Shown: positions 1 through 64,000 of the stretch, one piece after another
Numbering within the stretch: the first letter of the stretch is position 1
Layout of the letters: the number at the start of each line of letters is the position of its first letter
DNA from: Anaerococcus nagyae
Lineage (GTDB): Bacteria > Bacillota > Clostridia > Tissierellales > Peptoniphilaceae
Assembly (NCBI RefSeq): GCF_017874535.1
Contig: NZ_JAGGLS010000004.1
Coordinates: 1 to 64,000, forward strand
Reading direction: 5' to 3'
Length of the DNA stretch: 64,000 nucleotides
Position numbers and translations under genes: made by a program
The notes under the pieces: generated by a model
The model's database searches: none
What the model was told of the DNA's origin: nothing
What the model saw: the letters and a program-made list of their open reading frames with translations, nothing else

Positions 1-208
1 GTTGCGTTTATCCCGCATACGCGGGGGTGATCCTATCTTTGCCTTGACCTTCCAAGATAATTTTAAGTTTATCCCGCATACGCGGGGGTGATCCTTGAGC
101 TACACTCATCATTATTATATATGAAAGGTTTATCCCGCATACGCGGGGGTGATCCTGTAAGAATTAGCTGTTATCGAGAAGTCGGTGTGTTTATCCCGCA
201 TACGCGGG
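1..208 (+). CRISPR. End of a type I-E CRISPR array
   Basis: Three full 28-bp repeats lie at 6-33, 67-94 and 128-155. They are separated by 33-bp spacers at 34-66, 95-127 and 156-188; bases 1-5 are the end of another spacer. A fourth repeat at 189-208 keeps only the first 20 bases (GTTTATCCCGCATACGCGGG), so it retains the hairpin but not the GGTGATCC handle. The repeat closely resembles, from memory, the Streptococcus thermophilus CRISPR4 type I-E repeat, where the GTGATCC end forms the 5' crRNA handle. That predicts transcription left to right, with the leader and any cas genes beyond the left edge. A degenerate last repeat at the leader-distal end fits this orientation. Confidence 0.95.
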
Positions 209-252
209 ATATTCTTCATTTTTTAATAAATGTTTAATAAATGTAAAAATTA

Positions 253-264
253 GAGAATATTCTC
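253..264. repeat. 12-bp perfect palindrome
   Basis: GAGAATATTCTC is a perfect palindrome between the array end and the decayed replication gene, with TTA on the left and CTAA on the right nearly extending it. It could be an operator left from the mobile element, or chance in AT-rich DNA. No function is assigned. Confidence 0.3.
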
Positions 265-301
265 CTAAAATTTCTATACATAAATAAAGGATAATATTAT
301 T

Positions 302-927
302 ATAGCTAAAATAATTCAAAAAATAGAAAATTTTACCATTGTTGATAATGAATATTTAAATGATAAGAATTTGAGTTTCAAATCTAAAGGAATAATGACT
401 TATTTTTTATTTTTGTCTGGTGATTTAGTAATTTATTTTGCTGAGGTTATAACTCATTCAACAGATGGAATAAAATTATTTAGGTCAGGTGTTGATGAAC
501 TTATAAAAGAAGGCTATACAAGGCACTATCCTGTTCGTGAAAATGGTGTGATTGTTCGTTAGGAGACAGAAATATTTGAAAAGAAAAGACCAGATGAGCA
601 AAAGGTAAATATAGTTAAAGATTATGAAGAAGAAGAAAGACTATTAAATATCCATAAAACAAGTACTTATGCTAGTAAGTGCTCAAGCAGTTATAATAGT
701 TTTGACAAGATCACTCGTGAATGGAACTTGCTTACTAATGTAATACCTATAGAAATTATAATTTCTAATATAAATGGACTATTGATCTTAATAAGCTTAT
801 AGTAAATTATGGTTTAGATGAAGTTATTGAGGCTTTTAAAAATATAAAAATTAGTAATTTTGCTTCAAGATTTAACATTAATTTTGATTGGTTTTTAAAT
901 GAAAAGAACTTTCTAAAATTACTATAG
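302..927 (+). pseudogene. Decayed plasmid/ICE replication initiator gene
   Basis: The reading frame from 302 starts I-A-K-I-I-Q-K-I-E-N-F-T-I-V-D-N-E-Y and continues through F-K-S-K-G-I-M-T-Y-F. This resembles the N-terminal winged-helix region of replication initiator or replisome-organiser proteins carried by ICEs and plasmids of Clostridia-like Firmicutes (family from memory). A good Shine-Dalgarno (AAAGG, 286-290) points to 302, but the codon there is ATA, apparently a mutated ATG. The frame is cut by TAG at 560-562 where a W codon (TGG) is expected before E-T. It reopens to about 800, and a frameshift then moves the C-terminal part (V-N-Y-G-L-D-E-V-I-E-A-F) to another frame that ends at 927. 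The lost start, nonsense codon and frameshift make this a pseudogene. The surviving 371-562 frame is only a fragment. Confidence 0.75.
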
Positions 928-956
928 CTTATAAGTATCGTTATAAATGCTTATTT

Positions 957-965
957 TGGTATAAT
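957..965 (+). promoter_or_regulatory. Extended -10 promoter for the ABC transporter
   Basis: TGGTATAAT (TGn plus a perfect TATAAT at 960-965) lies 33 bp before the ATG at 998. No good -35 box is seen, which extended -10 promoters tolerate. Confidence 0.5.
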
Positions 966-997
966 AATCTATTATACACAAGTTAGAGAGGCTAATT

Positions 998-1699
998 ATG
1001 GCATATATAGAATTAAATAATGTAACAAAAGAGTATAAATCTGGTAGAAATACCATAGTTGCAAATGAGGACATTAGCTTTAGATTAGATGAAGGCAAGC
1101 TTTTGGTAATAGTTGGAGCATCTGGTGCTGGAAAAACGACTCTATTAAATATATTAGGTGGTATGGAGCAGGCTACAAGCGGACAGATTTTAATAGATAA
1201 TAAAGATTTAGCAAAACTTAACGAAATGGAACTTACAAATTATAGGCGTAATGAGGTAGGTTTTGTTTTTCAGCATTATAATTTGATACCAAATCTTACA
1301 GCACTTGAAAATGTTGAACTCGCTAGTGAAATATCAGATAATCCACTTGATGCAAGTGAAGTATTAGCAAATGTAGGTTTAAATAATAGATTAGAGAACT
1401 TTCCGGCTCAATTATCAGGAGGGGAACAGCAAAGAGTTGCTATAGCTAGGGCTCTTGCTAAAAATCCAAAAATTTTATTGTGTGATGAGCCTACTGGCGC
1501 ACTTGATTATGAAACTGGGAAAAACATCCTAAAACTCCTACAAGATGCTTCTCATAAAATGGGAGCTACAGTTATAATAATAACTCACAATTCTCTTATA
1601 AAGCCAATGGCAGATTATGTAATAGAATTAAGAGATGGTAAAGTTATAGAAGATAAGGCAAATACTAAGCCAGAGCCAATTGAAAATATTGAGTGGTGA
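998..1699 (+). CDS. ABC transporter ATP-binding protein, MacB/LolD type
   Basis: This is the cytoplasmic ATPase subunit partnering the FtsX-type permease that follows. It has Walker A GASGAGKT (residues 40-47), a Q-loop in FVFQHYN, the signature [15 protein letters not shown], Walker [13 protein letters not shown] and the switch His in IIITHN. At 233 residues it is full length for the family. The ATG is preceded by AGAGAGG. The stop at 1697-1699 lies just before the permease start, so the two are translationally coupled. MacB-type systems usually drive mechanotransmission rather than classical import: lipoprotein, peptide or toxin extrusion, or cell-wall hydrolase control. The substrate cannot be read from sequence. 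Confidence 0.93.
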
Positions 1700-1703
1700 T
1701 CTA

Positions 1704-4700
1704 GTGAATAAGACATATATAACTAATATTTTAAGAGATATTAAAAATACAAAGGGTAAGGTAATCTCAATTGCAACTATGGTAGGACTAGCATCTCTTG
1801 TAGTTGTTGCCCTAACAATGACAGGTGCAAGTATGAGAAAAACCTTAAATAACTCATTAAAGACTTATGTCCATCCTGACATTATAGTAAGATCAACTTA
1901 CGGTCTAGATTATGAAGATGAAATGATTTTAAAAAGAGATCCTGATATAGAAAAGATGACTATGGTTAAAACAAGTGATTTAATCGAAGATGAAAATCTA
2001 ATCAGATTAAAATCCTATAATAAATCTATATCTAAATCGGCAGTTATTGAAGGTAGAATGCCAGAGCATAAAAATGAAATTGCCCTTGATACAAGCCTTT
2101 CAAACGATTATAAAATAGGAGATAAGCTAAAGTTTTCCTATATAGAGAATTCCCAAACTGATGAAAAGACTATGAATAATCTTTCCTATAAAGTAGTTGG
2201 ATTCTTTAAAAGTTCCGATTATTTTATGGAAGATATGAGAGAGCTTTCATTTACTGCCAAAAAAGAGCTTAGTGGTTATGGATATATATTAGATGAAAAC
2301 TTTGATACAGATAAATTTGGGGAAGCAAATATTGTCTATAAAAAAACTAAGGGAATTGATAAAAATTCTAGTGAATATAAGGATTTTGTTGAGAGAAAAC
2401 AAGAAAATATTGAAGAGGCTATAAAAAATAGACCACATGAAGTTCTTAAAGATATAAAAAAAGATGCCAATAAAGAATTAGATAAGGCTCAAAAAGATGT
2501 AAATGATGTCAGAAATCAATTAGATGAAGGTGAAAATAAACTAGAATCATCAAGAGCAGAGCTAGATCAAGGATATAGAGATTATGAAAATGGTAAAAAA
2601 ACTTTAGATGATCAAATTGCTAAGGGAAAAATAGATCTAGAGAATGCCAGAGTTGAGCTTATAGATGGTCAAAAAAAGCTTGACCAAGGTCGCGTTAAAT
2701 ACGAGCAAAATCTAAAAGAATATAATTATGAAATAAAAACAGCGGAAAATCAAATAAATAAAAAGCAAGAAGAATTAGAAGCTGGAGAAGCTGAACTAAA
2801 AAGTGGTCAGGAAAAAATGAATGTAGGCTATGATAAATTAAATGCAGAGTTTTCTCCTTATCGTCAAAAATTAAAAGATAGCAAAGATAAACTAGATAGA
2901 ACAAAAGCCGAAATAGATCAGAAATCAGCACACTTAGAAGATCTTATAAAACAAAAAGAAAATTCACCAGATACTTCAACAAATGTTAATGATCAAGATA
3001 TTAATGCATTAAAAATTGAATTAGCTAGTTCAAGAGAAGCATATAAAAGAGATTTATCAGACTATCAGATAAAAAGTAAAGACTTAGAAAATAAATATAA
3101 TAAAGAAAAAGAAAATCTTGATAAAAGCCAAGCTGATATAGAACAAAAAAGACAAATGTTAAATGATGGTTGGTCTAAGTTAAAATCAGGGAAAAGTGAA
3201 CTAGAAAATAAGAAAGCAAATGGAAAGGCGCAATTAGATAAGGCACTTAATGAGATAAACCAAAAAAAAGCTGATATAGATAATGGTTGGGCTAACTACA
3301 ATAATGGTAAAAAGGAGCTGGAAAATAGAGAAGTTGAAGGTAAAGAGGAACTAAAAAAATCTTATCAAAAACTTTTGGACGGTGAGGATGAATATCAAAA
3401 AAATTATAAAGCTTTCAAAGAAAAAGAAACTAATGCCTTGGGTGAAATCAAAGATGGACAAAAGGATATAGAAGAAAATAAAGATACTTTATCAAGGCTA
3501 AGTAATCCAGTTTATGATATAGAAACAATTTATGACAACCAAGGTATAAAGACTTATCATCAAAATAGTCTAAATATGGATGAGCTTACAAAAGTATTTC
3601 CAACATTTTTTTATCTTGTAGCAATGCTTGTAACCCTTACAACTATGAAACGCTATATAGATGAGCAAAGGATGATAAATGGAACATTGAAATCCTTGGG
3701 TTACACTGATAATCAAATTAGTCAAAGATTTTACATCTATGGAATAATACCAACACTAATAGGTTCGATAATAGGTTCCCTGATAGGTAGATATGTAGTA
3801 GCTGGTGTTATAATTGATGCTTATTCATCAGGATTTTCTAATCTATCAGTAGATTATGTAAATTCACTTCCATATATAATTTTTGCAGTAATATTATCAA
3901 CTTTTTTAATTGCTGTAACTATTTTTGTTACATCAAATCAAACTGTAAAAGAGACACCTGCAGCCTTATTAAGAGCAAAATCTCCCGATAGTGGTAAGAA
4001 AATCTTGCTTGAAAAAATAAGTCCTATTTGGAAGAAGCTATCCTTTATGCAAAAAATTACCTCAAGAAATCTATTCAGGTATAAGTCAAGGATGCTTATG
4101 ACCCTATTTGGTATAGGAGGATGCACAGCTCTTACTTTTTTTGGATTTGCTATGATAGATTCGATAAAAGATACTGTTAATTTACAACAAAATCAGATAA
4201 GTCATTATGATGTAATAGCCATGGTAGATGAAAAAGCCAAGGATAGTGATTTAAAAAAGTTCCAAGAAGTAATCAAAAACTACAGTTCTATGCCTATTAG
4301 ATTTGAAGAAATGACTATTAAAAGGAATGGTGTGAGTCGCAAGTTCAATTTAGTAATTCCAGAAGATAATAATATTAAGGACTTTTTTACCTTAAGAAGT
4401 CCAAAAAGAGATTCTATTGATTTAACTAATGAAGATGCTGTCATATCTGAAAAGGCATCGGATGTTTTAAATTTAAAAACTAATGAAAATCTAAATATCC
4501 AATATCAGGGAAAGTACTTTGATCTGCCAATATCAGGCATAATTGAAAACTATACTGGCGATTATATATTTATTAGTAAAGATAAATTTAAAAAAATAGT
4601 AGGCAAATATCCTCAAACTAATGCTTATTATTTAAGAGGAGATGCTGATGAGATTATAGAAAATATTGAAGATGAATCGGCTGTAAATTCTATAATTGAT

Positions 4701-5144
4701 GCAAGCGTAATTTATGCATCTATGGATGTACTTATGGATAATCTGAATATTGTAATAGCTGTCATTACATTAATTTCAGTATTGCTTGCCTTAGTAGTTT
4801 TATATAATTTAATAAATATTAATGTAAGTGAGCGAAAAAGAGAACTTGCAACTATAAAAGTTTTAGGATTCTATCCAAAAGAAGTAACGAGCTATATTTT
4901 TAGAGAAATATTTATGCTTACAATACTTGGTATAATTGTAGGATATGGTTTAGGTTATGCGATGTTTAGGTATATAATTTATGTAGTAGCACCAGAAAAT
5001 ATATTATTATCATATAGGGTTCATCCGAGTTCATTTTTAATAAGTGGGCTAATAACAATTGGAATTTCGATAGTTTTACTATTTGTAGTTCATAAAAAGC
5101 TTAAAAAAATTGACATGGCAGAAGCTATGAGCAGTGGAGAGTAA
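1704..5144 (+). CDS. Large FtsX-family permease with extracellular coiled coil
   Basis: This 1146-residue membrane protein is the transmembrane partner of the preceding ATPase. An N-terminal membrane helix (about residues 20-45) is followed by a large outside region. Roughly residues 230-590 of it are a charged, Lys/Glu/Gln-rich heptad-like coiled coil with repeated phrases such as G-K-x-E-L-E-N and L-D-x-G. A first FtsX bundle follows (F-P-T-F-F-Y-L-V-A-M onward), then a second MacB-like periplasmic-type domain and a C-terminal FtsX bundle with S-E-R-K-R-E-L-A-T-I-K-V-L-G-F. I chose GTG at 1704, just after the ATPase stop and near GAGTGG. An in-frame TTG at 1680 lies inside the upstream gene and is less likely. 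Substrate is unknown; tethering or cell-wall roles are possible. Confidence 0.88.
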   Translation: MNKTYITNILRDIKNTKGKVISIATMVGLASLVVVALTMTGASMRKTLNNSLKTYVHPDIIVRSTYGLDYEDEMILKRDPDIEKMTMVKTSDLIEDENLIRLKSYNKSISKSAVIEGRMPEHKNEIALDTSLSNDYKIGDKLKFSYIENSQTDEKTMNNLSYKVVGFFKSSDYFMEDMRELSFTAKKELSGYGYILDENFDTDKFGEANIVYKKTKGIDKNSSEYKDFVERKQENIEEAIKNRPHEVLKDIKKDANKELDKAQKDVNDVRNQLDEGENKLESSRAELDQGYRDYENGKKTLDDQIAKGKIDLENARVELIDGQKKLDQGRVKYEQNLKEYNYEIKTAENQINKKQEELEAGEAELKSGQEKMNVGYDKLNAEFSPYRQKLKDSKDKLDRTKAEIDQKSAHLEDLIKQKENSPDTSTNVNDQDINALKIELASSREAYKRDLSDYQIKSKDLENKYNKEKENLDKSQADIEQKRQMLNDGWSKLKSGKSELENKKANGKAQLDKALNEINQKKADIDNGWANYNNGKKELENREVEGKEELKKSYQKLLDGEDEYQKNYKAFKEKETNALGEIKDGQKDIEENKDTLSRLSNPVYDIETIYDNQGIKTYHQNSLNMDELTKVFPTFFYLVAMLVTLTTMKRYIDEQRMINGTLKSLGYTDNQISQRFYIYGIIPTLIGSIIGSLIGRYVVAGVIIDAYSSGFSNLSVDYVNSLPYIIFAVILSTFLIAVTIFVTSNQTVKETPAALLRAKSPDSGKKILLEKISPIWKKLSFMQKITSRNLFRYKSRMLMTLFGIGGCTALTFFGFAMIDSIKDTVNLQQNQISHYDVIAMVDEKAKDSDLKKFQEVIKNYSSMPIRFEEMTIKRNGVSRKFNLVIPEDNNIKDFFTLRSPKRDSIDLTNEDAVISEKASDVLNLKTNENLNIQYQGKYFDLPISGIIENYTGDYIFISKDKFKKIVGKYPQTNAYYLRGDADEIIENIEDESAVNSIIDASVIYASMDVLMDNLNIVIAVITLISVLLALVVLYNLININVSERKRELATIKVLGFYPKEVTSYIFREIFMLTILGIIVGYGLGYAMFRYIIYVVAPENILLSYRVHPSSFLISGLITIGISIVLLFVVHKKLKKIDMAEAMSSGE

Positions 5145-5167
5145 AACAGGGCTTTGGCCTTGTTTTT
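5144..5167 (+). terminator. Rho-independent terminator
   Basis: AACAGGGC pairs with GCCTTGTT across a TTTG loop (one G.T pair), followed by T5. It closes the ABC transporter transcript. A near copy lies at 5876-5900. Confidence 0.85.
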
Positions 5168-5200
5168 ACTTGTAATTTTTGAAAGGATAAGGAATATATA

Positions 5201-5770
5201 ATGAAGGTTATTTTAGTAAGACATGGTCTAAGTGAAGCAAATATAGGAAGATATTATTCACTTGACGATACTATACTCCATAAAGGTGGTTATAGTGTTT
5301 TAGATAAGACACGCAAAAATTTAGAAAAATATGATATAGATCATGTTTATACTTCTAATTTATTGCGTAGCCAGCAAACAGCAGAAAAACTTGGATATAA
5401 AGATTATACAATTGATACTAGACTAAATGAGCTAGATTTTGGGAATTTTAAGGGAAAACTTTTTGAAGATATGAGAAAAGAAGAAGTCCAATTCTTTAAA
5501 GAAAAAGAAAAAGATGTTTTTAATGTTAAATATCCAGGTGGTGAGTCTAGAATTGATATAATAAAAAGGACAAGCGAATTTCTTGACGAACTTGTAGAAA
5601 AAGATGAAAATGCTCTTTGTGTTTCGCACGGTATAGCTATCAAATCAACACTTTTTTGGATATTAAAAGATTTAGATGATTGGGATAGTTTTTGGCTTGA
5701 AAATGGTTCAATTACAGTATTCAATATTAATAATGGTAAAAAATTAATAGAAGCTATAAATATTTTATAA
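5201..5770 (+). CDS. Histidine phosphatase superfamily protein (copy 1)
   Basis: A 189-residue phosphoglycerate-mutase-like phosphatase. The phospho-accepting RHG is in LVRHGLSEAN near the N-terminus, the second catalytic His in CVSHGIAIKS, and the general-acid region in LNELDFG. This branch contains broad-specificity phosphatases such as CobC/PhoE/GpmB-like proteins, so the substrate is open. It is a tandem paralogue of 5926-6495: same length, aligning throughout without obvious gaps, and ending alike in W-x-x-N-G-x-x-T-V-F-x-I. It is flanked by terminators on both sides, so it may form its own transcription unit. Confidence 0.88.
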   Translation: MKVILVRHGLSEANIGRYYSLDDTILHKGGYSVLDKTRKNLEKYDIDHVYTSNLLRSQQTAEKLGYKDYTIDTRLNELDFGNFKGKLFEDMRKEEVQFFKEKEKDVFNVKYPGGESRIDIIKRTSEFLDELVEKDENALCVSHGIAIKSTLFWILKDLDDWDSFWLENGSITVFNINNGKKLIEAINIL

Positions 5771-5783
5771 AATTATAAAAACT

Positions 5784-5900
5784 GGGTTTATTTTGCTCTA
5801 AATTAGGTATATATTATATGTAGATAAGATTAGCGAAACCCTAGCACTTTTTAAGAAGGTGCAAGTAAATTTATAAGCAGGGCTATTGCCTTGTTTTTTT
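5784..5900 (+). promoter_or_regulatory. Candidate attenuator leader of the phosphatase-sbcD operon
   Basis: Several pairings are visible. GGGTTT (5784-5789) pairs with AAACCC (5836-5841). GCACTT (5844-5849) pairs with AAGGTGC (5856-5862). A terminator hairpin closes the leader at 5876-5900. CCCTAGC (5839-5845) can alternatively pair with GCAGGG (5877-5882), the 5' arm of the terminator, with one bulged A. Mutually exclusive terminator and antiterminator pairings are typical of riboswitches and attenuators. I do not recognise a known class, and the pairing was done by eye. Confidence 0.35.
5876..5900 (+). terminator. Rho-independent terminator before phosphatase copy 2
   Basis: AAGCAGGGC pairs with GCCTTGTTT around a TATT loop, followed by a T7 tract. 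It sits 25 bp before the next start codon, so it either ends the copy 1 transcript or attenuates the downstream operon. Confidence 0.85.
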
Positions 5901-5925
5901 ATGGAAAATATATAAGGAGATTTAG

Positions 5926-6495
5926 ATGAAAATTATTTTAGTTAGACATGGTGTAAGTGCGGCAAATATTACAAAACAAGATTCAGCAAGTGATGTTTTT
6001 AATAACAAAAGTGGCTTTAATGTACTTCTTAAAACTCGTCGTAGCTTAGAAAAATTTAATATTGACCATGTTTATTCTTCAAGTCTTAAAGAAGCAAAAC
6101 AAACTGCAGATATGCTTGGATTTAAAGATTATACAGTTGATGAGAGACTTGATGAATTAGATCTTGGACCATATAAGGGTGAATTATATGAACAATTTCA
6201 AAGCAAGTATGCAGAGTTTTTGGACCAACATACAGATGATGCTGCAAGTATTAAATTTCCTGGAGATGAGAGTAGAGAAGATCTTATAAAAAGAACTAGT
6301 GAATTTTTGGATGAACTAGTCGAAAAGGGAGAAGATGCACTTTGTGTAAGCCATAATCTTACAATAAGAGCAGCTTTATTTTGGATACTTGAAGATACAA
6401 AAAACTTTGATAATTTCTGGATTGAAAATGGAGCTGTGACAGTTTTCGATATCAAAGATGGTAAAAAACTTATAGAAAGTATTAACGTGTTATGA
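5926..6495 (+). CDS. Histidine phosphatase superfamily protein (copy 2)
   Basis: A 189-residue paralogue of the preceding phosphatase with RHG in LVRHGVSAAN, LDELDLG for the general-acid region and the second catalytic His in CVSHNLTIRA. The ATG follows AAGGAG. Its stop overlaps the start of the SbcD-like gene (ATGA at 6492-6495), so this copy belongs to the nuclease operon and copy 1 does not. The family removes phosphate from small metabolites or proteins. The exact substrate is not predictable from what I can see. Confidence 0.88.
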   Translation: MKIILVRHGVSAANITKQDSASDVFNNKSGFNVLLKTRRSLEKFNIDHVYSSSLKEAKQTADMLGFKDYTVDERLDELDLGPYKGELYEQFQSKYAEFLDQHTDDAASIKFPGDESREDLIKRTSEFLDELVEKGEDALCVSHNLTIRAALFWILEDTKNFDNFWIENGAVTVFDIKDGKKLIESINVL

Positions 6496-7502
6496 GATTT
6501 ATCCACCTTGCTGATGTGCATTTGGCGGATAATTCAACTTTTGATAATTCATTAGGACATATAATTAGAGAAAATACCTGGAAGTCCTTTGAACAAATTT
6601 TTATAAATAACAAAGATACAGACTTTGCTTTAATTGCAGGAGACCTTTTTGAAAGGTCTTTTTTCTCATCTAAGGATTTCAAAAATCTTTTTAGAATTTT
6701 TGAAGATTATGGTAAAGATATCTACTATGTTACAGGAAATCATGATTATTTTGATGAGTTTAATACTATTTTTTTAAATAATAAGCCAAATAATCTTCAT
6801 GTTTTTACTGAAGATAACTTATCACTTTTTGAAAAAGATGGAATTAGAGTCTATGGACTTTCCTATAAAGATAGGATATATAAGAAAGATTTTAATTATG
6901 ATATAAGTTTAGATAAGGATTTCTTTAATATACTATTAGCTCATGGAGATCTTTCTTTAAATAAAACAAATTATTTGGACTTAGATGCAAATAAGATTAA
7001 TCAAATAGGTTTTGACTATGTAGCTTTAGGTCATATTCATAAGGCATCAAATATTTATAATATATATTATTCAGGAAGTATAGAACCACATGATTTTTCA
7101 GATACTTATGATTATGGATATATTCTTTATGAAAATGGTCTAGTTTCTCAAATTGATTCATCACTTATGAAGTTTAATTCCATAGATATAAATGCTAAAG
7201 AATTTGATAATATTGATGAGATTATTAATAATATCAATGCATCTTTAACAGATAAAGTTAACTTTGTAAGACTTAACCTTGAATCTAATGATGATTTAAA
7301 TATTGATAAAATAAAGAAAAGTATAAATGCTTCCTACACATCTATAAGACTAAGTTATAGGGAAAATTTTGGTAATATGGCAAAACTTTATCCAAACTCT
7401 TTATTGTCAAAATTTGAGAATAAGTTCAAAGATGATGTTGATCCAACAAAAAGTAGAGCTAGAGAAGTTGGTATAGAGGCGATCTTAAGGAGTAAGAAAT
7501 GA
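6492..7502 (+). CDS. SbcD/YhaO-like DNA repair metallophosphoesterase
   Basis: A 336-residue calcineurin-like phosphoesterase, the nuclease half of an SbcCD/Mre11-Rad50-like pair. Metal-binding motifs appear in order: D-V-H in HLADVHLAD, GDLFE, GNHDYF, LLAHGDLS and LGHIHK. The C-terminal third resembles the capping domain of YhaO. It overlaps the gene before it (ATGA) and the ATPase after it (ATGA at 7499-7502), which implies coupled synthesis of a complex. It probably processes double-strand ends or hairpins. Whether it is SbcD proper or YhaO cannot be settled without alignment; the membrane segment in its partner favours YhaO/YhaN. Confidence 0.85.
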   Translation: MRFIHLADVHLADNSTFDNSLGHIIRENTWKSFEQIFINNKDTDFALIAGDLFERSFFSSKDFKNLFRIFEDYGKDIYYVTGNHDYFDEFNTIFLNNKPNNLHVFTEDNLSLFEKDGIRVYGLSYKDRIYKKDFNYDISLDKDFFNILLAHGDLSLNKTNYLDLDANKINQIGFDYVALGHIHKASNIYNIYYSGSIEPHDFSDTYDYGYILYENGLVSQIDSSLMKFNSIDINAKEFDNIDEIINNINASLTDKVNFVRLNLESNDDLNIDKIKKSINASYTSIRLSYRENFGNMAKLYPNSLLSKFENKFKDDVDPTKSRAREVGIEAILRSKK

Positions 7503-9301
7503 CAGTTTCAATTAAAAAATTATATCTTACTTCTTTTGGACAATTTGAAAACACTAGCATTGACCTAGAAAGTGGTTTTAATCTTATATATGGCAAAAAT
7601 GAGTCTGGGAAATCAACTATAACTAGTTTTATAGAAGGTATTCTATATGGATTTGATGAAGGAAGTCGTGTCCGCCATTTTAATAAAAAACAAGAAATAT
7701 ATAGGCCAATTAATTCTTATAAATATGCTGGTTATGCTATTTTTTCTAAAGATGGTGTGGATTATAGGATTAGTCGAAATTTTGATGATGGAGCCTATGA
7801 AATATATGATTTTTCGATAAACGAAGTCATGAAAGTAAAGGAGTCTAACCTAAATTATCCAGGAGAATTCCTGCTAGGTTTAGAATATGAACTTTATAAA
7901 AATCTAATAACAGCCTTTCAAAGACAAGAAACAAGTGAAAATTCTAGAAATAAAATTAGAGAATTGCTTATAAATAAAGATGATTATAATTTCTCTGCCA
8001 ATGATGCTTTAAATTTTCTAGATAATAAGCTTGCTAATATCGGAACAATGAGAGCTTATACTAAGCCATATGCAAAGACAATTAATGAAATAGATGAATT
8101 ATCTAAGAAAATCTTGGATCTAAAAAGTTTGCGTTCTAGCTATTATAATGACTTTAAAAAGCTTGATAAAAATAGGAATAATATTGAAAAAAAGACTCGA
8201 ATTCTCAAAGATTTAAGAAAAGATAGAGATGCTTATAGGGAAAATATTGCTTATAAAAATCTAGAAGATGAAATTAAATATCAAAATGAGCTTAATTATG
8301 TAAATGCAGAATTAGACAAATATAAAAATTATGAGTCCTACGATGAAGTTAAAGAAGTTGATACAAATAAAACTTCACATATAGGATTTTATATACTCAT
8401 ATGTTTAATATTAGTATTTTTAGGAATTTATACTAAGCAATATTATTTATTTACTTTGGCAATAATTTTGCCACTTATTTCTATATTAATTGACAAAAAT
8501 TCTAATATAAGTAGTTCTGATGATACTTTAAATTATAAAAGAGATGAAGATTATCTAGAGTATATGAGATTAAGTAAAGAAAAAGAAAAAATTGAGGAGA
8601 TTTTAAGAGTTCTCCAAAATCAAGATAAAACAAAATCCCATGAAAATATTATGGCTATTAAGGATTTGGATATAAATGAAACAGAGAATAAGATTAGAAA
8701 ACTTGAAAATGAATTAGAATCTTTAAATAAAATCAATATAGATTTAGAAAAAAAATTAGCCTCAGCAGAAGAAAAACTGCAAAAAGAAGTTGATTTAACA
8801 GATAGACTCCATAAGTTAGAAACAAATCTTAAAGATATGGAAGAGGAGATTGAAGCCATTAATATAGCAAAATCTTATATAAGCGAGATTATGGAAGATG
8901 CTTCTAAAAACTCTAATAACTTTGAAAGTGAAATTTCACAAATAATCAACACCATAAGTAAAGGTAAATATGATAAAATATTTTATGATAAGGAATTTAA
9001 TCCTCAAATAATTAGGGATGATGGTATAAAGTTAGATATAGATAAACTTTCGACTGGATTTTATGATCAACTAAATTTTGCTCTCAAATTTTCTATAAAC
9101 GAAGCGACTTTGGATAATTTTCTAATATTTGATGATGCCTTTATAAATTATGACCTTGATAGACTTAGATCAGCCTTATTTTATTTACTTGATGAATCGT
9201 ACAATAGACAGATTATTTATTTTACTTGCCATAAGCGAGAAGAAGAGATTTTATATAGTGAGGCAATAAACTATCACAGGATTTATTTGGAGGAGTTATG
9301 A
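7499..9301 (+). CDS. SbcC/YhaN-like AAA ATPase with central membrane hairpin
   Basis: A 600-residue SMC-like ATPase. Walker A GKNESGKST lies near residue 35, then a Q-loop region (AFQRQE). A coiled coil is interrupted by two hydrophobic segments (about residues 293-328). A second coiled coil leads to the signature LSTGFYDQLNFALKFS and Walker B FLIFDDAFINYD. It lacks the Zn-hook and 1000-residue length of classic SbcC. This short form with a membrane hairpin matches Bacillus YhaN. It overlaps its SbcD-like partner by 4 bp and the next phosphoesterase by 4 bp. The likely role is DNA-end tethering or processing at the membrane. Confidence 0.83.
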   Translation: MTVSIKKLYLTSFGQFENTSIDLESGFNLIYGKNESGKSTITSFIEGILYGFDEGSRVRHFNKKQEIYRPINSYKYAGYAIFSKDGVDYRISRNFDDGAYEIYDFSINEVMKVKESNLNYPGEFLLGLEYELYKNLITAFQRQETSENSRNKIRELLINKDDYNFSANDALNFLDNKLANIGTMRAYTKPYAKTINEIDELSKKILDLKSLRSSYYNDFKKLDKNRNNIEKKTRILKDLRKDRDAYRENIAYKNLEDEIKYQNELNYVNAELDKYKNYESYDEVKEVDTNKTSHIGFYILICLILVFLGIYTKQYYLFTLAIILPLISILIDKNSNISSSDDTLNYKRDEDYLEYMRLSKEKEKIEEILRVLQNQDKTKSHENIMAIKDLDINETENKIRKLENELESLNKINIDLEKKLASAEEKLQKEVDLTDRLHKLETNLKDMEEEIEAINIAKSYISEIMEDASKNSNNFESEISQIINTISKGKYDKIFYDKEFNPQIIRDDGIKLDIDKLSTGFYDQLNFALKFSINEATLDNFLIFDDAFINYDLDRLRSALFYLLDESYNRQIIYFTCHKREEEILYSEAINYHRIYLEEL

Positions 9302-9975
9302 TATATGCACTAGCTGACTTACATCTTGACTATACAAATGAAAAGAGCATGGAAGTCTTCGGTTTAAATTGGCAAAATTATCAAGAACGTATTTTTAATA
9401 ATTGGAATGAAGTTGTTGATAAAGATGATACTGTACTTATCCCAGGAGATATATCCTGGGCTATGGATCTTGATAATGCCTATATTGATCTTAAAAAAAT
9501 TGATGAACTTAATGGTTCAAAGATATTGATGAAAGGCAATCATGATTATTGGTGGTCTTCTTTAAATAAAATTAATGGCTTAGGATTAGAAAGTTTAAGA
9601 TATTTACAAAATAATTCTTTTGAAGTAAATGGTTATGATATCTGTGGGACTCGTGGATGGATACCTAGGGATCATAAGGACTTTAGTGACCATGACGAAA
9701 AGATTTTTACTAGAGAGCTAATGCGCTTGGAAAATTCGATAAGGGCTAGTGGTGATAATAAAAAAATAGTTATGCTCCACTATCCGCCTATAAATCAAGA
9801 TAGAAGCTTAAATGAGTTCTTTGAAATGTGCTGTAGGTATCCGGTAGAATATATTATATATGGACATTTACATGGCGTAGGTCATAGCTTGATAAAAGAA
9901 GGAAATTTTGGGGATATTACTATCTCATGCGTTGCAGGAGATTATATTGATTTTACCCCAGCAAGGATTGTATAA
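9298..9975 (+). CDS. Metallophosphoesterase
   Basis: A 225-residue calcineurin-like phosphoesterase. It begins ALADLHLD, followed by GDISWAMD, KGNHDYWW, HYPP and YGHLHG, which give a complete dinuclear metal site. It is distinct from the SbcD-like protein two genes upstream and lacks a capping domain. Relatives in Clostridia are annotated only as phosphoesterases. It overlaps sbcC-like at its start and the CYTH gene by one base at its end, so it is translated within the same operon. Substrate is unknown; a nucleotide or phosphoester is possible. Confidence 0.85.
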   Translation: MIYALADLHLDYTNEKSMEVFGLNWQNYQERIFNNWNEVVDKDDTVLIPGDISWAMDLDNAYIDLKKIDELNGSKILMKGNHDYWWSSLNKINGLGLESLRYLQNNSFEVNGYDICGTRGWIPRDHKDFSDHDEKIFTRELMRLENSIRASGDNKKIVMLHYPPINQDRSLNEFFEMCCRYPVEYIIYGHLHGVGHSLIKEGNFGDITISCVAGDYIDFTPARIV

Positions 9976-10505
9976 TGCAAAGAGAAATAGAAGTTAAAGT
10001 ACTAAATATTGATTTAAATGAAATGGAAGAAAAGTTAATAGCTCTTGGAGCGGAAAAAGTAAATCACGAATTTCAAACAAATTACACTTTTGTGCCTGAT
10101 GGTGGAGAATTTGAAAATGGTTATCTTCGTATTCGTGAAACAAGAGTTGATGGTAAACGTAATGCTATTGAGCTAACCTTTAAAGAAATTGAAAGAGATG
10201 ATGAATTTAGAGTCAATAATGAATATACTGTTAATATAGATTCTGTGGCAATGATGATAAAAATCTTAGATCAATTAGATATAAAGCTCCAATATGAAGG
10301 TGATAAGGAACGTACTTCTTATTTATATAAAGGACAAAGATTTGATTTAGATATTTGGGATGAGAAAACTTATCCTTATCCATTTATGGAAATAGAATTT
10401 ACCAATAAAAGTAAGATGGATGAGATATTAGAGGACTTAGATATTGATAGAGCAAATGTAACTAATGATTCTATAACAGAACTTAGAAAAAAACTTAATA
10501 TGTAG
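9975..10505 (+). CDS. CYTH domain protein (class IV adenylate cyclase / triphosphatase fold)
   Basis: A 176-residue CYTH protein. The defining ExExK motif is at the extreme N-terminus (R-E-I-E-V-K), and charged strands follow (L-R-I-R-E-T-R, E-L-T-F-K-E, M-E-I-E-F), as expected for the triphosphate tunnel. The family includes CyaB adenylate cyclase, thiamine triphosphatase and inorganic triphosphatase. Motif reading does not discriminate these. The start overlaps the phosphoesterase stop by one base. It is the last gene before the pyr promoter. Confidence 0.85.
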   Translation: MQREIEVKVLNIDLNEMEEKLIALGAEKVNHEFQTNYTFVPDGGEFENGYLRIRETRVDGKRNAIELTFKEIERDDEFRVNNEYTVNIDSVAMMIKILDQLDIKLQYEGDKERTSYLYKGQRFDLDIWDEKTYPYPFMEIEFTNKSKMDEILEDLDIDRANVTNDSITELRKKLNM

Positions 10506-10507
10506 GC

Positions 10508-10537
10508 TTGACTTGAATAAGTATTTCGTGTTACAAT
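10508..10537 (+). promoter_or_regulatory. Promoter of the pyr operon
   Basis: TTGACT (10508-10513) and TACAAT (10532-10537) with an 18-bp spacer lie just before GAGGAG and the pyrB ATG. The leader would be only about 15-20 nt, leaving no room for a PyrR-binding attenuator. Confidence 0.7.
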
Positions 10538-10558
10538 TTTAAACTTGAGGAGAGTAAT

Positions 10559-11485
10559 ATGATTGATATTAAAAATTTATTAAACTCAGATGATTTAAGT
10601 AAAAATGATATATACGAAATAGTTGATTTAGCAAATGATATTATAAAGAGTCCTAAAGATTTTTCCCATGTATGTGAGGGAAAGATATTAGGGACTCTTT
10701 TTTTTGAGCCGTCCACGAGGACAAGACTATCATTTGAATCAGCTATGCTAAGACTAGGAGGATCTGTAGTTGGATTTTCAGATGCAAATGTATCTTCGTC
10801 AACTAAGGGTGAAACTTTACAAGACACTGTAAAAGTTGTAAGTCAATACGCAGACATAATTGCTATGCGACATCCTCAAGAAGGTGCTGCCTATCTGGCT
10901 AGTTTGACGGCAGATTGTCCAATAATAAATGCGGGTGATGGTGGACATCAACATCCAACTCAAACTTTAACAGATGTTTTGACCATAAGCCAATATAAAC
11001 ATACTTTAGATAATCACACAATAGGTATAGTAGGAGATTTAAAATATGGTAGGACTGTTCATTCATTAATTAAGATAATGAACTTATTTGATAATAATAA
11101 ATATATACTTATTTCTCCAGAAGAATTAAAACTTCCACAATATGTAAAAAAAGAAGTTTTTAAAGACAATGATAATTATGATGAAGTGACAAATCTTGAT
11201 GATGTGATTGGAGAAGTTGATATATTATATATGACTAGGATCCAAAAAGAAAGATTCTTTTCAACTAGTCAATATACAAGACTTAAGGATTCCTATGTAT
11301 TAGATATGGAAAAAATGAATAAAGCTCGTAAGGATACTATAGTATTGCACCCACTTCCAAGGGTAAATGAGATAGCTACAGAAGTAGATAAAGATCCAAG
11401 AGCAGTTTATTTCAACCAAGTTAAATATGGTATGTATGCAAGAATGGCCCTAATCTACAAATTATTGGAGGCAAACAATGCTTGA
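10559..11485 (+). CDS. pyrB: Aspartate carbamoyltransferase catalytic subunit
   Basis: It catalyses carbamoyl phosphate plus aspartate to N-carbamoyl aspartate, the committed step of pyrimidine synthesis. At 308 residues it has family length. The carbamoyl-phosphate motif is [12 protein letters not shown], with HPTQTLTD and HPLPRVNEI further on. It is the first gene of pyrBICFKDE and overlaps pyrI by 8 bp. The neighbouring PyrI indicates an E. coli-like allosteric holoenzyme rather than the naked trimer of Bacillus. Expression likely comes from the promoter at 10508-10537. Confidence 0.97.
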
Positions 11486-11906
11486 GATTACAAGTTTACA
11501 GAATGGAATAGTAATAGATCACATAAAAGCAGGTAATGGTCTTAAGATTTTTGAACTACTTGAGCTTGAGAAATTAGATGATGAAGTAGCTATAATTTTA
11601 AGTGCAAAGTCTAAGCTCTTAGGAAAAAAAGATATAATAAAAATTCAAAATTATATGGATATTAATCTAGATGCTGTTTCTATAATTGATCCAACAGCAA
11701 CTATAAATGTTATAAAAGATGATAAAGTTATAGAAAAAAAGACTTTAGAATTACCAGAAGAAGTAGAAGGAATTCTAACTTGCCAAAACCCAAAGTGTAT
11801 ATCGACTTCTGAAAGAAATGTAAAAAGTAAGTTTATCTTAATTAATAGAGATGAAAAAATATATAAGTGCGGATATTGCTCTCATATATATGACGTGGAG
11901 GAGTAA
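11478..11906 (+). CDS. pyrI: Aspartate carbamoyltransferase regulatory subunit
   Basis: A 142-residue regulatory chain that binds nucleotide effectors and bridges PyrB trimers. The C-terminal zinc site is visible as CQNPKC followed by CGYC, the four Cys that join regulatory to catalytic chains. The N-terminal allosteric domain (L[12 protein letters not shown]) is intact. It starts inside pyrB and abuts pyrC without a gap (TAA then ATG). Its presence suggests CTP feedback control of the pathway. Confidence 0.96.
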
Positions 11907-13097
11907 ATGAAACAAGTTTTTAAGAATCTATACGCTTTTGATGATATTAAAATTTCAAAAGAAGCTATTTATGTTAAAAATGGAATAATTGTAGATCCAT
12001 TTGATATTGATGATGAAACTGAAATAATAGATTGTGAGAATCTTGCTCTTGTACCATCTTTTGTAGATATGCACGTACACTTTAGGGATCCAGGTTTTAC
12101 TTACAAAGAAGACTTAGAAACAGGATCAAAAGCTGCTCTTTCTGGTGGCTATACATCAGTATTACTTATGGGAAATACCAAGCCAACAGTATCCACTCCT
12201 GAAGTATATGAAGATATAATGCAAAGGGGAAAAGACCTTGATTTAATAGATATTGATCAAGTTTATACTATTACAAAAGATTTTGATGGTAAAACTTTAG
12301 ATCACTTAGACTCAGTTCCAGAATCTGTCAAATTTATTTCGGATGATGGTCACGGTGTAAATGATGATGAAGTTATGTATAAGGCAATGCTTAAAGCAAA
12401 AGATCTAGGGCTTACGATGACACTTCATGAGGAAGTAGATGGCATTTCTGATATAGACTATGAAATAGCTGAAGATGCTATGACTATCAGAGATTGCTAT
12501 TACGCTTATAAGCTAGATTGTCCAACTCATTTTTCACACGTTTCAACCAAGGGGGCTATCACTGCTATAAAATACTTTAAGGAACTTGGCGCTCCTATAA
12601 CTTGCGAAGTAACTCCCCATCATTTGCTATTAAGTGATAAGGAACGTGAAGAAGTCAAGGTAAATCCACCTATAAGAAGTGAAGATGATAGAAAGACTCT
12701 TATTAATATGATAAAATCTGGTGTAGTTGATGCTATATCAACCGACCATGCTCCACATAGCAAAGAAGAAAAAGATAAGGGAGCTCCAGGATTTATAGGA
12801 ATAGAAACTGCATTTTCTACTTGTTATGACGTTCTAGTAAGAAGTGGGGAAATATCTTTAAATGAATTAATAAAAATAATGTCAACAAATCCCGCAAAAT
12901 TGTTAAAATTAAACAAAGGAAAACTTATTGCAGGTTATGAAGCTGATTTTACCCTTATAGATTTAGATGACTCATTTGTTTATACAGAAGAAGATATAGT
13001 TTCAAAATCAAAAAATTCACTAATGATTGGCGAAAATTTACATGGTAAAATAAAAAGAGTTTATAAGAAAGGGATCCTAAAATATGAAAATAATTGA
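11907..13097 (+). CDS. pyrC: Dihydroorotase
   Basis: A 396-residue type I dihydroorotase that cyclises carbamoyl aspartate to dihydroorotate. Zinc ligands are in HVHFRDPG near residue 60, with later His in H-E-E-V, F-S-H-V-S and the catalytic Asp in STDHAPH. The length and class match the Bacillus PyrC type. It starts at the base after the pyrI stop and overlaps pyrF by 14 bp. Shadow frames on the other strand carry no motif. Confidence 0.96.
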
Positions 13098-13947
13098 TAG
13101 ATTATATAAAAGTGTTGAAGAAAAGGGCTTTGTATGTGTAGGCTTAGATACTTCACTTGACTATATACCAGCAAAATATAAGAAAGATAAGTCTATTAGT
13201 GAGGCTTTGTTTGACTTTAACAAAGAAATTATAGATGCTACAAAAGATATTACAGCTATATATAAATTACAGATAGCTTATTATGAATCCTACGGTATAG
13301 ATGGGATGATTGCCTATAGAGAAACCTTAAAATATATAAGAGATAATAATTTATTATCAATTGGAGATGTAAAAAGATCCGATATTGCAGCATCTGCAGA
13401 ACAATATGCAAAAGCTCATTTTGAGGGAGATTTCGAGACAGACTTTATAACTCTAAATCCATATATGGGAATGGACTCCATAAGTCCATATGAAAAATAT
13501 TTGGAAAGTGGAGATAAGGGTGTTTTTGTTCTTCTTAGAACATCCAATCCAGGAGCAAATGACTTTGAAGTTTTAAAAACAGGTGATGAAGAATTATTCT
13601 ATACTGTTGGAGATAGGTTACAAGAGATAAATGAAAAGTATATAGGTGAAAATGGTTATGGCCCTATAGGACTTGTAGTAGGTGCAACTCATACTGAAGA
13701 AGTAGAAAAGATAAGACAAAGATATAAAGATAACTTTTTTCTAATACCAGGTTTTGGTGCTCAAGGAGCTGATAGCCTTAATGTTTATAAGCTGTTAAAT
13801 AATAAAAATGGTGGCGTTGTTAACAACTCTAGAAAAGTTTTAAAAGCTTATATGGAGCATAAAGATGGCGAAGACAACATTGGAAAATATGCTAGAGAAG
13901 CTGTAATTAAAACCAGAGAGGATATTTTAGCTAATGAAAGCTTATAA
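13084..13947 (+). CDS. pyrF: Orotidine 5'-phosphate decarboxylase (type 2)
   Basis: It decarboxylates OMP to UMP. The 287-residue length and the order of motifs ([11 protein letters not shown] at the start, catalytic GDVKRSDI, then R-T-S-N-P-G and P-G-F-G-A-Q-G) fit the long PyrF family rather than the short E. coli-type enzyme. It overlaps pyrC and pyrK by 14 bp each, so ribosome coupling is likely. Confidence 0.95.
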
Positions 13948-14659
13948 AAAGGGAAGAATAGTAGAAAATATAGAAATATCTAAGAATATCTATAAGATGG
14001 TAATAGATGTTAATTTAAGTGCAGCACCTGGTCAGTTTTTTATGTTTAGAACCAAGTCTTTTAGAAACGAGCCCATTTTATCACGTCCTTTTGGAGTTTG
14101 TGATGAATCTTGCGGTTCACTTACTTTGCTTTATCAAGTGGTAGGAGAAGGAACAGATATTATGGCAAGCCTTACGCCTGAGCATGAAGTACAACTATTA
14201 GGTCCCTTAGGCAATGGATTTAATTTAGAAAATAGTACAAATAGAAAAATTGCAGTTGTTGCTGGTGGTATAGGTATTGCTCCGCTCTTATCTTTAGTTA
14301 AAAAGCTAGAAAGCAAAGTAGACTTTTATGCAGGCTTTACGGAAGATCCTTATTTTATAGATGAATTTAGACCACATGTAGATAAAATCACCTGTGCATC
14401 ATTTAAAAAAGATGGAATATTTGTAACGGAGCTATTTGATCCAAATGATTATGATTTAATATATGCTTGTGGTCCTAATGGGATGTTAAAGTCAATCCAT
14501 GAAAAAAATACAAGTGCTGAACTTCAGATTTCTATGGAAGCTCATATGGCTTGTGGGATAGGTGCTTGCTTAGGATGCACTGTTGAATCTAGTGATGGAG
14601 AGTTTTTAAGAGTTTGTAAAGATGGCCCAGTATTTAATTCTAAGGAGGTATTTTCATGA
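13934..14659 (+). CDS. pyrK: Dihydroorotate dehydrogenase electron transfer subunit
   Basis: A 241-residue FAD and [2Fe-2S] protein that passes electrons from the PyrD FMN to NAD. The FAD site is R-P-F-G-V-C, the nucleotide fold is G-G-I-G-I-A-P-L, and four Cys near the C-terminus (CGIGACLGC and a later Cys) bind the iron-sulfur cluster. Directly followed by pyrD with a 4-bp overlap, it marks the dehydrogenase as class 1B (NAD-linked), which suits an anaerobe. Confidence 0.95.
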
Positions 14660-15555
14660 ATCTAGGAGTGGATATTGCAGGAGTACACTTTAATAATCCT
14701 GTCATAGCTGCAAGTGGTACCTTTGGATTTGGAAAGGAATTTGCTGAATATATAGATTTAAATAAACTTGGTGGCATATGCTCTAAAGGTTTAACTTTAC
14801 ATAAAAATTTGGGTAATAAAGGTATAAGAATTTATGAAACACCATCTGGAATAATGAATTCTATAGGACTACAAAATCCAGGTATTGATTATTTTATAAA
14901 TACAGAGCTTCCCTTTATGCTAGAAAAAGATACTGTAACTATAGCTAATCTTGGCGGTCATAGTGTCAAAGATTATATTAAAGGTGCCGAGATACTAAAT
15001 GATACAGAAGTTCCAATGATAGAATTAAATATATCTTGCCCAAATGTAAAAGAGGGTGGTATGGCTTTTGGAACTGATCCAGCAAAGGCAGATGAGGTTA
15101 TTAGCAAGGTTAGAAGAGCAACTGATAAGCCATTAATAGTAAAACTTTCGCCAAATGTTGGTTCGATCCCAGATTTTGCAAAGCTTGCCCAAAATTCTGG
15201 AGCAGATGCTTTATCACTTGTAAATACATTTAATGCTATGTCAATAGATATAAAAGCAAAGGCTCCAGTATTTGTAAATAAAACTGCTGGTTTATCAGGA
15301 CCAGCTATAAAGCCAATAGCGCTTAGAATGGTCTACGAAGCTGCTCATGCAGTTGATATACCAGTTATAGGTATGGGCGGGATCATGGATTATAAGGATG
15401 CTATAGAATTTATTATGGCAGGAGCAAGTGCTATACAAGTTGGGACTGCAAACTTTATAGATTATAATACCATGATAGATATAGTAGATGGTATAAAAAA
15501 TTATATGAGTGAAGAAAACATAACAGATATAAAAGAAATTACAGGAATTATATAG
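14656..15555 (+). CDS. pyrD: Dihydroorotate dehydrogenase, class 1B catalytic subunit
   Basis: A 299-residue FMN enzyme oxidising dihydroorotate to orotate with PyrK. The catalytic Cys is in ELNISCPN. Phosphate and FMN binding shows as I-G-M-G-G-I and A-G-A-S-A-I-Q-V-G-T. It starts at the ATGA overlap with pyrK, 9 bases after an AGGAGG-like site, and is followed 8 bp later by pyrE. Confidence 0.97.
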   Translation: MNLGVDIAGVHFNNPVIAASGTFGFGKEFAEYIDLNKLGGICSKGLTLHKNLGNKGIRIYETPSGIMNSIGLQNPGIDYFINTELPFMLEKDTVTIANLGGHSVKDYIKGAEILNDTEVPMIELNISCPNVKEGGMAFGTDPAKADEVISKVRRATDKPLIVKLSPNVGSIPDFAKLAQNSGADALSLVNTFNAMSIDIKAKAPVFVNKTAGLSGPAIKPIALRMVYEAAHAVDIPVIGMGGIMDYKDAIEFIMAGASAIQVGTANFIDYNTMIDIVDGIKNYMSEENITDIKEITGII

Positions 15556-15563
15556 GAGTAATT

Positions 15564-16142
15564 ATGGATAAAACATTAGACTTATTAAAAAAATCAGATG
15601 CACTTTTAGAAGGACACTTTTTATTATCAAGTGGTAAACATTCAGATAGATATATCCAATGTGCAAAACTTATAGAAAATCCAGCTTATTGTGAAGAAGT
15701 AGCAGAAATAATTGCAGAAAATCTTAAAGAAGCTGGTATAGAAGTAGATTTATGTGTAGGACCTGCTATGGGTGGGGTTATTATATCTTATGAAGTAGCA
15801 AGAGCTCTTGGAGTTCATGCTATATTTACAGAAAGAGTAGATAATGAAATGACCCTACGTCGTGGCTTTCAAATCAAAGAAGGTACTAAAGTTATAATAG
15901 TAGAAGATGTTATTACAACAGGAAAATCTTCATTTGAAACAGTAGATGTTATAAGAAGTTATGGGGCAGATGTAGTAGCTCTTACATCAATTGTTAATAG
16001 ATCAGGAAAAGATCAAATCAACGGTGTTCCAGTAATATCTGCGACAAAAATAAATGTAAGTACTTGGGATCCTGATGATTTACCAGATAATTTAAAGGAT
16101 ATACCAGCTATTAAACCAGGTTCTAGAAAAATTACTGAATAA
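15564..16142 (+). CDS. pyrE: Orotate phosphoribosyltransferase
   Basis: A 192-residue enzyme converting orotate and PRPP to OMP. The PRPP loop is V-I-I-V-E-D-V-I-T-T-G-K-S, and L-S-S-G-K-H-S-D binds orotate. It is the last pyr gene; carAB and pyrR are not in this stretch. A strong hairpin follows at once. The ATG has GGAG upstream. Confidence 0.96.
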   Translation: MDKTLDLLKKSDALLEGHFLLSSGKHSDRYIQCAKLIENPAYCEEVAEIIAENLKEAGIEVDLCVGPAMGGVIISYEVARALGVHAIFTERVDNEMTLRRGFQIKEGTKVIIVEDVITTGKSSFETVDVIRSYGADVVALTSIVNRSGKDQINGVPVISATKINVSTWDPDDLPDNLKDIPAIKPGSRKITE

Positions 16143-16188
16143 ATAATAAGTGCTGGAAGTTAATATTAAACTCTCCAGCACTTATTAT
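16143..16188. terminator. 15-bp perfect hairpin after pyrE, shared by convergent genes
   Basis: The arms at 16143-16157 and 16174-16188 are exact complements (core AAGTGCTGGA / TCCAGCACTT) around a 16-base loop. No long T tract follows on either strand, so termination may be partial. It lies between pyrE and two small minus-strand genes and can serve both. Confidence 0.75.
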
Positions 16189-16194
16189 AAAATT

Positions 16195-16317
16195 CTATAG
16201 CTTATCAAGTTTATCATTTATACTTTTTAGTATATTTTTTATCCTTACTATAGTAAAAATTAGGCATAACAGTAAAATTACAGATAGCACCGCATCTATT
16301 AATTGTTTATCATACAT
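16195..16317 (-). CDS. Small membrane protein, 40 residues
   Basis: Read on the minus strand, this frame encodes M-Y-D-K-Q-L-I-D-A-V, then a hydrophobic segment (residues 9-25, rich in L, I, V), then a basic and amphipathic tail ending S-I-N-D-K-L-D-K-L. Its ATG overlaps the stop of the upstream 50-residue gene, as in coupled pairs. The tail I-N-D-K-L-D-K-L echoes I-D-E-K-L-D-K-K-L in its partner. I do not recognise the family; a holin-like, toxin-like or membrane-stress peptide is possible. No codon or homology test was run. Confidence 0.55.
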   Translation of the reverse strand: MYDKQLIDAVLSVILLLCLIFTIVRIKNILKSINDKLDKL

Positions 16318-16462
16318 TTTCTGAAATTTTTCTTTCTGCTAGCTTTTTATCAAGTTTCTCATCAATTTTTATCAAAGAAAAATAAACTAGATTAAGTGGT
16401 ACAAAGGCAAAAAATAATATTTCTTTTAAAGATGCAAGGATTTCAATCGGGTTATTAAACAT
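16310..16462 (-). CDS. Small membrane protein, 50 residues
   Basis: On the minus strand, ATG at 16460-16462 follows TAGGAG by 5 bases. The product has one hydrophobic segment (about residues 15-31, I-L-F-F-A-F-V-P-L-N-L-V-Y-F) and a charged tail, D-E-K-L-D-K-K-L-A-E-R-K. A near-consensus promoter lies upstream (16502-16530). The good RBS, promoter and overlap with a second small ORF argue that it is expressed. Function is unknown. It faces the secreted glucosaminidase gene across a divergent promoter region. Confidence 0.6.
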   Translation of the reverse strand: MFNNPIEILASLKEILFFAFVPLNLVYFSLIKIDEKLDKKLAERKISENV

Positions 16463-16501
16463 GACTATCTCCTAAAATTACAACGTTTACTTATTATGTT
16501 T

Positions 16502-16530
16502 ATTTTATACATAAATTTTTTAGTTGTCAA
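16502..16530 (-). promoter_or_regulatory. Strong promoter for the small membrane-protein pair
   Basis: On the minus strand, TTGACA (16525-16530, perfect -35) and TAAAAT (16502-16507) are separated by exactly 17 bp. They lead to the ATG at 16462. A G-T-A-A-A-C-G-T-T motif between promoter and gene loosely resembles a CcpA cre core, but the match is too weak to call. Confidence 0.75.
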
Positions 16531-16591
16531 GAATAGCAAAAACCACTAAGTAGAAGGTATAATAAATTTAGAGAGAAAAAAGGATTAAATT

Positions 16592-17299
16592 ATGTTGAGA
16601 AATAAAATAAATTTAAAAAAATTGTTATTAGGACTTTCTTTAAGCTTTTTAATATTGCCTCAATCAATATCACATGCAAGTAAAAAAGAAACAAGTATTA
16701 GTCTAAATAATGGTGTAAACAAAATTTCACATGAGTCAAGGCTGTTATTAAAATCAAGAGCAGTTAAATATGAACAACTAGAAAAAGATCTAGATGAGTT
16801 TTATGATAAGGGATCTAGCAAGATTTCCTCAGATAATATGTTATATCTATTAAAGAAAAATGATTTTACAGCAGAGGAATTGGACACTGGTCTGGAAGGA
16901 ACAGGACTTTCTGGTCTTGGTAAGGACTTTAAAAAAGCAGAGAATACTTATGGAGTTAATGCTATACTCTTAATGGCTATGGCCAAGCATGAGACCGGCA
17001 ATGGAACAAGTGAACTTTTTTTAGAAAAGAACAATTTATTTGGTTTTAATGCAGTGGATTTAGATCCTTACAATCAAGCTACAGATTTTAAAACACCAGG
17101 AGATTCTATAGATACAGTGGCAAAACACTTAAAAGAAAAATATCTTTCCTCTAGGGGTGATTATTATAATGGTATATCGACAGATGCTATTGGAAAATCC
17201 TATGCAACAGATCCTGATTGGTCAAAAAAAGTTAACTGGATGATGATAGAAGTGTCAAATAATATGATAGATCAATTTAATCAAGAAGCAGGCAAGTAG
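16592..17299 (+). CDS. Secreted N-acetylglucosaminidase (GH73-like autolysin)
   Basis: A 235-residue peptidoglycan hydrolase. The N-terminus has a signal peptide: K-I-N-L-K-K, a hydrophobic core L-L-L-G-L-S-L-S-F-L-I-L, and a likely cleavage near S-H-A. The C-terminal part holds the glucosaminidase fold with the catalytic Glu in MAKHETGNG, N-N-L-F-G-F and V-A-K-H-L-K-E-K-Y. This matches the catalytic domain of LytD/AtlA-type enzymes without cell-wall-binding repeats. It is preceded by AAAAAGGA and a TATAAT at 16558-16563, and ends in its own terminator. It probably cuts glycan strands during growth or lysis. Confidence 0.85.
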   Translation: MLRNKINLKKLLLGLSLSFLILPQSISHASKKETSISLNNGVNKISHESRLLLKSRAVKYEQLEKDLDEFYDKGSSKISSDNMLYLLKKNDFTAEELDTGLEGTGLSGLGKDFKKAENTYGVNAILLMAMAKHETGNGTSELFLEKNNLFGFNAVDLDPYNQATDFKTPGDSIDTVAKHLKEKYLSSRGDYYNGISTDAIGKSYATDPDWSKKVNWMMIEVSNNMIDQFNQEAGK

Positions 17300-17310
17300 C
17301 CTGTTTTTTT
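17287..17310 (+). terminator. Rho-independent terminator
   Basis: CAGGC pairs with GCCTG around a short loop that contains the gene's TAG stop, followed by T7. Confidence 0.85.
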
Positions 17311-17351
17311 GTAAAAACTTTATTTAATATATAATAACTTCGAGGTGATTT

Positions 17352-19022
17352 ATGGATACTAAAGTATATTTAAAAGGAAAATCAAAAAATGCTTATGAAT
17401 TTTTTGGAGCTCATAAAAAGGACATTGGATATATATTTAGACTTTTTGCTCCAAATGCAAGTAAGGTTGAAATAATTGGAGATTTTAATGATTGGCAAGA
17501 ACAGTCGCTAAGAAAATACCCTACAGGAGTTTTTTCCCTTACTATAAAAAATGCAAAAGCAAATGATAGATACAAATATGTGGTTTATGATTCTAATGGT
17601 AATACTGTTAAAAAATTAGATCCATTTTCTAGATCAATACTAGTAGATGAAAATTGTAGCTTAGTTAGTGATGATACTTATGAATTTGAAAATAATAAGG
17701 TAAATAAAGATGCACTTAATATATACCAAGTACACTTAGGATTATTACTAAAAGATAAGAGTAAATCTATTAAAGAGCATTATGAAGATTTAATTTATCA
17801 TGCTAAAGACAACAACTTCACCCATATATCATTAATGCCCATTACAGAATATAAGAATTATAAATCTATGGGCTATTCGAGCATAGGATTATTTGCCTTA
17901 AGTGATCGCTATGGAAACATAAATATTTTTAAAGAATTTATAGACAAGTGCCATCAAGAAAATATTGGATTAATTTTAGAACTTGATTTAGGCGAATTTG
18001 ATCCTGATCCTTATTATTTAGCTGATTTTGATTCTACTAGATTATATGATTACGATTATAATGACATTAGATATAATTACTATGGATCTATGAACTTTGA
18101 TTTGTCAAAAAATGCTAGTAAATCTTATTTATTGTCGGTGGTAAATTATTGGATCAAAGAATTTAATATTGATGGTATATGTATTTCTAATATAGAGAAT
18201 ATAATTTACTGGCAAGGTGATAAAAATAGAGGAGTAAATTCTGCAGGTGAGATTTTATTAAGGGAAATTATTGAACTTATAAGAAGTAAAAAAAGCTTAT
18301 CTATAGCAAGTTACAATGGTATATATGATCTAGATTTTGATTTTGACTATATCTTTGATAATTCTATGAGAAGTCTTATAAGAATTTTCCAAAAGAAACC
18401 ATATGACAGAAATAATTATAAAAGTGATATATATAAGTTAATTAATAAAAATAATTCTGATAGAATCTTAGGTTTTTCATATATTGATTCCTATTTAGAA
18501 GAAGCTAGTCTAGCCATGAAAATGCACGGTGATATGCATAAATTTGACCAATTAAAGAGCTTATTAACCTTAATATATACACTTAATTCTAGAAAAATGA
18601 TTTTTATGGGAGATGAGTTTGCTGATTTAAGAACATTTTCTATTTACAATTCTCTTAACTTCAAAAAATTAGATAAGGGTCAGGAATATTTTAATAAATT
18701 CTTTAAAGATTTAACTAGGACTTATATAAATAATGAAGCTCTATCCAATAAAAGTTCTATTACACAGATTCTTGATATAGGCGGCTATAGTATTTATGCT
18801 TATATTAGAGAATTTAATGATAAGAGAATGCTTATAATTGTAAATTTAACTGATGTAGAATATTTTATAGTGAGTCCTTATAATTTAGTAGAATTAATTA
18901 ATAGTCATAATTTAAATTATGGGGAAAGTGGAAATATAAATGGTAGTATTGAAAAAAATGAGAAAATACGAATAGAAGCTTATGGAGCAGTGATATTCCA
19001 AATTAAAAAGAAGCTGTTGTAA
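17352..19022 (+). CDS. GlgB-like GH13 protein lacking catalytic acids
   Basis: A 556-residue homologue of glycogen branching enzyme: an N-terminal CBM48-like domain (F-R-L-F-A-P-N-A-S-K-V-E), then a GH13 barrel (Y-Q-V-H-L-G, M-G-Y-S-S-I-G-L-F-A-L-S-D-R-Y-G) and the late block F-M-G-D-E-F. The GlgB nucleophile motif D-G-x-R-x-D-A-V reads D-G-I-C-I-S-N-I, so the Asp is Ser279. The acid/base block A-E-E-S reads A-S-Y-N (Glu to Ser320). S-H-D-E reads S-Y-I-D (Asp to Ile378). All three catalytic acids are therefore gone, yet the frame is intact. It is shorter than GlgB (about 630 residues). A glucan-binding or regulatory role is inferred; it should not be annotated as active GlgB. Confidence 0.75.
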   Translation: MDTKVYLKGKSKNAYEFFGAHKKDIGYIFRLFAPNASKVEIIGDFNDWQEQSLRKYPTGVFSLTIKNAKANDRYKYVVYDSNGNTVKKLDPFSRSILVDENCSLVSDDTYEFENNKVNKDALNIYQVHLGLLLKDKSKSIKEHYEDLIYHAKDNNFTHISLMPITEYKNYKSMGYSSIGLFALSDRYGNINIFKEFIDKCHQENIGLILELDLGEFDPDPYYLADFDSTRLYDYDYNDIRYNYYGSMNFDLSKNASKSYLLSVVNYWIKEFNIDGICISNIENIIYWQGDKNRGVNSAGEILLREIIELIRSKKSLSIASYNGIYDLDFDFDYIFDNSMRSLIRIFQKKPYDRNNYKSDIYKLINKNNSDRILGFSYIDSYLEEASLAMKMHGDMHKFDQLKSLLTLIYTLNSRKMIFMGDEFADLRTFSIYNSLNFKKLDKGQEYFNKFFKDLTRTYINNEALSNKSSITQILDIGGYSIYAYIREFNDKRMLIIVNLTDVEYFIVSPYNLVELINSHNLNYGESGNINGSIEKNEKIRIEAYGAVIFQIKKKLL

Positions 19023-19160
19023 ATAGATAAATCGTTCCAAAATCACTCGAGCACCTTCACAAAAAGGTTGACTTTCATGAGTCGGCGTGCCCAAACTTTC
19101 TGGTAGTGCATCTAATGATGGAACGATAGATATCTATTAATTGCAACAGCTTCTTTTATT
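19005..19160. ncRNA. Long-stem structured element between convergent genes
   Basis: Bases 19010-19039 pair with 19119-19153 in a nearly continuous stem of about 27 bp with few interruptions. The blocks are GAAGCTGTTG / CAACAGCTTC, TAGATA / TATCTA and TCGTTCCA / TGGAACGA. The 79-nt loop holds smaller hairpins (ACCTT/AAGGT, GACT/AGTC). T-rich tracts follow the stem on both strands (19154-19160 on plus, 19009-19005 on minus), so it can terminate both transcripts. The left arm includes the end of the GlgB-like gene. The loop is far too large and structured for a simple terminator. I do not match it to a known RNA family; a new ncRNA or a small mobile-repeat insertion is possible. Confidence 0.5.
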
Positions 19161-19180
19161 TTATATATAAATGTTTAAAG

Positions 19181-19645
19181 TTATTTTTCTATTAAATCAT
19201 ATTTTATTTCTAAATTATGGGCTATATTTGTAAATCTTTCTAGGACAACTTTTCTAGGAATAATACCTAAAAAGTATCCATTTTTATGAGTCACACATAC
19301 GAAGTTATTATTTATCAATAATCTAAGGACATCCTCAAGATTATAATTATCAAATAAAATAGGAACCATTTGATTCATTACTTGAGATACTGTAAGCTCT
19401 GATAATTTTTCTTCATCAAAAATTGATAAACCATATGGACTAGTAACTATATTAGAAATAGAGATTAATCCTCGAACTCTATCATCTTTATCTAATACAG
19501 GTATAGTTTGATAGCCAGAGGAAGATAGAACAAGGATAGCATGAACCAAGGAATCATCTTCTCTAACAATAGCAACATCGCTTGCTGGTATCATAATATT
19601 TTCTGTAGGTTCTTTAAACATTTCTTCTATATTTTTACCTATCAT
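19181..19645 (-). CDS. cbpB: CBS-domain c-di-AMP receptor, DarB/CbpB (YkuL) type
   Basis: A 154-residue protein of two CBS domains. T-I-P-V-L-D-K-D-D-R-V-R-G-L-I-S and N-N-N-F-V-C-V closely follow Bacillus YkuL/DarB, as does the end R-K-V-V-L-E. DarB/CbpB binds c-di-AMP and, in its absence, stimulates the (p)ppGpp synthetase Rel and pyruvate carboxylase. ATG at 19643-19645 with AAGGAG six bases upstream is the start; upstream in-frame Met codons lie in the SRP terminator region and are rejected. It sits downstream of the SRP RNA terminator on the same strand. Confidence 0.85.
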   Translation of the reverse strand: MIGKNIEEMFKEPTENIMIPASDVAIVREDDSLVHAILVLSSSGYQTIPVLDKDDRVRGLISISNIVTSPYGLSIFDEEKLSELTVSQVMNQMVPILFDNYNLEDVLRLLINNNFVCVTHKNGYFLGIIPRKVVLERFTNIAHNLEIKYDLIEK

Positions 19646-19663
19646 TTTTTGCTCCTTATATAA

Positions 19664-19691
19664 ATTATAAACTAAAAAAAACATAAGTAAA
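19664..19691 (-). promoter_or_regulatory. Probable promoter of the CBS gene
   Basis: On the minus strand, a perfect TATAAT (19664-19669) lies about 18 bp before the RBS. A weak TTTACT (19686-19691) is 16 bp upstream of it. Confidence 0.45.
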
Positions 19692-19725
19692 GAAAAAAAT
19701 ACCCCTGAGTACTGACTCAGAGGTA
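19692..19725 (-). terminator. Terminator of the tRNA-Ser/SRP RNA transcript
   Basis: On the minus strand, TACCTCTGAG pairs with CTCAGGGGTA (19700-19725) and is followed by a run of seven T. It lies just beyond the 3' end of SRP RNA. Confidence 0.85.
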
Positions 19726-19732
19726 AGATATG

Positions 19733-19999
19733 TAAGCACACCCAGTTTTGAAATAAATCCTAGTTAGAGTTTCTAAAAAAGTCTAGCTCGTGATAGGTGA
19801 CCTTACGGCACACAGAAAGATCTGCTTAATGCTGCTACGTTCCCGTCCTGACATGGTTCACAGTTTCCTGTTGCGTAAGACCCATCAGTCAACACTATCT
19901 TTAGTAGGCTTATAAATAGAAAATATCCCTCGGCTGGGAATTAAACCCTGCTACAGCGGATTGCAGGTTACAAGGCACCGCTAGTTCCCCGTCTAGTGC
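19733..19999 (-). ncRNA. ffs: Signal recognition particle RNA, large (Alu-containing) type
   Basis: On the minus strand the S-domain tip reads GTGAACCATGTCAGGACGGG then AACGTAGCAGCATTAAGC, the Ffh-binding loop. Upstream, the Alu-like 5' domain shows GGGGAACTAGCGGTGCC, GCAATCCGC and AGCAGGGTTTAATTCCC, as in the Bacillus 6S-type scRNA. GCAC at the 5' end can pair with GTGTGC at the 3' end. Total length is about 265 nt. Exact ends are approximate. It begins right after tRNA-Ser, implying one primary transcript processed by tRNA nucleases. Confidence 0.92.
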
Positions 20000-20000
20000 A

Positions 20001-20091
20001 TGGCGGAGAGCATGGGATTTGAACCCATGATACACGAAAAATGTATACACGATTTCCAATCGTGCTCCTTCAACCGCTCGGACAGCTCTCC
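20001..20091 (-). tRNA. tRNA-Ser (GGA)
   Basis: On the minus strand the acceptor arms are GGAGAGC and GCTCTCC with discriminator G and encoded CCA. The anticodon loop TTGGAAA gives GGA. A long variable arm (TATACATTTTTCGTGTA) and the T-arm GGTTCAAATCC are class II features of tRNA-Ser. Confidence 0.96.
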
Positions 20092-20109
20092 ATGCGATTA
20101 ACATTTATA

Positions 20110-20137
20110 ATTATACGACTAATTAAAAAAAATGCAA
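20110..20137 (-). promoter_or_regulatory. Promoter for tRNA-Ser and SRP RNA
   Basis: On the minus strand, TTGCAT (20132-20137) and TATAAT (20110-20115) have a 16-bp spacer and lie about 19 bp before the tRNA 5' end. Confidence 0.7.
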
Positions 20138-20167
20138 AATTTTGAAGAAAAAATTTTGGACTTCTTA

Positions 20168-20176
20168 TGGTATAAT
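20168..20176 (+). promoter_or_regulatory. Extended -10 promoter of dnaX
   Basis: TGGTATAAT puts the transcription start near 20183. This rules out the in-frame ATG at 20182 as the dnaX start. Confidence 0.6.
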
Positions 20177-20196
20177 AACTTATGGAAAGGAAGATT

Positions 20197-21909
20197 ATGG
20201 CAAAAGCTTTATATAGAGAATATAGACCCAAGACTTTTGATGAGGTCTTAGGTCAGGATAGGGTCACCGATGTTCTAAGAAATCAGGTTAAGACTGGTAA
20301 GATCAGTCACGCATATATATTTTCAGGTGAAAGAGGTACTGGTAAAACATCTTGTGCTAAGATATTTGCTAAGGCTATAAATTGCAAAAATCCTATTAAT
20401 GGCTCACCTTGTTTAGAATGTGAAAATTGTAAGGCTATTGAAGATGAAACTACTATTGATGTAGTGGAGATGGATGCTGCTAGCAACCGTAGGATAGATG
20501 ATATAAGAAATCTAAAAGATAATGTTATTTATCCACCTAATAAATTAAAATATAAGGTTTATATCATAGATGAAGCTCATATGATAACTCGTGAAGCCTT
20601 CAATGCACTTCTTAAAATTATGGAAGAGCCACCAAGTCACTTGATATTTATCCTTGCTACAACAGAGATTGATAAGGTTCCTAAAACTATTTTATCAAGA
20701 GTTCAAAAGTTTGAGTTTAGTAAGATTAGTGATAGGCAAATAAAAGAGCAGATAGATAAGGTTCTTTCTGATAGAAATATATCAATTGAAAATGAAGCTA
20801 TTGAATTAATTATAAAAAAGGCGAATGGAGCTATGCGTGATGCTTTAAGTATCCTGGACCAAGTAGTTTCGTTTGGAACTGACTCTTACAGCTTAGCTGA
20901 AGTTGAGAATATATTGGGCGTGGTAGATTTTTATGAAGTTGACAAGCTTACTCAGTCAATAATTACAAAAGACTCGAAGAAATCTCTGGAAAGTTTATTT
21001 AACTTAAGGAATAATAATAAGCCCAATAAGGACATACTCGATGCCCTCATTTCTTATTTTAATGATATAATGATTTTTAAATTAACTAATGATGACTCTT
21101 ATTTTGATAATGAGGATTATATAGATTTTATCAAAAAAAGAGCGAGTGAAATTAGTGATTTAGAAATAAGTGATTATCTTGATATACTAATAGAGTATTC
21201 AAATAAAATGAAATTGACTGAAAATACTGATGTTCTTACTGAAGTATGCTTACTAAGACTTATAAATCTTAAAAATATAAATAATATAGAATCAAGAATT
21301 GAATACTTAGAAAAAAACTCTGGTGAAAATGTAGTAGATCTAGTAAATTCTATTCTAGATAAGAAACTGGTAAATATAAGTAGTATTTCTAATCAAAATT
21401 TTAAGGCAGAAGATAGTTATTATCATAGTAAGGAAATTAATAGTCAAAAAGATCTAACCAAAGTGCAAGATAAAGATGTTACTTTAAAAGAATCCAGTAA
21501 AGAAAATAAAAAAGAAAAAGAGAATACTTCACAAAACTCTGAAGCTTCGCTAAATGCTAATCAAGAAGAAGAGATAAAATCTATGCTTATAAAGACAGCT
21601 GGTGGAGTATTAAATGGATTGTTTGCAGAAGAAGGATTTAACTATAGAATCATTAATAAAGACTTCATTATTTATGTCAAAGATGAATTTTATAAGATAT
21701 TTATAGAAACGAAGCTTGGAAATATTGAAAATAATCTAAGAAGTATTTTAAGGGCAAATTATAATTTATATGTTGATTCATATGATAATATGGACAATAA
21801 TATAGATAAAGACGAAACGATAAAAGAAGCAGAAGAAAATAAGAATCCCAAAGTAGATGAGACTGATAAGCTTAGAGAAATCTTTGGCGATGAATTAATT
21901 ATAGAATAG
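20197..21909 (+). CDS. dnaX: DNA polymerase III subunit gamma/tau
   Basis: A 570-residue clamp-loader ATPase. It starts MAKALYREYRPKTF. Walker A is GERGTGKTS, zinc Cys lie in CLECENC (with an earlier Cys), Walker B is YIIDEAHM, and the SRC-like sensor is I-L-S-R-V-Q-K-F. The C-terminal third is a charged linker followed by a short tau-like domain. I chose ATG 20197 with AAAGGAAG upstream, not the ATG at 20182 that falls at the predicted transcription start. The order dnaX-ebfC-recR is the classic conserved cluster. Confidence 0.96.
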   Translation: MAKALYREYRPKTFDEVLGQDRVTDVLRNQVKTGKISHAYIFSGERGTGKTSCAKIFAKAINCKNPINGSPCLECENCKAIEDETTIDVVEMDAASNRRIDDIRNLKDNVIYPPNKLKYKVYIIDEAHMITREAFNALLKIMEEPPSHLIFILATTEIDKVPKTILSRVQKFEFSKISDRQIKEQIDKVLSDRNISIENEAIELIIKKANGAMRDALSILDQVVSFGTDSYSLAEVENILGVVDFYEVDKLTQSIITKDSKKSLESLFNLRNNNKPNKDILDALISYFNDIMIFKLTNDDSYFDNEDYIDFIKKRASEISDLEISDYLDILIEYSNKMKLTENTDVLTEVCLLRLINLKNINNIESRIEYLEKNSGENVVDLVNSILDKKLVNISSISNQNFKAEDSYYHSKEINSQKDLTKVQDKDVTLKESSKENKKEKENTSQNSEASLNANQEEEIKSMLIKTAGGVLNGLFAEEGFNYRIINKDFIIYVKDEFYKIFIETKLGNIENNLRSILRANYNLYVDSYDNMDNNIDKDETIKEAEENKNPKVDETDKLREIFGDELIIE

Positions 21910-21918
21910 GAGAATAAA

Positions 21919-22257
21919 ATGGCAAAAGGCGGATTCCGTGGTGGACAACCAAACATGAATAATATGATGAAACAAATGAGAAAAATGCAAGAAGAAATGG
22001 AAAAAACTCAAGCAGATATAGAAGAAAGAGAATTTGAATCAACATCAGGTGGTGGAGTAGTAAAAGCTACAGTAAATGGGAAAAGAGAAGTAGTTTCTCT
22101 AAAAATTGACCCAGATGTAATTGACCCAGAAGATAGTGAAATGCTTGAGGACTTAGTTATTGCAGCAGTTAATGATGCAATGAAAAAGGCTGATGAATAT
22201 TCAAGTGAATCTATGGGTAAACTTACAGGTGGACTAAATATCCCTGGACTTATGTAA
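21919..22257 (+). CDS. YbaB/EbfC nucleoid-associated protein
   Basis: A 112-residue DNA-binding protein with an N-terminal Met-rich helix (M-M-K-Q-M-R-K-M-Q-E-E-M) and the core G-G-G-V-V-K-A-T-V-N-G, then L-K-I-D-P-D-V-I-D-P-E-D. It sits between dnaX and recR, its standard position, and its stop overlaps the recR start by one base. It acts as a homodimer that bends or bridges DNA. Confidence 0.94.
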   Translation: MAKGGFRGGQPNMNNMMKQMRKMQEEMEKTQADIEEREFESTSGGGVVKATVNGKREVVSLKIDPDVIDPEDSEMLEDLVIAAVNDAMKKADEYSSESMGKLTGGLNIPGLM

Positions 22258-22862
22258 TGGCAGTCTTTCCAGAAAGTTTAGATAATTTAATAGAAGAATT
22301 TCAAAAGTTACCAACTATAGGACGCAAGTCAGCAGAGCGCTTAGCAATGAATATTGTTGAGCGCAATGAAAATGATATAGAAGAATTTTCCAAGGCGCTT
22401 TTAGAAGTAAAGGAAAAAATTCATAAATGTGAAATATGTGGCAACCTCACTGAAAATGATATTTGTAGTGTTTGCAAGGATATTACTAGACAAGAAGATT
22501 ATATATGTGTAGTAGAAGATGTAAAAGATCTGATAGCCATTGAGAAATCTGGCGCTTTTCATGGAAAATATCATGTTCTTGGGGGCCTTATATCCCCATC
22601 AGATAATATTGGTCCAGAAGAATTAAATATAGATAAGCTAATAAAAAGGATAGATGATGAAGGAATTAATGAAATTATGTTAGCTATATCATCTACAATA
22701 GAAGGTGAGACAACCACCTTATTTTTATCAAATTTATTGGCTGATAAGGATGTAAGGATTAGTAAGATAGCTCAAGGCATACCAGTTGGATCAAACTTAG
22801 AGTATTTTGACCAATTAACCTTAGAACGAGCTATAGAAGATAGGAGAGAAGTGCTTGAATAA
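22257..22862 (+). CDS. recR: Recombination mediator RecR
   Basis: A 201-residue protein that loads RecA with RecO/RecF. It has the N-terminal helix-hairpin-helix (L-P-T-I-G-R-K-S-A-E-R-L-A), a Cys4 zinc finger (CEICGN and CSVC), and the Toprim region with V-V-E-D-V-K-D and G-E-T-T-T-L-F-L. Start is the ATG of TAATG. Confidence 0.96.
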   Translation: MAVFPESLDNLIEEFQKLPTIGRKSAERLAMNIVERNENDIEEFSKALLEVKEKIHKCEICGNLTENDICSVCKDITRQEDYICVVEDVKDLIAIEKSGAFHGKYHVLGGLISPSDNIGPEELNIDKLIKRIDDEGINEIMLAISSTIEGETTTLFLSNLLADKDVRISKIAQGIPVGSNLEYFDQLTLERAIEDRREVLE

Positions 22863-23814
22863 AAAAATTATTTTAACTTTGGCATTGCTATTAGTATTTA
22901 CTTCTTGTTCAAAGGGAAAAAGTCAAGAAGCAATAGATCCCAATCCTATTGAAGTTAGCGAAGAAAATCCTAAGTCAGATAAAATTGATATAAATCCTAC
23001 AAGCTTTACTTCAAGACTAATTTTAGATAATATGGATAATAAAAATTTTAATATAAGGACTTCTAAAGATTCCAACTATATAGATGATATAGAAAAAGGA
23101 AATTTTGATATAGCAATAGTTCCTGGTTATTTGGGGCCATATTTTTATAATCATACAAATCAAAATATTAAGATAGCTGCAATAAGTTCTATAGATAATA
23201 TAAAATTAGTCAGTGATAGTGTAATTAATGATCAAAATGATTTAAAGAAGAAAAATTTGTATATAGCAGATCCTGTAGGGAATTTATCTAATGTGGTAGA
23301 TAAAAAAGTAGGTCCATTAAATTTATTTTTAAAATTAAATATAGAATATTATAAAGATATGAATGATATAGTTAAAAAACTAGATGAATCTCATAATTTT
23401 TTAACTATTATGAAAGATCCGTATTATCAAAAATTAGAAGGTAATGATTATTATACATCAGATTTATCTAATTGGATTCCTATAGCTCAAGGTGAATTTG
23501 TAAGTGAAATTATTATCGTAAATAAGGACTACCTAAAATACAATAAAGAAGTTTTTAATCAGTTTTTACAATCTTACAAAGAAGTATCAAATAAACTAAA
23601 AGAAGATCCTGTAGCAAGTGATGAGATATTAAATATGTATAATTTAACAGATAGAGAAGCTAAAGAAGCGATTAATGATCAAAGTCTAACTTTTATAGAG
23701 GGCGATACAATGAAAGGTACCTATCAAGTTTTCCTTGATAGATTGAAAAATTTAGATACTTCATTATTAGGAGATATTATACCAGATGATGACTTTTATT
23801 ATATGAGTGAATAA
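22855..23814 (+). CDS. Substrate-binding lipoprotein, NMT1/SsuA-like
   Basis: A 319-residue lipoprotein with signal sequence K-K-I-I-L-T-L-A-L-L-L-V-F-T-S-C and lipidation Cys at residue 18. The mature part looks like a periplasmic-binding-protein type 2 fold: I-A-I-V-P-G-Y-L-G-P, L-Y-I-A-D-P-V-G, and an E-I-I-I-V-N-K-D-Y strand. This resembles nitrate/sulfonate/thiamine-precursor binding proteins. The start is TTG overlapping the recR stop, with AGGAGAG upstream. No permease or ATPase adjoins it, so its transporter is elsewhere or it acts as a solo sensor. Family call by fold impression. Confidence 0.65.
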   Translation: MNKKIILTLALLLVFTSCSKGKSQEAIDPNPIEVSEENPKSDKIDINPTSFTSRLILDNMDNKNFNIRTSKDSNYIDDIEKGNFDIAIVPGYLGPYFYNHTNQNIKIAAISSIDNIKLVSDSVINDQNDLKKKNLYIADPVGNLSNVVDKKVGPLNLFLKLNIEYYKDMNDIVKKLDESHNFLTIMKDPYYQKLEGNDYYTSDLSNWIPIAQGEFVSEIIIVNKDYLKYNKEVFNQFLQSYKEVSNKLKEDPVASDEILNMYNLTDREAKEAINDQSLTFIEGDTMKGTYQVFLDRLKNLDTSLLGDIIPDDDFYYMSE

Positions 23815-23835
23815 GCAAAGATAAATTATTATTGT

Positions 23836-23866
23836 AAGAACCATTTAATTGATGGTTCTTTTTTTA
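23836..23866 (+). terminator. Rho-independent terminator
   Basis: AAGAACCAT and ATGGTTCTT form a perfect 9-bp stem with a 7-base loop and a T tract. It ends the dnaX-ebfC-recR-lipoprotein operon. Confidence 0.92.
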
Positions 23867-23947
23867 TTTACTGGTTTAATATACAATATATATTGATTTT
23901 ATTAAAACTAAAAAACTGAAGGAATTAAGGATTATAAATTAATTAGT

Positions 23948-25342
23948 ATGTATGGTAAAGAGTTTTATGAAAATAGATTTAATAAAACCATAGGTAGATT
24001 AGAGACAGTAAAAAATGACTATTTTAGATTAAGATATCATATAAGTCAAAAAATAGGCTGGTTGAATGATCCCAATGGTCTTTGTCAATTTGATGGAGAA
24101 TACCATATTTATTTTCAATACGATCCATTTGATGCAAGTGGAAAAAATATAATTTGGGGACATATTACAACAGCCGACTTTATAAATTATACTTATGAAC
24201 AGCCTTTTATATTTGCTGATTCAAATTTAGATAAAGATGGTGCCTATTCAGGCTCAGCCGTTATAAAAGATAATAAAATAAACTTTTTTTACACTGGAAA
24301 TGTAAAGTATAATGGCGCTTATGATTATATCTACAAAGGAAGAGAACACAACACTATAAAAATAGTATCAGATAATGGATATAATTTTGACGAAAAAGAG
24401 CTGTTATTATCCAATAAAGATTATCCGAATAATATGAGCTGTCATGTGCGAGATCCCAAGATATATGAAGAAAATGGTTTATATTATATGTTTTTAGGAG
24501 CAAGAAGTAATGATAATAATGGATTAGTTCTAGTATATAAATCAAGTGATTTGAGTACATTTACCTATCATATGCAGATAACAACGTCCTATGATTTTGG
24601 TTATATGTGGGAGTGCCCTGATTATTTTGATATTAATGGTAAAAAATACCTACTAGTTTGTCCACAAGGTCTAAAAAGTGAAGAATTTAACTATCAAAAT
24701 GTATACCAATCTGGGTATTTTCCAATTGAAATTGATTTAGAAAGTAAAAAATATAATCTAGGAACATTTGCTGAGCTAGATTATGGTTTCGATTTTTATG
24801 CACCTCAAACATTTGAAGATAAAAAAGGTAGAAGAATTCTGATAGGATGGATGGGGATGCCTGATGCTAGTTATAGCAATCCTACAATAGAGAACTATTG
24901 GCAACATTGTTTGACAATTCCGAGAGAGATTAAAGCTAGGGATAATAAGATTTTACAATCACCTATTGAAGAATTAAAAGCTCTAAGAAAAGACAATGTT
25001 GATATTATAAAATATCACTCTTATGAAGAAAATATTTTTGAATTCATATCTTATAATTTAGAGAAAGAATTTGAAATATATTTAAGAAAAGATGTAAAAT
25101 TAATTTATAATAATGATATACTTCATCTATATATAGATGAATCAGGTTATGGAAGAAATGATAGAAAAGTAATAATAAAAAGTATGAATAATTTGAGGAT
25201 ATTTTCTGACTCATCTTCAATAGAAATATTTGTAAATGATGGAGAATATGTATTATCTTCTAGGATCTATGCTAAAGAAAAATACTTTAGTTCATCAATA
25301 AAAGGAAATTTATATAAATTAAAATCTATAAATTGGAACTAA
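23948..25342 (+). CDS. GH32 sucrose-6-phosphate hydrolase / invertase
   Basis: A 464-residue glycoside hydrolase. The nucleophile Asp is in WLNDPNG, the transition-state Asp in VRDPKIY and the acid/base Glu in WECPDYF. The beta-propeller is followed by a shorter C-terminal sandwich. It lacks a signal peptide, so it acts in the cytoplasm, most likely on phosphorylated sucrose from a PTS not in this window. No strong RBS precedes the ATG. It stands alone between a terminator and a gene-free stretch. Confidence 0.92.
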   Translation: MYGKEFYENRFNKTIGRLETVKNDYFRLRYHISQKIGWLNDPNGLCQFDGEYHIYFQYDPFDASGKNIIWGHITTADFINYTYEQPFIFADSNLDKDGAYSGSAVIKDNKINFFYTGNVKYNGAYDYIYKGREHNTIKIVSDNGYNFDEKELLLSNKDYPNNMSCHVRDPKIYEENGLYYMFLGARSNDNNGLVLVYKSSDLSTFTYHMQITTSYDFGYMWECPDYFDINGKKYLLVCPQGLKSEEFNYQNVYQSGYFPIEIDLESKKYNLGTFAELDYGFDFYAPQTFEDKKGRRILIGWMGMPDASYSNPTIENYWQHCLTIPREIKARDNKILQSPIEELKALRKDNVDIIKYHSYEENIFEFISYNLEKEFEIYLRKDVKLIYNNDILHLYIDESGYGRNDRKVIIKSMNNLRIFSDSSSIEIFVNDGEYVLSSRIYAKEKYFSSSIKGNLYKLKSINWN

Positions 25343-25734
25343 AAAGAGGTATTAAAATAATTTTTGGGTTGTTGCAAAATAATAAATCCTTTTTGTGTAT
25401 ACTAAAATAATTTTTCCTGCGACATACTATAGATTAGTTTCTTAAAGTAAATAAAGATTTAAATAGTCCTTATATGAGTAATTGTTAGGAGTGTGCATAC
25501 ATTTAATAATTACCAAGCTTTATTTTAAAAGAAAAAGACAGTAAGATGTCGACTGTACACCTCCAAATAATAAGAAAGATAAGTTAAGAGAAGAAGTGAA
25601 AGGTAAGAAAAAAGAGGACTAAATGTCCTCTCTTTTTGTTTATTGTACCAAGTATTTTTTATTTTTTTATTGGGGACAGGTTGGGGACAACATATATTTT
25701 AAATGTTGCAATTCCAACCTGTTCTCTTTTTTTA
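25343..25734. other. Gene-free stretch beside tmRNA with possible element remnants
   Basis: No credible gene lies here. Visible items are a repeated phrase A-A-A-A-T-A-A-T-T-T-T-T (near 25354 and 25404), a terminator at 25613-25637, and TTGGGGACAGGTTGGGGACA (about 25671-25690). An ACAGGTTGG/CCAACCTGT inverted repeat spans about 25675-25722, just beyond the tmRNA 3' end. The 3' end of tmRNA is a well-known integration target, so an excised or decayed element is plausible but not shown. Confidence 0.4.
25613..25637 (+). terminator. Rho-independent terminator
   Basis: AGAGGAC and GTCCTCT form a 7-bp stem with an AAAT-type loop, then CTTTTT. On the minus strand the same hairpin is followed by a T6 tract (the A run at 25607-25612), so it could also end the tmRNA transcript. 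Confidence 0.75.
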
Positions 25735-26090
25735 TGGTGGAGATGATGGGAATCGAACCCATGTCCGCGGAAGCCTCCTCAATAGCTTCTACAAGCTTAG
25801 TAAGTTTAAAGATTTCGCATAAAGACTCTTAAACTTACAAATAGTTTTTATGCTAGCTTCATCTTACTGCTCATATCTCAAAGCTTTGGTATGAGAGTTG
25901 TCGCTATAATTATGAAACAAATTGTAAGTTTACGACAAACCTACAATTCATTGCTACCAGTTTCTTAGGCAGCTAGTGCGAAGTTTGCTTCGCTATTATT
26001 GTTTGCGTTTATATTTAAATACTGATTTACGTGTCAGAAAACGACTTGCTACTAAAGATTATTCGACCACGTCGAAACCTAGGCATCCCC
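25735..26090 (-). ncRNA. ssrA: Transfer-messenger RNA
   Basis: On the minus strand it starts GGGGATGCCTAGGTTTCGAC and ends in a T-arm GGTTCGATTCC plus CATCTCCACCA, the tRNA-Ala-like acceptor. The internal tag frame (25965-26006) encodes A-N-N-N-S-E-A-N-F-A-L-A-A then TAA, the usual Firmicutes degradation tag. Length is about 356 nt. It rescues stalled ribosomes with SmpB. A short plus-strand open frame over the 3' end is a non-coding shadow. Confidence 0.97.
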
Positions 26091-26101
26091 ATGTAGCTTA
26101 C

Positions 26102-26129
26102 ATTATACTTTTTATGATTTAATTGTCAA
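26102..26129 (-). promoter_or_regulatory. Promoter of ssrA
   Basis: On the minus strand, a perfect TTGACA (26124-26129) and TATAAT (26102-26107) have a 16-bp spacer, ending 12 bp before the mature tmRNA 5' end. Confidence 0.88.
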
Positions 26130-26155
26130 AAAAATTAAATTATGTAAAATATTTC

Positions 26156-26185
26156 TTAAGAAAAGGTTTTTTAGTTCTTTATAAT
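26156..26185 (+). promoter_or_regulatory. Probable promoter of the glycogen operon
   Basis: A perfect TATAAT (26180-26185) with a weak TTAAGA (26156-26161) 18 bp upstream lies about 60 bp before the glgC ATG. Confidence 0.45.
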
Positions 26186-26246
26186 GTTTTTTTCGGGTAT
26201 CTATATATTAATTAGAATATATGACTTTATTTGTGAAGGAGGGCAC

Positions 26247-27380
26247 ATGAGAAACTCAAATAAAACAGCTGCTATGCTTTTGGCTGGCGGACAAGGTTCT
26301 AGACTTAAAGCACTTACGAAGGACATGGCAAAACCGGTTGTTCCTTTTGGCGGGAAATATAGAATAATAGACTTCGCTTTAAGTAATTCAACCAATTCAG
26401 AGATTAAAGATATAGGTGTTTTAACTCAATATAAACCACAACTTTTAAATAAGCACTTAGGGATTGGTTCTGCTTGGGATTATGACAGAAATAATGGTGG
26501 ACTTCGAATTCTTTCACCTTATTATACAGAAGAAGGTGGTAAATGGTTTGAAGGTACTGCAAGCGCTATATATGAAAATATAAATTATTTAGATCAAGTT
26601 AATCCAGAATATGTTTTAATATTATCTGGAGATCATATATATAAGATGGATTATAGGAAACTTCTTGATGTTCATAAGAAAAAAGGTGCAGATGCAACTA
26701 TTGCTGTAATGGAAGTTGATTGGGATGAAGCAAGTAGATTTGGAATTATGAATACTGATAATGATGGTAGAATAACTGAGTTTGAAGAAAAACCAGAAGA
26801 ACCAAAATCAAATCTTGCGTCCATGGGAATTTATGTATTTAATTGGAAAATTTTAAGAAAAGCTCTTATAGAAGATAATAAAGATCCTAACTCTACAAAT
26901 GATTTTGGGCATGATATTATTCCAAAAATGCTAGAAGATGGTGAACCAATTTATGTTTATAAATTCGATGGATATTGGAAAGATGTAGGTACAGTAAAAA
27001 GCTTCTGGCAAGCAAATCTTGATTTGATTGATCCTAATAATGAACTTGATATATATGATGAGGATTGGAAAATTTATACAACAAGCCTTAATTTGCCACC
27101 GCATAGAATTGGCCCAAATGGTGAACTTAAAGATGCTTTGGTAAATGAAGCTTGTGATATTGATGGTAGAGTTGAAAATTCCGTATTATCCTCAAATGTC
27201 AAAGTGGAGAAAGGTGCAGAAGTTTACAATTCTGTTTTGCTTAATGGGACAAAGGTTAAATCAGGGGTCAAGATTTATAATTGTGTGGTAGCTGAGGATA
27301 TAGAGATAACAGAAAATATTGGAGATGCCGAAACTGATAAGGTATATCTTGTAAGTTCTGAAGGAATAGGAGAGGAATAA
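26247..27380 (+). CDS. glgC: Glucose-1-phosphate adenylyltransferase
   Basis: A 377-residue ADP-glucose pyrophosphorylase. The nucleotide loop is [14 protein letters not shown], then [15 protein letters not shown]. Sugar-phosphate residues are in F-E-E-K-P and Y-W-K-D-V-G-T. A C-terminal left-handed beta-helix follows. The start is ATG 26247 with GAAGGAGGG; an upstream in-frame ATG at 26184 overlaps the promoter. It makes ADP-glucose for GlgA and likely pairs with GlgD in a heterotetramer. Confidence 0.96.
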
Positions 27381-27381
27381 A

Positions 27382-28509
27382 ATGGATAATGTTTTAGCTT
27401 TAGTGTATAGCTCTGAGTTTAACCCAGATAGCTACGGTGAATTATGTAAGGTAAGACCTGACTATATGCTCCCATTTGCTGGTAGATATAGAATTATAGA
27501 TTTTACATTATCAAATTTATCTAATTATGACATAAGTAATGTTATACTTTTTGCAGGAAATAAGATGAGGTCTACTCTAGATCACATAGGAAATGGTAGA
27601 AGTTGGGAGCTTAATAGACGCCATGGTGGTCTAACAATAACTCCTCCAGATTTTACAGATACCAATCCTTCAGAAGTTACCACTTACTATGATTCTATGA
27701 TGGCATTTGAAGAAAGTAATGCAGAATATGTATTTATAACAAATCCTATGTATATTAATAAAGTTGATATCAGTGATGCAAAAGAAAAAATGAAATCTTC
27801 AAATGCTGACGCCTTGATATTTACTAAAAAAACTACGGACGAAAATGGATTTTATTTAAATCGAAAAATTATAATTTCAGATGAGAATGATAAGCCAATA
27901 AATCCAGGCGTCAATCTTGGACTAAATGATGAGTTTGATTTATTTGCAGGATCTATACTTATTAAAAGGGAAGTATTTATAAAAGTCTTAAGATATGCTA
28001 TTGAGGTCAATAATATTTCATCAATATTAGCAGCACTATTTGAATTTCCTGGAGATATAAATAAAGATTTTTATAGAATTAACAATCAGCTTGAGATTAT
28101 TATGGATATATATTCTTTCTTTGATGCAAACTTCAAACTTTTAGATAAAAAGTATTATGATAAGCTATTTTATAAGGATGGTTTGGTTTATACAAAGTCA
28201 AAAGATGAACCATCTACTTCCTATACAAAAGATAGTAAAGTTAAAAATTCCTTAGTTGCTAATGGATCAATTATAGAAGGCGAAATTGAAAACTCTATTA
28301 TCTTTAGAGGTGTTACAATTAAAAAGGGAGCTGTCATCAAAAACTCTATAATATTTCAAGATTCTGTTATAGGTGAAGATTCTATAATAAATTATGTAAT
28401 TACAGATAAAGGCACCCAAATTGGTAAAAATGTTAAGTTATTTGGTAATAGGACTCACCCATATGCGTCAAGTAAAAATGAAGTATTAGAAACCAGGAGC
28501 TATGAATGA
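27382..28509 (+). CDS. glgD: GlgD, non-catalytic ADP-glucose pyrophosphorylase subunit
   Basis: A 375-residue paralogue of GlgC, one base after its stop. It keeps L-P-F-A-G-R-Y-R-I-I-D-F-T-L-S-N and the beta-helix. The N-terminal G-G-x-G-x-R-L nucleotide loop is replaced by S-S-E-F-N-P-D-S-Y. This matches known Firmicutes GlgD, which is inactive alone but modulates GlgC. Overlap with glgA (ATGA) keeps synthesis coordinated. Confidence 0.93.
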   Translation: MDNVLALVYSSEFNPDSYGELCKVRPDYMLPFAGRYRIIDFTLSNLSNYDISNVILFAGNKMRSTLDHIGNGRSWELNRRHGGLTITPPDFTDTNPSEVTTYYDSMMAFEESNAEYVFITNPMYINKVDISDAKEKMKSSNADALIFTKKTTDENGFYLNRKIIISDENDKPINPGVNLGLNDEFDLFAGSILIKREVFIKVLRYAIEVNNISSILAALFEFPGDINKDFYRINNQLEIIMDIYSFFDANFKLLDKKYYDKLFYKDGLVYTKSKDEPSTSYTKDSKVKNSLVANGSIIEGEIENSIIFRGVTIKKGAVIKNSIIFQDSVIGEDSIINYVITDKGTQIGKNVKLFGNRTHPYASSKNEVLETRSYE

Positions 28510-29936
28510 ACATATTATATCTAACTAGTGAAGCAGTACCTTTTATAAAGACTGGAGGACTTGCAGATGTTGCAGGTTCTCTTCCTCAAGAACTTATTAA
28601 AGATGGATTGGATGTAAGGGTAGTCTTGCCTTTATATGCATCTATAGATGAAACTTATCGTTCAAAAATGGAAAAGATAACAGAGTTTTATGTTGATCTT
28701 GACTGGAAACATCAATATGCTGGAGTTTATAAATTAGATTATAAAGGTGTAGCCTTCTATTTTATAGATAATATGGAATATTTTGATAGGGATTATCCTT
28801 ATGGTTTTGATGATGATGCTGAAAGATTTATTTTCTTTTCAAAGGCTTGCACTTTACTACCAAAGGAAATTGAATTTAAGCCTGATATTATCCACTCTAA
28901 CGATTGGCATACAGCTTTAGTTAATGTATTTGTAAATGACTTTAGGCATGGAGACAGCTATTATGATGATATCAGAACTTTATTTACTATACATAATTTA
29001 AAATACCAAGGTGTATTTGACTCTGATAATATGAAGATCGCTGGTCTAGATGGTGGCTATTTTAATGAAAATGATTTAAAATTTTATGATGCTATAAACT
29101 TTATGAAAGGCGGTATAATTCATGCAACAGCTGTAAATACGGTTTCAGAAAATTATGCACGAGAAATCCATTATCCATTTTATGGAGAAGGTTTAGATGG
29201 TGTTATTAGACAATATGATTATAAATTATCGGGAATTGTAAATGGAATTGATTATAAGGAATGGAATCCAGCTACGGATAAGTTAATCGACCAAAACTAT
29301 GATGTTAATTCCCTAGACAAGAAAGTTTTAAATAAGCTTGCTATCCAAGAGATGTATGGATTACCACAAAGAGAAGATGTTCCAATGATTGGTCTTGTTT
29401 CTAGACTTAATGAAATGAAAGGTCTTGATTTAGTTCGCTATATATTAGATGAATTACTACAGGAAGATATTCAATTTGTAGTGCTTGGTACAGGCGATTA
29501 TACCTATGAGGAGATGTTTAAATACTTTGCTTGGAAGTATCCTGAGAAAATGGCGAGTAGAATTTATTTTGGTGGAGCAGAGGCTCATAAAATTTATGCA
29601 TCAAGTGATTTCTATTTGATGCCATCCATTTCAGAACCTTGCGGTATAAGTCAATTAATAGCAATGAGATACGGATCACTTCCTATAGTACGTGAGGCAG
29701 GAGGATTAAAAGATACCGTTATTCCTTACAACGAATATACGGGGGAAGGGACAGGATATTCTTTCTCAAATATTAATGCTCATGAATTACTATTTGCTAT
29801 AAAAAATGCAACTAATATTTATAAAAATGATAAAAATTCTCATAATAGATTAATAGAAAATGCTATGAACCAAGATATTGATTGGAAGATGTCTGCAGAT
29901 AAGTATTTGAAACTATATGAAGAAATTAGAGCATAA
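28506..29936 (+). CDS. glgA: Glycogen synthase (ADP-glucose)
   Basis: A 476-residue GT5 enzyme. The ADP-glucose motif KTGGLADVAGSLP is at the N-terminus, H-N-D-W-H-T region present (S-N-D-W-H-T), and the C-terminal block reads EPCGISQLIAMRYGSLPIV. All expected catalytic features are present, unlike the phosphorylase-like gene that follows. It elongates alpha-1,4-glucan. Confidence 0.96.
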   Translation: MNILYLTSEAVPFIKTGGLADVAGSLPQELIKDGLDVRVVLPLYASIDETYRSKMEKITEFYVDLDWKHQYAGVYKLDYKGVAFYFIDNMEYFDRDYPYGFDDDAERFIFFSKACTLLPKEIEFKPDIIHSNDWHTALVNVFVNDFRHGDSYYDDIRTLFTIHNLKYQGVFDSDNMKIAGLDGGYFNENDLKFYDAINFMKGGIIHATAVNTVSENYAREIHYPFYGEGLDGVIRQYDYKLSGIVNGIDYKEWNPATDKLIDQNYDVNSLDKKVLNKLAIQEMYGLPQREDVPMIGLVSRLNEMKGLDLVRYILDELLQEDIQFVVLGTGDYTYEEMFKYFAWKYPEKMASRIYFGGAEAHKIYASSDFYLMPSISEPCGISQLIAMRYGSLPIVREAGGLKDTVIPYNEYTGEGTGYSFSNINAHELLFAIKNATNIYKNDKNSHNRLIENAMNQDIDWKMSADKYLKLYEEIRA

Positions 29937-29939
29937 TTT

Positions 29940-32195
29940 ATGATTACAAGCAAAGATATAATTATAGAAAGAATACAAAATTATTTGTATTCTTTTTATG
30001 CTAAAGATATAAAGACAGCTAGAAAAAACGAAATCTACGATTGTTTATGCAGATATCTTATGGAAATAATAGGTACTAGATGGGTTGATACAAAAAGACA
30101 TAAAGAAGATTATGAAGTTTATATCCTTAGCTTTGAATATCTGCCAGGAAGATTTTTAGAAAATATTATTTATAAGCTGGATATTGAACAGGAGATTAGA
30201 CAGGCTCTTAGTGAAATTGGCTTTGACTATGAAACCATAATATCATATGATCCTGAGCCTGACCTTGGTATAGGTGATATGGGTATAGGATCAAGTTTCT
30301 TGATAAATGCCCTAACAAATCAAAAAATTAAAACAACAGCCTATGCCTTAAGGTATGAATCTGGAAATTTTAAACAGATTATTGAAGGTGGCAAACAAGT
30401 TGAATCTTCTTATTCTTGGTTAAGATATGGAACAAATTGGGAACATAAAAAATCTTTTACAAATATTATTAATATATATGGAAGAGATCATAAAACTGTA
30501 ACCTATGATATGCCTGTCGTATCAAAAGATGCAAGCTTTATAAATACTCTTAGACTATTTAAGTCTGACTCGACTTTAAGTGTAAATATTAACGAGTTTT
30601 CAAAGGGGGATTTATTAAATGCTTATGATGATTATATAAATAATTCATCTATAACAGAATTCTTATATGTAGATGATTCTACTTATGAAGGTAAGATGCT
30701 TAGACTTAAACAAGAATATTTTTTCTCAGCATCTGCGATGAGAGATTTCGTTCGTCGCTTTATTTTATACTATGATGACATTAGAACTATAAACAAAAAG
30801 ACAGATGTAGTTATAAACGATATTCATCCTACTTTAGCGCTGATAGAATTTATAAGGATTTTAACTGATGAGCATAATTTTACTATCAAAGAGGCAATAG
30901 CTTATACTAGGGAAATATTCCATCATATTGTATTTTCTACAACAGATGATAGCTTTGAAAGATATCCTATAGATGAAATTAGAAAAATGAATAAAGATAT
31001 TTTTGAAACTATGGTTAAGATTCAAAATGAATTAGCTAAGGAAGATGGTTTTACACCTTTTATAGTAGATGGTTTAGTATTGTTTAAATACATTAATATG
31101 GCCCTCAGCAAAGATTATATTTTCTTATCAAAAATTCTAAGTGAAGATAAAAAAAATTCGAAAAATGTTTGTTATAAAAATATTGGTACAGATAGATTTC
31201 TTTATTCAAAAAGTGCCAATATATATCTTGATAAAACTTTATTATCTTATTATATAGATATAACTGATCCTAAATCTTTAAGAAATATAGAAGAATTAAA
31301 AAATAATATAGATTTAATAAATGATTTGGAATTAATTAAATACCAAAATAAACTTAAATTAATCAAATTTTTGGGAGAAGGTAGAGGAAAAATAAATCCG
31401 CACTCTATATTTGATATGCAACTATCTATTATGCATGAGAGCAAAAGACAAATACTTAATGCTATGGCAATTGCCTATCAGTTTTACTATCTAAGAGATA
31501 ATGCTAATGCTTATTATGTTCCTAGGACATATGTATTTTCAGGCAAAGCAAATGAAGGCTATTTTATAGCTAAAGAAACTATAAAATTTATCTTTGCTCT
31601 TAAAAATTTAATAGAATCAGATAAGATTATAAGAGAAAAAATCAAAATTATATTTGTAGAAGATCTTTCTGTTGGAGATTTAAGATATTTGTATCCGGCT
31701 GCAGATGTTTATAGTAATCTTAATCATCCCTTATTAGATAATCAAAATTTTAATACATTAAATGCGTTATTCAATATGTCAAATTTAGTAACAAGCAGAG
31801 GCGGTATAACAGAAAATGTAGATAAAACAAATGATTTTTATTTTATGGGGGATTCATATCTTAAAATAAAATCTATAAAAGAAAACAATTTCTATAATGC
31901 TAATGATTTTATTTATCAAAACGAAATAGTAAAATATACCACAGAAAGACTTTTAAAGGAATCATATGAGCAATTTCCTTATGACTTTAAAATAATCTAT
32001 AATGAGATCCTCATGTATAATGATTCTTTTAATGTATTCTATGACCTAAAATCACTAATTGATGCCCGCGAAAAAATATCTAAAGATTACTTAGATAAAG
32101 AAAAATGGGTTAAGCAGCAAATTAGTAATATTATTTGGGCCAATGAATTTGATATGGATTACACTGAGAAGAGGAAATTAAATTTTGATAAGTAA
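29940..32195 (+). CDS. GlgP-like GT35 protein lacking the PLP lysine
   Basis: A 751-residue relative of glycogen phosphorylase. Recognisable blocks are D-L-G-I-G-D-M-G-I-G (for L-G-N-G-G-L-G), A-L-R-Y-E-S-G-N-F-K-Q, I-N-D-I-H-P-T-L-A, and T-Y-V-F-S-G-K-A-N-E-G-Y. The conserved V-K-R-I-H-E-Y-K-R reads L-S-I-M-H-E-S-K-R (residues 495-503). The cofactor block G-T-x-N-M-K-F reads N-T-L-N-A-L-F, putting Leu610 at the PLP lysine. Without that lysine normal phosphorolysis is not expected. The frame is intact and sits in a conserved operon place, 3 bp after glgA, so it is probably a functional pseudoenzyme. Alignment is by eye. Confidence 0.75.
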   Translation: MITSKDIIIERIQNYLYSFYAKDIKTARKNEIYDCLCRYLMEIIGTRWVDTKRHKEDYEVYILSFEYLPGRFLENIIYKLDIEQEIRQALSEIGFDYETIISYDPEPDLGIGDMGIGSSFLINALTNQKIKTTAYALRYESGNFKQIIEGGKQVESSYSWLRYGTNWEHKKSFTNIINIYGRDHKTVTYDMPVVSKDASFINTLRLFKSDSTLSVNINEFSKGDLLNAYDDYINNSSITEFLYVDDSTYEGKMLRLKQEYFFSASAMRDFVRRFILYYDDIRTINKKTDVVINDIHPTLALIEFIRILTDEHNFTIKEAIAYTREIFHHIVFSTTDDSFERYPIDEIRKMNKDIFETMVKIQNELAKEDGFTPFIVDGLVLFKYINMALSKDYIFLSKILSEDKKNSKNVCYKNIGTDRFLYSKSANIYLDKTLLSYYIDITDPKSLRNIEELKNNIDLINDLELIKYQNKLKLIKFLGEGRGKINPHSIFDMQLSIMHESKRQILNAMAIAYQFYYLRDNANAYYVPRTYVFSGKANEGYFIAKETIKFIFALKNLIESDKIIREKIKIIFVEDLSVGDLRYLYPAADVYSNLNHPLLDNQNFNTLNALFNMSNLVTSRGGITENVDKTNDFYFMGDSYLKIKSIKENNFYNANDFIYQNEIVKYTTERLLKESYEQFPYDFKIIYNEILMYNDSFNVFYDLKSLIDAREKISKDYLDKEKWVKQQISNIIWANEFDMDYTEKRKLNFDK

Positions 32196-34068
32196 TATTG
32201 ATCAATTAACCTATGAAGATATAAAAGATTATGAGCTTGGTGCGATTTATTCTAAGCAAAAAACAATGTTTAGAGTGTTTGCACCAGAACGAGAGGTTAA
32301 ATTATCTTTATCTAAGGATTATAGCAATCCTAGAAAAGAAATATATGCTATGCAACAAAATAAAATAGGTATTTGGGAATTAAGTTTAAAAGGTGACTAT
32401 GAAGGCTACTATTATTCTTATATAGTCGAGGATAAATATGAAGTGACAGACCCATACTCATTTACAAGCTCTATAAATAGCATGTATTCTGTAGTAATAG
32501 ATATGGACAAGACTAATCCTGAAGATTTTAAGTCTAGTAAGATTCCAATTATAGTAGAAGATGAAGCTATAATTTATGAGATGAATGTCAAAAATTATAC
32601 GGCAGATGAGACAAGCGGTGTGAGAAATCGTGGGAAATATCTAGGAATTAGTGAAAAAAATACAAGATATAATGGATTTAAAACAGGTCTAGATAATCTA
32701 GAAGAACTTGGAATAACTCATGTTCAGCTTTTACCTATATATGATTTTATATCAGTTGATGAATCAAATGAGAGATTTTTTGATGACGATAATTACAATT
32801 GGGGATACGATCCAGAACTATACTTTGCACCAGAAGGTTCTTACTCGACTGATCCTAATAATCCACTTTCACGTGTAAGAGAATTAAAGAAGATGATTTT
32901 AGCCATTCATCAAAAAAATATAGCTGTTATTATGGATGTTGTTTATAATCATACCTTCAAATCTTATGACTCTAACCTAAATACTCTAGCTCCTAATTAT
33001 TACTATAGGATGAATAATGATGGTACTTTTTCCAATGGCTCTGGAGTAGGCAATGAGCTAGCTAGTGAAAGGCCTTTTGCAAGAAAGCTAATAATTGATT
33101 CTCTAAAACATTGGGTTAATGAATACAAAATAGATGGTTTTAGATTTGATCTTATGGCTTTAGTGGATGTTGATACCATAAAGCTTGCTTTAAAAGAATT
33201 AAGAAAAATAAACCCTAACTTAATAATCTATGGAGAACCTTGGATGGCATTAGATACTACACTTGCTTATGATAAGCATACAGTTAAAGGTAGCCAAAGG
33301 TCTAATGGATTTGGTGTTTTTAATGATGTTTACAGAGATGCAATAAAGGGAGACACTGATTCATATGGCATTGGGTATGTACAAGGTAATTATAGTTTAA
33401 AAAACCTCATTGAAGAGGGAATAGCAGGATCAATCAATTATGATAAGAGTAGGAATGGATTTTGCGATTATGCTTCAGAGACTATAAATTACTTTAATTG
33501 TCATGATAATTTGATTTTATATGATAAGTTACAAGTATCTATAAATGATTTGGATAAAATTAATGACTATGTAAAACTTGCTATGGGATTAATAATGTTA
33601 TCCTATGGTAAGCCCTTTATTTATGAAGGAAATGAGTTTAATCATAGTAAGCACAATGATAGAAATTCATACAATTCACCACTTTTTATAAATGCTATTA
33701 ACTGGAAAGAAAAACAAGATAATCAAAACATATTTAATTATAGTAAGGATATAATATCTTTAAGAAAAGAATTAAAAGTTTTTAACGAATCTGATCCAGA
33801 TAAAATTAGAGAAAATCTTACTTTTATAGATGGCTTAGATAATTCGATTATAGCTTATAAAATTAAAACTGATAAGACTTATATATTAGTAGCAATTAAT
33901 GCTGGCAATAGTACTTTAAATATTAGTAAAGAGAAGATATCAGTTTTTTTAGAATGTAAAAATCTAGAAATTAAGAGAATTTTCTCTAAAGAGGGTAAAG
34001 ATAATAGTAAAGTAAAGACTATAAGCTTAGAAGAACGTTCGGTAAATGTTTATAAAATAGGAGAATAA
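32185..34068 (+). CDS. pulA: Type I pullulanase (glycogen debranching)
   Basis: A 627-residue GH13_14 enzyme hydrolysing alpha-1,6 branches. The type I signature YNWGYDP is present, as are the nucleophile in D-G-F-R-F-D-L-M, the acid/base Glu in I-Y-G-E-P-W and C-H-D-N for the third Asp. An N-terminal CBM48 precedes the barrel. No signal peptide, so it is cytoplasmic. The start is TTG 32185 inside the phosphorylase-like gene, after GAGG. Its intact catalytic set contrasts with the two degenerate glucan genes in this window. Confidence 0.92.
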   Translation: MISNIDQLTYEDIKDYELGAIYSKQKTMFRVFAPEREVKLSLSKDYSNPRKEIYAMQQNKIGIWELSLKGDYEGYYYSYIVEDKYEVTDPYSFTSSINSMYSVVIDMDKTNPEDFKSSKIPIIVEDEAIIYEMNVKNYTADETSGVRNRGKYLGISEKNTRYNGFKTGLDNLEELGITHVQLLPIYDFISVDESNERFFDDDNYNWGYDPELYFAPEGSYSTDPNNPLSRVRELKKMILAIHQKNIAVIMDVVYNHTFKSYDSNLNTLAPNYYYRMNNDGTFSNGSGVGNELASERPFARKLIIDSLKHWVNEYKIDGFRFDLMALVDVDTIKLALKELRKINPNLIIYGEPWMALDTTLAYDKHTVKGSQRSNGFGVFNDVYRDAIKGDTDSYGIGYVQGNYSLKNLIEEGIAGSINYDKSRNGFCDYASETINYFNCHDNLILYDKLQVSINDLDKINDYVKLAMGLIMLSYGKPFIYEGNEFNHSKHNDRNSYNSPLFINAINWKEKQDNQNIFNYSKDIISLRKELKVFNESDPDKIRENLTFIDGLDNSIIAYKIKTDKTYILVAINAGNSTLNISKEKISVFLECKNLEIKRIFSKEGKDNSKVKTISLEERSVNVYKIGE

Positions 34069-34071
34069 AAA

Positions 34072-35766
34072 ATGGATTATAAAAAAAATTATGAATTGTG
34101 GTATAACAATGATAAATTTGATGAAGATACTCATAAAGAATTAGAAGAAATAAGAGGCAATGATGAGGAGATTAAAGATAGATTTTATTCATCTTTAGAG
34201 TTTGGTACAGCTGGTTTACGTGGAAAGCTTGGAGCTGGAACTAATAGAATGAATGATTATATGGTAGCTCAAGCTAGTCAAGGATTTGCAGATACTATTG
34301 CTGAAATGGGTGAACAAGCAAAAAAAGCTGGAGTTGCTATAGCTTATGATGTACGTCATAAATCAGAGGACTTTGCTCATATAGCTGCAGAAGTTTTTGC
34401 TGCAAATGGAATAAAGGTTTATATACATAGAGAAATCCAACCGACTCCAGTTTTATCTTATACAGTAAGACATTTAAAAACCAGTGCTGGGGTAATGGTT
34501 ACAGCAAGTCATAATCCAATGGAATATAATGGTTATAAGGCTTACAATTCTGAGGGAAGTCAAATTTTGGATCAAACAGCTAATAAAATTTTAGGACATA
34601 TAGAAGAGCATCCAGACTTTTTTGAAATACCACGTGTAGATTTTGAAGAAGGATTAAAAGATGGAATTATAGAATGGGTACCTAATAGTCTAATCGAAAA
34701 TTATGTGAAAGAAATCTTAGCTTGTACTATAAATGATAATGATATAGATAAAGATATTAATATTGTTTACACTCCACTAAATGGTACTGGAAACAAACTT
34801 GTAAGACGTATATTAGATGAGAGGGGATTTAAAAATATTCATGTTGTAGCTGAGCAAGAAAACCCAGATCCAAACTTCACAACTGTAGGTTATCCTAACC
34901 CAGAAATGCCAGAAGCTTTTGAATATTCGGAAAAACTTGGTAAAGAGGTTGGAGCAGATTTGTTACTTGCAACAGACCCTGATGCGGATAGATGTGCTGT
35001 TGAAATTAAAGACGATAATGGTCAATATGTATTTCTAACAGGAAACAAAATAGGATCTCTACTCACAAATTACATCCTATCAGCGCTTAAGGAGAATGGT
35101 GAATTGCCAGAAAATGCTGCTGTAGTAAAATCATTGGTAACAACAGATCTCATAGCTCCTATTTGTAAAAAATATGGCGTAAAAAAATACGATGTGTTGA
35201 CAGGATTTAAAAATATCTATGCAGTAGCAAATGAACTTGAAAAAAGTGGTGAAGGTAAATTTGTATTTGGTTTTGAGGAGTCTATTGGTTATAACTATAA
35301 GGACTTTGTTAGAGATAAAGATTCTGTAAATTCTGCAATGATGATATCAGAAATGGCAGCTTATTATAAAAAACAAGGAAAATCGCTTCTTGATGTTTTA
35401 GATGAAATATATAAAGAACATGGATACTATGCAAATGATGTAATATCTATAACTCTTCAAGGATTAGATGGCAAGGAAAGAATTGGAAGAATTATGGAAT
35501 ATGTTCGTAACAATCCACTAGAAGGTCTTGCTGGTCTTTGTACAGAAAAAATAGTTGATTATAAGCTAGATGAAACAGGCCTTCCAAAATCTAATGTTCT
35601 TAAATATTATTTTGATGACAATTCTTGGCTAGCACTAAGACCATCTGGTACTGAACCAAAGATCAAAATATATGTAAATGCAGTAGATACTAGTGAAAAA
35701 GCAGCAGAAGACAAAAAAGATCAATTAGTTAAACAAATGCAAGAAACAATTGAGTCTGTAGAGTAA
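34072..35766 (+). CDS. pgcA: Phosphoglucomutase (alpha-phosphohexomutase)
   Basis: A 564-residue enzyme interconverting glucose-1- and glucose-6-phosphate. The phosphoserine loop is TASHNP, the metal loop DPDADR, the sugar loop G-F-E-E-S-I-G and the phosphate loop R-P-S-G-T-E-P-K. The length fits the PgcA/PGM2-like branch. It ends the glycogen operon, supplying or draining glucose-1-phosphate, and is followed by a terminator. Confidence 0.94.
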   Translation: MDYKKNYELWYNNDKFDEDTHKELEEIRGNDEEIKDRFYSSLEFGTAGLRGKLGAGTNRMNDYMVAQASQGFADTIAEMGEQAKKAGVAIAYDVRHKSEDFAHIAAEVFAANGIKVYIHREIQPTPVLSYTVRHLKTSAGVMVTASHNPMEYNGYKAYNSEGSQILDQTANKILGHIEEHPDFFEIPRVDFEEGLKDGIIEWVPNSLIENYVKEILACTINDNDIDKDINIVYTPLNGTGNKLVRRILDERGFKNIHVVAEQENPDPNFTTVGYPNPEMPEAFEYSEKLGKEVGADLLLATDPDADRCAVEIKDDNGQYVFLTGNKIGSLLTNYILSALKENGELPENAAVVKSLVTTDLIAPICKKYGVKKYDVLTGFKNIYAVANELEKSGEGKFVFGFEESIGYNYKDFVRDKDSVNSAMMISEMAAYYKKQGKSLLDVLDEIYKEHGYYANDVISITLQGLDGKERIGRIMEYVRNNPLEGLAGLCTEKIVDYKLDETGLPKSNVLKYYFDDNSWLALRPSGTEPKIKIYVNAVDTSEKAAEDKKDQLVKQMQETIESVE

Positions 35767-35774
35767 ATTTTAAG

Positions 35775-35800
35775 ACTGGAGCATAAACTCCAGTTTTTTT
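35775..35800 (+). terminator. Rho-independent terminator of the glycogen operon
   Basis: ACTGGAG and CTCCAGT form a perfect stem around CATAAA, followed by T6. Confidence 0.92.
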
Positions 35801-35836
35801 ATGCATATATATCTTGATTCAAAAATAATTAATATG

Positions 35837-35845
35837 TGGTAAAAT
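35837..35845 (+). promoter_or_regulatory. Extended -10 promoter
   Basis: TGGTAAAAT lies about 30 bp before the FHA gene. A TTGATT (35814-35819) is 20 bp upstream, too far for an ideal -35. Confidence 0.45.
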
Positions 35846-35874
35846 ATATGTACTAATATATAAGGAAGGATATC

Positions 35875-36378
35875 ATGGAGAAATTTTTTAAAGCAATAGA
35901 TGATGTTTTTTCAGTGAAGGTACTCGGAAATTTAACATTATATCAATTATTTTCTACAATATTAAAATACATATTTGTAATTGTAGTTTTTTATTTCATA
36001 TATTCTATTATAAGAATTATTTATTATGATGTGAGAACTACACTAAAAAAAGAACAGGAATCTGATACTTACTTAAAGCTTTTAAATAGAACAGATGGCT
36101 TTAGATTTATAGTCCAAGAGTATTATTTTATAGGCGAAGATAATACTATTGGGCGTGATGATAGAAATACTATCTGTATAAAAGATAAATATCTATCTAA
36201 ATTTCATGCAAGAATTATCCAAGATGAAGATATATATTTTTTAGAAGATTTATCTTCTGCCAATGGAACTTTTTTAAATGATGAAAGAATTGAAGATGCT
36301 ATAGAACTTAAGACTAATGATATAATTCATATAGGACAAATGCAATTCTTATTTGTGCAAGGTGAAGAAGATGCGTAA
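35875..36378 (+). CDS. Membrane-anchored FHA domain protein
   Basis: A 167-residue protein with one N-terminal membrane helix (about residues 31-48) and a cytosolic FHA domain: T-I-G-R-D-D-R-N, L-S-K-F-H-A-R-I and S-A-N-G-T-F-L-N. FHA domains bind phosphothreonine, so a Ser/Thr kinase partner is expected elsewhere. It overlaps the SEDS gene by 8 bp. The order FHA-SEDS-PBP recalls the mycobacterial fhaB-rodA-pbpA cluster and suggests phospho-signal control of wall synthesis. Confidence 0.87.
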   Translation: MEKFFKAIDDVFSVKVLGNLTLYQLFSTILKYIFVIVVFYFIYSIIRIIYYDVRTTLKKEQESDTYLKLLNRTDGFRFIVQEYYFIGEDNTIGRDDRNTICIKDKYLSKFHARIIQDEDIYFLEDLSSANGTFLNDERIEDAIELKTNDIIHIGQMQFLFVQGEEDA

Positions 36379-37630
36379 ACAATTAGATATAGATCAAAAA
36401 GAGAAAAAGTATCAAAAAAAGTCTTTGGTGTTACTATTTCTATTTACCTTTTTGTCACTATCTTTGGCATTAATTTATAATATAGACAATATTACTAGCA
36501 CTGACTTTTATACATATTTAGCCTTATTGGTAGTGGTTGTTTTATCAACAACATTAGTGAATAAAATCACGAATGCTGACAATATATTGTTGATGATTGT
36601 AAATATGCTGTTTGCTATAGGGGTTGCCATTATTTATAGGCTTGATCCATCTTTTGGCAAAAGACAACTACAATTTTATATAGTTGGTATAGTATTGTTT
36701 TTTATAACTTTTGGTTTATTGAAAACATTTAAATTTTGGAATAATATAAGACTTTTTTATGTAATTGTTTCAGTAGGGTTATTTATGGCAACTTTAGTCT
36801 TTGGATCATACATAGGAGGAGCTAAAAACTGGATTATACTTGGACCAATTACTATACAACCATCAGAGTTTATAAAAATTCCACTAGCATTTTATGTAGC
36901 AAGTTTTTATTCAAAATATAATGAAATATCTATGAAACCTTTTGGAAGATATTATATGAATATAGTTATATATATTTTTATAGGGTTCTTATTCTTACAA
37001 AAAGATTTAGGTACTGCTCTAATATTTTTTGGGCTTATGATTCTTAGCCAGTTTGTTTTTGAAAAAGATAGGGTCTTAATAACTATAAACATAGTAGCAA
37101 TGATCTTTGGTTCAATACTTGCTTATTTTATGTTTGGACATGTTAGAATAAGAGTTGCAACATGGCTTGATCCATGGAGCGATATAAATGTTACCGGCTA
37201 TCAGATAACGCAAGCACTATTTGCACTTGCAAGTGGGGGACTTTTTGGTACAGGTATAGGTTTAGGTCATCCAGACTACATACCAGTTGCAGAGTCTGAC
37301 TTTATATTTTCAGCTATATCAGAAGAAATGGGTATATTTATGGGGATTGCCGTTATACTTTTATTTATGATCTTAGTTTATAGGGCCTTTAAAATTTCTC
37401 TAAGCCAACAAGATAAATTTTACAGCGCACTTGCATTTTGTATAGGAGTCTTATTTGCCCTTCAAACTTTTATAATTTTAGGAGGTGTATTAAAGATAAT
37501 CCCTCTTACAGGAGTAACTTTACCTTTTATATCACAAGGTGGTTCATCCATGCTTTCTGGATTTATACTCCTAGGATGTTTACAATATTGTGCAAGTGAA
37601 ATTAAGTATGGAGATGAATTAGATGACTGA
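36371..37630 (+). CDS. SEDS peptidoglycan polymerase (FtsW/RodA family)
   Basis: A 419-residue polytopic membrane protein with about ten helices. SEDS motifs are G-A-K-N-W-I-I-L-G-P-I-T-I-Q-P-S-E-F-I-K, Q-K-D-L-G-T-A-L and P-L-T-G-V-T-L-P-F-I-S-Q-G-G-S-S. It polymerises lipid II together with the next-door class B PBP. Start chosen at ATG 36371 with GGTGA upstream, not an earlier TTG inside the FHA gene. RodA versus FtsW identity is unclear; in coccoid cells both may act at the septum. Confidence 0.92.
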   Translation: MRKQLDIDQKEKKYQKKSLVLLFLFTFLSLSLALIYNIDNITSTDFYTYLALLVVVVLSTTLVNKITNADNILLMIVNMLFAIGVAIIYRLDPSFGKRQLQFYIVGIVLFFITFGLLKTFKFWNNIRLFYVIVSVGLFMATLVFGSYIGGAKNWIILGPITIQPSEFIKIPLAFYVASFYSKYNEISMKPFGRYYMNIVIYIFIGFLFLQKDLGTALIFFGLMILSQFVFEKDRVLITINIVAMIFGSILAYFMFGHVRIRVATWLDPWSDINVTGYQITQALFALASGGLFGTGIGLGHPDYIPVAESDFIFSAISEEMGIFMGIAVILLFMILVYRAFKISLSQQDKFYSALAFCIGVLFALQTFIILGGVLKIIPLTGVTLPFISQGGSSMLSGFILLGCLQYCASEIKYGDELDD

Positions 37631-39152
37631 TAAGAAAAACCGTAAGGCCAGTAAAAAGAGGTCTTCTAATAAAAGTATTATAGATAAAGTTAAGCAAAGT
37701 GAGGAAAAACAGAGGATAAAAAATAGTAGGGAACTAAAGGTATTATCAAAGTCAACTCTAAATAAGAGATTGCTATTTGTGATGATATTTTTTGTAATTT
37801 TATTTATGGGCCTAGCTATTTATTTAGTATATTTTCAATTGTTTAAAGCAAAATCAATTGCTCAAAATGATAATAATAGAAGATTATGGGTTAATGAGGA
37901 TGCTATTAATAGAGGAAGTATCTATGATAGAAATGGAAATGTTTTAGCCTATAGTGATAAAGACTATGAAGGCAACTCTATCCGCCATTATAATTATGGT
38001 AAGGTTAGTTCAACAATTACAGGTTATAACTCCAAGACCTACGGTAAAACTGGTATAGAAAAATCATTTAATAAAGAATTACTCAATCTACGAGATGATG
38101 ATATGAGTAGCTTTAGAAAAATGGTTGTCAAAAATGACACAGGTAATGATTTACATCTTACCATTGATCAAAACATACAAAATCTAACTTATAATTATAT
38201 GAGCAATTATGTAGGTGCTGCTGTAGTTATGAATCCAAAAACAGGTGAAGTCTATGCTTTAGTTTCTAATCCTACATTTGATCCGAATTCAGTCGATGCT
38301 AATTGGGATAACTTGATTGCAAATAACAAAGGTCCTTTAGTTAATAGAGCCACAGCGGGGCTTTATAGACCAGGATCAACATTTAAAATTGTTACTGCTA
38401 GCTCAATATTAGATAATAATATAGATCAAAATTATACTGATCAAGGAAGCGAGTCAATACAAAATTTTAAAATTAAAAACTTTGGTGATCAGGTATTTGG
38501 TGCTCTTGATTTAAGAAAAGCATTTATTTATTCTGTTAATACCTATTTTGCAGCAAAAACAGATGCCATAGGAAAAGAAGCCTTTAGTAAAACTACAGAT
38601 AAATTTATGTTTAACCAAAGCTATCCTTTTGACTTAGAAAAATATGACTCCATTATCCCTTATAAAGAGCTTAATAAAGTAGACTTAGCTATGACTGGGT
38701 TTGGTTATGGCAAGAGTCAGGTAACACCACTTCACATGGCGATGGTAACTTCAGCTATAGCAAATGATGGTAAAATGATGCAACCCTATATGGTAGCAGA
38801 AATTATAAGCAAGGATGATAAAAAAATATATAAAGCTAAAGAAAAAGTTTTATCTAAAGTTACTGATAAAGATACTGCAGAGACTATAAGAGATATGATG
38901 GTTGATGTAGTAAATGAAGGAACTGGAAAGGCTGCATACATAAATGGGATTCAAGTTGCTGGTAAAACAGGAAGTGCTGATAAATCAAATGGGCTCATAG
39001 ATGCCTGGTTTGTTGGATTTGCACCGGCATATGATCCACAAATTGCAGTGGCTATAGTTTTAGAGGATTCTAGAGATACTGGAGGTGTGACAGCAGCTCC
39101 AATTGCCAGAGATTTGATGTTTGATATATTTAATCAGGTTAAATTAAATTAG
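37623..39152 (+). CDS. Class B penicillin-binding protein (transpeptidase)
   Basis: A 509-residue cross-linking enzyme. A basic cytosolic N-terminus (rich in K, R, S) precedes one membrane helix (about residues 50-70). The transpeptidase domain carries S252-T-F-K, S-V-N (in Y-S-V-N-T-Y-F) and K-T-G-S-A. The short N-terminal domain resembles PbpA/FtsI-like proteins of Actinobacteria and Clostridia. It overlaps the SEDS gene by 8 bp, as expected for a polymerase and transpeptidase pair. Confidence 0.93.
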   Translation: MTDKKNRKASKKRSSNKSIIDKVKQSEEKQRIKNSRELKVLSKSTLNKRLLFVMIFFVILFMGLAIYLVYFQLFKAKSIAQNDNNRRLWVNEDAINRGSIYDRNGNVLAYSDKDYEGNSIRHYNYGKVSSTITGYNSKTYGKTGIEKSFNKELLNLRDDDMSSFRKMVVKNDTGNDLHLTIDQNIQNLTYNYMSNYVGAAVVMNPKTGEVYALVSNPTFDPNSVDANWDNLIANNKGPLVNRATAGLYRPGSTFKIVTASSILDNNIDQNYTDQGSESIQNFKIKNFGDQVFGALDLRKAFIYSVNTYFAAKTDAIGKEAFSKTTDKFMFNQSYPFDLEKYDSIIPYKELNKVDLAMTGFGYGKSQVTPLHMAMVTSAIANDGKMMQPYMVAEIISKDDKKIYKAKEKVLSKVTDKDTAETIRDMMVDVVNEGTGKAAYINGIQVAGKTGSADKSNGLIDAWFVGFAPAYDPQIAVAIVLEDSRDTGGVTAAPIARDLMFDIFNQVKLN

Positions 39153-39159
39153 TATAAGA

Positions 39160-39945
39160 TTATAAAAGCTTATTCTTGATATTAGTCCAGTAGTGATTTT
39201 TATCTAGGATAAGCTTTTTTATTGTCTTATTAGAAACCTTAATACTGATCTTATAATCTTTACTAGAATATTCTTTTCCGTCAAATAAAAATACTGTATG
39301 ATAATTATCTCTTTTTGATACTAGGATATCTACAGTTGCATCGTGAGGTAAGACAACTGGACTAACCAAGGCGTTGTTTAAATTCGAATATACAGGGGCA
39401 ATTGGAGTTAATGAAAATCCTTTTAAAGACTGATGAAGAATCGATCCTCCACAAGATAAGTTGTAAGCAGTTGAACCATGAGGAGTAGCAATTATCAAAC
39501 CATCTCCTGAGAAATTTTCTATAAAATTGCCATCAATAAATACCTTTAATCTTATCAGTTGATTTCTATTGCTCTTTACAACAACTTCATTTAAGGAATC
39601 CATTCTTTTTTTATTAACTGTTGATTGTAAGATAGTAAGCTCTTGCGTATGGTAATTTCCTGATTTAAAGGCCTTAACAAATTTTTCTATCTCATTAACT
39701 TCTACTTCTTGGTAGAAACCTAGATGACCTGTATTAATTCCTATAAAGGGGGTATTTGTAAAGTTTGTATCATGAGCTGCCTTTAAAAATGTCCCATCTC
39801 CACCTATAATTAAGTTTAAACAAGCATTTGAATCATAAGTGCTACTAACTTGATATCCATAATTTTCTAAAATTTCTTTTGTTTTATAATAAACATTTTT
39901 ACTATATTTTGATTTATTTCTAATTACATTTATAACATTATTCAT
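39160..39945 (-). CDS. nadK: NAD kinase
   Basis: A 261-residue kinase making NADP. The GGDGTFLKA motif and N-T-G-H-L-G-F-Y are present, with G-S-T-A-Y-N-L-S in the middle. It is convergent with the PBP gene with only 7 bp between, so the two transcripts overlap. The minus-strand RBS GAGAGG precedes the ATG, and a TATAAT sits farther upstream. Confidence 0.94.
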   Translation of the reverse strand: MNNVINVIRNKSKYSKNVYYKTKEILENYGYQVSSTYDSNACLNLIIGGDGTFLKAAHDTNFTNTPFIGINTGHLGFYQEVEVNEIEKFVKAFKSGNYHTQELTILQSTVNKKRMDSLNEVVVKSNRNQLIRLKVFIDGNFIENFSGDGLIIATPHGSTAYNLSCGGSILHQSLKGFSLTPIAPVYSNLNNALVSPVVLPHDATVDILVSKRDNYHTVFLFDGKEYSSKDYKISIKVSNKTIKKLILDKNHYWTNIKNKLL

Positions 39946-40100
39946 TTATCATATCCTCTCATAGATACATTATAACATAGGAGAAATGCATTGTATGAAT
40001 TTATATATTTCTAAAAAAGATAAACATTTTATGAAATAATTTGCATAAGTGTAAATATCTTGTTTATAAGATATAAGTAGAATTTGTGAAAAAGTTTTAT

Positions 40101-40129
40101 TTGCAAATAATTTTTGTCTATATTATAAT
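40101..40129 (+). promoter_or_regulatory. Promoter of the 6S-like RNA
   Basis: TTGCAA (40101-40106) and a perfect TATAAT (40124-40129) have a 17-bp spacer. The start is predicted near 40136. Confidence 0.75.
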
Positions 40130-40134
40130 TATAA

Positions 40135-40305
40135 CATCCTAAGGCGAATGGGTCCGAATTTAAACCTACAACTTTTATAAGGGATTGCGTCGTTCTAGTT
40201 TGGATGAAAAGCCTCCGCTGAGTGGACTTCAGAAATGCTAGACAGCTTGCCCACCTTCACAAACAAGAAGGTATTAAAGTAAGGGCCACCTTAGGATTGT
40301 TTTTA
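40135..40305 (+). ncRNA. ssrS: Probable 6S RNA
   Basis: The ends ATCCTAAGG and CCTTAGGAT close a stem, continued by GGTCC/GGGCC. A central open region contains a small hairpin on the 3' side (ACCTT...AAGGT), and an apical arm closes with CTAG/CTAG and TCCGC/GTGGA. A T tract follows. Its length of about 170 nt, large central bubble and own strong promoter match 6S RNA, which binds sigma-A RNA polymerase as an open-promoter mimic. The call rests on architecture, not on a covariance model. Confidence 0.62.
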
Positions 40306-40380
40306 TTTATATAATAAATGTGTTATACATAAAAATTAGTGGGTATATATACATTAGCAAAACTTAAAGGAGAGATATAT

Positions 40381-41070
40381 ATGTCAATAGCAGATTATAT
40401 TGAAGAACAAGCACGTTCTAAACAAAGAGAAATCAAGTACGAGATTTGGAAAGCAAAAAATCATGATAGCAGAATGAGAACTCAAGGTGCTCTTATAGGA
40501 GCATTAGTTGGTGTATCTGCTGGTATATTACTTGCACCAAAATCAGGTAAAGAAACTCGTGAAGATATCGGAGAAGCATTTGATGAAACAGTTAAAACTG
40601 TAAAAGAAACAACAAATGATTTAGTTGATAATGCTTCAGATATGGTTGATAATGCAAAAGACTCTTATGAAGACTTTAAATATAGAGCTTATACTGATTT
40701 AGAACCAGTAAGAGAAGGATTTGAACAAGGCAGAGAAATTGCTAAACAAACAGGTTCATCTGTAGCTCAAACAGCTAGCAATGTTAAAGATAACGTTAAG
40801 GATGGAGCTTCTGAAGTAGGAAGAATAGTTACAAATACAGCTGAAGACGTAGCAGAAGATGTTAAAGAAGGTGCTACTGATGCTAAAGAAGTTGTAGATG
40901 AAAAACATGATAACAACAAAATCTTAGCTAAAGAAAGTAAAGAAGAAGTAAAAGAAAGTACAGATAAGGCAGCTGATAAGGCAAAAGCAAAAGTAAATGA
41001 AGCAAAAGCTGCTGATGAAAAAGTAAAAGTAGAAATTGATACAAAAAATAAAAATAAGAAAAAAAACTAG
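40381..41070 (+). CDS. YtxH domain protein
   Basis: A 229-residue protein. The YtxH segment is G-A-L-I-G-A-L-V-G-V-S-A-G-I-L-L-A-P-K-S-G-K-E-T-R, a membrane hairpin-like glycine-rich region. A long, highly charged Ala/Lys/Glu/Asp-rich tail (residues about 60-229) resembles LEA-like amphipathic repeats (V-K-D, A-x-D-V-K-E-G). Start is ATG 40381 with AAAGGAG. Paired with the YtxG-like gene 10 bp on, as in Bacillus. Probably stress-related; function not established. Confidence 0.85.
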   Translation: MSIADYIEEQARSKQREIKYEIWKAKNHDSRMRTQGALIGALVGVSAGILLAPKSGKETREDIGEAFDETVKTVKETTNDLVDNASDMVDNAKDSYEDFKYRAYTDLEPVREGFEQGREIAKQTGSSVAQTASNVKDNVKDGASEVGRIVTNTAEDVAEDVKEGATDAKEVVDEKHDNNKILAKESKEEVKESTDKAADKAKAKVNEAKAADEKVKVEIDTKNKNKKKN

Positions 41071-41080
41071 GGAGAATTAA

Positions 41081-41524
41081 ATGCTAACAATTAACTTTAA
41101 TCTTCTTGGAAATATTATACTTACTATAGTAGGCATTATAGCTCTAGTGTATTTAATTATAACACTTAAGAGTGTTAATCAACTAGTAAAAAAATTCCAA
41201 GGAGTTGTAGATAAAAATGAAGATAACATCGACCAAGTAATCGAAAAACTTCCTGGTGTTGTTGATCAAGCTAATAGTTTAGTAAGTAATGTAAACACAG
41301 TTGTTCAAGATCCTAATCTAAGAATGGCAATTGCTAAAGCAAATGATACAATGACTAATGTAAATAGTATTACTGATGACATTAGAGATACTGTAAATTA
41401 TGTCGGAGAAACTGCAGTAGATAGTATTGACACAGTAGGTGCTGGTATTGCATCTGTTAGTGATTACTCAAGCTTAATCATAGATGTTGTTGATATAGTT
41501 AAAAATGTAATATCCGGTAGATAA
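41081..41524 (+). CDS. DUF948 (YtxG-like) membrane protein
   Basis: A 147-residue protein with one N-terminal membrane helix (I-I-L-T-I-V-G-I-I-A-L-V-Y-L-I) followed by helical heptads containing V-D-Q-A-N-S-L-V-S-N-V-N. That layout is shared by DUF948 proteins such as YtxG. Co-transcribed with YtxH and followed by a terminator. Confidence 0.75.
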   Translation: MLTINFNLLGNIILTIVGIIALVYLIITLKSVNQLVKKFQGVVDKNEDNIDQVIEKLPGVVDQANSLVSNVNTVVQDPNLRMAIAKANDTMTNVNSITDDIRDTVNYVGETAVDSIDTVGAGIASVSDYSSLIIDVVDIVKNVISGR

Positions 41525-41532
41525 AAAACAAC

Positions 41533-41560
41533 AAAGGTCATCGATAGGTGACCTTTTTTT
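41533..41560 (+). terminator. Rho-independent terminator
   Basis: AAAGGTCA and TGACCTTT pair around TCGATAGG, followed by a T run. It separates ytxH/ytxG from ccpA. Confidence 0.92.
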
Positions 41561-41579
41561 GTTAGGAAAGGAAGTGACT

Positions 41580-42581
41580 ATGGGACAACCTACCATAAAA
41601 GACGTGGCTAAGCTTGCGGGTGTTTCTATATCTACAGTTTCTAGGGTTATGAATAATTCTAAGCCTGTAAGTCCAGAAGCAAGAAAAAAAGTATTAGATG
41701 CCATAGAAAAATTAGATTTTAAACCAAATGAATTAGCTAGATCGCTAGTTATGAGAAAGTCAAATTTAGTTGGAGTAATAGTTGAAGATATAGGAATAGA
41801 ATATATGGCTCAACTGATAAGAGGAATTGAAGAAATAGGTAGAGTATACAAATACGATATCTTACTATCAAGCTCTTATGGAAGTGAAGAAGCTTTAAAT
41901 AATTCAATTGCTTTTTTAGCAACTAAACAAGTAGAAGGTCTAGTTGTTATAACTGAAAATTTATCAGATGATACTTTACTAAAACTTAGAGAAACAAGGA
42001 TACCTTTCATACTATTAGATAGATATCAATCATTTAAGACAATTAGTTCAGTAAAAGTTGATTACGCGAAAGAAGAATATAATTTGGTTAAATATCTTTA
42101 TGATCAAGGACACGAAAAAGTATTATTTATAAATCAAGATGAAGATAATGCCTTAAATAATGCTAAATTGGAAGGCTATAAGAAAGCTTGTGAAGAGAAT
42201 GAAAAAAATACTTATATCTTAAATACAGAAGGCAGAAGTAGTGATGATGGGTATAAAATAGGTAAGGAGACTATTAAAGTATGTAAAGAAAATGATATAA
42301 GTGCTGTATCTTGTCTTGATGACGAAGTGGCTATTGGATTAATTGATTATTGTACAGACAATGGAATTCATGTACCAAAAGATTTATCAGTAGCAGGATT
42401 TGGTGATAGCACTATAGCAAGTATTTATAGACCGAATTTAACTTCCGTTGAGATACCTTATTATGATGTAGGAGCAATAGCAATAAGAGCTCTTATAAAA
42501 AGAATCAAAAAAGAAGAAGATATACTCCATGAAGATTGGATAATGGACTGTACCATTAAGCAAAGAGAGTCTACACTATAG
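41580..42581 (+). CDS. ccpA: LacI-family regulator, probable CcpA
   Basis: A 333-residue regulator. The helix-turn-helix is T-I-K-D-V-A-K-L-A-G-V-S-I-S-T-V-S-R, followed by the hinge K-P-N-E-L-A-R-S-L and a sugar-binding-like effector core. Placement beside ptsH, whose HPr carries Ser46, supports identity as CcpA, which uses HPr-Ser46-P as corepressor. Start is ATG 41580 with AAAGGAAG; an earlier in-frame TTG lies in the terminator tail. It represses or activates carbon-use genes at cre sites. Confidence 0.82.
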   Translation: MGQPTIKDVAKLAGVSISTVSRVMNNSKPVSPEARKKVLDAIEKLDFKPNELARSLVMRKSNLVGVIVEDIGIEYMAQLIRGIEEIGRVYKYDILLSSSYGSEEALNNSIAFLATKQVEGLVVITENLSDDTLLKLRETRIPFILLDRYQSFKTISSVKVDYAKEEYNLVKYLYDQGHEKVLFINQDEDNALNNAKLEGYKKACEENEKNTYILNTEGRSSDDGYKIGKETIKVCKENDISAVSCLDDEVAIGLIDYCTDNGIHVPKDLSVAGFGDSTIASIYRPNLTSVEIPYYDVGAIAIRALIKRIKKEEDILHEDWIMDCTIKQRESTL

Positions 42582-42585
42582 CAAG

Positions 42586-42614
42586 TTGAAAATTAAGTAA
42601 CAAACCACTATAAT
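42586..42614 (+). promoter_or_regulatory. Promoter of ptsH
   Basis: TTGAAA (42586-42591) and TATAAT (42609-42614), spacer 17 bp, precede AGGAGG and the ptsH ATG. Confidence 0.75.
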
Positions 42615-42643
42615 AATTATATAGAATATATTAGGAGGCTATT

Positions 42644-42904
42644 ATGGCAGAAAGAAATGTAGTTATCAAAAATGAAACTGGTTTACATGCAAGACCAGCT
42701 GCATCATTAGTGCAATTCGTTAAAAATTATCCTGGTGATGTTAAAATCATCAAAGATGGTAAAGAAGCAAATGCTAAATCAATATTCAACGTTATGAGCC
42801 TTGGTATTGCGAAGGGAACTGAAATCAAACTAATCGTTGAAGGTGAAGACGAAGATAAATTTGCAGATGAATTAGTTGAATTTATAGATAACTTATCAGA
42901 ATAA
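42644..42904 (+). CDS. ptsH: Phosphocarrier protein HPr
   Basis: An 86-residue PTS carrier. The Enzyme I phosphorylation site is His15 in T-G-L-H-A-R-P-A, and the HPr kinase site is Ser46 in A-N-A-K-S-I-F-N-V-M-S-L-G. Both intact sites show that it serves transport and CcpA signalling. Strong AGGAGG. A terminator separates it from ptsI, allowing excess HPr over Enzyme I. Confidence 0.97.
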   Translation: MAERNVVIKNETGLHARPAASLVQFVKNYPGDVKIIKDGKEANAKSIFNVMSLGIAKGTEIKLIVEGEDEDKFADELVEFIDNLSE

Positions 42905-42916
42905 TATTAAAGAATT

Positions 42917-42945
42917 AAGGATACTGATTAAGTATCCTTTTTTTA
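42917..42945 (+). terminator. Terminator between ptsH and ptsI
   Basis: AAGGATAC and GTATCCTT form a perfect stem around TGATTAA, followed by T6. Partial read-through would set the HPr to Enzyme I ratio. Confidence 0.9.
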
Positions 42946-42970
42946 TTAAAATATTTAGGAAAGGATAATT

Positions 42971-44680
42971 ATGAATACAAAATACAAAGGAATTAAAGCC
43001 AGTAATGGAATAGCTATAGGTACTATCTATTTATTTAATAGAGAAGAAGTTGCTATAGATAAATCTGAAATTACTGATAGTATGGTTGAAGAAGAGAAAT
43101 TACGTGTAAAAAACTCTATTGATGATTATATAAATGAGCTTAATGATAGAAAAGGAGCCTCCGAAGCTCAAATTCACATAGCAGATGCTCATAAAGAATT
43201 ACTTCAAGATCCATATTTTTCAGATACAATTAATTCAAAGATAGAAAATGAACATAAAAATTCGGAACTTGCTTTAAATGAAACTATAAATGAAATGGTT
43301 GAAATAATGAGTCAACTAGATGATGAGTATTTAAAAGAACGTGCATCTGACTATAAAGATATAGGATATCAATTAATGTATAAACTCAAAGGAATTAAAC
43401 CAAAAGACTTATCATTAATTGATGAAGAATCAATCATAATTTCAAAAGAATTAACGCCATCAGATACTTCTAATATGAATAAAGAAAATGTAGTTGGTTT
43501 TGCTACAGATTTAGGTGGAAAAACAAGCCATACGTCAATAATAGCTCAAACTCTTGATATACCTGCACTTGTGGGAATGAATGATATTTCTAAAAAAGTG
43601 AAAAATGGACAAAAGGCAATTATAGATGGAAATGAAGGCTTTATTATTTTAGATCCATCTGAAGAACTATTAAAAGAATATGAGAAAAAACTAGAAGAAC
43701 AAGAAAAAAAACGCAATAGACTCAGTCAAGTTAAGGATAAAAAGGCAGAAACTACTGATGGGAAGCATATAGAAGTTTCTGCAAATATAGGTAATATTGA
43801 AGATCTAAAGATAGCTATAGAAAATGGTTGCGATGGAGTAGGATTATTCAGAACAGAACTTTTATATATGGAAAATGATCATTTTCCAACCGAAGATGAA
43901 CAATTTGAAGTATATAAAGAAGCTACAGAGCTTTTAGGTCAAAAGCCCCTAATAATTAGAACTCTTGATATAGGTGGGGATAAAGGACTTGATTATTTTG
44001 ATTTCCCAAAAGAAGACAATCCTTTCTTAGGTTACAGAGCTATTAGATTATGTTTGGATAGAGAAGATATATTTATAACTCAGCTTAAGGCTCTTATCAG
44101 GGCTTCAGCTTATGGTAATATTTTAATAATGATTCCTATGGTTATCAATATATCAGAATTTAAGAGATCATTAGAACTAATTGATGATATCAAAAAAGAA
44201 TTTAAGGAAAAAGGAATTGACTATAATAAAGATTTACAAGTTGGTATAATGGTGGAAACACCAGCATCAGTATTTATGGCTGATCAATTTATAAAATATG
44301 TAGATTTCTTCTCTATAGGAACAAATGACCTTTCACAATACACCTTGGCTGTAGATAGAGGAAATGAAAATATAAATAATCTTTATAATAATTTTAATCC
44401 AGCAGTTCTTAGAGCTATTAAACATGTAATTGATGAATCTCACAAAGCTGGTAAATGGACTGGAATGTGCGGGCAATTTGCCTCAGACACAGAAGCTACA
44501 AAATTGTTATTAGGATTAGGTTTAGATGAGTTTTCAGCATCATCTTCAAAAGTTGCTGAAGTTAAAGATACTATTCTAAAATCAAGCTTAAAAGAAGAAG
44601 AAGAATTCTCTAATAGCTTGCTAGAGTTAGAAACTGTTGAAGAAATAGAAGAGAAAATAAAAAATCATAACAATATGTAA
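42971..44680 (+). CDS. ptsI: PTS Enzyme I
   Basis: A 569-residue phosphoenolpyruvate-protein phosphotransferase. The active His187 is in G-G-K-T-S-H-T-S-I-I-A. The PEP-binding barrel shows F-R-T-E-L-L-Y-M, R-T-L-D-I-G-G-D-K, G-T-N-D-L-S-Q-Y and the Cys in W-T-G-M-C-G-Q. Full length. It begins the sugar phosphorylation cascade by charging HPr. Confidence 0.97.
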   Translation: MNTKYKGIKASNGIAIGTIYLFNREEVAIDKSEITDSMVEEEKLRVKNSIDDYINELNDRKGASEAQIHIADAHKELLQDPYFSDTINSKIENEHKNSELALNETINEMVEIMSQLDDEYLKERASDYKDIGYQLMYKLKGIKPKDLSLIDEESIIISKELTPSDTSNMNKENVVGFATDLGGKTSHTSIIAQTLDIPALVGMNDISKKVKNGQKAIIDGNEGFIILDPSEELLKEYEKKLEEQEKKRNRLSQVKDKKAETTDGKHIEVSANIGNIEDLKIAIENGCDGVGLFRTELLYMENDHFPTEDEQFEVYKEATELLGQKPLIIRTLDIGGDKGLDYFDFPKEDNPFLGYRAIRLCLDREDIFITQLKALIRASAYGNILIMIPMVINISEFKRSLELIDDIKKEFKEKGIDYNKDLQVGIMVETPASVFMADQFIKYVDFFSIGTNDLSQYTLAVDRGNENINNLYNNFNPAVLRAIKHVIDESHKAGKWTGMCGQFASDTEATKLLLGLGLDEFSASSSKVAEVKDTILKSSLKEEEEFSNSLLELETVEEIEEKIKNHNNM

Positions 44681-44699
44681 ATAAGGAAGTTGACATTAA

Positions 44700-45308
44700 A
44701 TGACCTTAAGTGAGTTCTTGAAAACCCATAAAGCAAATGATAACTATAAGCTGGGTATACAATTTGGCAAATATCTTCATAACTATCATAATAAACAGGT
44801 GTGTTCTAACGCAGACTGGTATGAAATGTTTAATACAAAAGCTAATTATTTATTTTATATTCACGGAGTCAGTGAATTTATTGGAGATGATGATTATATT
44901 TTAATTGATTATATCAATGACAATAAACACCTAACAAAGAATTTAAAAGCATGTTCTATTTTGGGAAAAATTAATTTTGAAAATATTAAAATAGGCGATG
45001 AAATAGAATTTAATATAAATAGTGAAGAACGGGGAGATAAAACTTTTGATTTTGTAAATATAAATCAAGCTGCCTTAATAAGCAAAGATTTTGCAAATGG
45101 AGTCTTTGAAGAATATTTCAAAAATGAAAAAGTACCAGTTAAATTTTTTAGGCTTTTGTCTCTTTATCAAGCTTATATAATATTAACTAATATTGTTGAT
45201 AATCGAAATAATAAGAAGACTGATTTAAATGATGAAGATATTAAGGGTTTGTTAAATATGTATGATAATTTTAACCAGTTTATCCCAACATGGATTGAGG
45301 AGGATTAG
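44700..45308 (+). CDS. APH-fold C-lobe protein without kinase residues
   Basis: A 202-residue protein 19 bp after ptsI with AAGGAAG upstream. It resembles the C-terminal lobe of aminoglycoside-phosphotransferase-type kinases: G-I-Q-F-G-K-Y-L-H-N-Y-H (for L-G-x-x-L-x-x-L-H), then L-G-K-I-N-F-E-N-I in place of H-G-D-x-H-x-x-N-I, and G-D-K-T-F-D-F in place of G-D-P-x-x-D-L. The N-lobe is absent and the catalytic Asp is Lys90, so it should not phosphorylate. This is an inference from spacing and pattern; an unrelated fold is possible. A terminator overlaps its stop. Confidence 0.5.
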   Translation: MTLSEFLKTHKANDNYKLGIQFGKYLHNYHNKQVCSNADWYEMFNTKANYLFYIHGVSEFIGDDDYILIDYINDNKHLTKNLKACSILGKINFENIKIGDEIEFNINSEERGDKTFDFVNINQAALISKDFANGVFEEYFKNEKVPVKFFRLLSLYQAYIILTNIVDNRNNKKTDLNDEDIKGLLNMYDNFNQFIPTWIEED

Positions 45309-45322
45309 TTCCTCCTTTTTTT
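45298..45322 (+). terminator. Rho-independent terminator
   Basis: AGGAGGA pairs with TCCTCCT over a loop containing the TAG stop, followed by a T run. It ends the ptsI transcript. Confidence 0.85.
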
Positions 45323-45388
45323 ATTTTTAAATTGTATAAATAAGTTTTTTGTGATAAGCTTTTAGTAGTAATTTGCGGAGGACATTTT

Positions 45389-46225
45389 ATGAAAAAGAAT
45401 ATCTATATAATTATAGGCTCAGTAATTTTGGCTATTGGTCTATACTTTTTCTTAATTCAACATAATGTAGCAGCAGGAGGAATTTCCGGCTTATCTCTTG
45501 TATTAGCGCAAATATTAAATGTGAATGTAGGCTTATTAAATCTTGTTTTAAATATTATAGTTTTAGTTTTAGGTGCATTGCTAGTAAGTGTTAGATTTGC
45601 AAAAAAATCTGTATTATCAGCTGCCACTGTTTCCGCAACTATTATACTTCTAGAAACTATATTCCCAGAAACTGTACTCACGAATGATATGATTTTAAAT
45701 GTTATATTTGGACCTATAATTATAGCGCTTGGTCTAGGACTCATATTTTATAATGGCGGTTCATCAGGAGGTACTGATGTCATTGCTGCTATTTTAAACA
45801 AGTACACAAACTTTCCTATACATGTTAGTTTATTTTTGACTGATTTAACAGTAATTATTTTATCTACTATGGTAATTGGGTTAGAAAAATCATTATATGC
45901 AGTATTATCAATAATGATACAATTGATAAGTTTAGACTATGTTATTCAAGGCCTAGATAGAAAAATTGCAGTACTTATAATAAGTGATAAATACGAAGAA
46001 TTAACTGATCTTCTTATTAATAAATATCAAAGAGGAGTAACTTTGCTACATGCTGAAGGTGGCTATACATCTAATAAAAAGAAAATTATTATGGCTATAA
46101 TAAATACAAAAATGTATCCTGCTATTAAGGAAAGTATACTAGATATGGATGATAAGGCTTTTATGTTCTCTTATTCCGTATCTGAGGTATTAGGAGAAGG
46201 ATTTACAGTTAAAGAATTAAGATAG
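45389..46225 (+). CDS. YitT family membrane protein
   Basis: A 278-residue membrane protein with about five helices in DUF161 repeats (V-A-A-G-G-I-S-G-L-S-L-V-L; N-G-G-S-S-G-G-T-D-V-I-A), then a soluble C-terminal DUF2179 domain (G-V-T-L-L-H-A-E-G-G-Y). The RBS GCGGAGG is good. YitT proteins are widespread in Firmicutes; a transport role is proposed but unproven. Confidence 0.9.
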   Translation: MKKNIYIIIGSVILAIGLYFFLIQHNVAAGGISGLSLVLAQILNVNVGLLNLVLNIIVLVLGALLVSVRFAKKSVLSAATVSATIILLETIFPETVLTNDMILNVIFGPIIIALGLGLIFYNGGSSGGTDVIAAILNKYTNFPIHVSLFLTDLTVIILSTMVIGLEKSLYAVLSIMIQLISLDYVIQGLDRKIAVLIISDKYEELTDLLINKYQRGVTLLHAEGGYTSNKKKIIMAIINTKMYPAIKESILDMDDKAFMFSYSVSEVLGEGFTVKELR

Positions 46226-46234
46226 GAGTTAGCA

Positions 46235-47044
46235 ATTAAAGAATTTAAAATCAAAAGATTTAGTAAAAATAAAGCATACCTTGCAACTAAGTTGGGAGAT
46301 GCAGTAATAGATAAAAAAGAAGTTAAATATTTAAATCAAGGAGATAAAGTTCGTGCCTATTTATATCACGATTTTAATAACATCTTAAAAGCTACTTGTG
46401 ATTTTCCTTACAAAATAAATGCTATCTATGATTTAAAAGCGACTAATATAGATAAAAAAGGTGTTTATTTTCAAATGCCTAATAAAAACCATATTTTTAT
46501 GCCGTTTATTGAAAGAACCTATAGAGTTATAATAGATATGGTCTATCCAGTTGCCTTTAAAGAAAATGAGGATGGATATGTTTATCTTACTTCAAAGATA
46601 AGAGATCTATTATCAACTGACCATGATTTTAAAGAAAATGATGAAGTTAGTGGTAGAATTTATTCAATCAATAAGTCTATTGGAGCATTTATTGCAATTG
46701 ATGATAAGTATGATTCACTTTTAAGGATAAAGGAACTAAAAGGAGTTCATGTAGAAGGAGAACTTATCGAAGCTAGGGTAAAATTAGTTAAAGATGATGG
46801 CAAGATCGAACTATCACTAAGACAAAGAGCTTATTTAGAAATAAATAATGATAGTGATAAAATCTTAGATTACTTGTATGATAATAATGGTGTCGTTTAT
46901 TTATCTGATAAATCTAGTCCTAGAAAGATTGATGCTACTTTTGGAATGAGTAAATCAAGTTTTAAAAGAGCTATAGGAAGACTTTATAAGAATAACGACA
47001 TTAAGATATATGATAATAGGATAGAATTAGTAAAGAGGATATAA
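46235..47044 (+). CDS. cvfB: CvfB-like S1 RNA-binding protein
   Basis: A 269-residue protein with S1-like domains (Y-L-N-Q-G-D-K-V-R-A-Y-L-Y; E-N-D-E-V-S-G-R-I-Y-S) and a C-terminal winged helix (F-G-M-S-K-S-S-F-K-R-A-I-G-R-L-Y), the layout of CvfB/YitL. No ATG, GTG or TTG exists between the upstream stop (46223-46225) and 46292. A TTG at 46292 would cut the first S1 strand and has no RBS. ATT at 46235 lies six bases after TAGGAG and gives I-K-E-F-K-I-K-R-F, so I take it as the start. It overlaps the parvulin gene by one base. Confidence 0.72.
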   Translation: MKEFKIKRFSKNKAYLATKLGDAVIDKKEVKYLNQGDKVRAYLYHDFNNILKATCDFPYKINAIYDLKATNIDKKGVYFQMPNKNHIFMPFIERTYRVIIDMVYPVAFKENEDGYVYLTSKIRDLLSTDHDFKENDEVSGRIYSINKSIGAFIAIDDKYDSLLRIKELKGVHVEGELIEARVKLVKDDGKIELSLRQRAYLEINNDSDKILDYLYDNNGVVYLSDKSSPRKIDATFGMSKSSFKRAIGRLYKNNDIKIYDNRIELVKRI

Positions 47045-47784
47045 TGACAGAAAATAAGTTAATAGCAGAAGTTAATGGTAAAAAAATATATCAATCAGAT
47101 GTTTACGATCTGATGCAAGGTATGCAAGATAGTGAGAGATTTAATTCACCAGAAGGTTTTAATGTATTAGCCGATGAAGTTGTAAATCAAGAACTATTAC
47201 TTGCTGATGCAAAAGAGAAAAAAATGGAAGAGGAAGAAGACTTTGTAAAAGAACTTGATTTAGTACGTGATAATATGCTAAAAAACTATGCAATGCATAA
47301 GATACTTGATCAAGTTGAAGTTAGTGATGACGAATTAAGATCATATTATGAAGAGAACAAAGAAACATTATTTTCTCCTATAACATATACGGCAAGTCAC
47401 ATACTTGTAGAAGATGAGAAAAAAGCAAATGATATTTTAGATGAAATAAAAAATGGATTAGATTTTAAAGAAGCGGCTAAGAAATATTCAATAGATCCAT
47501 CAGGTAAAAATGGAGGATCCCTAGGAACTTTTCCTAAGGGAGTTATGGTAAAAGAATTCCAAGAAGGACTTGATTCTATTAATGCTGGTGAAATATCTAA
47601 AGTAGTTAAATCTCAATTTGGATATCACATAATTAAGCTTGATGATAAACATGAACATAAAGCAAGTTTTGATGAAATGAAAGAACAAGTTAAAAGTACT
47701 TATCAAATGATAAAAAGACAAGAAAACTATTTGAAAGTTGTAAATGAGTTATCAAAAAAAGCTGAGGTAAAAAAATATTACTAG
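47044..47784 (+). CDS. Parvulin-type peptidyl-prolyl isomerase
   Basis: A 246-residue PpiC/PrsA-like protein. The N-terminal SurA-like helical part starts V-N-G-K-K-I-Y-Q-S-D-V. The parvulin domain (about residues 112-205) has A-S-H-I-L-V-E-D-E, K-Y-S-I-D-P-S-G-K-N-G-G-S-L-G and Q-F-G-Y-H-I-I-K-L. No signal peptide or lipobox is visible, so it is probably cytosolic, unlike PrsA. Confidence 0.9.
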   Translation: MTENKLIAEVNGKKIYQSDVYDLMQGMQDSERFNSPEGFNVLADEVVNQELLLADAKEKKMEEEEDFVKELDLVRDNMLKNYAMHKILDQVEVSDDELRSYYEENKETLFSPITYTASHILVEDEKKANDILDEIKNGLDFKEAAKKYSIDPSGKNGGSLGTFPKGVMVKEFQEGLDSINAGEISKVVKSQFGYHIIKLDDKHEHKASFDEMKEQVKSTYQMIKRQENYLKVVNELSKKAEVKKYY

Positions 47785-47801
47785 GCGAATAGGCGAAATA
47801 T

Positions 47802-49187
47802 ATGGATTATGAAAATATAATAAATAATCTAAAACAAAATATATATAAGTTAATGGCTTATGAAAATATTGAGAATACAGCTAAATTAATTGATAGGTTT
47901 ATACTTGATTTAGCTTGCTTTCATCAATATGAAGTTATTGATCTTAAAGGATCTTACTATATTAAAAAAGGTGTGCACCCAAAAGCTATCCTTCATTTAA
48001 ATATTGATAATAATTTCGATTCAAATAATATATCTTTTGTAGAAGATGTAGAAGAAAATGATGGAGAAGTTATTTCGGGTAAAAATATTAATTTATTTAA
48101 CTCAGTTTTAATAATAGCAAGTCTATTGGAAACATCAGCTAATGATTTTGATGTACTGATTTCTTCTAATAATATACAAAGTATAGCTATTTATAATACT
48201 AGTTTATCTAATATTATAAGAAGTGATAATGTAATTAACCTTAATCTTAAGCAAGCAAAATGTATAGCTGATGAATTTAGTGCGCTTATCTTATCAAATA
48301 TTAAAATACCAGTAGAAAGATTTAATCCTGACTATAGTTTTAAGAGTTATAGATTATCCTTAGAAAATTTAATAGGTGGTCATACAGGTGAAGATCTAGA
48401 TAAGGTAAGGCTTAACGCAATAAAGACAATTATGAGCTTGATTAGGAAAATTAAGTCCAAAGTAGATTTAGATATATGCAAATTTCAAGGTGGGGATAGA
48501 TATGACTTTATACCAAGCAGTGCATATGTAGATTTTATTATAAAAGAAGATTATGAAAGTGATCTTTGTGATACTTTTAAAATTTATAAGAATGAATTTT
48601 TAGAAAAAAATCTAAAATATGAACCTGACATAGATATCAGTCTTGTTAAGCTTGAAGATTTTGATAATTTGCCTTTAACTGATATTTCCTATACTCACTT
48701 ATCTTCTTTTGTAGAGCTCATTCCTACAGGAGCATTTAGTGTAAATTCAAATACTAATCAGTTAATAAGTTCTATTAATCTATCAACAGCTAGAAGCTTT
48801 GAAAATTTGATTAATTTTATAATTGTATACAGGTCTCTGACAGAAGAAAACATGGATCAGATGTTAGAACGCACAAAGATTGCAGCTGATATAAGTGCTA
48901 GCAATATTAATATAGGTCTTAATATACCGCGTTGGATGAATAAGGATAATTATTTAACAAAAAAATTTGAAGAGTCTTATAAAACGGTTACTGGTGAAAA
49001 TATAGATATAATCAAAACCCAGTACTCATTAGATTCTAGTGTTATTTTTTCTAAGTTAAATGTTAAAATTGTATCATTAGGGGTAAAATATAAACAAAGA
49101 GAGGATAACATTTACTTTACAAATCTTGATGACATTTTAAATGTAATAGAGGTTATAGATGATGTGTTATCTCACATTTATGAATAA
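47802..49187 (+). CDS. M20/PepD-like protein without metal ligands
   Basis: A 461-residue protein related to Xaa-His dipeptidase PepD. The lid-domain phrase L-E-N-L-I-G-G-H-T-G-E-D-L-D-K-x-R-x-N-A matches PepD strongly. The catalytic H-L-D-M-V reads H65-L-N67-I-D. The G-A-D-D-G-I-G-x-A segment is replaced by N-I-N-L-F-N-S-V-L-I-I-A, the E-E of the T-x-D-E-E-x-G block is absent (S-S-N-N-I-Q-S), and the C-terminal H-A-G-L-E-C-G reads F-S-K-L-N-V-K. Nearly all zinc ligands are lost. The frame is open, so a non-enzymatic role is inferred. Confidence 0.65.
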   Translation: MDYENIINNLKQNIYKLMAYENIENTAKLIDRFILDLACFHQYEVIDLKGSYYIKKGVHPKAILHLNIDNNFDSNNISFVEDVEENDGEVISGKNINLFNSVLIIASLLETSANDFDVLISSNNIQSIAIYNTSLSNIIRSDNVINLNLKQAKCIADEFSALILSNIKIPVERFNPDYSFKSYRLSLENLIGGHTGEDLDKVRLNAIKTIMSLIRKIKSKVDLDICKFQGGDRYDFIPSSAYVDFIIKEDYESDLCDTFKIYKNEFLEKNLKYEPDIDISLVKLEDFDNLPLTDISYTHLSSFVELIPTGAFSVNSNTNQLISSINLSTARSFENLINFIIVYRSLTEENMDQMLERTKIAADISASNINIGLNIPRWMNKDNYLTKKFEESYKTVTGENIDIIKTQYSLDSSVIFSKLNVKIVSLGVKYKQREDNIYFTNLDDILNVIEVIDDVLSHIYE

Positions 49188-49197
49188 AGGAGTTTAT

Positions 49198-49566
49198 ATG
49201 GCAGAAAAAATTGAACTTCATGGACATGAACTAGAATTTTTGAAAAATAATGGGAAAGCAGTCATAGAAATTGATTTAGGTGAAGTTACTGATGAATGTT
49301 ATTTGATTGATGTTTTTTCAGTTGATCAAACTGATTATGTAGCTTTGATATCTAGTGATTCAAATGAAATATATATTTTCTATTATGAAGATAGTTTTGA
49401 AAATGATGAAATTGACTTAAAAGTAGTAGATGATGAAGAAGAGCTAGAAGAAGTTTTTCATTTATTTACTCATTATTGGGACGATGAATCTATAGATAAT
49501 CTTGTAGAAGATTACAACACAGATATTGAATCATTCGAGCATGATGAAGAAAGTTTAGATGAATAA
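49198..49566 (+). CDS. DUF1292 family acidic protein
   Basis: A 122-residue, highly acidic protein with the DUF1292 pattern (Y-V-A-L-I-S, E-I-Y-I-F-Y-Y-E, V-D-D-E-E-E-L-E-E-V). Start at ATG 49198 after AAAGGAG; an earlier in-frame codon lies in the preceding gene. Overlaps the radical SAM gene by 8 bp. The family (YrzB) is conserved but uncharacterised. Confidence 0.82.
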   Translation: MAEKIELHGHELEFLKNNGKAVIEIDLGEVTDECYLIDVFSVDQTDYVALISSDSNEIYIFYYEDSFENDEIDLKVVDDEEELEEVFHLFTHYWDDESIDNLVEDYNTDIESFEHDEESLDE

Positions 49567-50503
49567 TCCTTACTATACAATAAGTGATTACTACAAAAAA
49601 ACATATGGAGAAAAGGTATATAAATTACCTGTAAAATTATCATTAACTTGTCCGAACAGAGATGGTGCAGCTTGCTTTGGTGGTTGTATTTTTTGCAGTG
49701 AATCAGGTGGCAGCTTTGAAAATCTACCTTCTTTTATGACAGTTGATGATCAGTTAAACAAAAATAGAGAATATATAGGTAAAAAATATAAAGCTAAAAA
49801 ATTTATAGCTTACTTTCAAAATTTTACTAATACTTACATGAGTTTATCTGAATTTAAAGAAATTATAAGAGCTTGTGACAAGGATTATATACTAGCGGTT
49901 TCTATATCTACTAGATCCGACTCCATTACAGAGGATAAGCTTATCTTTTTAAAGCAATGGAGTGAGATTACTGGTAAGGATATAGTTATTGAAGTAGGAC
50001 TTCAAACAGCCAATTATAAAACTTTGGAACTATTAAATAGAGGTGAAGATTTAGCTGATTTTATTGAAGCTTGCAATCTTATTAATAAATATGGATTTAG
50101 AATATGTGCCCATGTAATATTATCTCTACCATGGGATGATATAAAAGATATTAGACAAACTGCAAGAATTTTAAATGTACTTAATATTAAAGAAGTAAAA
50201 GTTCATTCGCTATTTGTTATAAAAGGTACTAAGCTTTCTAAAATGTATAAAAATGGCGAAGTTAAAATGCCTAGCAAAGAAACATATGAGCGTAATGTTA
50301 TAGAATTTTTAAGATATATAAAACCCGATGTAGCCGTTCAAAGACTGGTTGGGAGAGCACCTAAAGAAGAAACTGATTTTTGTAATTGGAATACTTCATG
50401 GTGGCTAATTAGAGATGAAATAATTGAGATAATGAATAGCTGTGGGTATACACAAGGTGATAAATCCCATAAAGTTATTTATGATAAAATTAAGGGGGAA
50501 TAA
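49559..50503 (+). CDS. TIGR01212-family radical SAM protein
   Basis: A 314-residue radical SAM enzyme of the YtqA type. The N-terminus has K-L-S-L-T-C-P-N-R-D-G, then C-F-G-G-C-I-F-C-S with the cluster-binding Cys set. S-I-S-T-R-S-D-S and E-V-G-L-Q-T follow in the barrel. The function of the family is not firmly known; RNA modification is often suspected. Confidence 0.9.
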   Translation: MNNPYYTISDYYKKTYGEKVYKLPVKLSLTCPNRDGAACFGGCIFCSESGGSFENLPSFMTVDDQLNKNREYIGKKYKAKKFIAYFQNFTNTYMSLSEFKEIIRACDKDYILAVSISTRSDSITEDKLIFLKQWSEITGKDIVIEVGLQTANYKTLELLNRGEDLADFIEACNLINKYGFRICAHVILSLPWDDIKDIRQTARILNVLNIKEVKVHSLFVIKGTKLSKMYKNGEVKMPSKETYERNVIEFLRYIKPDVAVQRLVGRAPKEETDFCNWNTSWWLIRDEIIEIMNSCGYTQGDKSHKVIYDKIKGE

Positions 50504-50504
50504 T

Positions 50505-50927
50505 ATGCTTTATTACGTAGCAGGACAATCAGGAGCAGGAAAATCACAATATTTAGTAGAAGAAGCTAATAAGGAAAAGGAAAAAGATATTAGTAATATT
50601 GTTTACATTACAACAGATGAAGAAAGAAATAGAATTCTAGATCATAATGTAAGAGTAATTAATGCTAAATCTTATGATATCAATTGCAAATGCTCATTCA
50701 GAGGATTTTTAGCTGGTATACTTGCTCGTGACTATGATATAGGAAAAGTTTATGTAGATGGAATATATGAGCTAGTAGATATAAATAAAGACAATATTGA
50801 AAAGCTATCTGAAAAATTAAGCGAACTTTCAGAATATGCAAAAGCAGATATTTACGTAGGTTTAGATTGGTCAAAAGAAGATATTCCAGAAACAATTAAA
50901 GCTGAAGTTATACAAGCTAACTTTTAA
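50505..50927 (+). CDS. Small P-loop protein of unknown function
   Basis: A 140-residue protein starting M-L-Y-Y-V-A-G-Q-S-G-A-G-K-S-Q-Y-L, a Walker A of the G-x-x-x-x-G-K-S form. A weak Walker B-like strand V-Y-V-D-G-I-Y-E-L follows. I chose ATG 50505 after GGGGGAA; an earlier ATG lies in the radical SAM gene. It resembles the N-terminal half of RecA/KaiC-type NTPases but is too short for one. A terminator follows. Confidence 0.65.
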   Translation: MLYYVAGQSGAGKSQYLVEEANKEKEKDISNIVYITTDEERNRILDHNVRVINAKSYDINCKCSFRGFLAGILARDYDIGKVYVDGIYELVDINKDNIEKLSEKLSELSEYAKADIYVGLDWSKEDIPETIKAEVIQANF

Positions 50928-50938
50928 AAATTACTCGT

Positions 50939-50964
50939 GGCCGTCTCATATGAGGCGGTTTTTT
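50939..50964 (+). terminator. Rho-independent terminator
   Basis: CCGTCTC and GAGGCGG pair around ATAT (one G.T), with T6 next. Its 3' end is only 7 bp from the next start codon. Confidence 0.9.
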
Positions 50965-50971
50965 AATTATT

Positions 50972-51514
50972 ATGAATGAAAATGAAAAATTAAAACTATT
51001 TGAAACATTTAGAAAGGAATCTATAGATTTATTAGATGAGTCAAAAATAGATAAGGATTCTTTTTTATCAAATAACTTAGCTTACATAGAAAACTTAGAT
51101 TTGAAACCTTTTTCAACAATAAATAATATAAGTCAAGCAATTTATAACTATCAGTATTATAATTTAATGGCTAAAAAAACTAACCTTAAGGCACAGGAGA
51201 TATCTCATAATCCAAAAAAGAAAAAGAGTTATTTAAAATTAATAAATCAAAGAGAAAATTTTTACCATCTTAAAGACTTAGCTACTCTTAGAGTTTTGGA
51301 ATTAATTGATTATAAGGACGTTGATTCTTATTTTATAATTTTAAAGTCAAAGAGATTACAAGGAAAAATTTTTGAGATACATGTAAATTCTATAGAAAAA
51401 GTTATATTACATTCAAAAAGCAAAGTTATTTTAGAAAAGTTAATAGAAAATGAAGTTTTTTCCAGTGAACCTAGAAAATCTCTTATTGATTCATATGTAA
51501 ATAAATCTTATTAA
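50972..51514 (+). CDS. Hypothetical helical protein
   Basis: A 180-residue, Lys/Asn-rich, mostly helical protein that I do not recognise. No membrane segment or enzyme motif is visible; central basic patch K-K-K-K-S-Y-L-K-L-I-N-Q-R. No Shine-Dalgarno lies between the terminator T tract and the ATG; the only candidate, GAGGCGG, is inside the hairpin arm. Its stop is one base before the pseudouridine synthase gene, which suggests co-expression. Confidence 0.7.
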   Translation: MNENEKLKLFETFRKESIDLLDESKIDKDSFLSNNLAYIENLDLKPFSTINNISQAIYNYQYYNLMAKKTNLKAQEISHNPKKKKSYLKLINQRENFYHLKDLATLRVLELIDYKDVDSYFIILKSKRLQGKIFEIHVNSIEKVILHSKSKVILEKLIENEVFSSEPRKSLIDSYVNKSY

Positions 51515-51515
51515 T

Positions 51516-52472
51516 ATGATTGAAATAGTAATAGAAAAAAACGATGCAGATCAAAGATTTGATAGATTTTTAAGAAAATATTTTGAAAATGCTCCTTTAT
51601 CAGTAATACAAAAGAATATTCGCAAAAAAAATTTTAAAATAAATAATAAGAGAGCTAAGGCGGATACATTTGTTCGAGAAAATGACAAAATTAAAATGTA
51701 TATTTCTGATGAGAATTATAATAATTGGATTACTAAAACGGATTTTAAGCCTTCTGATTTTAAGCTCGATATAGTTTATGAAGATGATAATATTATTCTA
51801 ATGGATAAAGAAAGTGGTCTACTGACACACTCAGCTAATAAAAATGATTATGGTAATAATTTAGTTGATTTTATGCTATCATATTTATATAAAACAAAGC
51901 AAGTTAACAAAGCAGATAAAACTTTTAATCCAGCAGTAGTAAATCGATTAGATAGGAATACAGCAGGAATAGTTATAGGGGCTAAGAACTCGCTTGCCTT
52001 AAGATCACTAAATGAGGCTATTAGGAATGATAAAATTGAAAAATACTATCTTACTATAGTAAAAGGGGAAGTTAAAGAATCTTTTACAATTGATACTAGC
52101 ATAGAAAAAAATGAGAATAGAAATAAAATTAAGTCTTCTAAAAATGGATCAAGAGTTATAACCCATTTTAAGCCTTTAGAAAGCAATGGACAATACAGTT
52201 TACTTGAATGTAAGCTTGTTACAGGTAAAACTCACCAAATAAGATTTTCACTAGCTAAAAATAATACTCCAATAATTGGTGATAGAAAATATGGTGATAA
52301 GAAAACAAATAAAATTCTTAAGGATAAGCTAGGTATAGATAATCAAATTTTGTTAGCTTATAAAATAATTTTTAATGATATAAAGAATTTAGAATATTTG
52401 AAGTCACAAAGTTTTGAATCAAAAAAGAAGAATGAATTAATAAGACTTAAAGATAAAGTATTTAAATTATAA
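51516..52472 (+). CDS. RluA-family pseudouridine synthase
   Basis: A 318-residue enzyme. An N-terminal S4 RNA-binding domain (D-R-F-L-R-K-Y-F, K-N-I-R-K-K-N-F-K-I-N) precedes the catalytic domain with N-R-L-D-R-N-T-A-G, whose Asp attacks uridine, and K-T-H-Q-I-R-F. It modifies a specific uridine in 23S rRNA or tRNA. RluC/RluD type cannot be separated by eye. Confidence 0.92.
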   Translation: MIEIVIEKNDADQRFDRFLRKYFENAPLSVIQKNIRKKNFKINNKRAKADTFVRENDKIKMYISDENYNNWITKTDFKPSDFKLDIVYEDDNIILMDKESGLLTHSANKNDYGNNLVDFMLSYLYKTKQVNKADKTFNPAVVNRLDRNTAGIVIGAKNSLALRSLNEAIRNDKIEKYYLTIVKGEVKESFTIDTSIEKNENRNKIKSSKNGSRVITHFKPLESNGQYSLLECKLVTGKTHQIRFSLAKNNTPIIGDRKYGDKKTNKILKDKLGIDNQILLAYKIIFNDIKNLEYLKSQSFESKKKNELIRLKDKVFKL

Positions 52473-52486
52473 AAAAAGAGGATATT

Positions 52487-53389
52487 ATGGATAAGGTTAT
52501 AGGAATTGATCTAGGAGGTACAAAAATTAATGCATGCCTTATAGATCAAACAGGAAGAATTCTTGAAAGAAATTCTATAGAAACTGAAGCTAAAAAGGGT
52601 CGCGATGTTGTTCTAGAAAATATAAAAAAAACCATTTATGGTCTAAATTATAAAGAAGCTAAAGCTATTGGCATAGGTACTCCAGGATTTATAGATGCGG
52701 AAAATGGAGTAGTTACATTTGCTGGTAATATTGATGGATGGAGTGGTCTAAATTTGAAAAAAGCTGTTGAAAAATTTGTAGATATTCCAGTTTTTGTAGA
52801 AAATGATGCAAATATAGCACTTTTAGCTGAAAAATGGATTGGAGCTTGCACAGAATCCAAGGATATAGTTATGGTAACACTTGGAACAGGAGTCGGAGGA
52901 GCTGTTTATAATGAAAAAAGTGGATTATTATCTGGATCCCATTTTCAAGGCGCAGAGTTAGGACATGTAATTTTACATCCAGGTGGGGATTATTGTACTT
53001 GTGGTCAACATGGTTGTGCTGAAGCATATTGTGCTGGTACCGCTCTTACTAAAAATTATAAAAAACTTACTGGTGATGAACTAACTGGAGAGCAAATATT
53101 GAAAAGAGTTTATAAAGACCCTAAAGCTAAAGAAGTTTTAGAAATATATCAAGAAGATCTAGCATATTTTTTAACTAGCCTTAGAAATATATTTGATCCA
53201 GAGGTTATAGTCATAGGAGGAGGAGTTATACATTCTAAAGATATATGGTGGGATGGAATGATTGAAAAATTTAACGATATTTGTAATAACACTCTTAATG
53301 TAAGTGTAATGCCAGCCAAATATCTAAATGATTCTGGAGTTATAGGAGCAGGGAAAATAGCGTTTGAAAGGGTAGAAAATGGAAAATAA
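52487..53389 (+). CDS. glcK: ROK-family glucokinase
   Basis: A 300-residue sugar kinase. The ATP loop is I-G-I-D-L-G-G-T-K-I, the catalytic Asp lies in V-E-N-D-A-N, and the ROK zinc site in C-T-C-G-Q-H-G-C-A-E. No DNA-binding domain, so it is a kinase and not a repressor. It supplies glucose-6-phosphate from free glucose released by glucan or sucrose breakdown. Overlaps the response regulator gene by 11 bp. Confidence 0.9.
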   Translation: MDKVIGIDLGGTKINACLIDQTGRILERNSIETEAKKGRDVVLENIKKTIYGLNYKEAKAIGIGTPGFIDAENGVVTFAGNIDGWSGLNLKKAVEKFVDIPVFVENDANIALLAEKWIGACTESKDIVMVTLGTGVGGAVYNEKSGLLSGSHFQGAELGHVILHPGGDYCTCGQHGCAEAYCAGTALTKNYKKLTGDELTGEQILKRVYKDPKAKEVLEIYQEDLAYFLTSLRNIFDPEVIVIGGGVIHSKDIWWDGMIEKFNDICNNTLNVSVMPAKYLNDSGVIGAGKIAFERVENGK

Positions 53390-54077
53390 CAAAGTTTTGA
53401 TCCTGGATGATGAAGACTCAATAAGACAATTTATGAAAATAAATCTTGAATATCAAGGCTATCAAACTGTAGAAGCATCAAGTGGGGAAGAAGCCATTAA
53501 GGTATTTGAACAAGAGGATCCATCTGTAGCTATACTTGATGTAATGCTGCCTGGTATTAGTGGATACGAAGTTTGCCAAGTTATTAGAGAAAAATCTCCT
53601 AAAACAGGGATCATTATGGTGTCAGCTAAATCTCAAGATATAGATAAGATATTAGGCCTTGAAAGAGGAGCGGATGATTATATTATAAAACCGTTTAATC
53701 CTCAAGAGCTTATTTTAAGGGTTAGATCTCTTATGAGAAGAGTTAATTTAACAGCAGAAGTAAAAGAAGAAAGTAATTCTAAGACTCTTACTGATGGACC
53801 TTTTACTCTTGACTTATATTCTAAAACTTTTTATAAAGTAGAAAACGAAATAGATGTAACTCCAACAGAATTTGCTATTCTCAAAAATTTCATACAAAAT
53901 AAGGGAAAAGCTATGACCCGTAATGAAATAATGGAGGCAACTTGGGGTGAAAATTATAGTAATGATACTAAAATAGTAGATGTAAATATAAGAAGAATTA
54001 GAGCTAAGATAGAAGAAGACCCAGCTAAACCTCAATATATAGAAACGGTCTGGGGTACAGGTTATAGATGGAAATAA
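53379..54077 (+). CDS. OmpR/PhoB-family response regulator
   Basis: A 232-residue regulator. The receiver domain has the acidic pocket L-D-D-E-D and phospho-acceptor Asp54 in A-I-L-D-V-M-L-P-G, with a conserved Lys in I-I-K-P-F. The C-terminal winged helix shows V-D-V-N-I-R-R-I-R-A-K-I-E. It overlaps its sensor kinase by 10 bp. Confidence 0.95.
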   Translation: MENNKVLILDDEDSIRQFMKINLEYQGYQTVEASSGEEAIKVFEQEDPSVAILDVMLPGISGYEVCQVIREKSPKTGIIMVSAKSQDIDKILGLERGADDYIIKPFNPQELILRVRSLMRRVNLTAEVKEESNSKTLTDGPFTLDLYSKTFYKVENEIDVTPTEFAILKNFIQNKGKAMTRNEIMEATWGENYSNDTKIVDVNIRRIRAKIEEDPAKPQYIETVWGTGYRWK

Positions 54078-55516
54078 AAAATACAGATAATCAATTTTTT
54101 AAGGCAAATACTTCATATAAATATACAATTATGAGAATTATAATGCTTTTTGTAATTACGGTAGTAATTGGTTTTGAAATATTTGCCTTAAATTCTATAA
54201 AAAATTATTACCAATCATCTTTGGTAGGTTCTATGCTTAATCAAGCAAAAATAAATCAGTTACAATTTAATAATTACGCTAATAAATATGATCTTGATGA
54301 TATAATTATTGGTGATAAAAATGCCTTTTATAGGAGCAATGAAACTCAAGTCCAAATTTTAGATAATTCTGGGATAGTATTATTTGATTCATCTGCAACA
54401 AGTGAAGTAGGTAAAGAGTTGGTAAAAACTGATGTTTTGGAAGCTAAAGATGGTAAAAAAGCAACTTTTAATCATACAAATGAAGCTACAAATGAAGAAG
54501 TACTATCATTATCATATCCTTTAATAGCAGGAGATAGCCAAGCTGGTATTTTAAGACTAACTTCTTCAATGAAAAAAGTTAACCAAAGAGTTAGGGCTGA
54601 TATGATCTTTTATATTTTATTTGGAATAGTTATTATTGTTTCAGCTTTTTTTGTATCTCTAATCGTATCACAAAAGGTAGTTGCTCCTATATTAAAGCTT
54701 ATTGATGTTTCTGAAAAACTTGCAGCAGGAGATTTCAATGCTAAGGCAGATACTAGTGGCAACAATGAACTTTCTGAGCTTGGGTCTACACTTAATTTTA
54801 TGAGTGAAAATATAATAAAAAAAGAAGATATGAAAAATGAATTTATATCATCTGTTTCTCATGAACTAAGAACCCCTCTTACATCTATTAAAGGATGGGC
54901 GGTAACTTTACAATCTAAAGAAATTCAAAAAGATACTGATATGCTAAATCAGGGTTTAAGTATTATTGAAGGAGAGGGGGATAGACTTTCTATGATGGTA
55001 GAAGACTTACTTGATTTTTCAAGACTTCAATCTAGTACTTTTAAATATGAAAAAGATAAGCTTGATATAGTATCATTAGTAGAACAAGTTCATACTCAAC
55101 TATCACCAAGAGCAGCAAATGAAAATATTAATTTTACTTTTACAAGTATATATAAGTCGATAATGGTATTTGCTGATAAAAATAGAATGAAAGAAGTTTT
55201 TATAAACATTATAGATAATGCTATTAAATTTACTCCTGATGGGGGGGATATTGATATTTTAATCGAACAAAATGATAGTAATGTTTCTATAAGTATAAAA
55301 GATAACGGAGAAGGAATAAAAGAAGATGAGATAGCCTTTGTTTCTAGTAAGTTTTATAAAGGAAGCTCGTCTAAATCTCAGACAGGTTTAGGCCTATCTA
55401 TTTGTGAAGAGATTATAAAAGCTCATGATGGTAAGTTAATTATAAAAAGTAAGTATGGTAGTGGTACTTCAGTTATAGTAGAAATTCCGAGGTTAGAAGA
55501 TGATAAAGAGGCTTAA
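54068..55516 (+). CDS. Membrane sensor histidine kinase
   Basis: A 482-residue kinase. Two membrane helices (about residues 20-40 and 178-202) flank an extracellular sensor of about 135 residues. HAMP follows, then HisKA with His265 in S-S-V-S-H-E-L-R-T-P-L, and an ATPase domain with N in I-D-N-A-I-K-F and G-x-G boxes D-N-G-E-G and G-L-G-L-S. Similar in layout to VicK/WalK without PAS. It phosphorylates the upstream regulator. Overlaps the lipoprotein gene by 17 bp. Confidence 0.94.
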   Translation: MEIKNTDNQFFKANTSYKYTIMRIIMLFVITVVIGFEIFALNSIKNYYQSSLVGSMLNQAKINQLQFNNYANKYDLDDIIIGDKNAFYRSNETQVQILDNSGIVLFDSSATSEVGKELVKTDVLEAKDGKKATFNHTNEATNEEVLSLSYPLIAGDSQAGILRLTSSMKKVNQRVRADMIFYILFGIVIIVSAFFVSLIVSQKVVAPILKLIDVSEKLAAGDFNAKADTSGNNELSELGSTLNFMSENIIKKEDMKNEFISSVSHELRTPLTSIKGWAVTLQSKEIQKDTDMLNQGLSIIEGEGDRLSMMVEDLLDFSRLQSSTFKYEKDKLDIVSLVEQVHTQLSPRAANENINFTFTSIYKSIMVFADKNRMKEVFINIIDNAIKFTPDGGDIDILIEQNDSNVSISIKDNGEGIKEDEIAFVSSKFYKGSSSKSQTGLGLSICEEIIKAHDGKLIIKSKYGSGTSVIVEIPRLEDDKEA

Positions 55517-56978
55517 AATTTGTTTACTATTCATATTTGTATTAATAATGAGTGCCTGTTCAAAAACTAATCCAGAAGAATTAAATGAACTAATACTTAC
55601 TCCAGAAACTGACAAACCTGTTCTTGCTGGCACATGGCAAGTTAGTGATATAGAAGAAATAACTGCATCAAATAATGATTATCCCAAAATTGGAGATAAA
55701 CTATATATTAGTAAGAATCTTGTAGCTTTTAACGACGAATATGCTTTCCCTCCTACTTTTACTTCAAAATATGTTAACTTAGAGGACTATTTGATAAATA
55801 GAGGGTATGATTTTGAAAATATAGATAAAAATGAAAATGTAGTAGTAGTAGATACTTCTCAAGGTCAGTATTTTGCTAGAGACTTTGTACAAAGAAGTCC
55901 AGATGAGATATTTTTTATTGCTAATGATAAGATAATATACTTATCTAGATTATCGGATAGTGTAGATGCTGAAATCGTAGATAAATATGCAAAACTTGCA
56001 GCCAAAGAAAGATCACAGTCAGAAAATCAAAAAGATTTAATGGATGATACAAGTGTTCTAATAGGGGTTAGAGAAAGAACAGACTTAGCTGATAACCAGC
56101 AAGAATACAATTATTATACTTATTTATTAAGTATTAAGGATGATGGAAATATAAGCTACGAAAAAGCACCGGATATCTTTTTAAGAGGACAGGATGAATA
56201 TTGGAAAGTTAGATCATTTAAAAATAGATTTTCTGGTTTATATGATAATATAGAAGCTTTTCCAGTAAGAATTGAAGATAGTATGAATAAGCAAGAGAAT
56301 AGTGAAAGATATAGCTTCCTAGATTTTGATATGAATATAAAAATTAATTATGTAGATTTAGATTATATATCTTTTTCCTATCTAAGTAGCTTATCTGATA
56401 ATACAATTAGTAAATATGGCGTGGTATCAACAAAAGATTTAGAGGATAATAATTTAATAAATATAGATGAATTTACTGGGGAAAATGATGCGTACGAACA
56501 ACTTAGAAATATGGTTGTTAATGAAGCTACCAGTAAATCAGCTGATTTTAATCCAGATGATCTGATAATAGAATCCAATAATTTTGGTATAGTAAGAGAT
56601 AATGGTTCTTGGGTAATTCAAACTTCAATATATACAAAAGATAGTCAGAAAAAAGCATCAAGCCAAGTACCTATTAGAAATTATTTAGAAGAAAGAGTTA
56701 ATATTAATTCGGATATTAATAAAGATCAAGTCAAAAATATTAATTCTCAAGCTAAAGACTATTTTATAATAGGCAATGACGCTTATATACTAATACAAAC
56801 AGCTGATGAGATTTTAGTTCATAAAATTATCGACAATGAAATTGAAAAAGATCCTATTTTTTCAATATCTACTCCTAATCCTACAGGTGTAGTATCATTC
56901 GATCAACAAATAGGGTCTAATGCAGAGCTTTTAGAAAATTCTTTTAAAAATTTAAATACGATAGTAGAATCTGACTAG
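55500..56978 (+). CDS. Lipoprotein linked to a two-component system
   Basis: A 492-residue exported lipoprotein. Signal sequence R-L-K-I-C-L-L-F-I-F-V-L-I-M-S-A-C with lipidation Cys20. The rest is beta-rich and soluble with no motif I recognise. Its start overlaps the kinase gene, so the three genes are one unit. By analogy with YycH/YycI beside WalK, it may modulate or report to the kinase, but it is not similar in sequence by eye. Confidence 0.8.
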   Translation: MIKRLKICLLFIFVLIMSACSKTNPEELNELILTPETDKPVLAGTWQVSDIEEITASNNDYPKIGDKLYISKNLVAFNDEYAFPPTFTSKYVNLEDYLINRGYDFENIDKNENVVVVDTSQGQYFARDFVQRSPDEIFFIANDKIIYLSRLSDSVDAEIVDKYAKLAAKERSQSENQKDLMDDTSVLIGVRERTDLADNQQEYNYYTYLLSIKDDGNISYEKAPDIFLRGQDEYWKVRSFKNRFSGLYDNIEAFPVRIEDSMNKQENSERYSFLDFDMNIKINYVDLDYISFSYLSSLSDNTISKYGVVSTKDLEDNNLINIDEFTGENDAYEQLRNMVVNEATSKSADFNPDDLIIESNNFGIVRDNGSWVIQTSIYTKDSQKKASSQVPIRNYLEERVNINSDINKDQVKNINSQAKDYFIIGNDAYILIQTADEILVHKIIDNEIEKDPIFSISTPNPTGVVSFDQQIGSNAELLENSFKNLNTIVESD

Positions 56979-56983
56979 TTTTA

Positions 56984-57012
56984 TTGAAAGAGATTTATTA
57001 AAATGATATCAT
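56984..57012 (+). promoter_or_regulatory. Promoter of rdgB
   Basis: TTGAAA (56984-56989) and TATCAT (57007-57012), spacer 17 bp, before AAAGGAG and the ATG at 57029. Confidence 0.6.
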
Positions 57013-57028
57013 AATTAAAGGAGAAATA

Positions 57029-57607
57029 ATGGAAATAGTATTTGCAACTGGAAATAAAGATAAAGTAAATCAAATAAAATTAATGATAGATGATATAGTT
57101 TTAAAGACTCCAGAGGACTATGGATTAGATGATTTCGAGGTTGTTGAAGATGGAGATAGTTTAAAAAAAAATTCCTATAAGAAAGCCAAAGCTTTAAATG
57201 ATATTTTAGATAAGCCAACTATCGCAGATGATACTGGATTGTTTGTTAGATCTATAGATAATAGACCAGGAGTTAAATCTCATAGATATGCGGGAGAAGA
57301 TGCAAGCTATAAAGATAATCGTGATAAGTTACTAAATGAGCTTTCTGATAAAAATGATCGTTATGCTTATTTTGAAACTTGTATATGTTATATAGACGAA
57401 GAAAAAAATACTCATTATTTTGAAGGTAGATTAAAAGGAGCAATAACCTTAGAAGAAATAGGTGAATATGAATTTGGTTATGACCAAATATTTATACCAG
57501 AAGGGCTAAATAAAACTTTAGGTGAAATGACTAAAGAAGAAATAAATGAAATTTCTCATAGGGCAAAAGCATTTAATAAATTTAAAGAATATATAAGTGA
57601 GAACTAG
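57029..57607 (+). CDS. rdgB: XTP/dITP pyrophosphatase (RdgB/HAM1)
   Basis: A 192-residue house-cleaning enzyme removing non-canonical purine triphosphates. Key motifs: F-A-T-G-N-K-D-K at the start, I-A-D-D-T-G-L-F-V with the catalytic Asp, F-G-Y-D-Q-I-F and S-H-R-A-K-A. It overlaps no gene; the phosphoesterase begins 1 bp after its stop. Confidence 0.95.
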   Translation: MEIVFATGNKDKVNQIKLMIDDIVLKTPEDYGLDDFEVVEDGDSLKKNSYKKAKALNDILDKPTIADDTGLFVRSIDNRPGVKSHRYAGEDASYKDNRDKLLNELSDKNDRYAYFETCICYIDEEKNTHYFEGRLKGAITLEEIGEYEFGYDQIFIPEGLNKTLGEMTKEEINEISHRAKAFNKFKEYISEN

Positions 57608-57608
57608 G

Positions 57609-58091
57609 ATGAAAATACTAGTTACAAGTGACACACATGGTTTATATTCATATATAAGTGACTATATTATCTCTAATCCCGATATAGATTTATTAATTCA
57701 TGCAGGTGATGGAGTGGATGATGTAAAAAATATAGTCTATGAAACAAATATAAATTATCATGTAGTAAAGGGTAATAATGATTTTTTTACAAATATTGCC
57801 TATGATAAAATTTTGGATATAAATGGATATAAAATATTTTTAACTCATGGACATAAATATGAGGTAGATATGGGTTATAATAAAATACTAAAAGTAGCAA
57901 AGAATAATGGATGTGATATAGCAATTCATGGGCATACTCATAAGTATTATCAAAAGAGGGAAGATGAAGTTTTATTACTAAATCCAGGCTCGCCGTCATT
58001 ACCTCGAGATAATAATCCGGGATTTTTAATTATGGAATTAGAAGAAGACTTAATCAGTATACAAAGAATAAAAATTAGTGAGGTTAATTAA
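57609..58091 (+). CDS. YfcE/MJ0936-type metallophosphoesterase
   Basis: A 160-residue phosphodiesterase. Motifs S-D-T-H-G, H-A-G-D-G, K-G-N-N-D, L-T-H-G-H and H-G-H-T-H form the metal site. Start chosen at ATG 57609 rather than an earlier GTG inside rdgB. rdgB followed by this gene is a common Firmicutes pairing. It is the third metallophosphoesterase in this window. Confidence 0.92.
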   Translation: MKILVTSDTHGLYSYISDYIISNPDIDLLIHAGDGVDDVKNIVYETNINYHVVKGNNDFFTNIAYDKILDINGYKIFLTHGHKYEVDMGYNKILKVAKNNGCDIAIHGHTHKYYQKREDEVLLLNPGSPSLPRDNNPGFLIMELEEDLISIQRIKISEVN

Positions 58092-58603
58092 TGACAGGCT
58101 TAATAAATATAATAAACCAGTATTCATCGGAACTTAATATACTACCAATAATAGTAGTGATGAATATAATAATTAGCTTACTAATACATTTTTTGTCAAA
58201 AAAGAAATTTACTAAATTTATACCATCAATAGTTATAGGTATTGTATCAATAATATTATTGATATATTCCATATCAATATTTACTAGTCCAAGAGGATTA
58301 TACCTAGCATGGATTGCCATATTTTTAGGCTCAGCAGCTTTGGTTGGGGTATTTACATGCTTCATTATAGACCTGATTATTTCTATAAAAATAAACAACG
58401 AAGAGTTAAATAATAATCAACCATTAAGAAAAGCTAGTAAAAAAAGTAACTCTTACAAAGCAAGTAAAAACAAGAAAAATAAAGAAAAGAATAATACTAA
58501 ATTTCATACAAGAAAGATTAGTAAAACTGATACAGTTAAGGCTAGTAGAAAAAATGATAAGATTAGCAAAGCTAAGATAGTTTTCGAATCAGAAGATAAA
58601 TAA
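58091..58603 (+). CDS. Membrane protein with lysine-rich cytosolic tail
   Basis: A 170-residue protein with three membrane helices (about residues 17-36, 42-64 and 69-98), then a tail of about 60 residues very rich in Lys, Ser and Asn (K-A-S-K-K-S-N-S-Y-K-A-S-K). The tail may bind nucleic acid or acidic lipids. No family recognised. The start overlaps the phosphoesterase stop by one base. Confidence 0.75.
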   Translation: MTGLINIINQYSSELNILPIIVVMNIIISLLIHFLSKKKFTKFIPSIVIGIVSIILLIYSISIFTSPRGLYLAWIAIFLGSAALVGVFTCFIIDLIISIKINNEELNNNQPLRKASKKSNSYKASKNKKNKEKNNTKFHTRKISKTDTVKASRKNDKISKAKIVFESEDK

Positions 58604-58623
58604 TTAACTAAAGAGGTATTTGT

Positions 58624-59361
58624 ATGCAAAAGGCAGCTTTTTTTGATATTGATGGCACTCTATTTAGAAATAGTTTATTAATTGAACATTTTTTGCTTCT
58701 AACAGCTGATGGAGTAATAGCAAAAGAAGCTTGGGAAAATGAAATAGGTCCTTTATATGATAAATATCAAAATAGACTTGGTGCTTATGAAGATTATTTA
58801 GATAAAGCTTCTTTGGTATACCAACAAAAGCTTGCAGGATTAGATAAGGATACTATTGATAAGTACTCAAATATAGTTATAAATCAAAATAAAAATAAAG
58901 TTTATATGGTTACCAAAAAAGCAGTAGAGAATCATAAAAAAACTGGATATAAAATTTTCTTTATTTCTGGATCTCCACAATTTTTGGTAGAACATTTTGG
59001 AAAAATTTATGGTGCTGACGAAAGTATTTCAACCATATATGAATTTGATGATACCAATATTTTTACAGGAAAAGTAACTCCAATGTGGGATAGTCGTAGT
59101 AAATTAAATGCTGTAATGATGTTAGAAAAGAAGTATAATCTTAATTTAGACAGTTCATATGCTTATGGAGATACTAATGGAGATATAACTATGTTTCAAC
59201 TTGTAGGGAATCCACATGCAATTAATCCTTCATATGAACTAATTAATAAGCTTTATACAGATAATGAATTAAGAGCTAAAACAGTAATTGACATAGAAAG
59301 AAAAGATGTCAATTATAGTTTTAGACTAAATGATATGAAGGCAAGCTTTAAAAAGTTTTAA
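58624..59361 (+). CDS. HAD-IB family phosphatase
   Basis: A 245-residue HAD hydrolase. Motif I F-F-D-I-D-G-T-L holds the nucleophile Asp and acid Asp, motif II F-I-S-G-S-P, and motif IV Y-G-D-T-N-G-D. The helical cap after motif I is typical of SerB-like or CDP-alcohol-related HAD-IB enzymes. Substrate unknown. The following 180 bases carry only a promoter. Confidence 0.9.
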   Translation: MQKAAFFDIDGTLFRNSLLIEHFLLLTADGVIAKEAWENEIGPLYDKYQNRLGAYEDYLDKASLVYQQKLAGLDKDTIDKYSNIVINQNKNKVYMVTKKAVENHKKTGYKIFFISGSPQFLVEHFGKIYGADESISTIYEFDDTNIFTGKVTPMWDSRSKLNAVMMLEKKYNLNLDSSYAYGDTNGDITMFQLVGNPHAINPSYELINKLYTDNELRAKTVIDIERKDVNYSFRLNDMKASFKKF

Positions 59362-59513
59362 AAATTTAATGTATAAATTTTTATTTTAAAATTCTTTTGA
59401 GCTAAATTCTTAGTAATATATACAATAATAAATTATATACGTATATTTTTACTAATAATTTAGTTTTTTTGTTTTTTTAGAAAAATATTTCTAAATAATA
59501 ATATGATATTTTA

Positions 59514-59522
59514 TGTTAGAAT
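59514..59522 (+). promoter_or_regulatory. Extended -10 promoter
   Basis: TGTTAGAAT (TGn plus TAGAAT) lies 22 bp before the ATG at 59544. The rest of 59362-59543 is AT-rich with no gene visible. Confidence 0.5.
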
Positions 59523-59543
59523 AGTTACACGAGGTAATAATTA

Positions 59544-60257
59544 ATGAAGGCAAATGTTAGTGAACAATATCCTATAATTGAAAAACTTGAATATAATTTT
59601 TTAATAAATGAAGATATATACTCATTTAACACACTTATGTCTTTATTATATGATAAAAACTTTGTTAAGTTTTCTAAAAATGATTACTACGCAAAAGATT
59701 ATGTAATGAAAAATCTTAAGAAATATTTTTGGAATCTAAGTGATATAGATCAAATCATAAATACTCTAGAATCATCTATAACTTCAGATCTTAATAGATA
59801 TGAATATTTAATATCTATTAAAGCTCAATATAGAGCTTTCAAAGATAAAAAAATGATTGATGAATTAGAGTGTGATTTAATAAATGAATTTGGTGTAACA
59901 TATCTAATGAATAATATATACGGAGCTTATAATAGACTTGATCCTAAACTCGTAGAATTAAGTTTATCCTACAAAGATAAGATTTATGATGACAAAGACT
60001 TGGTGTCAAAACTTAAAGATAATATGGGAAAATTTTGTGATCTAAAGATAAAAGATGAAATTTATATCTTGGATCAATCAACGCATAAACAGTTGAGATT
60101 TGATACTAATAACATATACACAGAAGATATAACAATAAACCAAACAAGAAAAATATATCAAAAATCAGTTTCCTACTTATATAAAACAATTGTTGATATA
60201 TATGCTGAGTATTATTTTAGGGGATTGATGAGAGAAGTATTAGAAAGATATCAATAG
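59544..60257 (+). CDS. Hypothetical protein upstream of ruvCAB
   Basis: A 237-residue soluble, helix-rich protein rich in Tyr, Asp and Lys. No domain is recognised: no membrane segment, no P-loop, no metal motif. RBS is a GAGG at -11. It has its own promoter and a terminator overlapping its stop, so it is likely a single-gene unit. Confidence 0.7.
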   Translation: MKANVSEQYPIIEKLEYNFLINEDIYSFNTLMSLLYDKNFVKFSKNDYYAKDYVMKNLKKYFWNLSDIDQIINTLESSITSDLNRYEYLISIKAQYRAFKDKKMIDELECDLINEFGVTYLMNNIYGAYNRLDPKLVELSLSYKDKIYDDKDLVSKLKDNMGKFCDLKIKDEIYILDQSTHKQLRFDTNNIYTEDITINQTRKIYQKSVSYLYKTIVDIYAEYYFRGLMREVLERYQ

Positions 60258-60279
60258 AGCTTTTATAAGCTCTTTTTAT
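60256..60279 (+). terminator. Rho-independent terminator
   Basis: AGAGCTT and AAGCTCT pair around TTAT, then T4. It overlaps the TAG stop of the gene before it. Confidence 0.85.
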
Positions 60280-60291
60280 TTGAGAGAAATT

Positions 60292-60786
60292 ATGAAAATA
60301 TTAGGAATAGATCCAGGGATAGCAATAATGGGTTATGGAGTTGTTGAATTTGAGGCAAATAAGGTTAAAGTAATAGAAAATGGTGTAGTTACAACATCTA
60401 GCAAGACTACAACTCCAGAGAGGCTTAGCATTCTTTATAAGAATTTAAATGAAATTATAAAAGAATTTAAACCAGATGAATTTGCTATAGAAGAATTATT
60501 TTTTAATCAAAATGTTAAAACAGCCATAACTGTAGGACATGCTAGGGGTATTCAAATTTTAAGTGCTCAAGAAAATAGTTTGCCAATTTATGAGTATACA
60601 CCCCTTCAGATAAAGCAAGCAATTACGGGTTATGGTAGGGCTAACAAAAGCCAAATGCAAAAAACTGTAACTACACTTTTGAACTTAAAAGAAATACCTA
60701 AGCCTGATGATGCAGCAGATGCGCTTTCTGTTGCACTTTGTCATGCCTTAAGTCAAAGATTTAAAGAAAATTTTAGGATGAATTAA
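60292..60786 (+). CDS. ruvC: Holliday junction endonuclease RuvC
   Basis: A 164-residue resolvase. Catalytic acids are visible: Asp7 in I-L-G-I-D-P-G, Glu in A-I-E-E-L-F-F, and the C-terminal pair in D-D-A-A-D-A-L. Start at ATG 60292; an earlier TTG is in the terminator region. One-base overlap with ruvA. Confidence 0.95.
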   Translation: MKILGIDPGIAIMGYGVVEFEANKVKVIENGVVTTSSKTTTPERLSILYKNLNEIIKEFKPDEFAIEELFFNQNVKTAITVGHARGIQILSAQENSLPIYEYTPLQIKQAITGYGRANKSQMQKTVTTLLNLKEIPKPDDAADALSVALCHALSQRFKENFRMN

Positions 60787-61373
60787 TGATTTCATATATT
60801 ATTGGAGATGTTAGAGAAATAAATGAAGAATCTTTTGTTATAGAAAATAACAATATGGGTTATCTTATAAAAAGTTCTCTTTCCACACTAACTCTTGTAG
60901 AATTAAATAACGAATATAAAATTTATACATCTCTTCAAGTTAGAGAAGATGATATGTCACTTTATGGGTTTTATTCTAAGGATGAATTAGATATGTTTTT
61001 ATTATTAACATCTGTATCATCTATAGGTCCTAAGAATGCTATTGGCATACTTTCTTCTTTAGGAGTTGAAGATATTAAATTAGCTATAGTAAATAATGAT
61101 ATAGATACTCTTACCAAGGCAAAAGGAATAGGTAAAAAAACTGCTAGCAGAATTATTTTAGAGCTAATGGATAAGGTGAAACTTATGCCATCTGTCGATA
61201 AGGAAACTATTAAATCTAGTACTCCTATAAATGAGGATATGGATGTTGCAAAGGAAGCTTTAGAAAACCTTGGATATGCCAAAAATGATATTGAAAGAGT
61301 ATTACTTGAGTTAAAAGATTCGGACTTATCTTTAGAAAATATTGTTAAGGAAAGTTTAAAAAGACTTATATAG
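60786..61373 (+). CDS. ruvA: Holliday junction protein RuvA
   Basis: A 195-residue junction-binding protein. OB-fold start (M-I-S-Y-I-I-G-D-V), two helix-hairpin-helix motifs (V-S-S-I-G-P-K-N-A, A-K-G-I-G-K-K-T-A) and a C-terminal RuvB-contact domain (A-L-E-N-L-G-Y). It targets RuvB to Holliday junctions. Confidence 0.96.
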   Translation: MISYIIGDVREINEESFVIENNNMGYLIKSSLSTLTLVELNNEYKIYTSLQVREDDMSLYGFYSKDELDMFLLLTSVSSIGPKNAIGILSSLGVEDIKLAIVNNDIDTLTKAKGIGKKTASRIILELMDKVKLMPSVDKETIKSSTPINEDMDVAKEALENLGYAKNDIERVLLELKDSDLSLENIVKESLKRLI

Positions 61374-61382
61374 GTGGTTTTT

Positions 61383-62390
61383 ATGTATGATGAAAATGAA
61401 AGAATTGTAGGTTCCAATGAATTAAAGGAGGATCTTACTAATGAAAATTCTATAAGACCTAAGTGGTTAAATGAATATATAGGTCAGGATAAGGTCAAAG
61501 AAAAACTAGATATATTTATTAAATCTTCTTTAGAAAGAAAAGAACCACTAGACCATGTTCTTTTACAAGGACCTCCAGGGCTTGGCAAAACTACTTTATC
61601 ATCAATAATAGCAAATGAATTGGGGGTTAATCTTAGAGTAACAAGTGGGCCTGCTATAGAAAGACCATCAGATCTTGCAAGTATCTTAACCAATCTTCAA
61701 TATGGAGATGTTTTATTTATAGATGAAATACATAGGATAAATAGATCTGTAGAGGAGATATTGTATTCTGCTATGGAAGACTTTGTACTTGACATAATAG
61801 TAGGAAAAGGTCCCAATGCTCAATCTATTAGAATAGATTTAGAAAAATTTACTCTTATAGGTGCAACCACAAGAAGTGGTATGTTATCAGCACCATTAAG
61901 GGATAGATTTGGTGTAATGCTTTCATTAAATCTTTATTCGGCAGAGGATTTAACAACTATTATAAAGAGATCTGCAGATATTCTTAAGATCGAAATAGAT
62001 GATCACGGTGCCTATGAAATAGCAAAAAGATCTAGAGGAACACCTAGAATTGCTAATAGATTATTAAAAAGAGTTCGAGATTACGCTATAGTAAAAAAAG
62101 ATAAAAAAATAGATCATGAAACCAGCAAGGAAGGCCTTAATTTACTTGAGATAGATGAAATGGGACTTGATACTATGGATAAAAAAATAATTATGACTAT
62201 GTATCAAAACTTTAATGGTGGTCCAGTAGGCATAGATACTATAGCTGCCTCTACTGGTATTGAAAATGTAACTATAGAAGATGTATATGAACCATATTTG
62301 CTCCAGATAGGATTCTTGTCGAGAACACCTAGAGGTCGTGTTCTAACAAGATTTGCGTATGAGCATTATGGATTAAGATTTGAGGAATAA
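61383..62390 (+). CDS. ruvB: Holliday junction ATPase RuvB
   Basis: A 335-residue AAA+ motor. Motifs: [11 protein letters not shown] near the start, Walker [10 protein letters not shown], Walker B F-I-D-E-I-H-R, sensor 1 G-A-T-T-R and the arginine finger region L-R-D-R-F. ATG 61383 is preferred to GTG 61374 because it follows AGGTGG at the usual distance. It is followed directly by queA. Confidence 0.96.

Positions 62391-64000
<1,610 letters not shown>

Follow-up and report, generated by a model that had tools for sequence, protein, structure and literature searches.

The window analysed here (the whole stretch of 64,000 nucleotides, positions 1 to 64,000 of the Anaerococcus nagyae contig NZ_JAGGLS010000004.1) encodes, within its glycogen operon, a homologue of glycogen phosphorylase (GT35) that is presumably non-catalytic and is referred to below as dead GlgP. 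On the strength of its sequence and a predicted structure it is confirmed as a phosphorylase fold without the vitamin B6 (PLP) site. The protein is under purifying selection. The upkeep of an almost certainly inactive copy in the operon, with a normal phosphorylase encoded elsewhere in the genome, suggests that dead GlgP is now a regulatory or scaffold protein.

The glycogen operon and its phosphorylase homologue

The gene order around dead GlgP is glgC, glgD, glgA, dead GlgP, pulA, pgm. The following features of the window are considered:

17352-19022, forward strand: dead GlgB, a branching-enzyme homologue of 556 amino acids, CBM48 present, catalytic Asp and Glu absent
26184-27380, forward strand: glgC, catalytic ADP-glucose pyrophosphorylase (coordinates from the first ATG)
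27382-28509, forward strand: glgD, non-catalytic GlgC paralogue (TIGR02092, 284.4 bits, cut-off 236.6)
28506-29936, forward strand: glgA, glycogen synthase, its stop codon separated by 3 bases from the ATG that starts dead GlgP
29940-32195, forward strand: dead GlgP, PLP-less and presumably non-catalytic GT35 phosphorylase homologue, 751 amino acids
31422-31451, forward strand: LSIMHESKRQ of dead GlgP (residues 495-504), where VKRIHEYKRQ is expected
31752-31772, forward strand: PLP block site of dead GlgP (residues 605-611), reading NTLNALF, as against GTGNMKF in the canonical copy
32185-34068, forward strand: pulA, type I pullulanase, GH13 catalytic motifs present
34072-35766, forward strand: pgm (phosphoglucomutase-type, from profile matches), the last gene of the operon

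The true start of glgC probably lies at 26247, to judge by the length of 377 amino acids in many relatives, and the TTG start of pulA, if right, gives an overlap of 11 bases with the end of the dead GlgP gene. The catalytic motifs that were checked in GlgC, GlgA and PulA are intact. An earlier reading of the same DNA, made from the sequence only, had described the operon as otherwise active, which holds for the motifs of these three enzymes but not for the non-catalytic GlgD. The same sequence-only reading had placed a phosphorylase homologue at 29940-32195, and these coordinates are exact. The reading frame starts with ATG and contains no internal stop codon. Whole-chain homology to PF00343 (347 bits against a Pfam cut-off of 27, matched in two stretches) makes the protein a member of GT35, and glycogen phosphorylases are among its PDB sequence matches. 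Against the NCBIfam profile TIGR02093 it scores 369.9 bits, below the cut-off of 552.9.

Dead GlgP is 44 residues shorter than the canonical GlgP of the same genome. Short length was considered as a sign of deadness and rejected because short phosphorylases of the Streptococcaceae, which are similar to dead GlgP in length, have intact active-site motifs: the four that were read (L238-L241, 752 amino acids) keep every motif, and the PLP lysine is present in all 30 fetched copies of that family (39 genomes searched, 33 with a match, 30 loci fetched). We take PDB entry 4l22 to belong to this short group, partly from its length.

Loss of the catalytic residues

Residue numbers of catalytic positions are taken to be those of rabbit phosphorylase, with K680 as the PLP lysine. 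K568, R569, K574 and T676-G677 are presumably the contacts of the phosphate and the PLP phosphate, and R569 and E672 are assumed to occupy the positions of the catalytic Arg and Glu in GT-B synthases. N484 and H377 contact glucose in the catalytic enzyme. In dead GlgP of the window, NTLNALF is read in the PLP block and the dipeptide S-I (residues 496-497, 31425-31430) at the positions of K568 and R569, both as had been reported. As to the extent of the loss, the lysine and the K-R pair had been described correctly and the remainder understated, since Y573 is S, H377 is F, W491 is Y, G135 is D, and N484 and the TGN triplet are changed as well.

Glycogen phosphorylase requires PLP, and in E. coli MalP three lysines coordinate the PLP phosphate (PMC11046441, in excerpt). 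The residues were counted in an alignment of 31 dead Anaerococcus rows (one of them, L036, gapped in the C-terminal block) and 32 canonical rows (21 from Anaerococcus and 11 others). All 32 canonical rows retain K568, R569, Y573, H377, G677 and K680. K568 (replaced by S, T, A or E), R569 (I, M, L, N or V) and Y573 (S, A or G) are lost from 31/31 dead copies, in which H377 has become F or I and W491 has become Y. The column of the PLP lysine holds N, A or H and that of G677 holds H, D, N or E; the lysine and T676-G677-N678 are absent from the 30 copies that have the region (30/30), and E672 is changed in each copy having that position. E88, D339, H341, H571 and K574, some of which presumably lie on the glucan side, are retained in 31/31 copies, K574 being the only phosphate or PLP-phosphate contact that is kept. 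Two alignments differ in the register of the PLP block, which may be off by 1-2 residues; the loss of the lysine does not depend on it, because no lysine occurs anywhere in the block aligned to TAGKEASGTGNMKFMLNGAPTLG in the near-full-length Anaerococcus copies (0/29, a count that omits L036 and L063, the incomplete ones of the 31). An alignment search for a lysine in the cofactor pocket, a check proposed with the sequence-only reading, thus ended with none in the block. The features by which an active enzyme would be assigned to GT35, namely the PLP lysine and, K574 apart, the contacts of the phosphate and the PLP phosphate, are missing from dead GlgP. Judging by these residues, it is near certain that phosphorolysis has been lost.

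Predicted structure

A first model, built from 30 rows of one genus, had a pLDDT of 71.9, with the old active-site loops below 50, and matched phosphorylases with a TMq of about 0.80. A second, AlphaFold model from 68 rows including catalytic relatives reached a pLDDT of 91.7 and a pTM of 0.91 with the former PLP block resolved, and a TMq of 0.90-0.92 among the 50 Foldseek matches listed; its confidence is partly borrowed because the alignment contains catalytic phosphorylases. Comparison with solved phosphorylases, likewise proposed beforehand, returned a whole-length fold with Z scores of up to 44.3 (2c4m, 742 residues, 2.4 Å). The model supports a GT35 phosphorylase fold and not a function.

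Distribution and the canonical phosphorylase

Dead GlgP lies behind glgA in all 31 Anaerococcus genomes (30 of the same genus plus the genome of the window), for which reason a sequencing error or the oddity of a single strain was rejected. A second, canonical phosphorylase, which the sequence-only reading had recommended looking for, is present in the window genome (G000:C1:13408-15498). It comprises 795 amino acids with all motifs intact, scores 1061 bits against TIGR02093 and adjoins a 4-alpha-glucanotransferase gene outside the glycogen operon. Canonical-type GlgP is encoded elsewhere in 30 of the 31 Anaerococcus genomes (in G002 as two separate frames; its motifs were read in 21 genomes). 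Length and score indicate one in 20 of the 21 further family genomes that have the operon copy as well (as fragments in G102). It was not found in the assemblies G004 (Anaerococcus, 86% complete) and G085 (91% complete), both of which have the operon copy.

Around the operon copies, the next listed open reading frame upstream is glgA in 53/53 loci and the next one downstream is pulA in 52/53, the remaining locus (L037) ending with its contig; the listing took in matched frames and unmatched frames of more than 200 amino acids. Co-occurrence was considered as a clue to a partner and rejected. All 52 operon copies found in 130 family genomes are in genomes with glgA (over the cut-off in 81/130), and co-occurrence singles out no partner because, of the 72 genomes in which any phosphorylase was matched, 71 (all except G090) have glgA too.

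Purifying selection

Unbroken frames of 735-780 amino acids encode dead GlgP in 29 of the 31 Anaerococcus genomes. The two others are L036, where the protein is cut at 568 amino acids and the neighbouring pulA is also split, and L063, where 701 amino acids remain and the N-terminus lies in another frame; together with the split L203 and L204, four of the 52 family copies are broken. dN/dS was calculated by the Nei-Gojobori method for the 14 closest species pairs, chosen by the dS of glgA, some of which share genomes and four of which include G003 with its cut copy. It amounts to 0.054-0.148 for dead GlgP (median 0.087, 14 pairs), 0.059-0.134 for pulA (median 0.094, 13 of the pairs), 0.030-0.075 for canonical GlgP (median 0.058, 9 of the pairs) and 0.022-0.061 for glgA (median 0.042, 14 pairs). 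Dead GlgP evolves faster than its catalytic cousin. Among more distant pairs (0.05<dS<1.5, without G003) the medians are 0.288 for dead GlgP (63 pairs), 0.216 for pulA (55 pairs) and 0.063 for canonical GlgP (42 pairs). As dS is probably saturated at such distances, which can explain the higher values but need not, the argument rests on the close pairs. Neither broken frames as a rule nor relaxed selection, by which a pseudogene would be recognized, are seen in the genus. Dead GlgP is under purifying selection, and we have hardly any doubt that it has a function.

What is conserved in the dead group

Column entropies were compared between 29 dead and 21 canonical rows and set against 5000 random column sets, which ignore the likeness of neighbouring columns, so that the counts should not be read as exact probabilities. 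Over the 31 old active-site columns the mean entropy in the dead group is 0.71 bits, compared with 1.26 bits over all columns (2/5000 sets as low), and over the N-terminal cap with the second helix it is 0.82 (3/5000). At 1.23, the region that we take to be the tower helix and the 280s loop is ordinary (2205/5000). Columns that are fixed in both groups number 71 with different residues and 93 with the same residue. D600, N601, F604, N612 and N615 are invariant in the former PLP block. In view of the low entropy and the differently fixed columns, the old cleft looks rebuilt rather than merely abandoned, as far as an alignment can tell. Variability within the dead group peaks in the middle region (2.0 bits over 26 comparable columns), which presumably aligns near the glycogen storage site.

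A separate comparison of variability in windows along the chain, with 19 dead and 19 canonical rows from the same genomes, identified low-variability stretches of dead GlgP that include YFIAKETIKFIFALK, PRTYVFSGKANEGYF, STYEGKMLRLKQEYF and the N-terminus IIERIQNYLYSFYAK; in its most conserved blocks the constraint comes close to that on the live enzyme. Phosphorylase dimers meet on the N-terminal side, and a helical insertion is prominent in MalP dimers (both PMC11046441, in excerpt). If that insertion is the tower, the ordinary conservation of the tower speaks against a classical dimer.

Origin of the dead copy

The 52 operon copies of the family comprise the 31 of Anaerococcus and 21 others (L186-L204, L064 and L065); one further operon copy, L066, belongs to another family of the order. 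The lysine loss claimed earlier stands for Anaerococcus but is graded across the family, a point that was absent from the first account. L188 and L189 retain K568, R569, K574 and the PLP lysine and have LST at the TGN position, L188 also having Y at H377. The lysine is retained in L190 and L191 with K568 lost (in L191 R569 as well), and in L196 and L197, where D replaces R569 and R replaces K574. At the lysine position an arginine stands in L193 and L195, and within genus g50 that position holds lysine in L199 and asparagine in L198 and L200. In L186, L187, L192, L194, L201 and L202 the block around the lysine is lost and single-column alignment is unsure there. Altogether the lysine is found in 12 of the 24 non-Anaerococcus rows (L066 included and the split frames L203 and L204 counted twice), and G677 in 0 of the 22 that have a letter at this position. 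Elsewhere in the class, in other families, this operon position is taken by copies whose motifs are intact (L206, L207, L210 and L211, among the matches listed from a comparison covering 391 genomes).

In a quick tree, rooted at the midpoint, to be read with caution for long branches and leaving out the very long L065, L066, L201 and L202, 25 family operon copies lie on one side of a branch with an SH-aLRT of 100, L206 and L207 come first on the other side, and the local canonical copies fall among the other canonical enzymes. An earlier tree, made before L206-L211 were added and including the four long sequences, had 29 operon copies on one side (SH-aLRT 99). With the operon copies on one side of the branch and the canonical ones elsewhere, a recent duplication of the local canonical GlgP was rejected as the origin. 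Within this family, the GlgP of an old glgBCDAP operon would have given up phosphorolysis and the binding of PLP, catalysis meanwhile being carried on by a separately inherited GlgP with intact motifs; this canonical GlgP elsewhere seems to have released the operon enzyme from catalytic duty.

Proposed role and alternatives

The reading that we favour, with about even confidence and by sequence and analogy, is that dead GlgP is a non-catalytic partner or regulatory subunit of glycogen metabolism. What would be expected of a partner subunit is found: the protein has an active relative in its own genome, its catalytic residues are lost, and selection keeps it. The predicted fold, the operon position, the constraint on cleft and N-terminus and the presence of canonical GlgP support it further. 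Dead GlgP would be made together with GlgA and PulA, would keep the GT-B fold and its N-terminal (dimer-side) surface, may bind a small metabolite or the end of a glucan chain in the rebuilt former active-site cleft, and would modulate or position an active partner. Canonical GlgP would be the first candidate, by hetero-assembly, and otherwise GlgA or PulA on the granule. The choice of canonical GlgP over GlgA or PulA is tentative and held with distinctly less than even confidence. The unremarkable tower region and the separate canonical GlgP locus argue against hetero-assembly, and with canonical GlgP outside the operon an equal dosage is not assured. Binding glycogen, recruiting the pullulanase and regulating synthesis, the roles offered by the sequence-only reading, are three of several that sequence cannot separate.

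It is unlikely, although it is the strongest of the alternatives, that dead GlgP acts alone, as a homodimer with glucan chains bound in the former cleft, and is a scaffold or granule-priming protein for GlgA and PulA without contact with canonical GlgP. Its operon neighbours are indeed a synthase and a debranching enzyme and not canonical GlgP, the retained E88, D339, H341, H571 and K574 would suit such a role, and the CBM48 retained in the dead GlgB of this genome reaches a better score (57 bits) than that of the intact GlgB (33). A lone glucan holder, however, fits poorly with the high variability of the middle region near the storage site and with the loss of the glucose-contacting N484 and H377.

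New chemistry in the GT-B cleft is improbable; it would take the form of, for example, a PLP-independent transferase or hydrolase that uses H571, K574, D339, H341 and the new Asn-rich block. The conserved old cleft with its 71 switched positions and the invariant residues of the former PLP block point in this direction, and an early NDP-sugar enzyme of the same fold has been suggested as the GT35 ancestor (PMC11046441, in excerpt), but R569 and E672 are changed in each copy having the position. A weak phosphorylase that binds PLP non-covalently or through another lysine is very improbable: K574 is kept throughout and the related operon copies L188 and L189 retain the lysine with K568, R569 and K574, whereas in Anaerococcus the PLP block is devoid of lysine (29/29), K568, R569 and Y573 are gone from 31/31 copies and T676-G677-N678 from 30/30. 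Slow decay of a redundant, functionless copy, already unlikely, is the least probable of all, for the graded loss across the family, the four broken frames and the dispensability of the dead copy for catalysis, given canonical GlgP elsewhere, are outweighed by the unbroken frames in 29/31 Anaerococcus genomes, a dN/dS far below 1 and a constraint on the most conserved blocks that almost equals that of the live enzyme.

Relation to known systems

With GlgP and MalP (GT35, PF00343), dead GlgP shares the whole-length fold and whole-chain homology, and differs from them in having lost the PLP lysine, the phosphate site and the PLP block. It occupies the same operon slot as the phosphorylase in glgBCDAP-amy-pgm of Lactobacillus acidophilus (PMC4282360, in excerpt). 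GlgD is described as having no activity and, in some Firmicutes, a modulatory function (PMC9093745, in excerpt). Like GlgD, which is encoded in the same operon, dead GlgP is a dead paralogue beside a live relative in glycogen metabolism; unlike GlgD, which pairs with the adjacent GlgC, it has its live relative encoded elsewhere, as a putative partner. In maize, the non-catalytic isoamylase ISA2 is bound by ISA1 and conserved by selection (PMC12510319, in excerpt). Dead GlgP resembles it as a non-catalytic paralogue of an alpha-glucan enzyme kept by selection, but ISA2 is of another enzyme class (GH13) and another kingdom, and its complex has been demonstrated. Literature searches (titles and abstract starts of open-licence PMC papers) returned no published case of a PLP-less GT35 protein or of a dead GlgB, and PMC8950772, in excerpt, yielded nothing either. 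Dead paralogues as such are a known principle in alpha-glucan metabolism.

Phosphorylases are textbook PLP enzymes, and a PLP-less clade under selection separates the role of the fold from that of the cofactor. The operon slot offers a natural series, from L206 and L207 with intact motifs through L191, L196 and L197 with the lysine and a broken phosphate site to the complete loss in Anaerococcus, which makes the order in which catalysis and cofactor were lost testable protein by protein. Should both dead GlgP and dead GlgB prove to be partner subunits, bacterial glycogen metabolism would be under a layer of control akin to that of plant starch metabolism, and naming such proteins glycogen phosphorylase or branching enzyme by similarity only would mislead.

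Further non-catalytic paralogues

The same window also encodes dead GlgB, and the GlgD of the operon is non-catalytic as well, neither of which figured in the earlier note. Three glycogen enzymes, GlgC, GlgB and GlgP, thus have a non-catalytic paralogue. It is a speculative and rather unlikely extension that live/dead pairs operate at all three steps (GlgC/GlgD, GlgB/dead GlgB and GlgP/dead GlgP), with dead GlgP and dead GlgB as regulatory subunits and their former active sites as sensors of glucan or metabolites. If true, the GlgD principle would reach as far as branching and phosphorolysis, and related genera would show the phosphorylase at stages in between.

Dead GlgB scores 277.7 bits against NF008967 (cut-off 577) and was compared with the intact GlgB of the genome (L150:5699-7516). 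It occurs in 31/31 Anaerococcus genomes, all of which also have a GlgB over the cut-off, and in G096 of genus g41. With the motif regions named as we take them to be, the nucleophile Asp and its Arg in region II and the acid/base Glu in region III are replaced in all 31 Anaerococcus copies, and the His of region I remains in 3/31; one copy (L180) is a split frame. Over the same 14 pairs its dN/dS is 0.056-0.214, looser than that of dead GlgP. In GlgD, Met stands at the Asp of the GDH motif of GlgC in 31/31 genomes, and the six commonest forms of its nucleotide loop (19/31) are no longer GlgC-like.

Phosphorylase variants in related genera

The glycogen operon phosphorylases of L188, L189, and L190, which are loci from family genomes outside Anaerococcus, have kept the PLP lysine and carry LST or MST in place of TGN (T676-G677-N678, rabbit numbering). 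All three may be altered yet active enzymes. The L188 protein exceeds the TIGR02093 cut-off. Genus g50 of the same family is a suitable spot for timing the loss of the PLP lysine, as this column differs inside a single genus, reading N in L198, K in L199, and N in L200.

Split phosphorylase genes

At locus L036 (genome G003), the phosphorylase homologue (5732-7438) and the next gene, pulA, are both split, reflecting either decay or an assembly error. The canonical GlgP, encoded away from the operon, lies in two frames in genome G002 (G002:C247:156057-158191), whose operon copy is unbroken.

Other genes of sugar and glycogen metabolism

Window 23948-25342: gene of the sucrose-6-phosphate hydrolase family (TIGR01322, 415.8 bits), located upstream of the glycogen operon
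Window 17352-19022: GlgB-type branching-enzyme homologue, CBM48 kept, catalytic Asp and Glu missing
L151:6471-8465: third GlgB-like protein, 664 aa

Loci L037, L051, and L053 likewise carry a homologue of the hydrolase family gene upstream of the operon. The GlgB-type homologue lacking its catalytic residues was found in all 31 Anaerococcus genomes (the window genome included). The third GlgB-like protein has its catalytic motifs and scores 255 bits against TIGR01515, which is below the cut-off; a match of its size class is present in 31/31 of these genomes.
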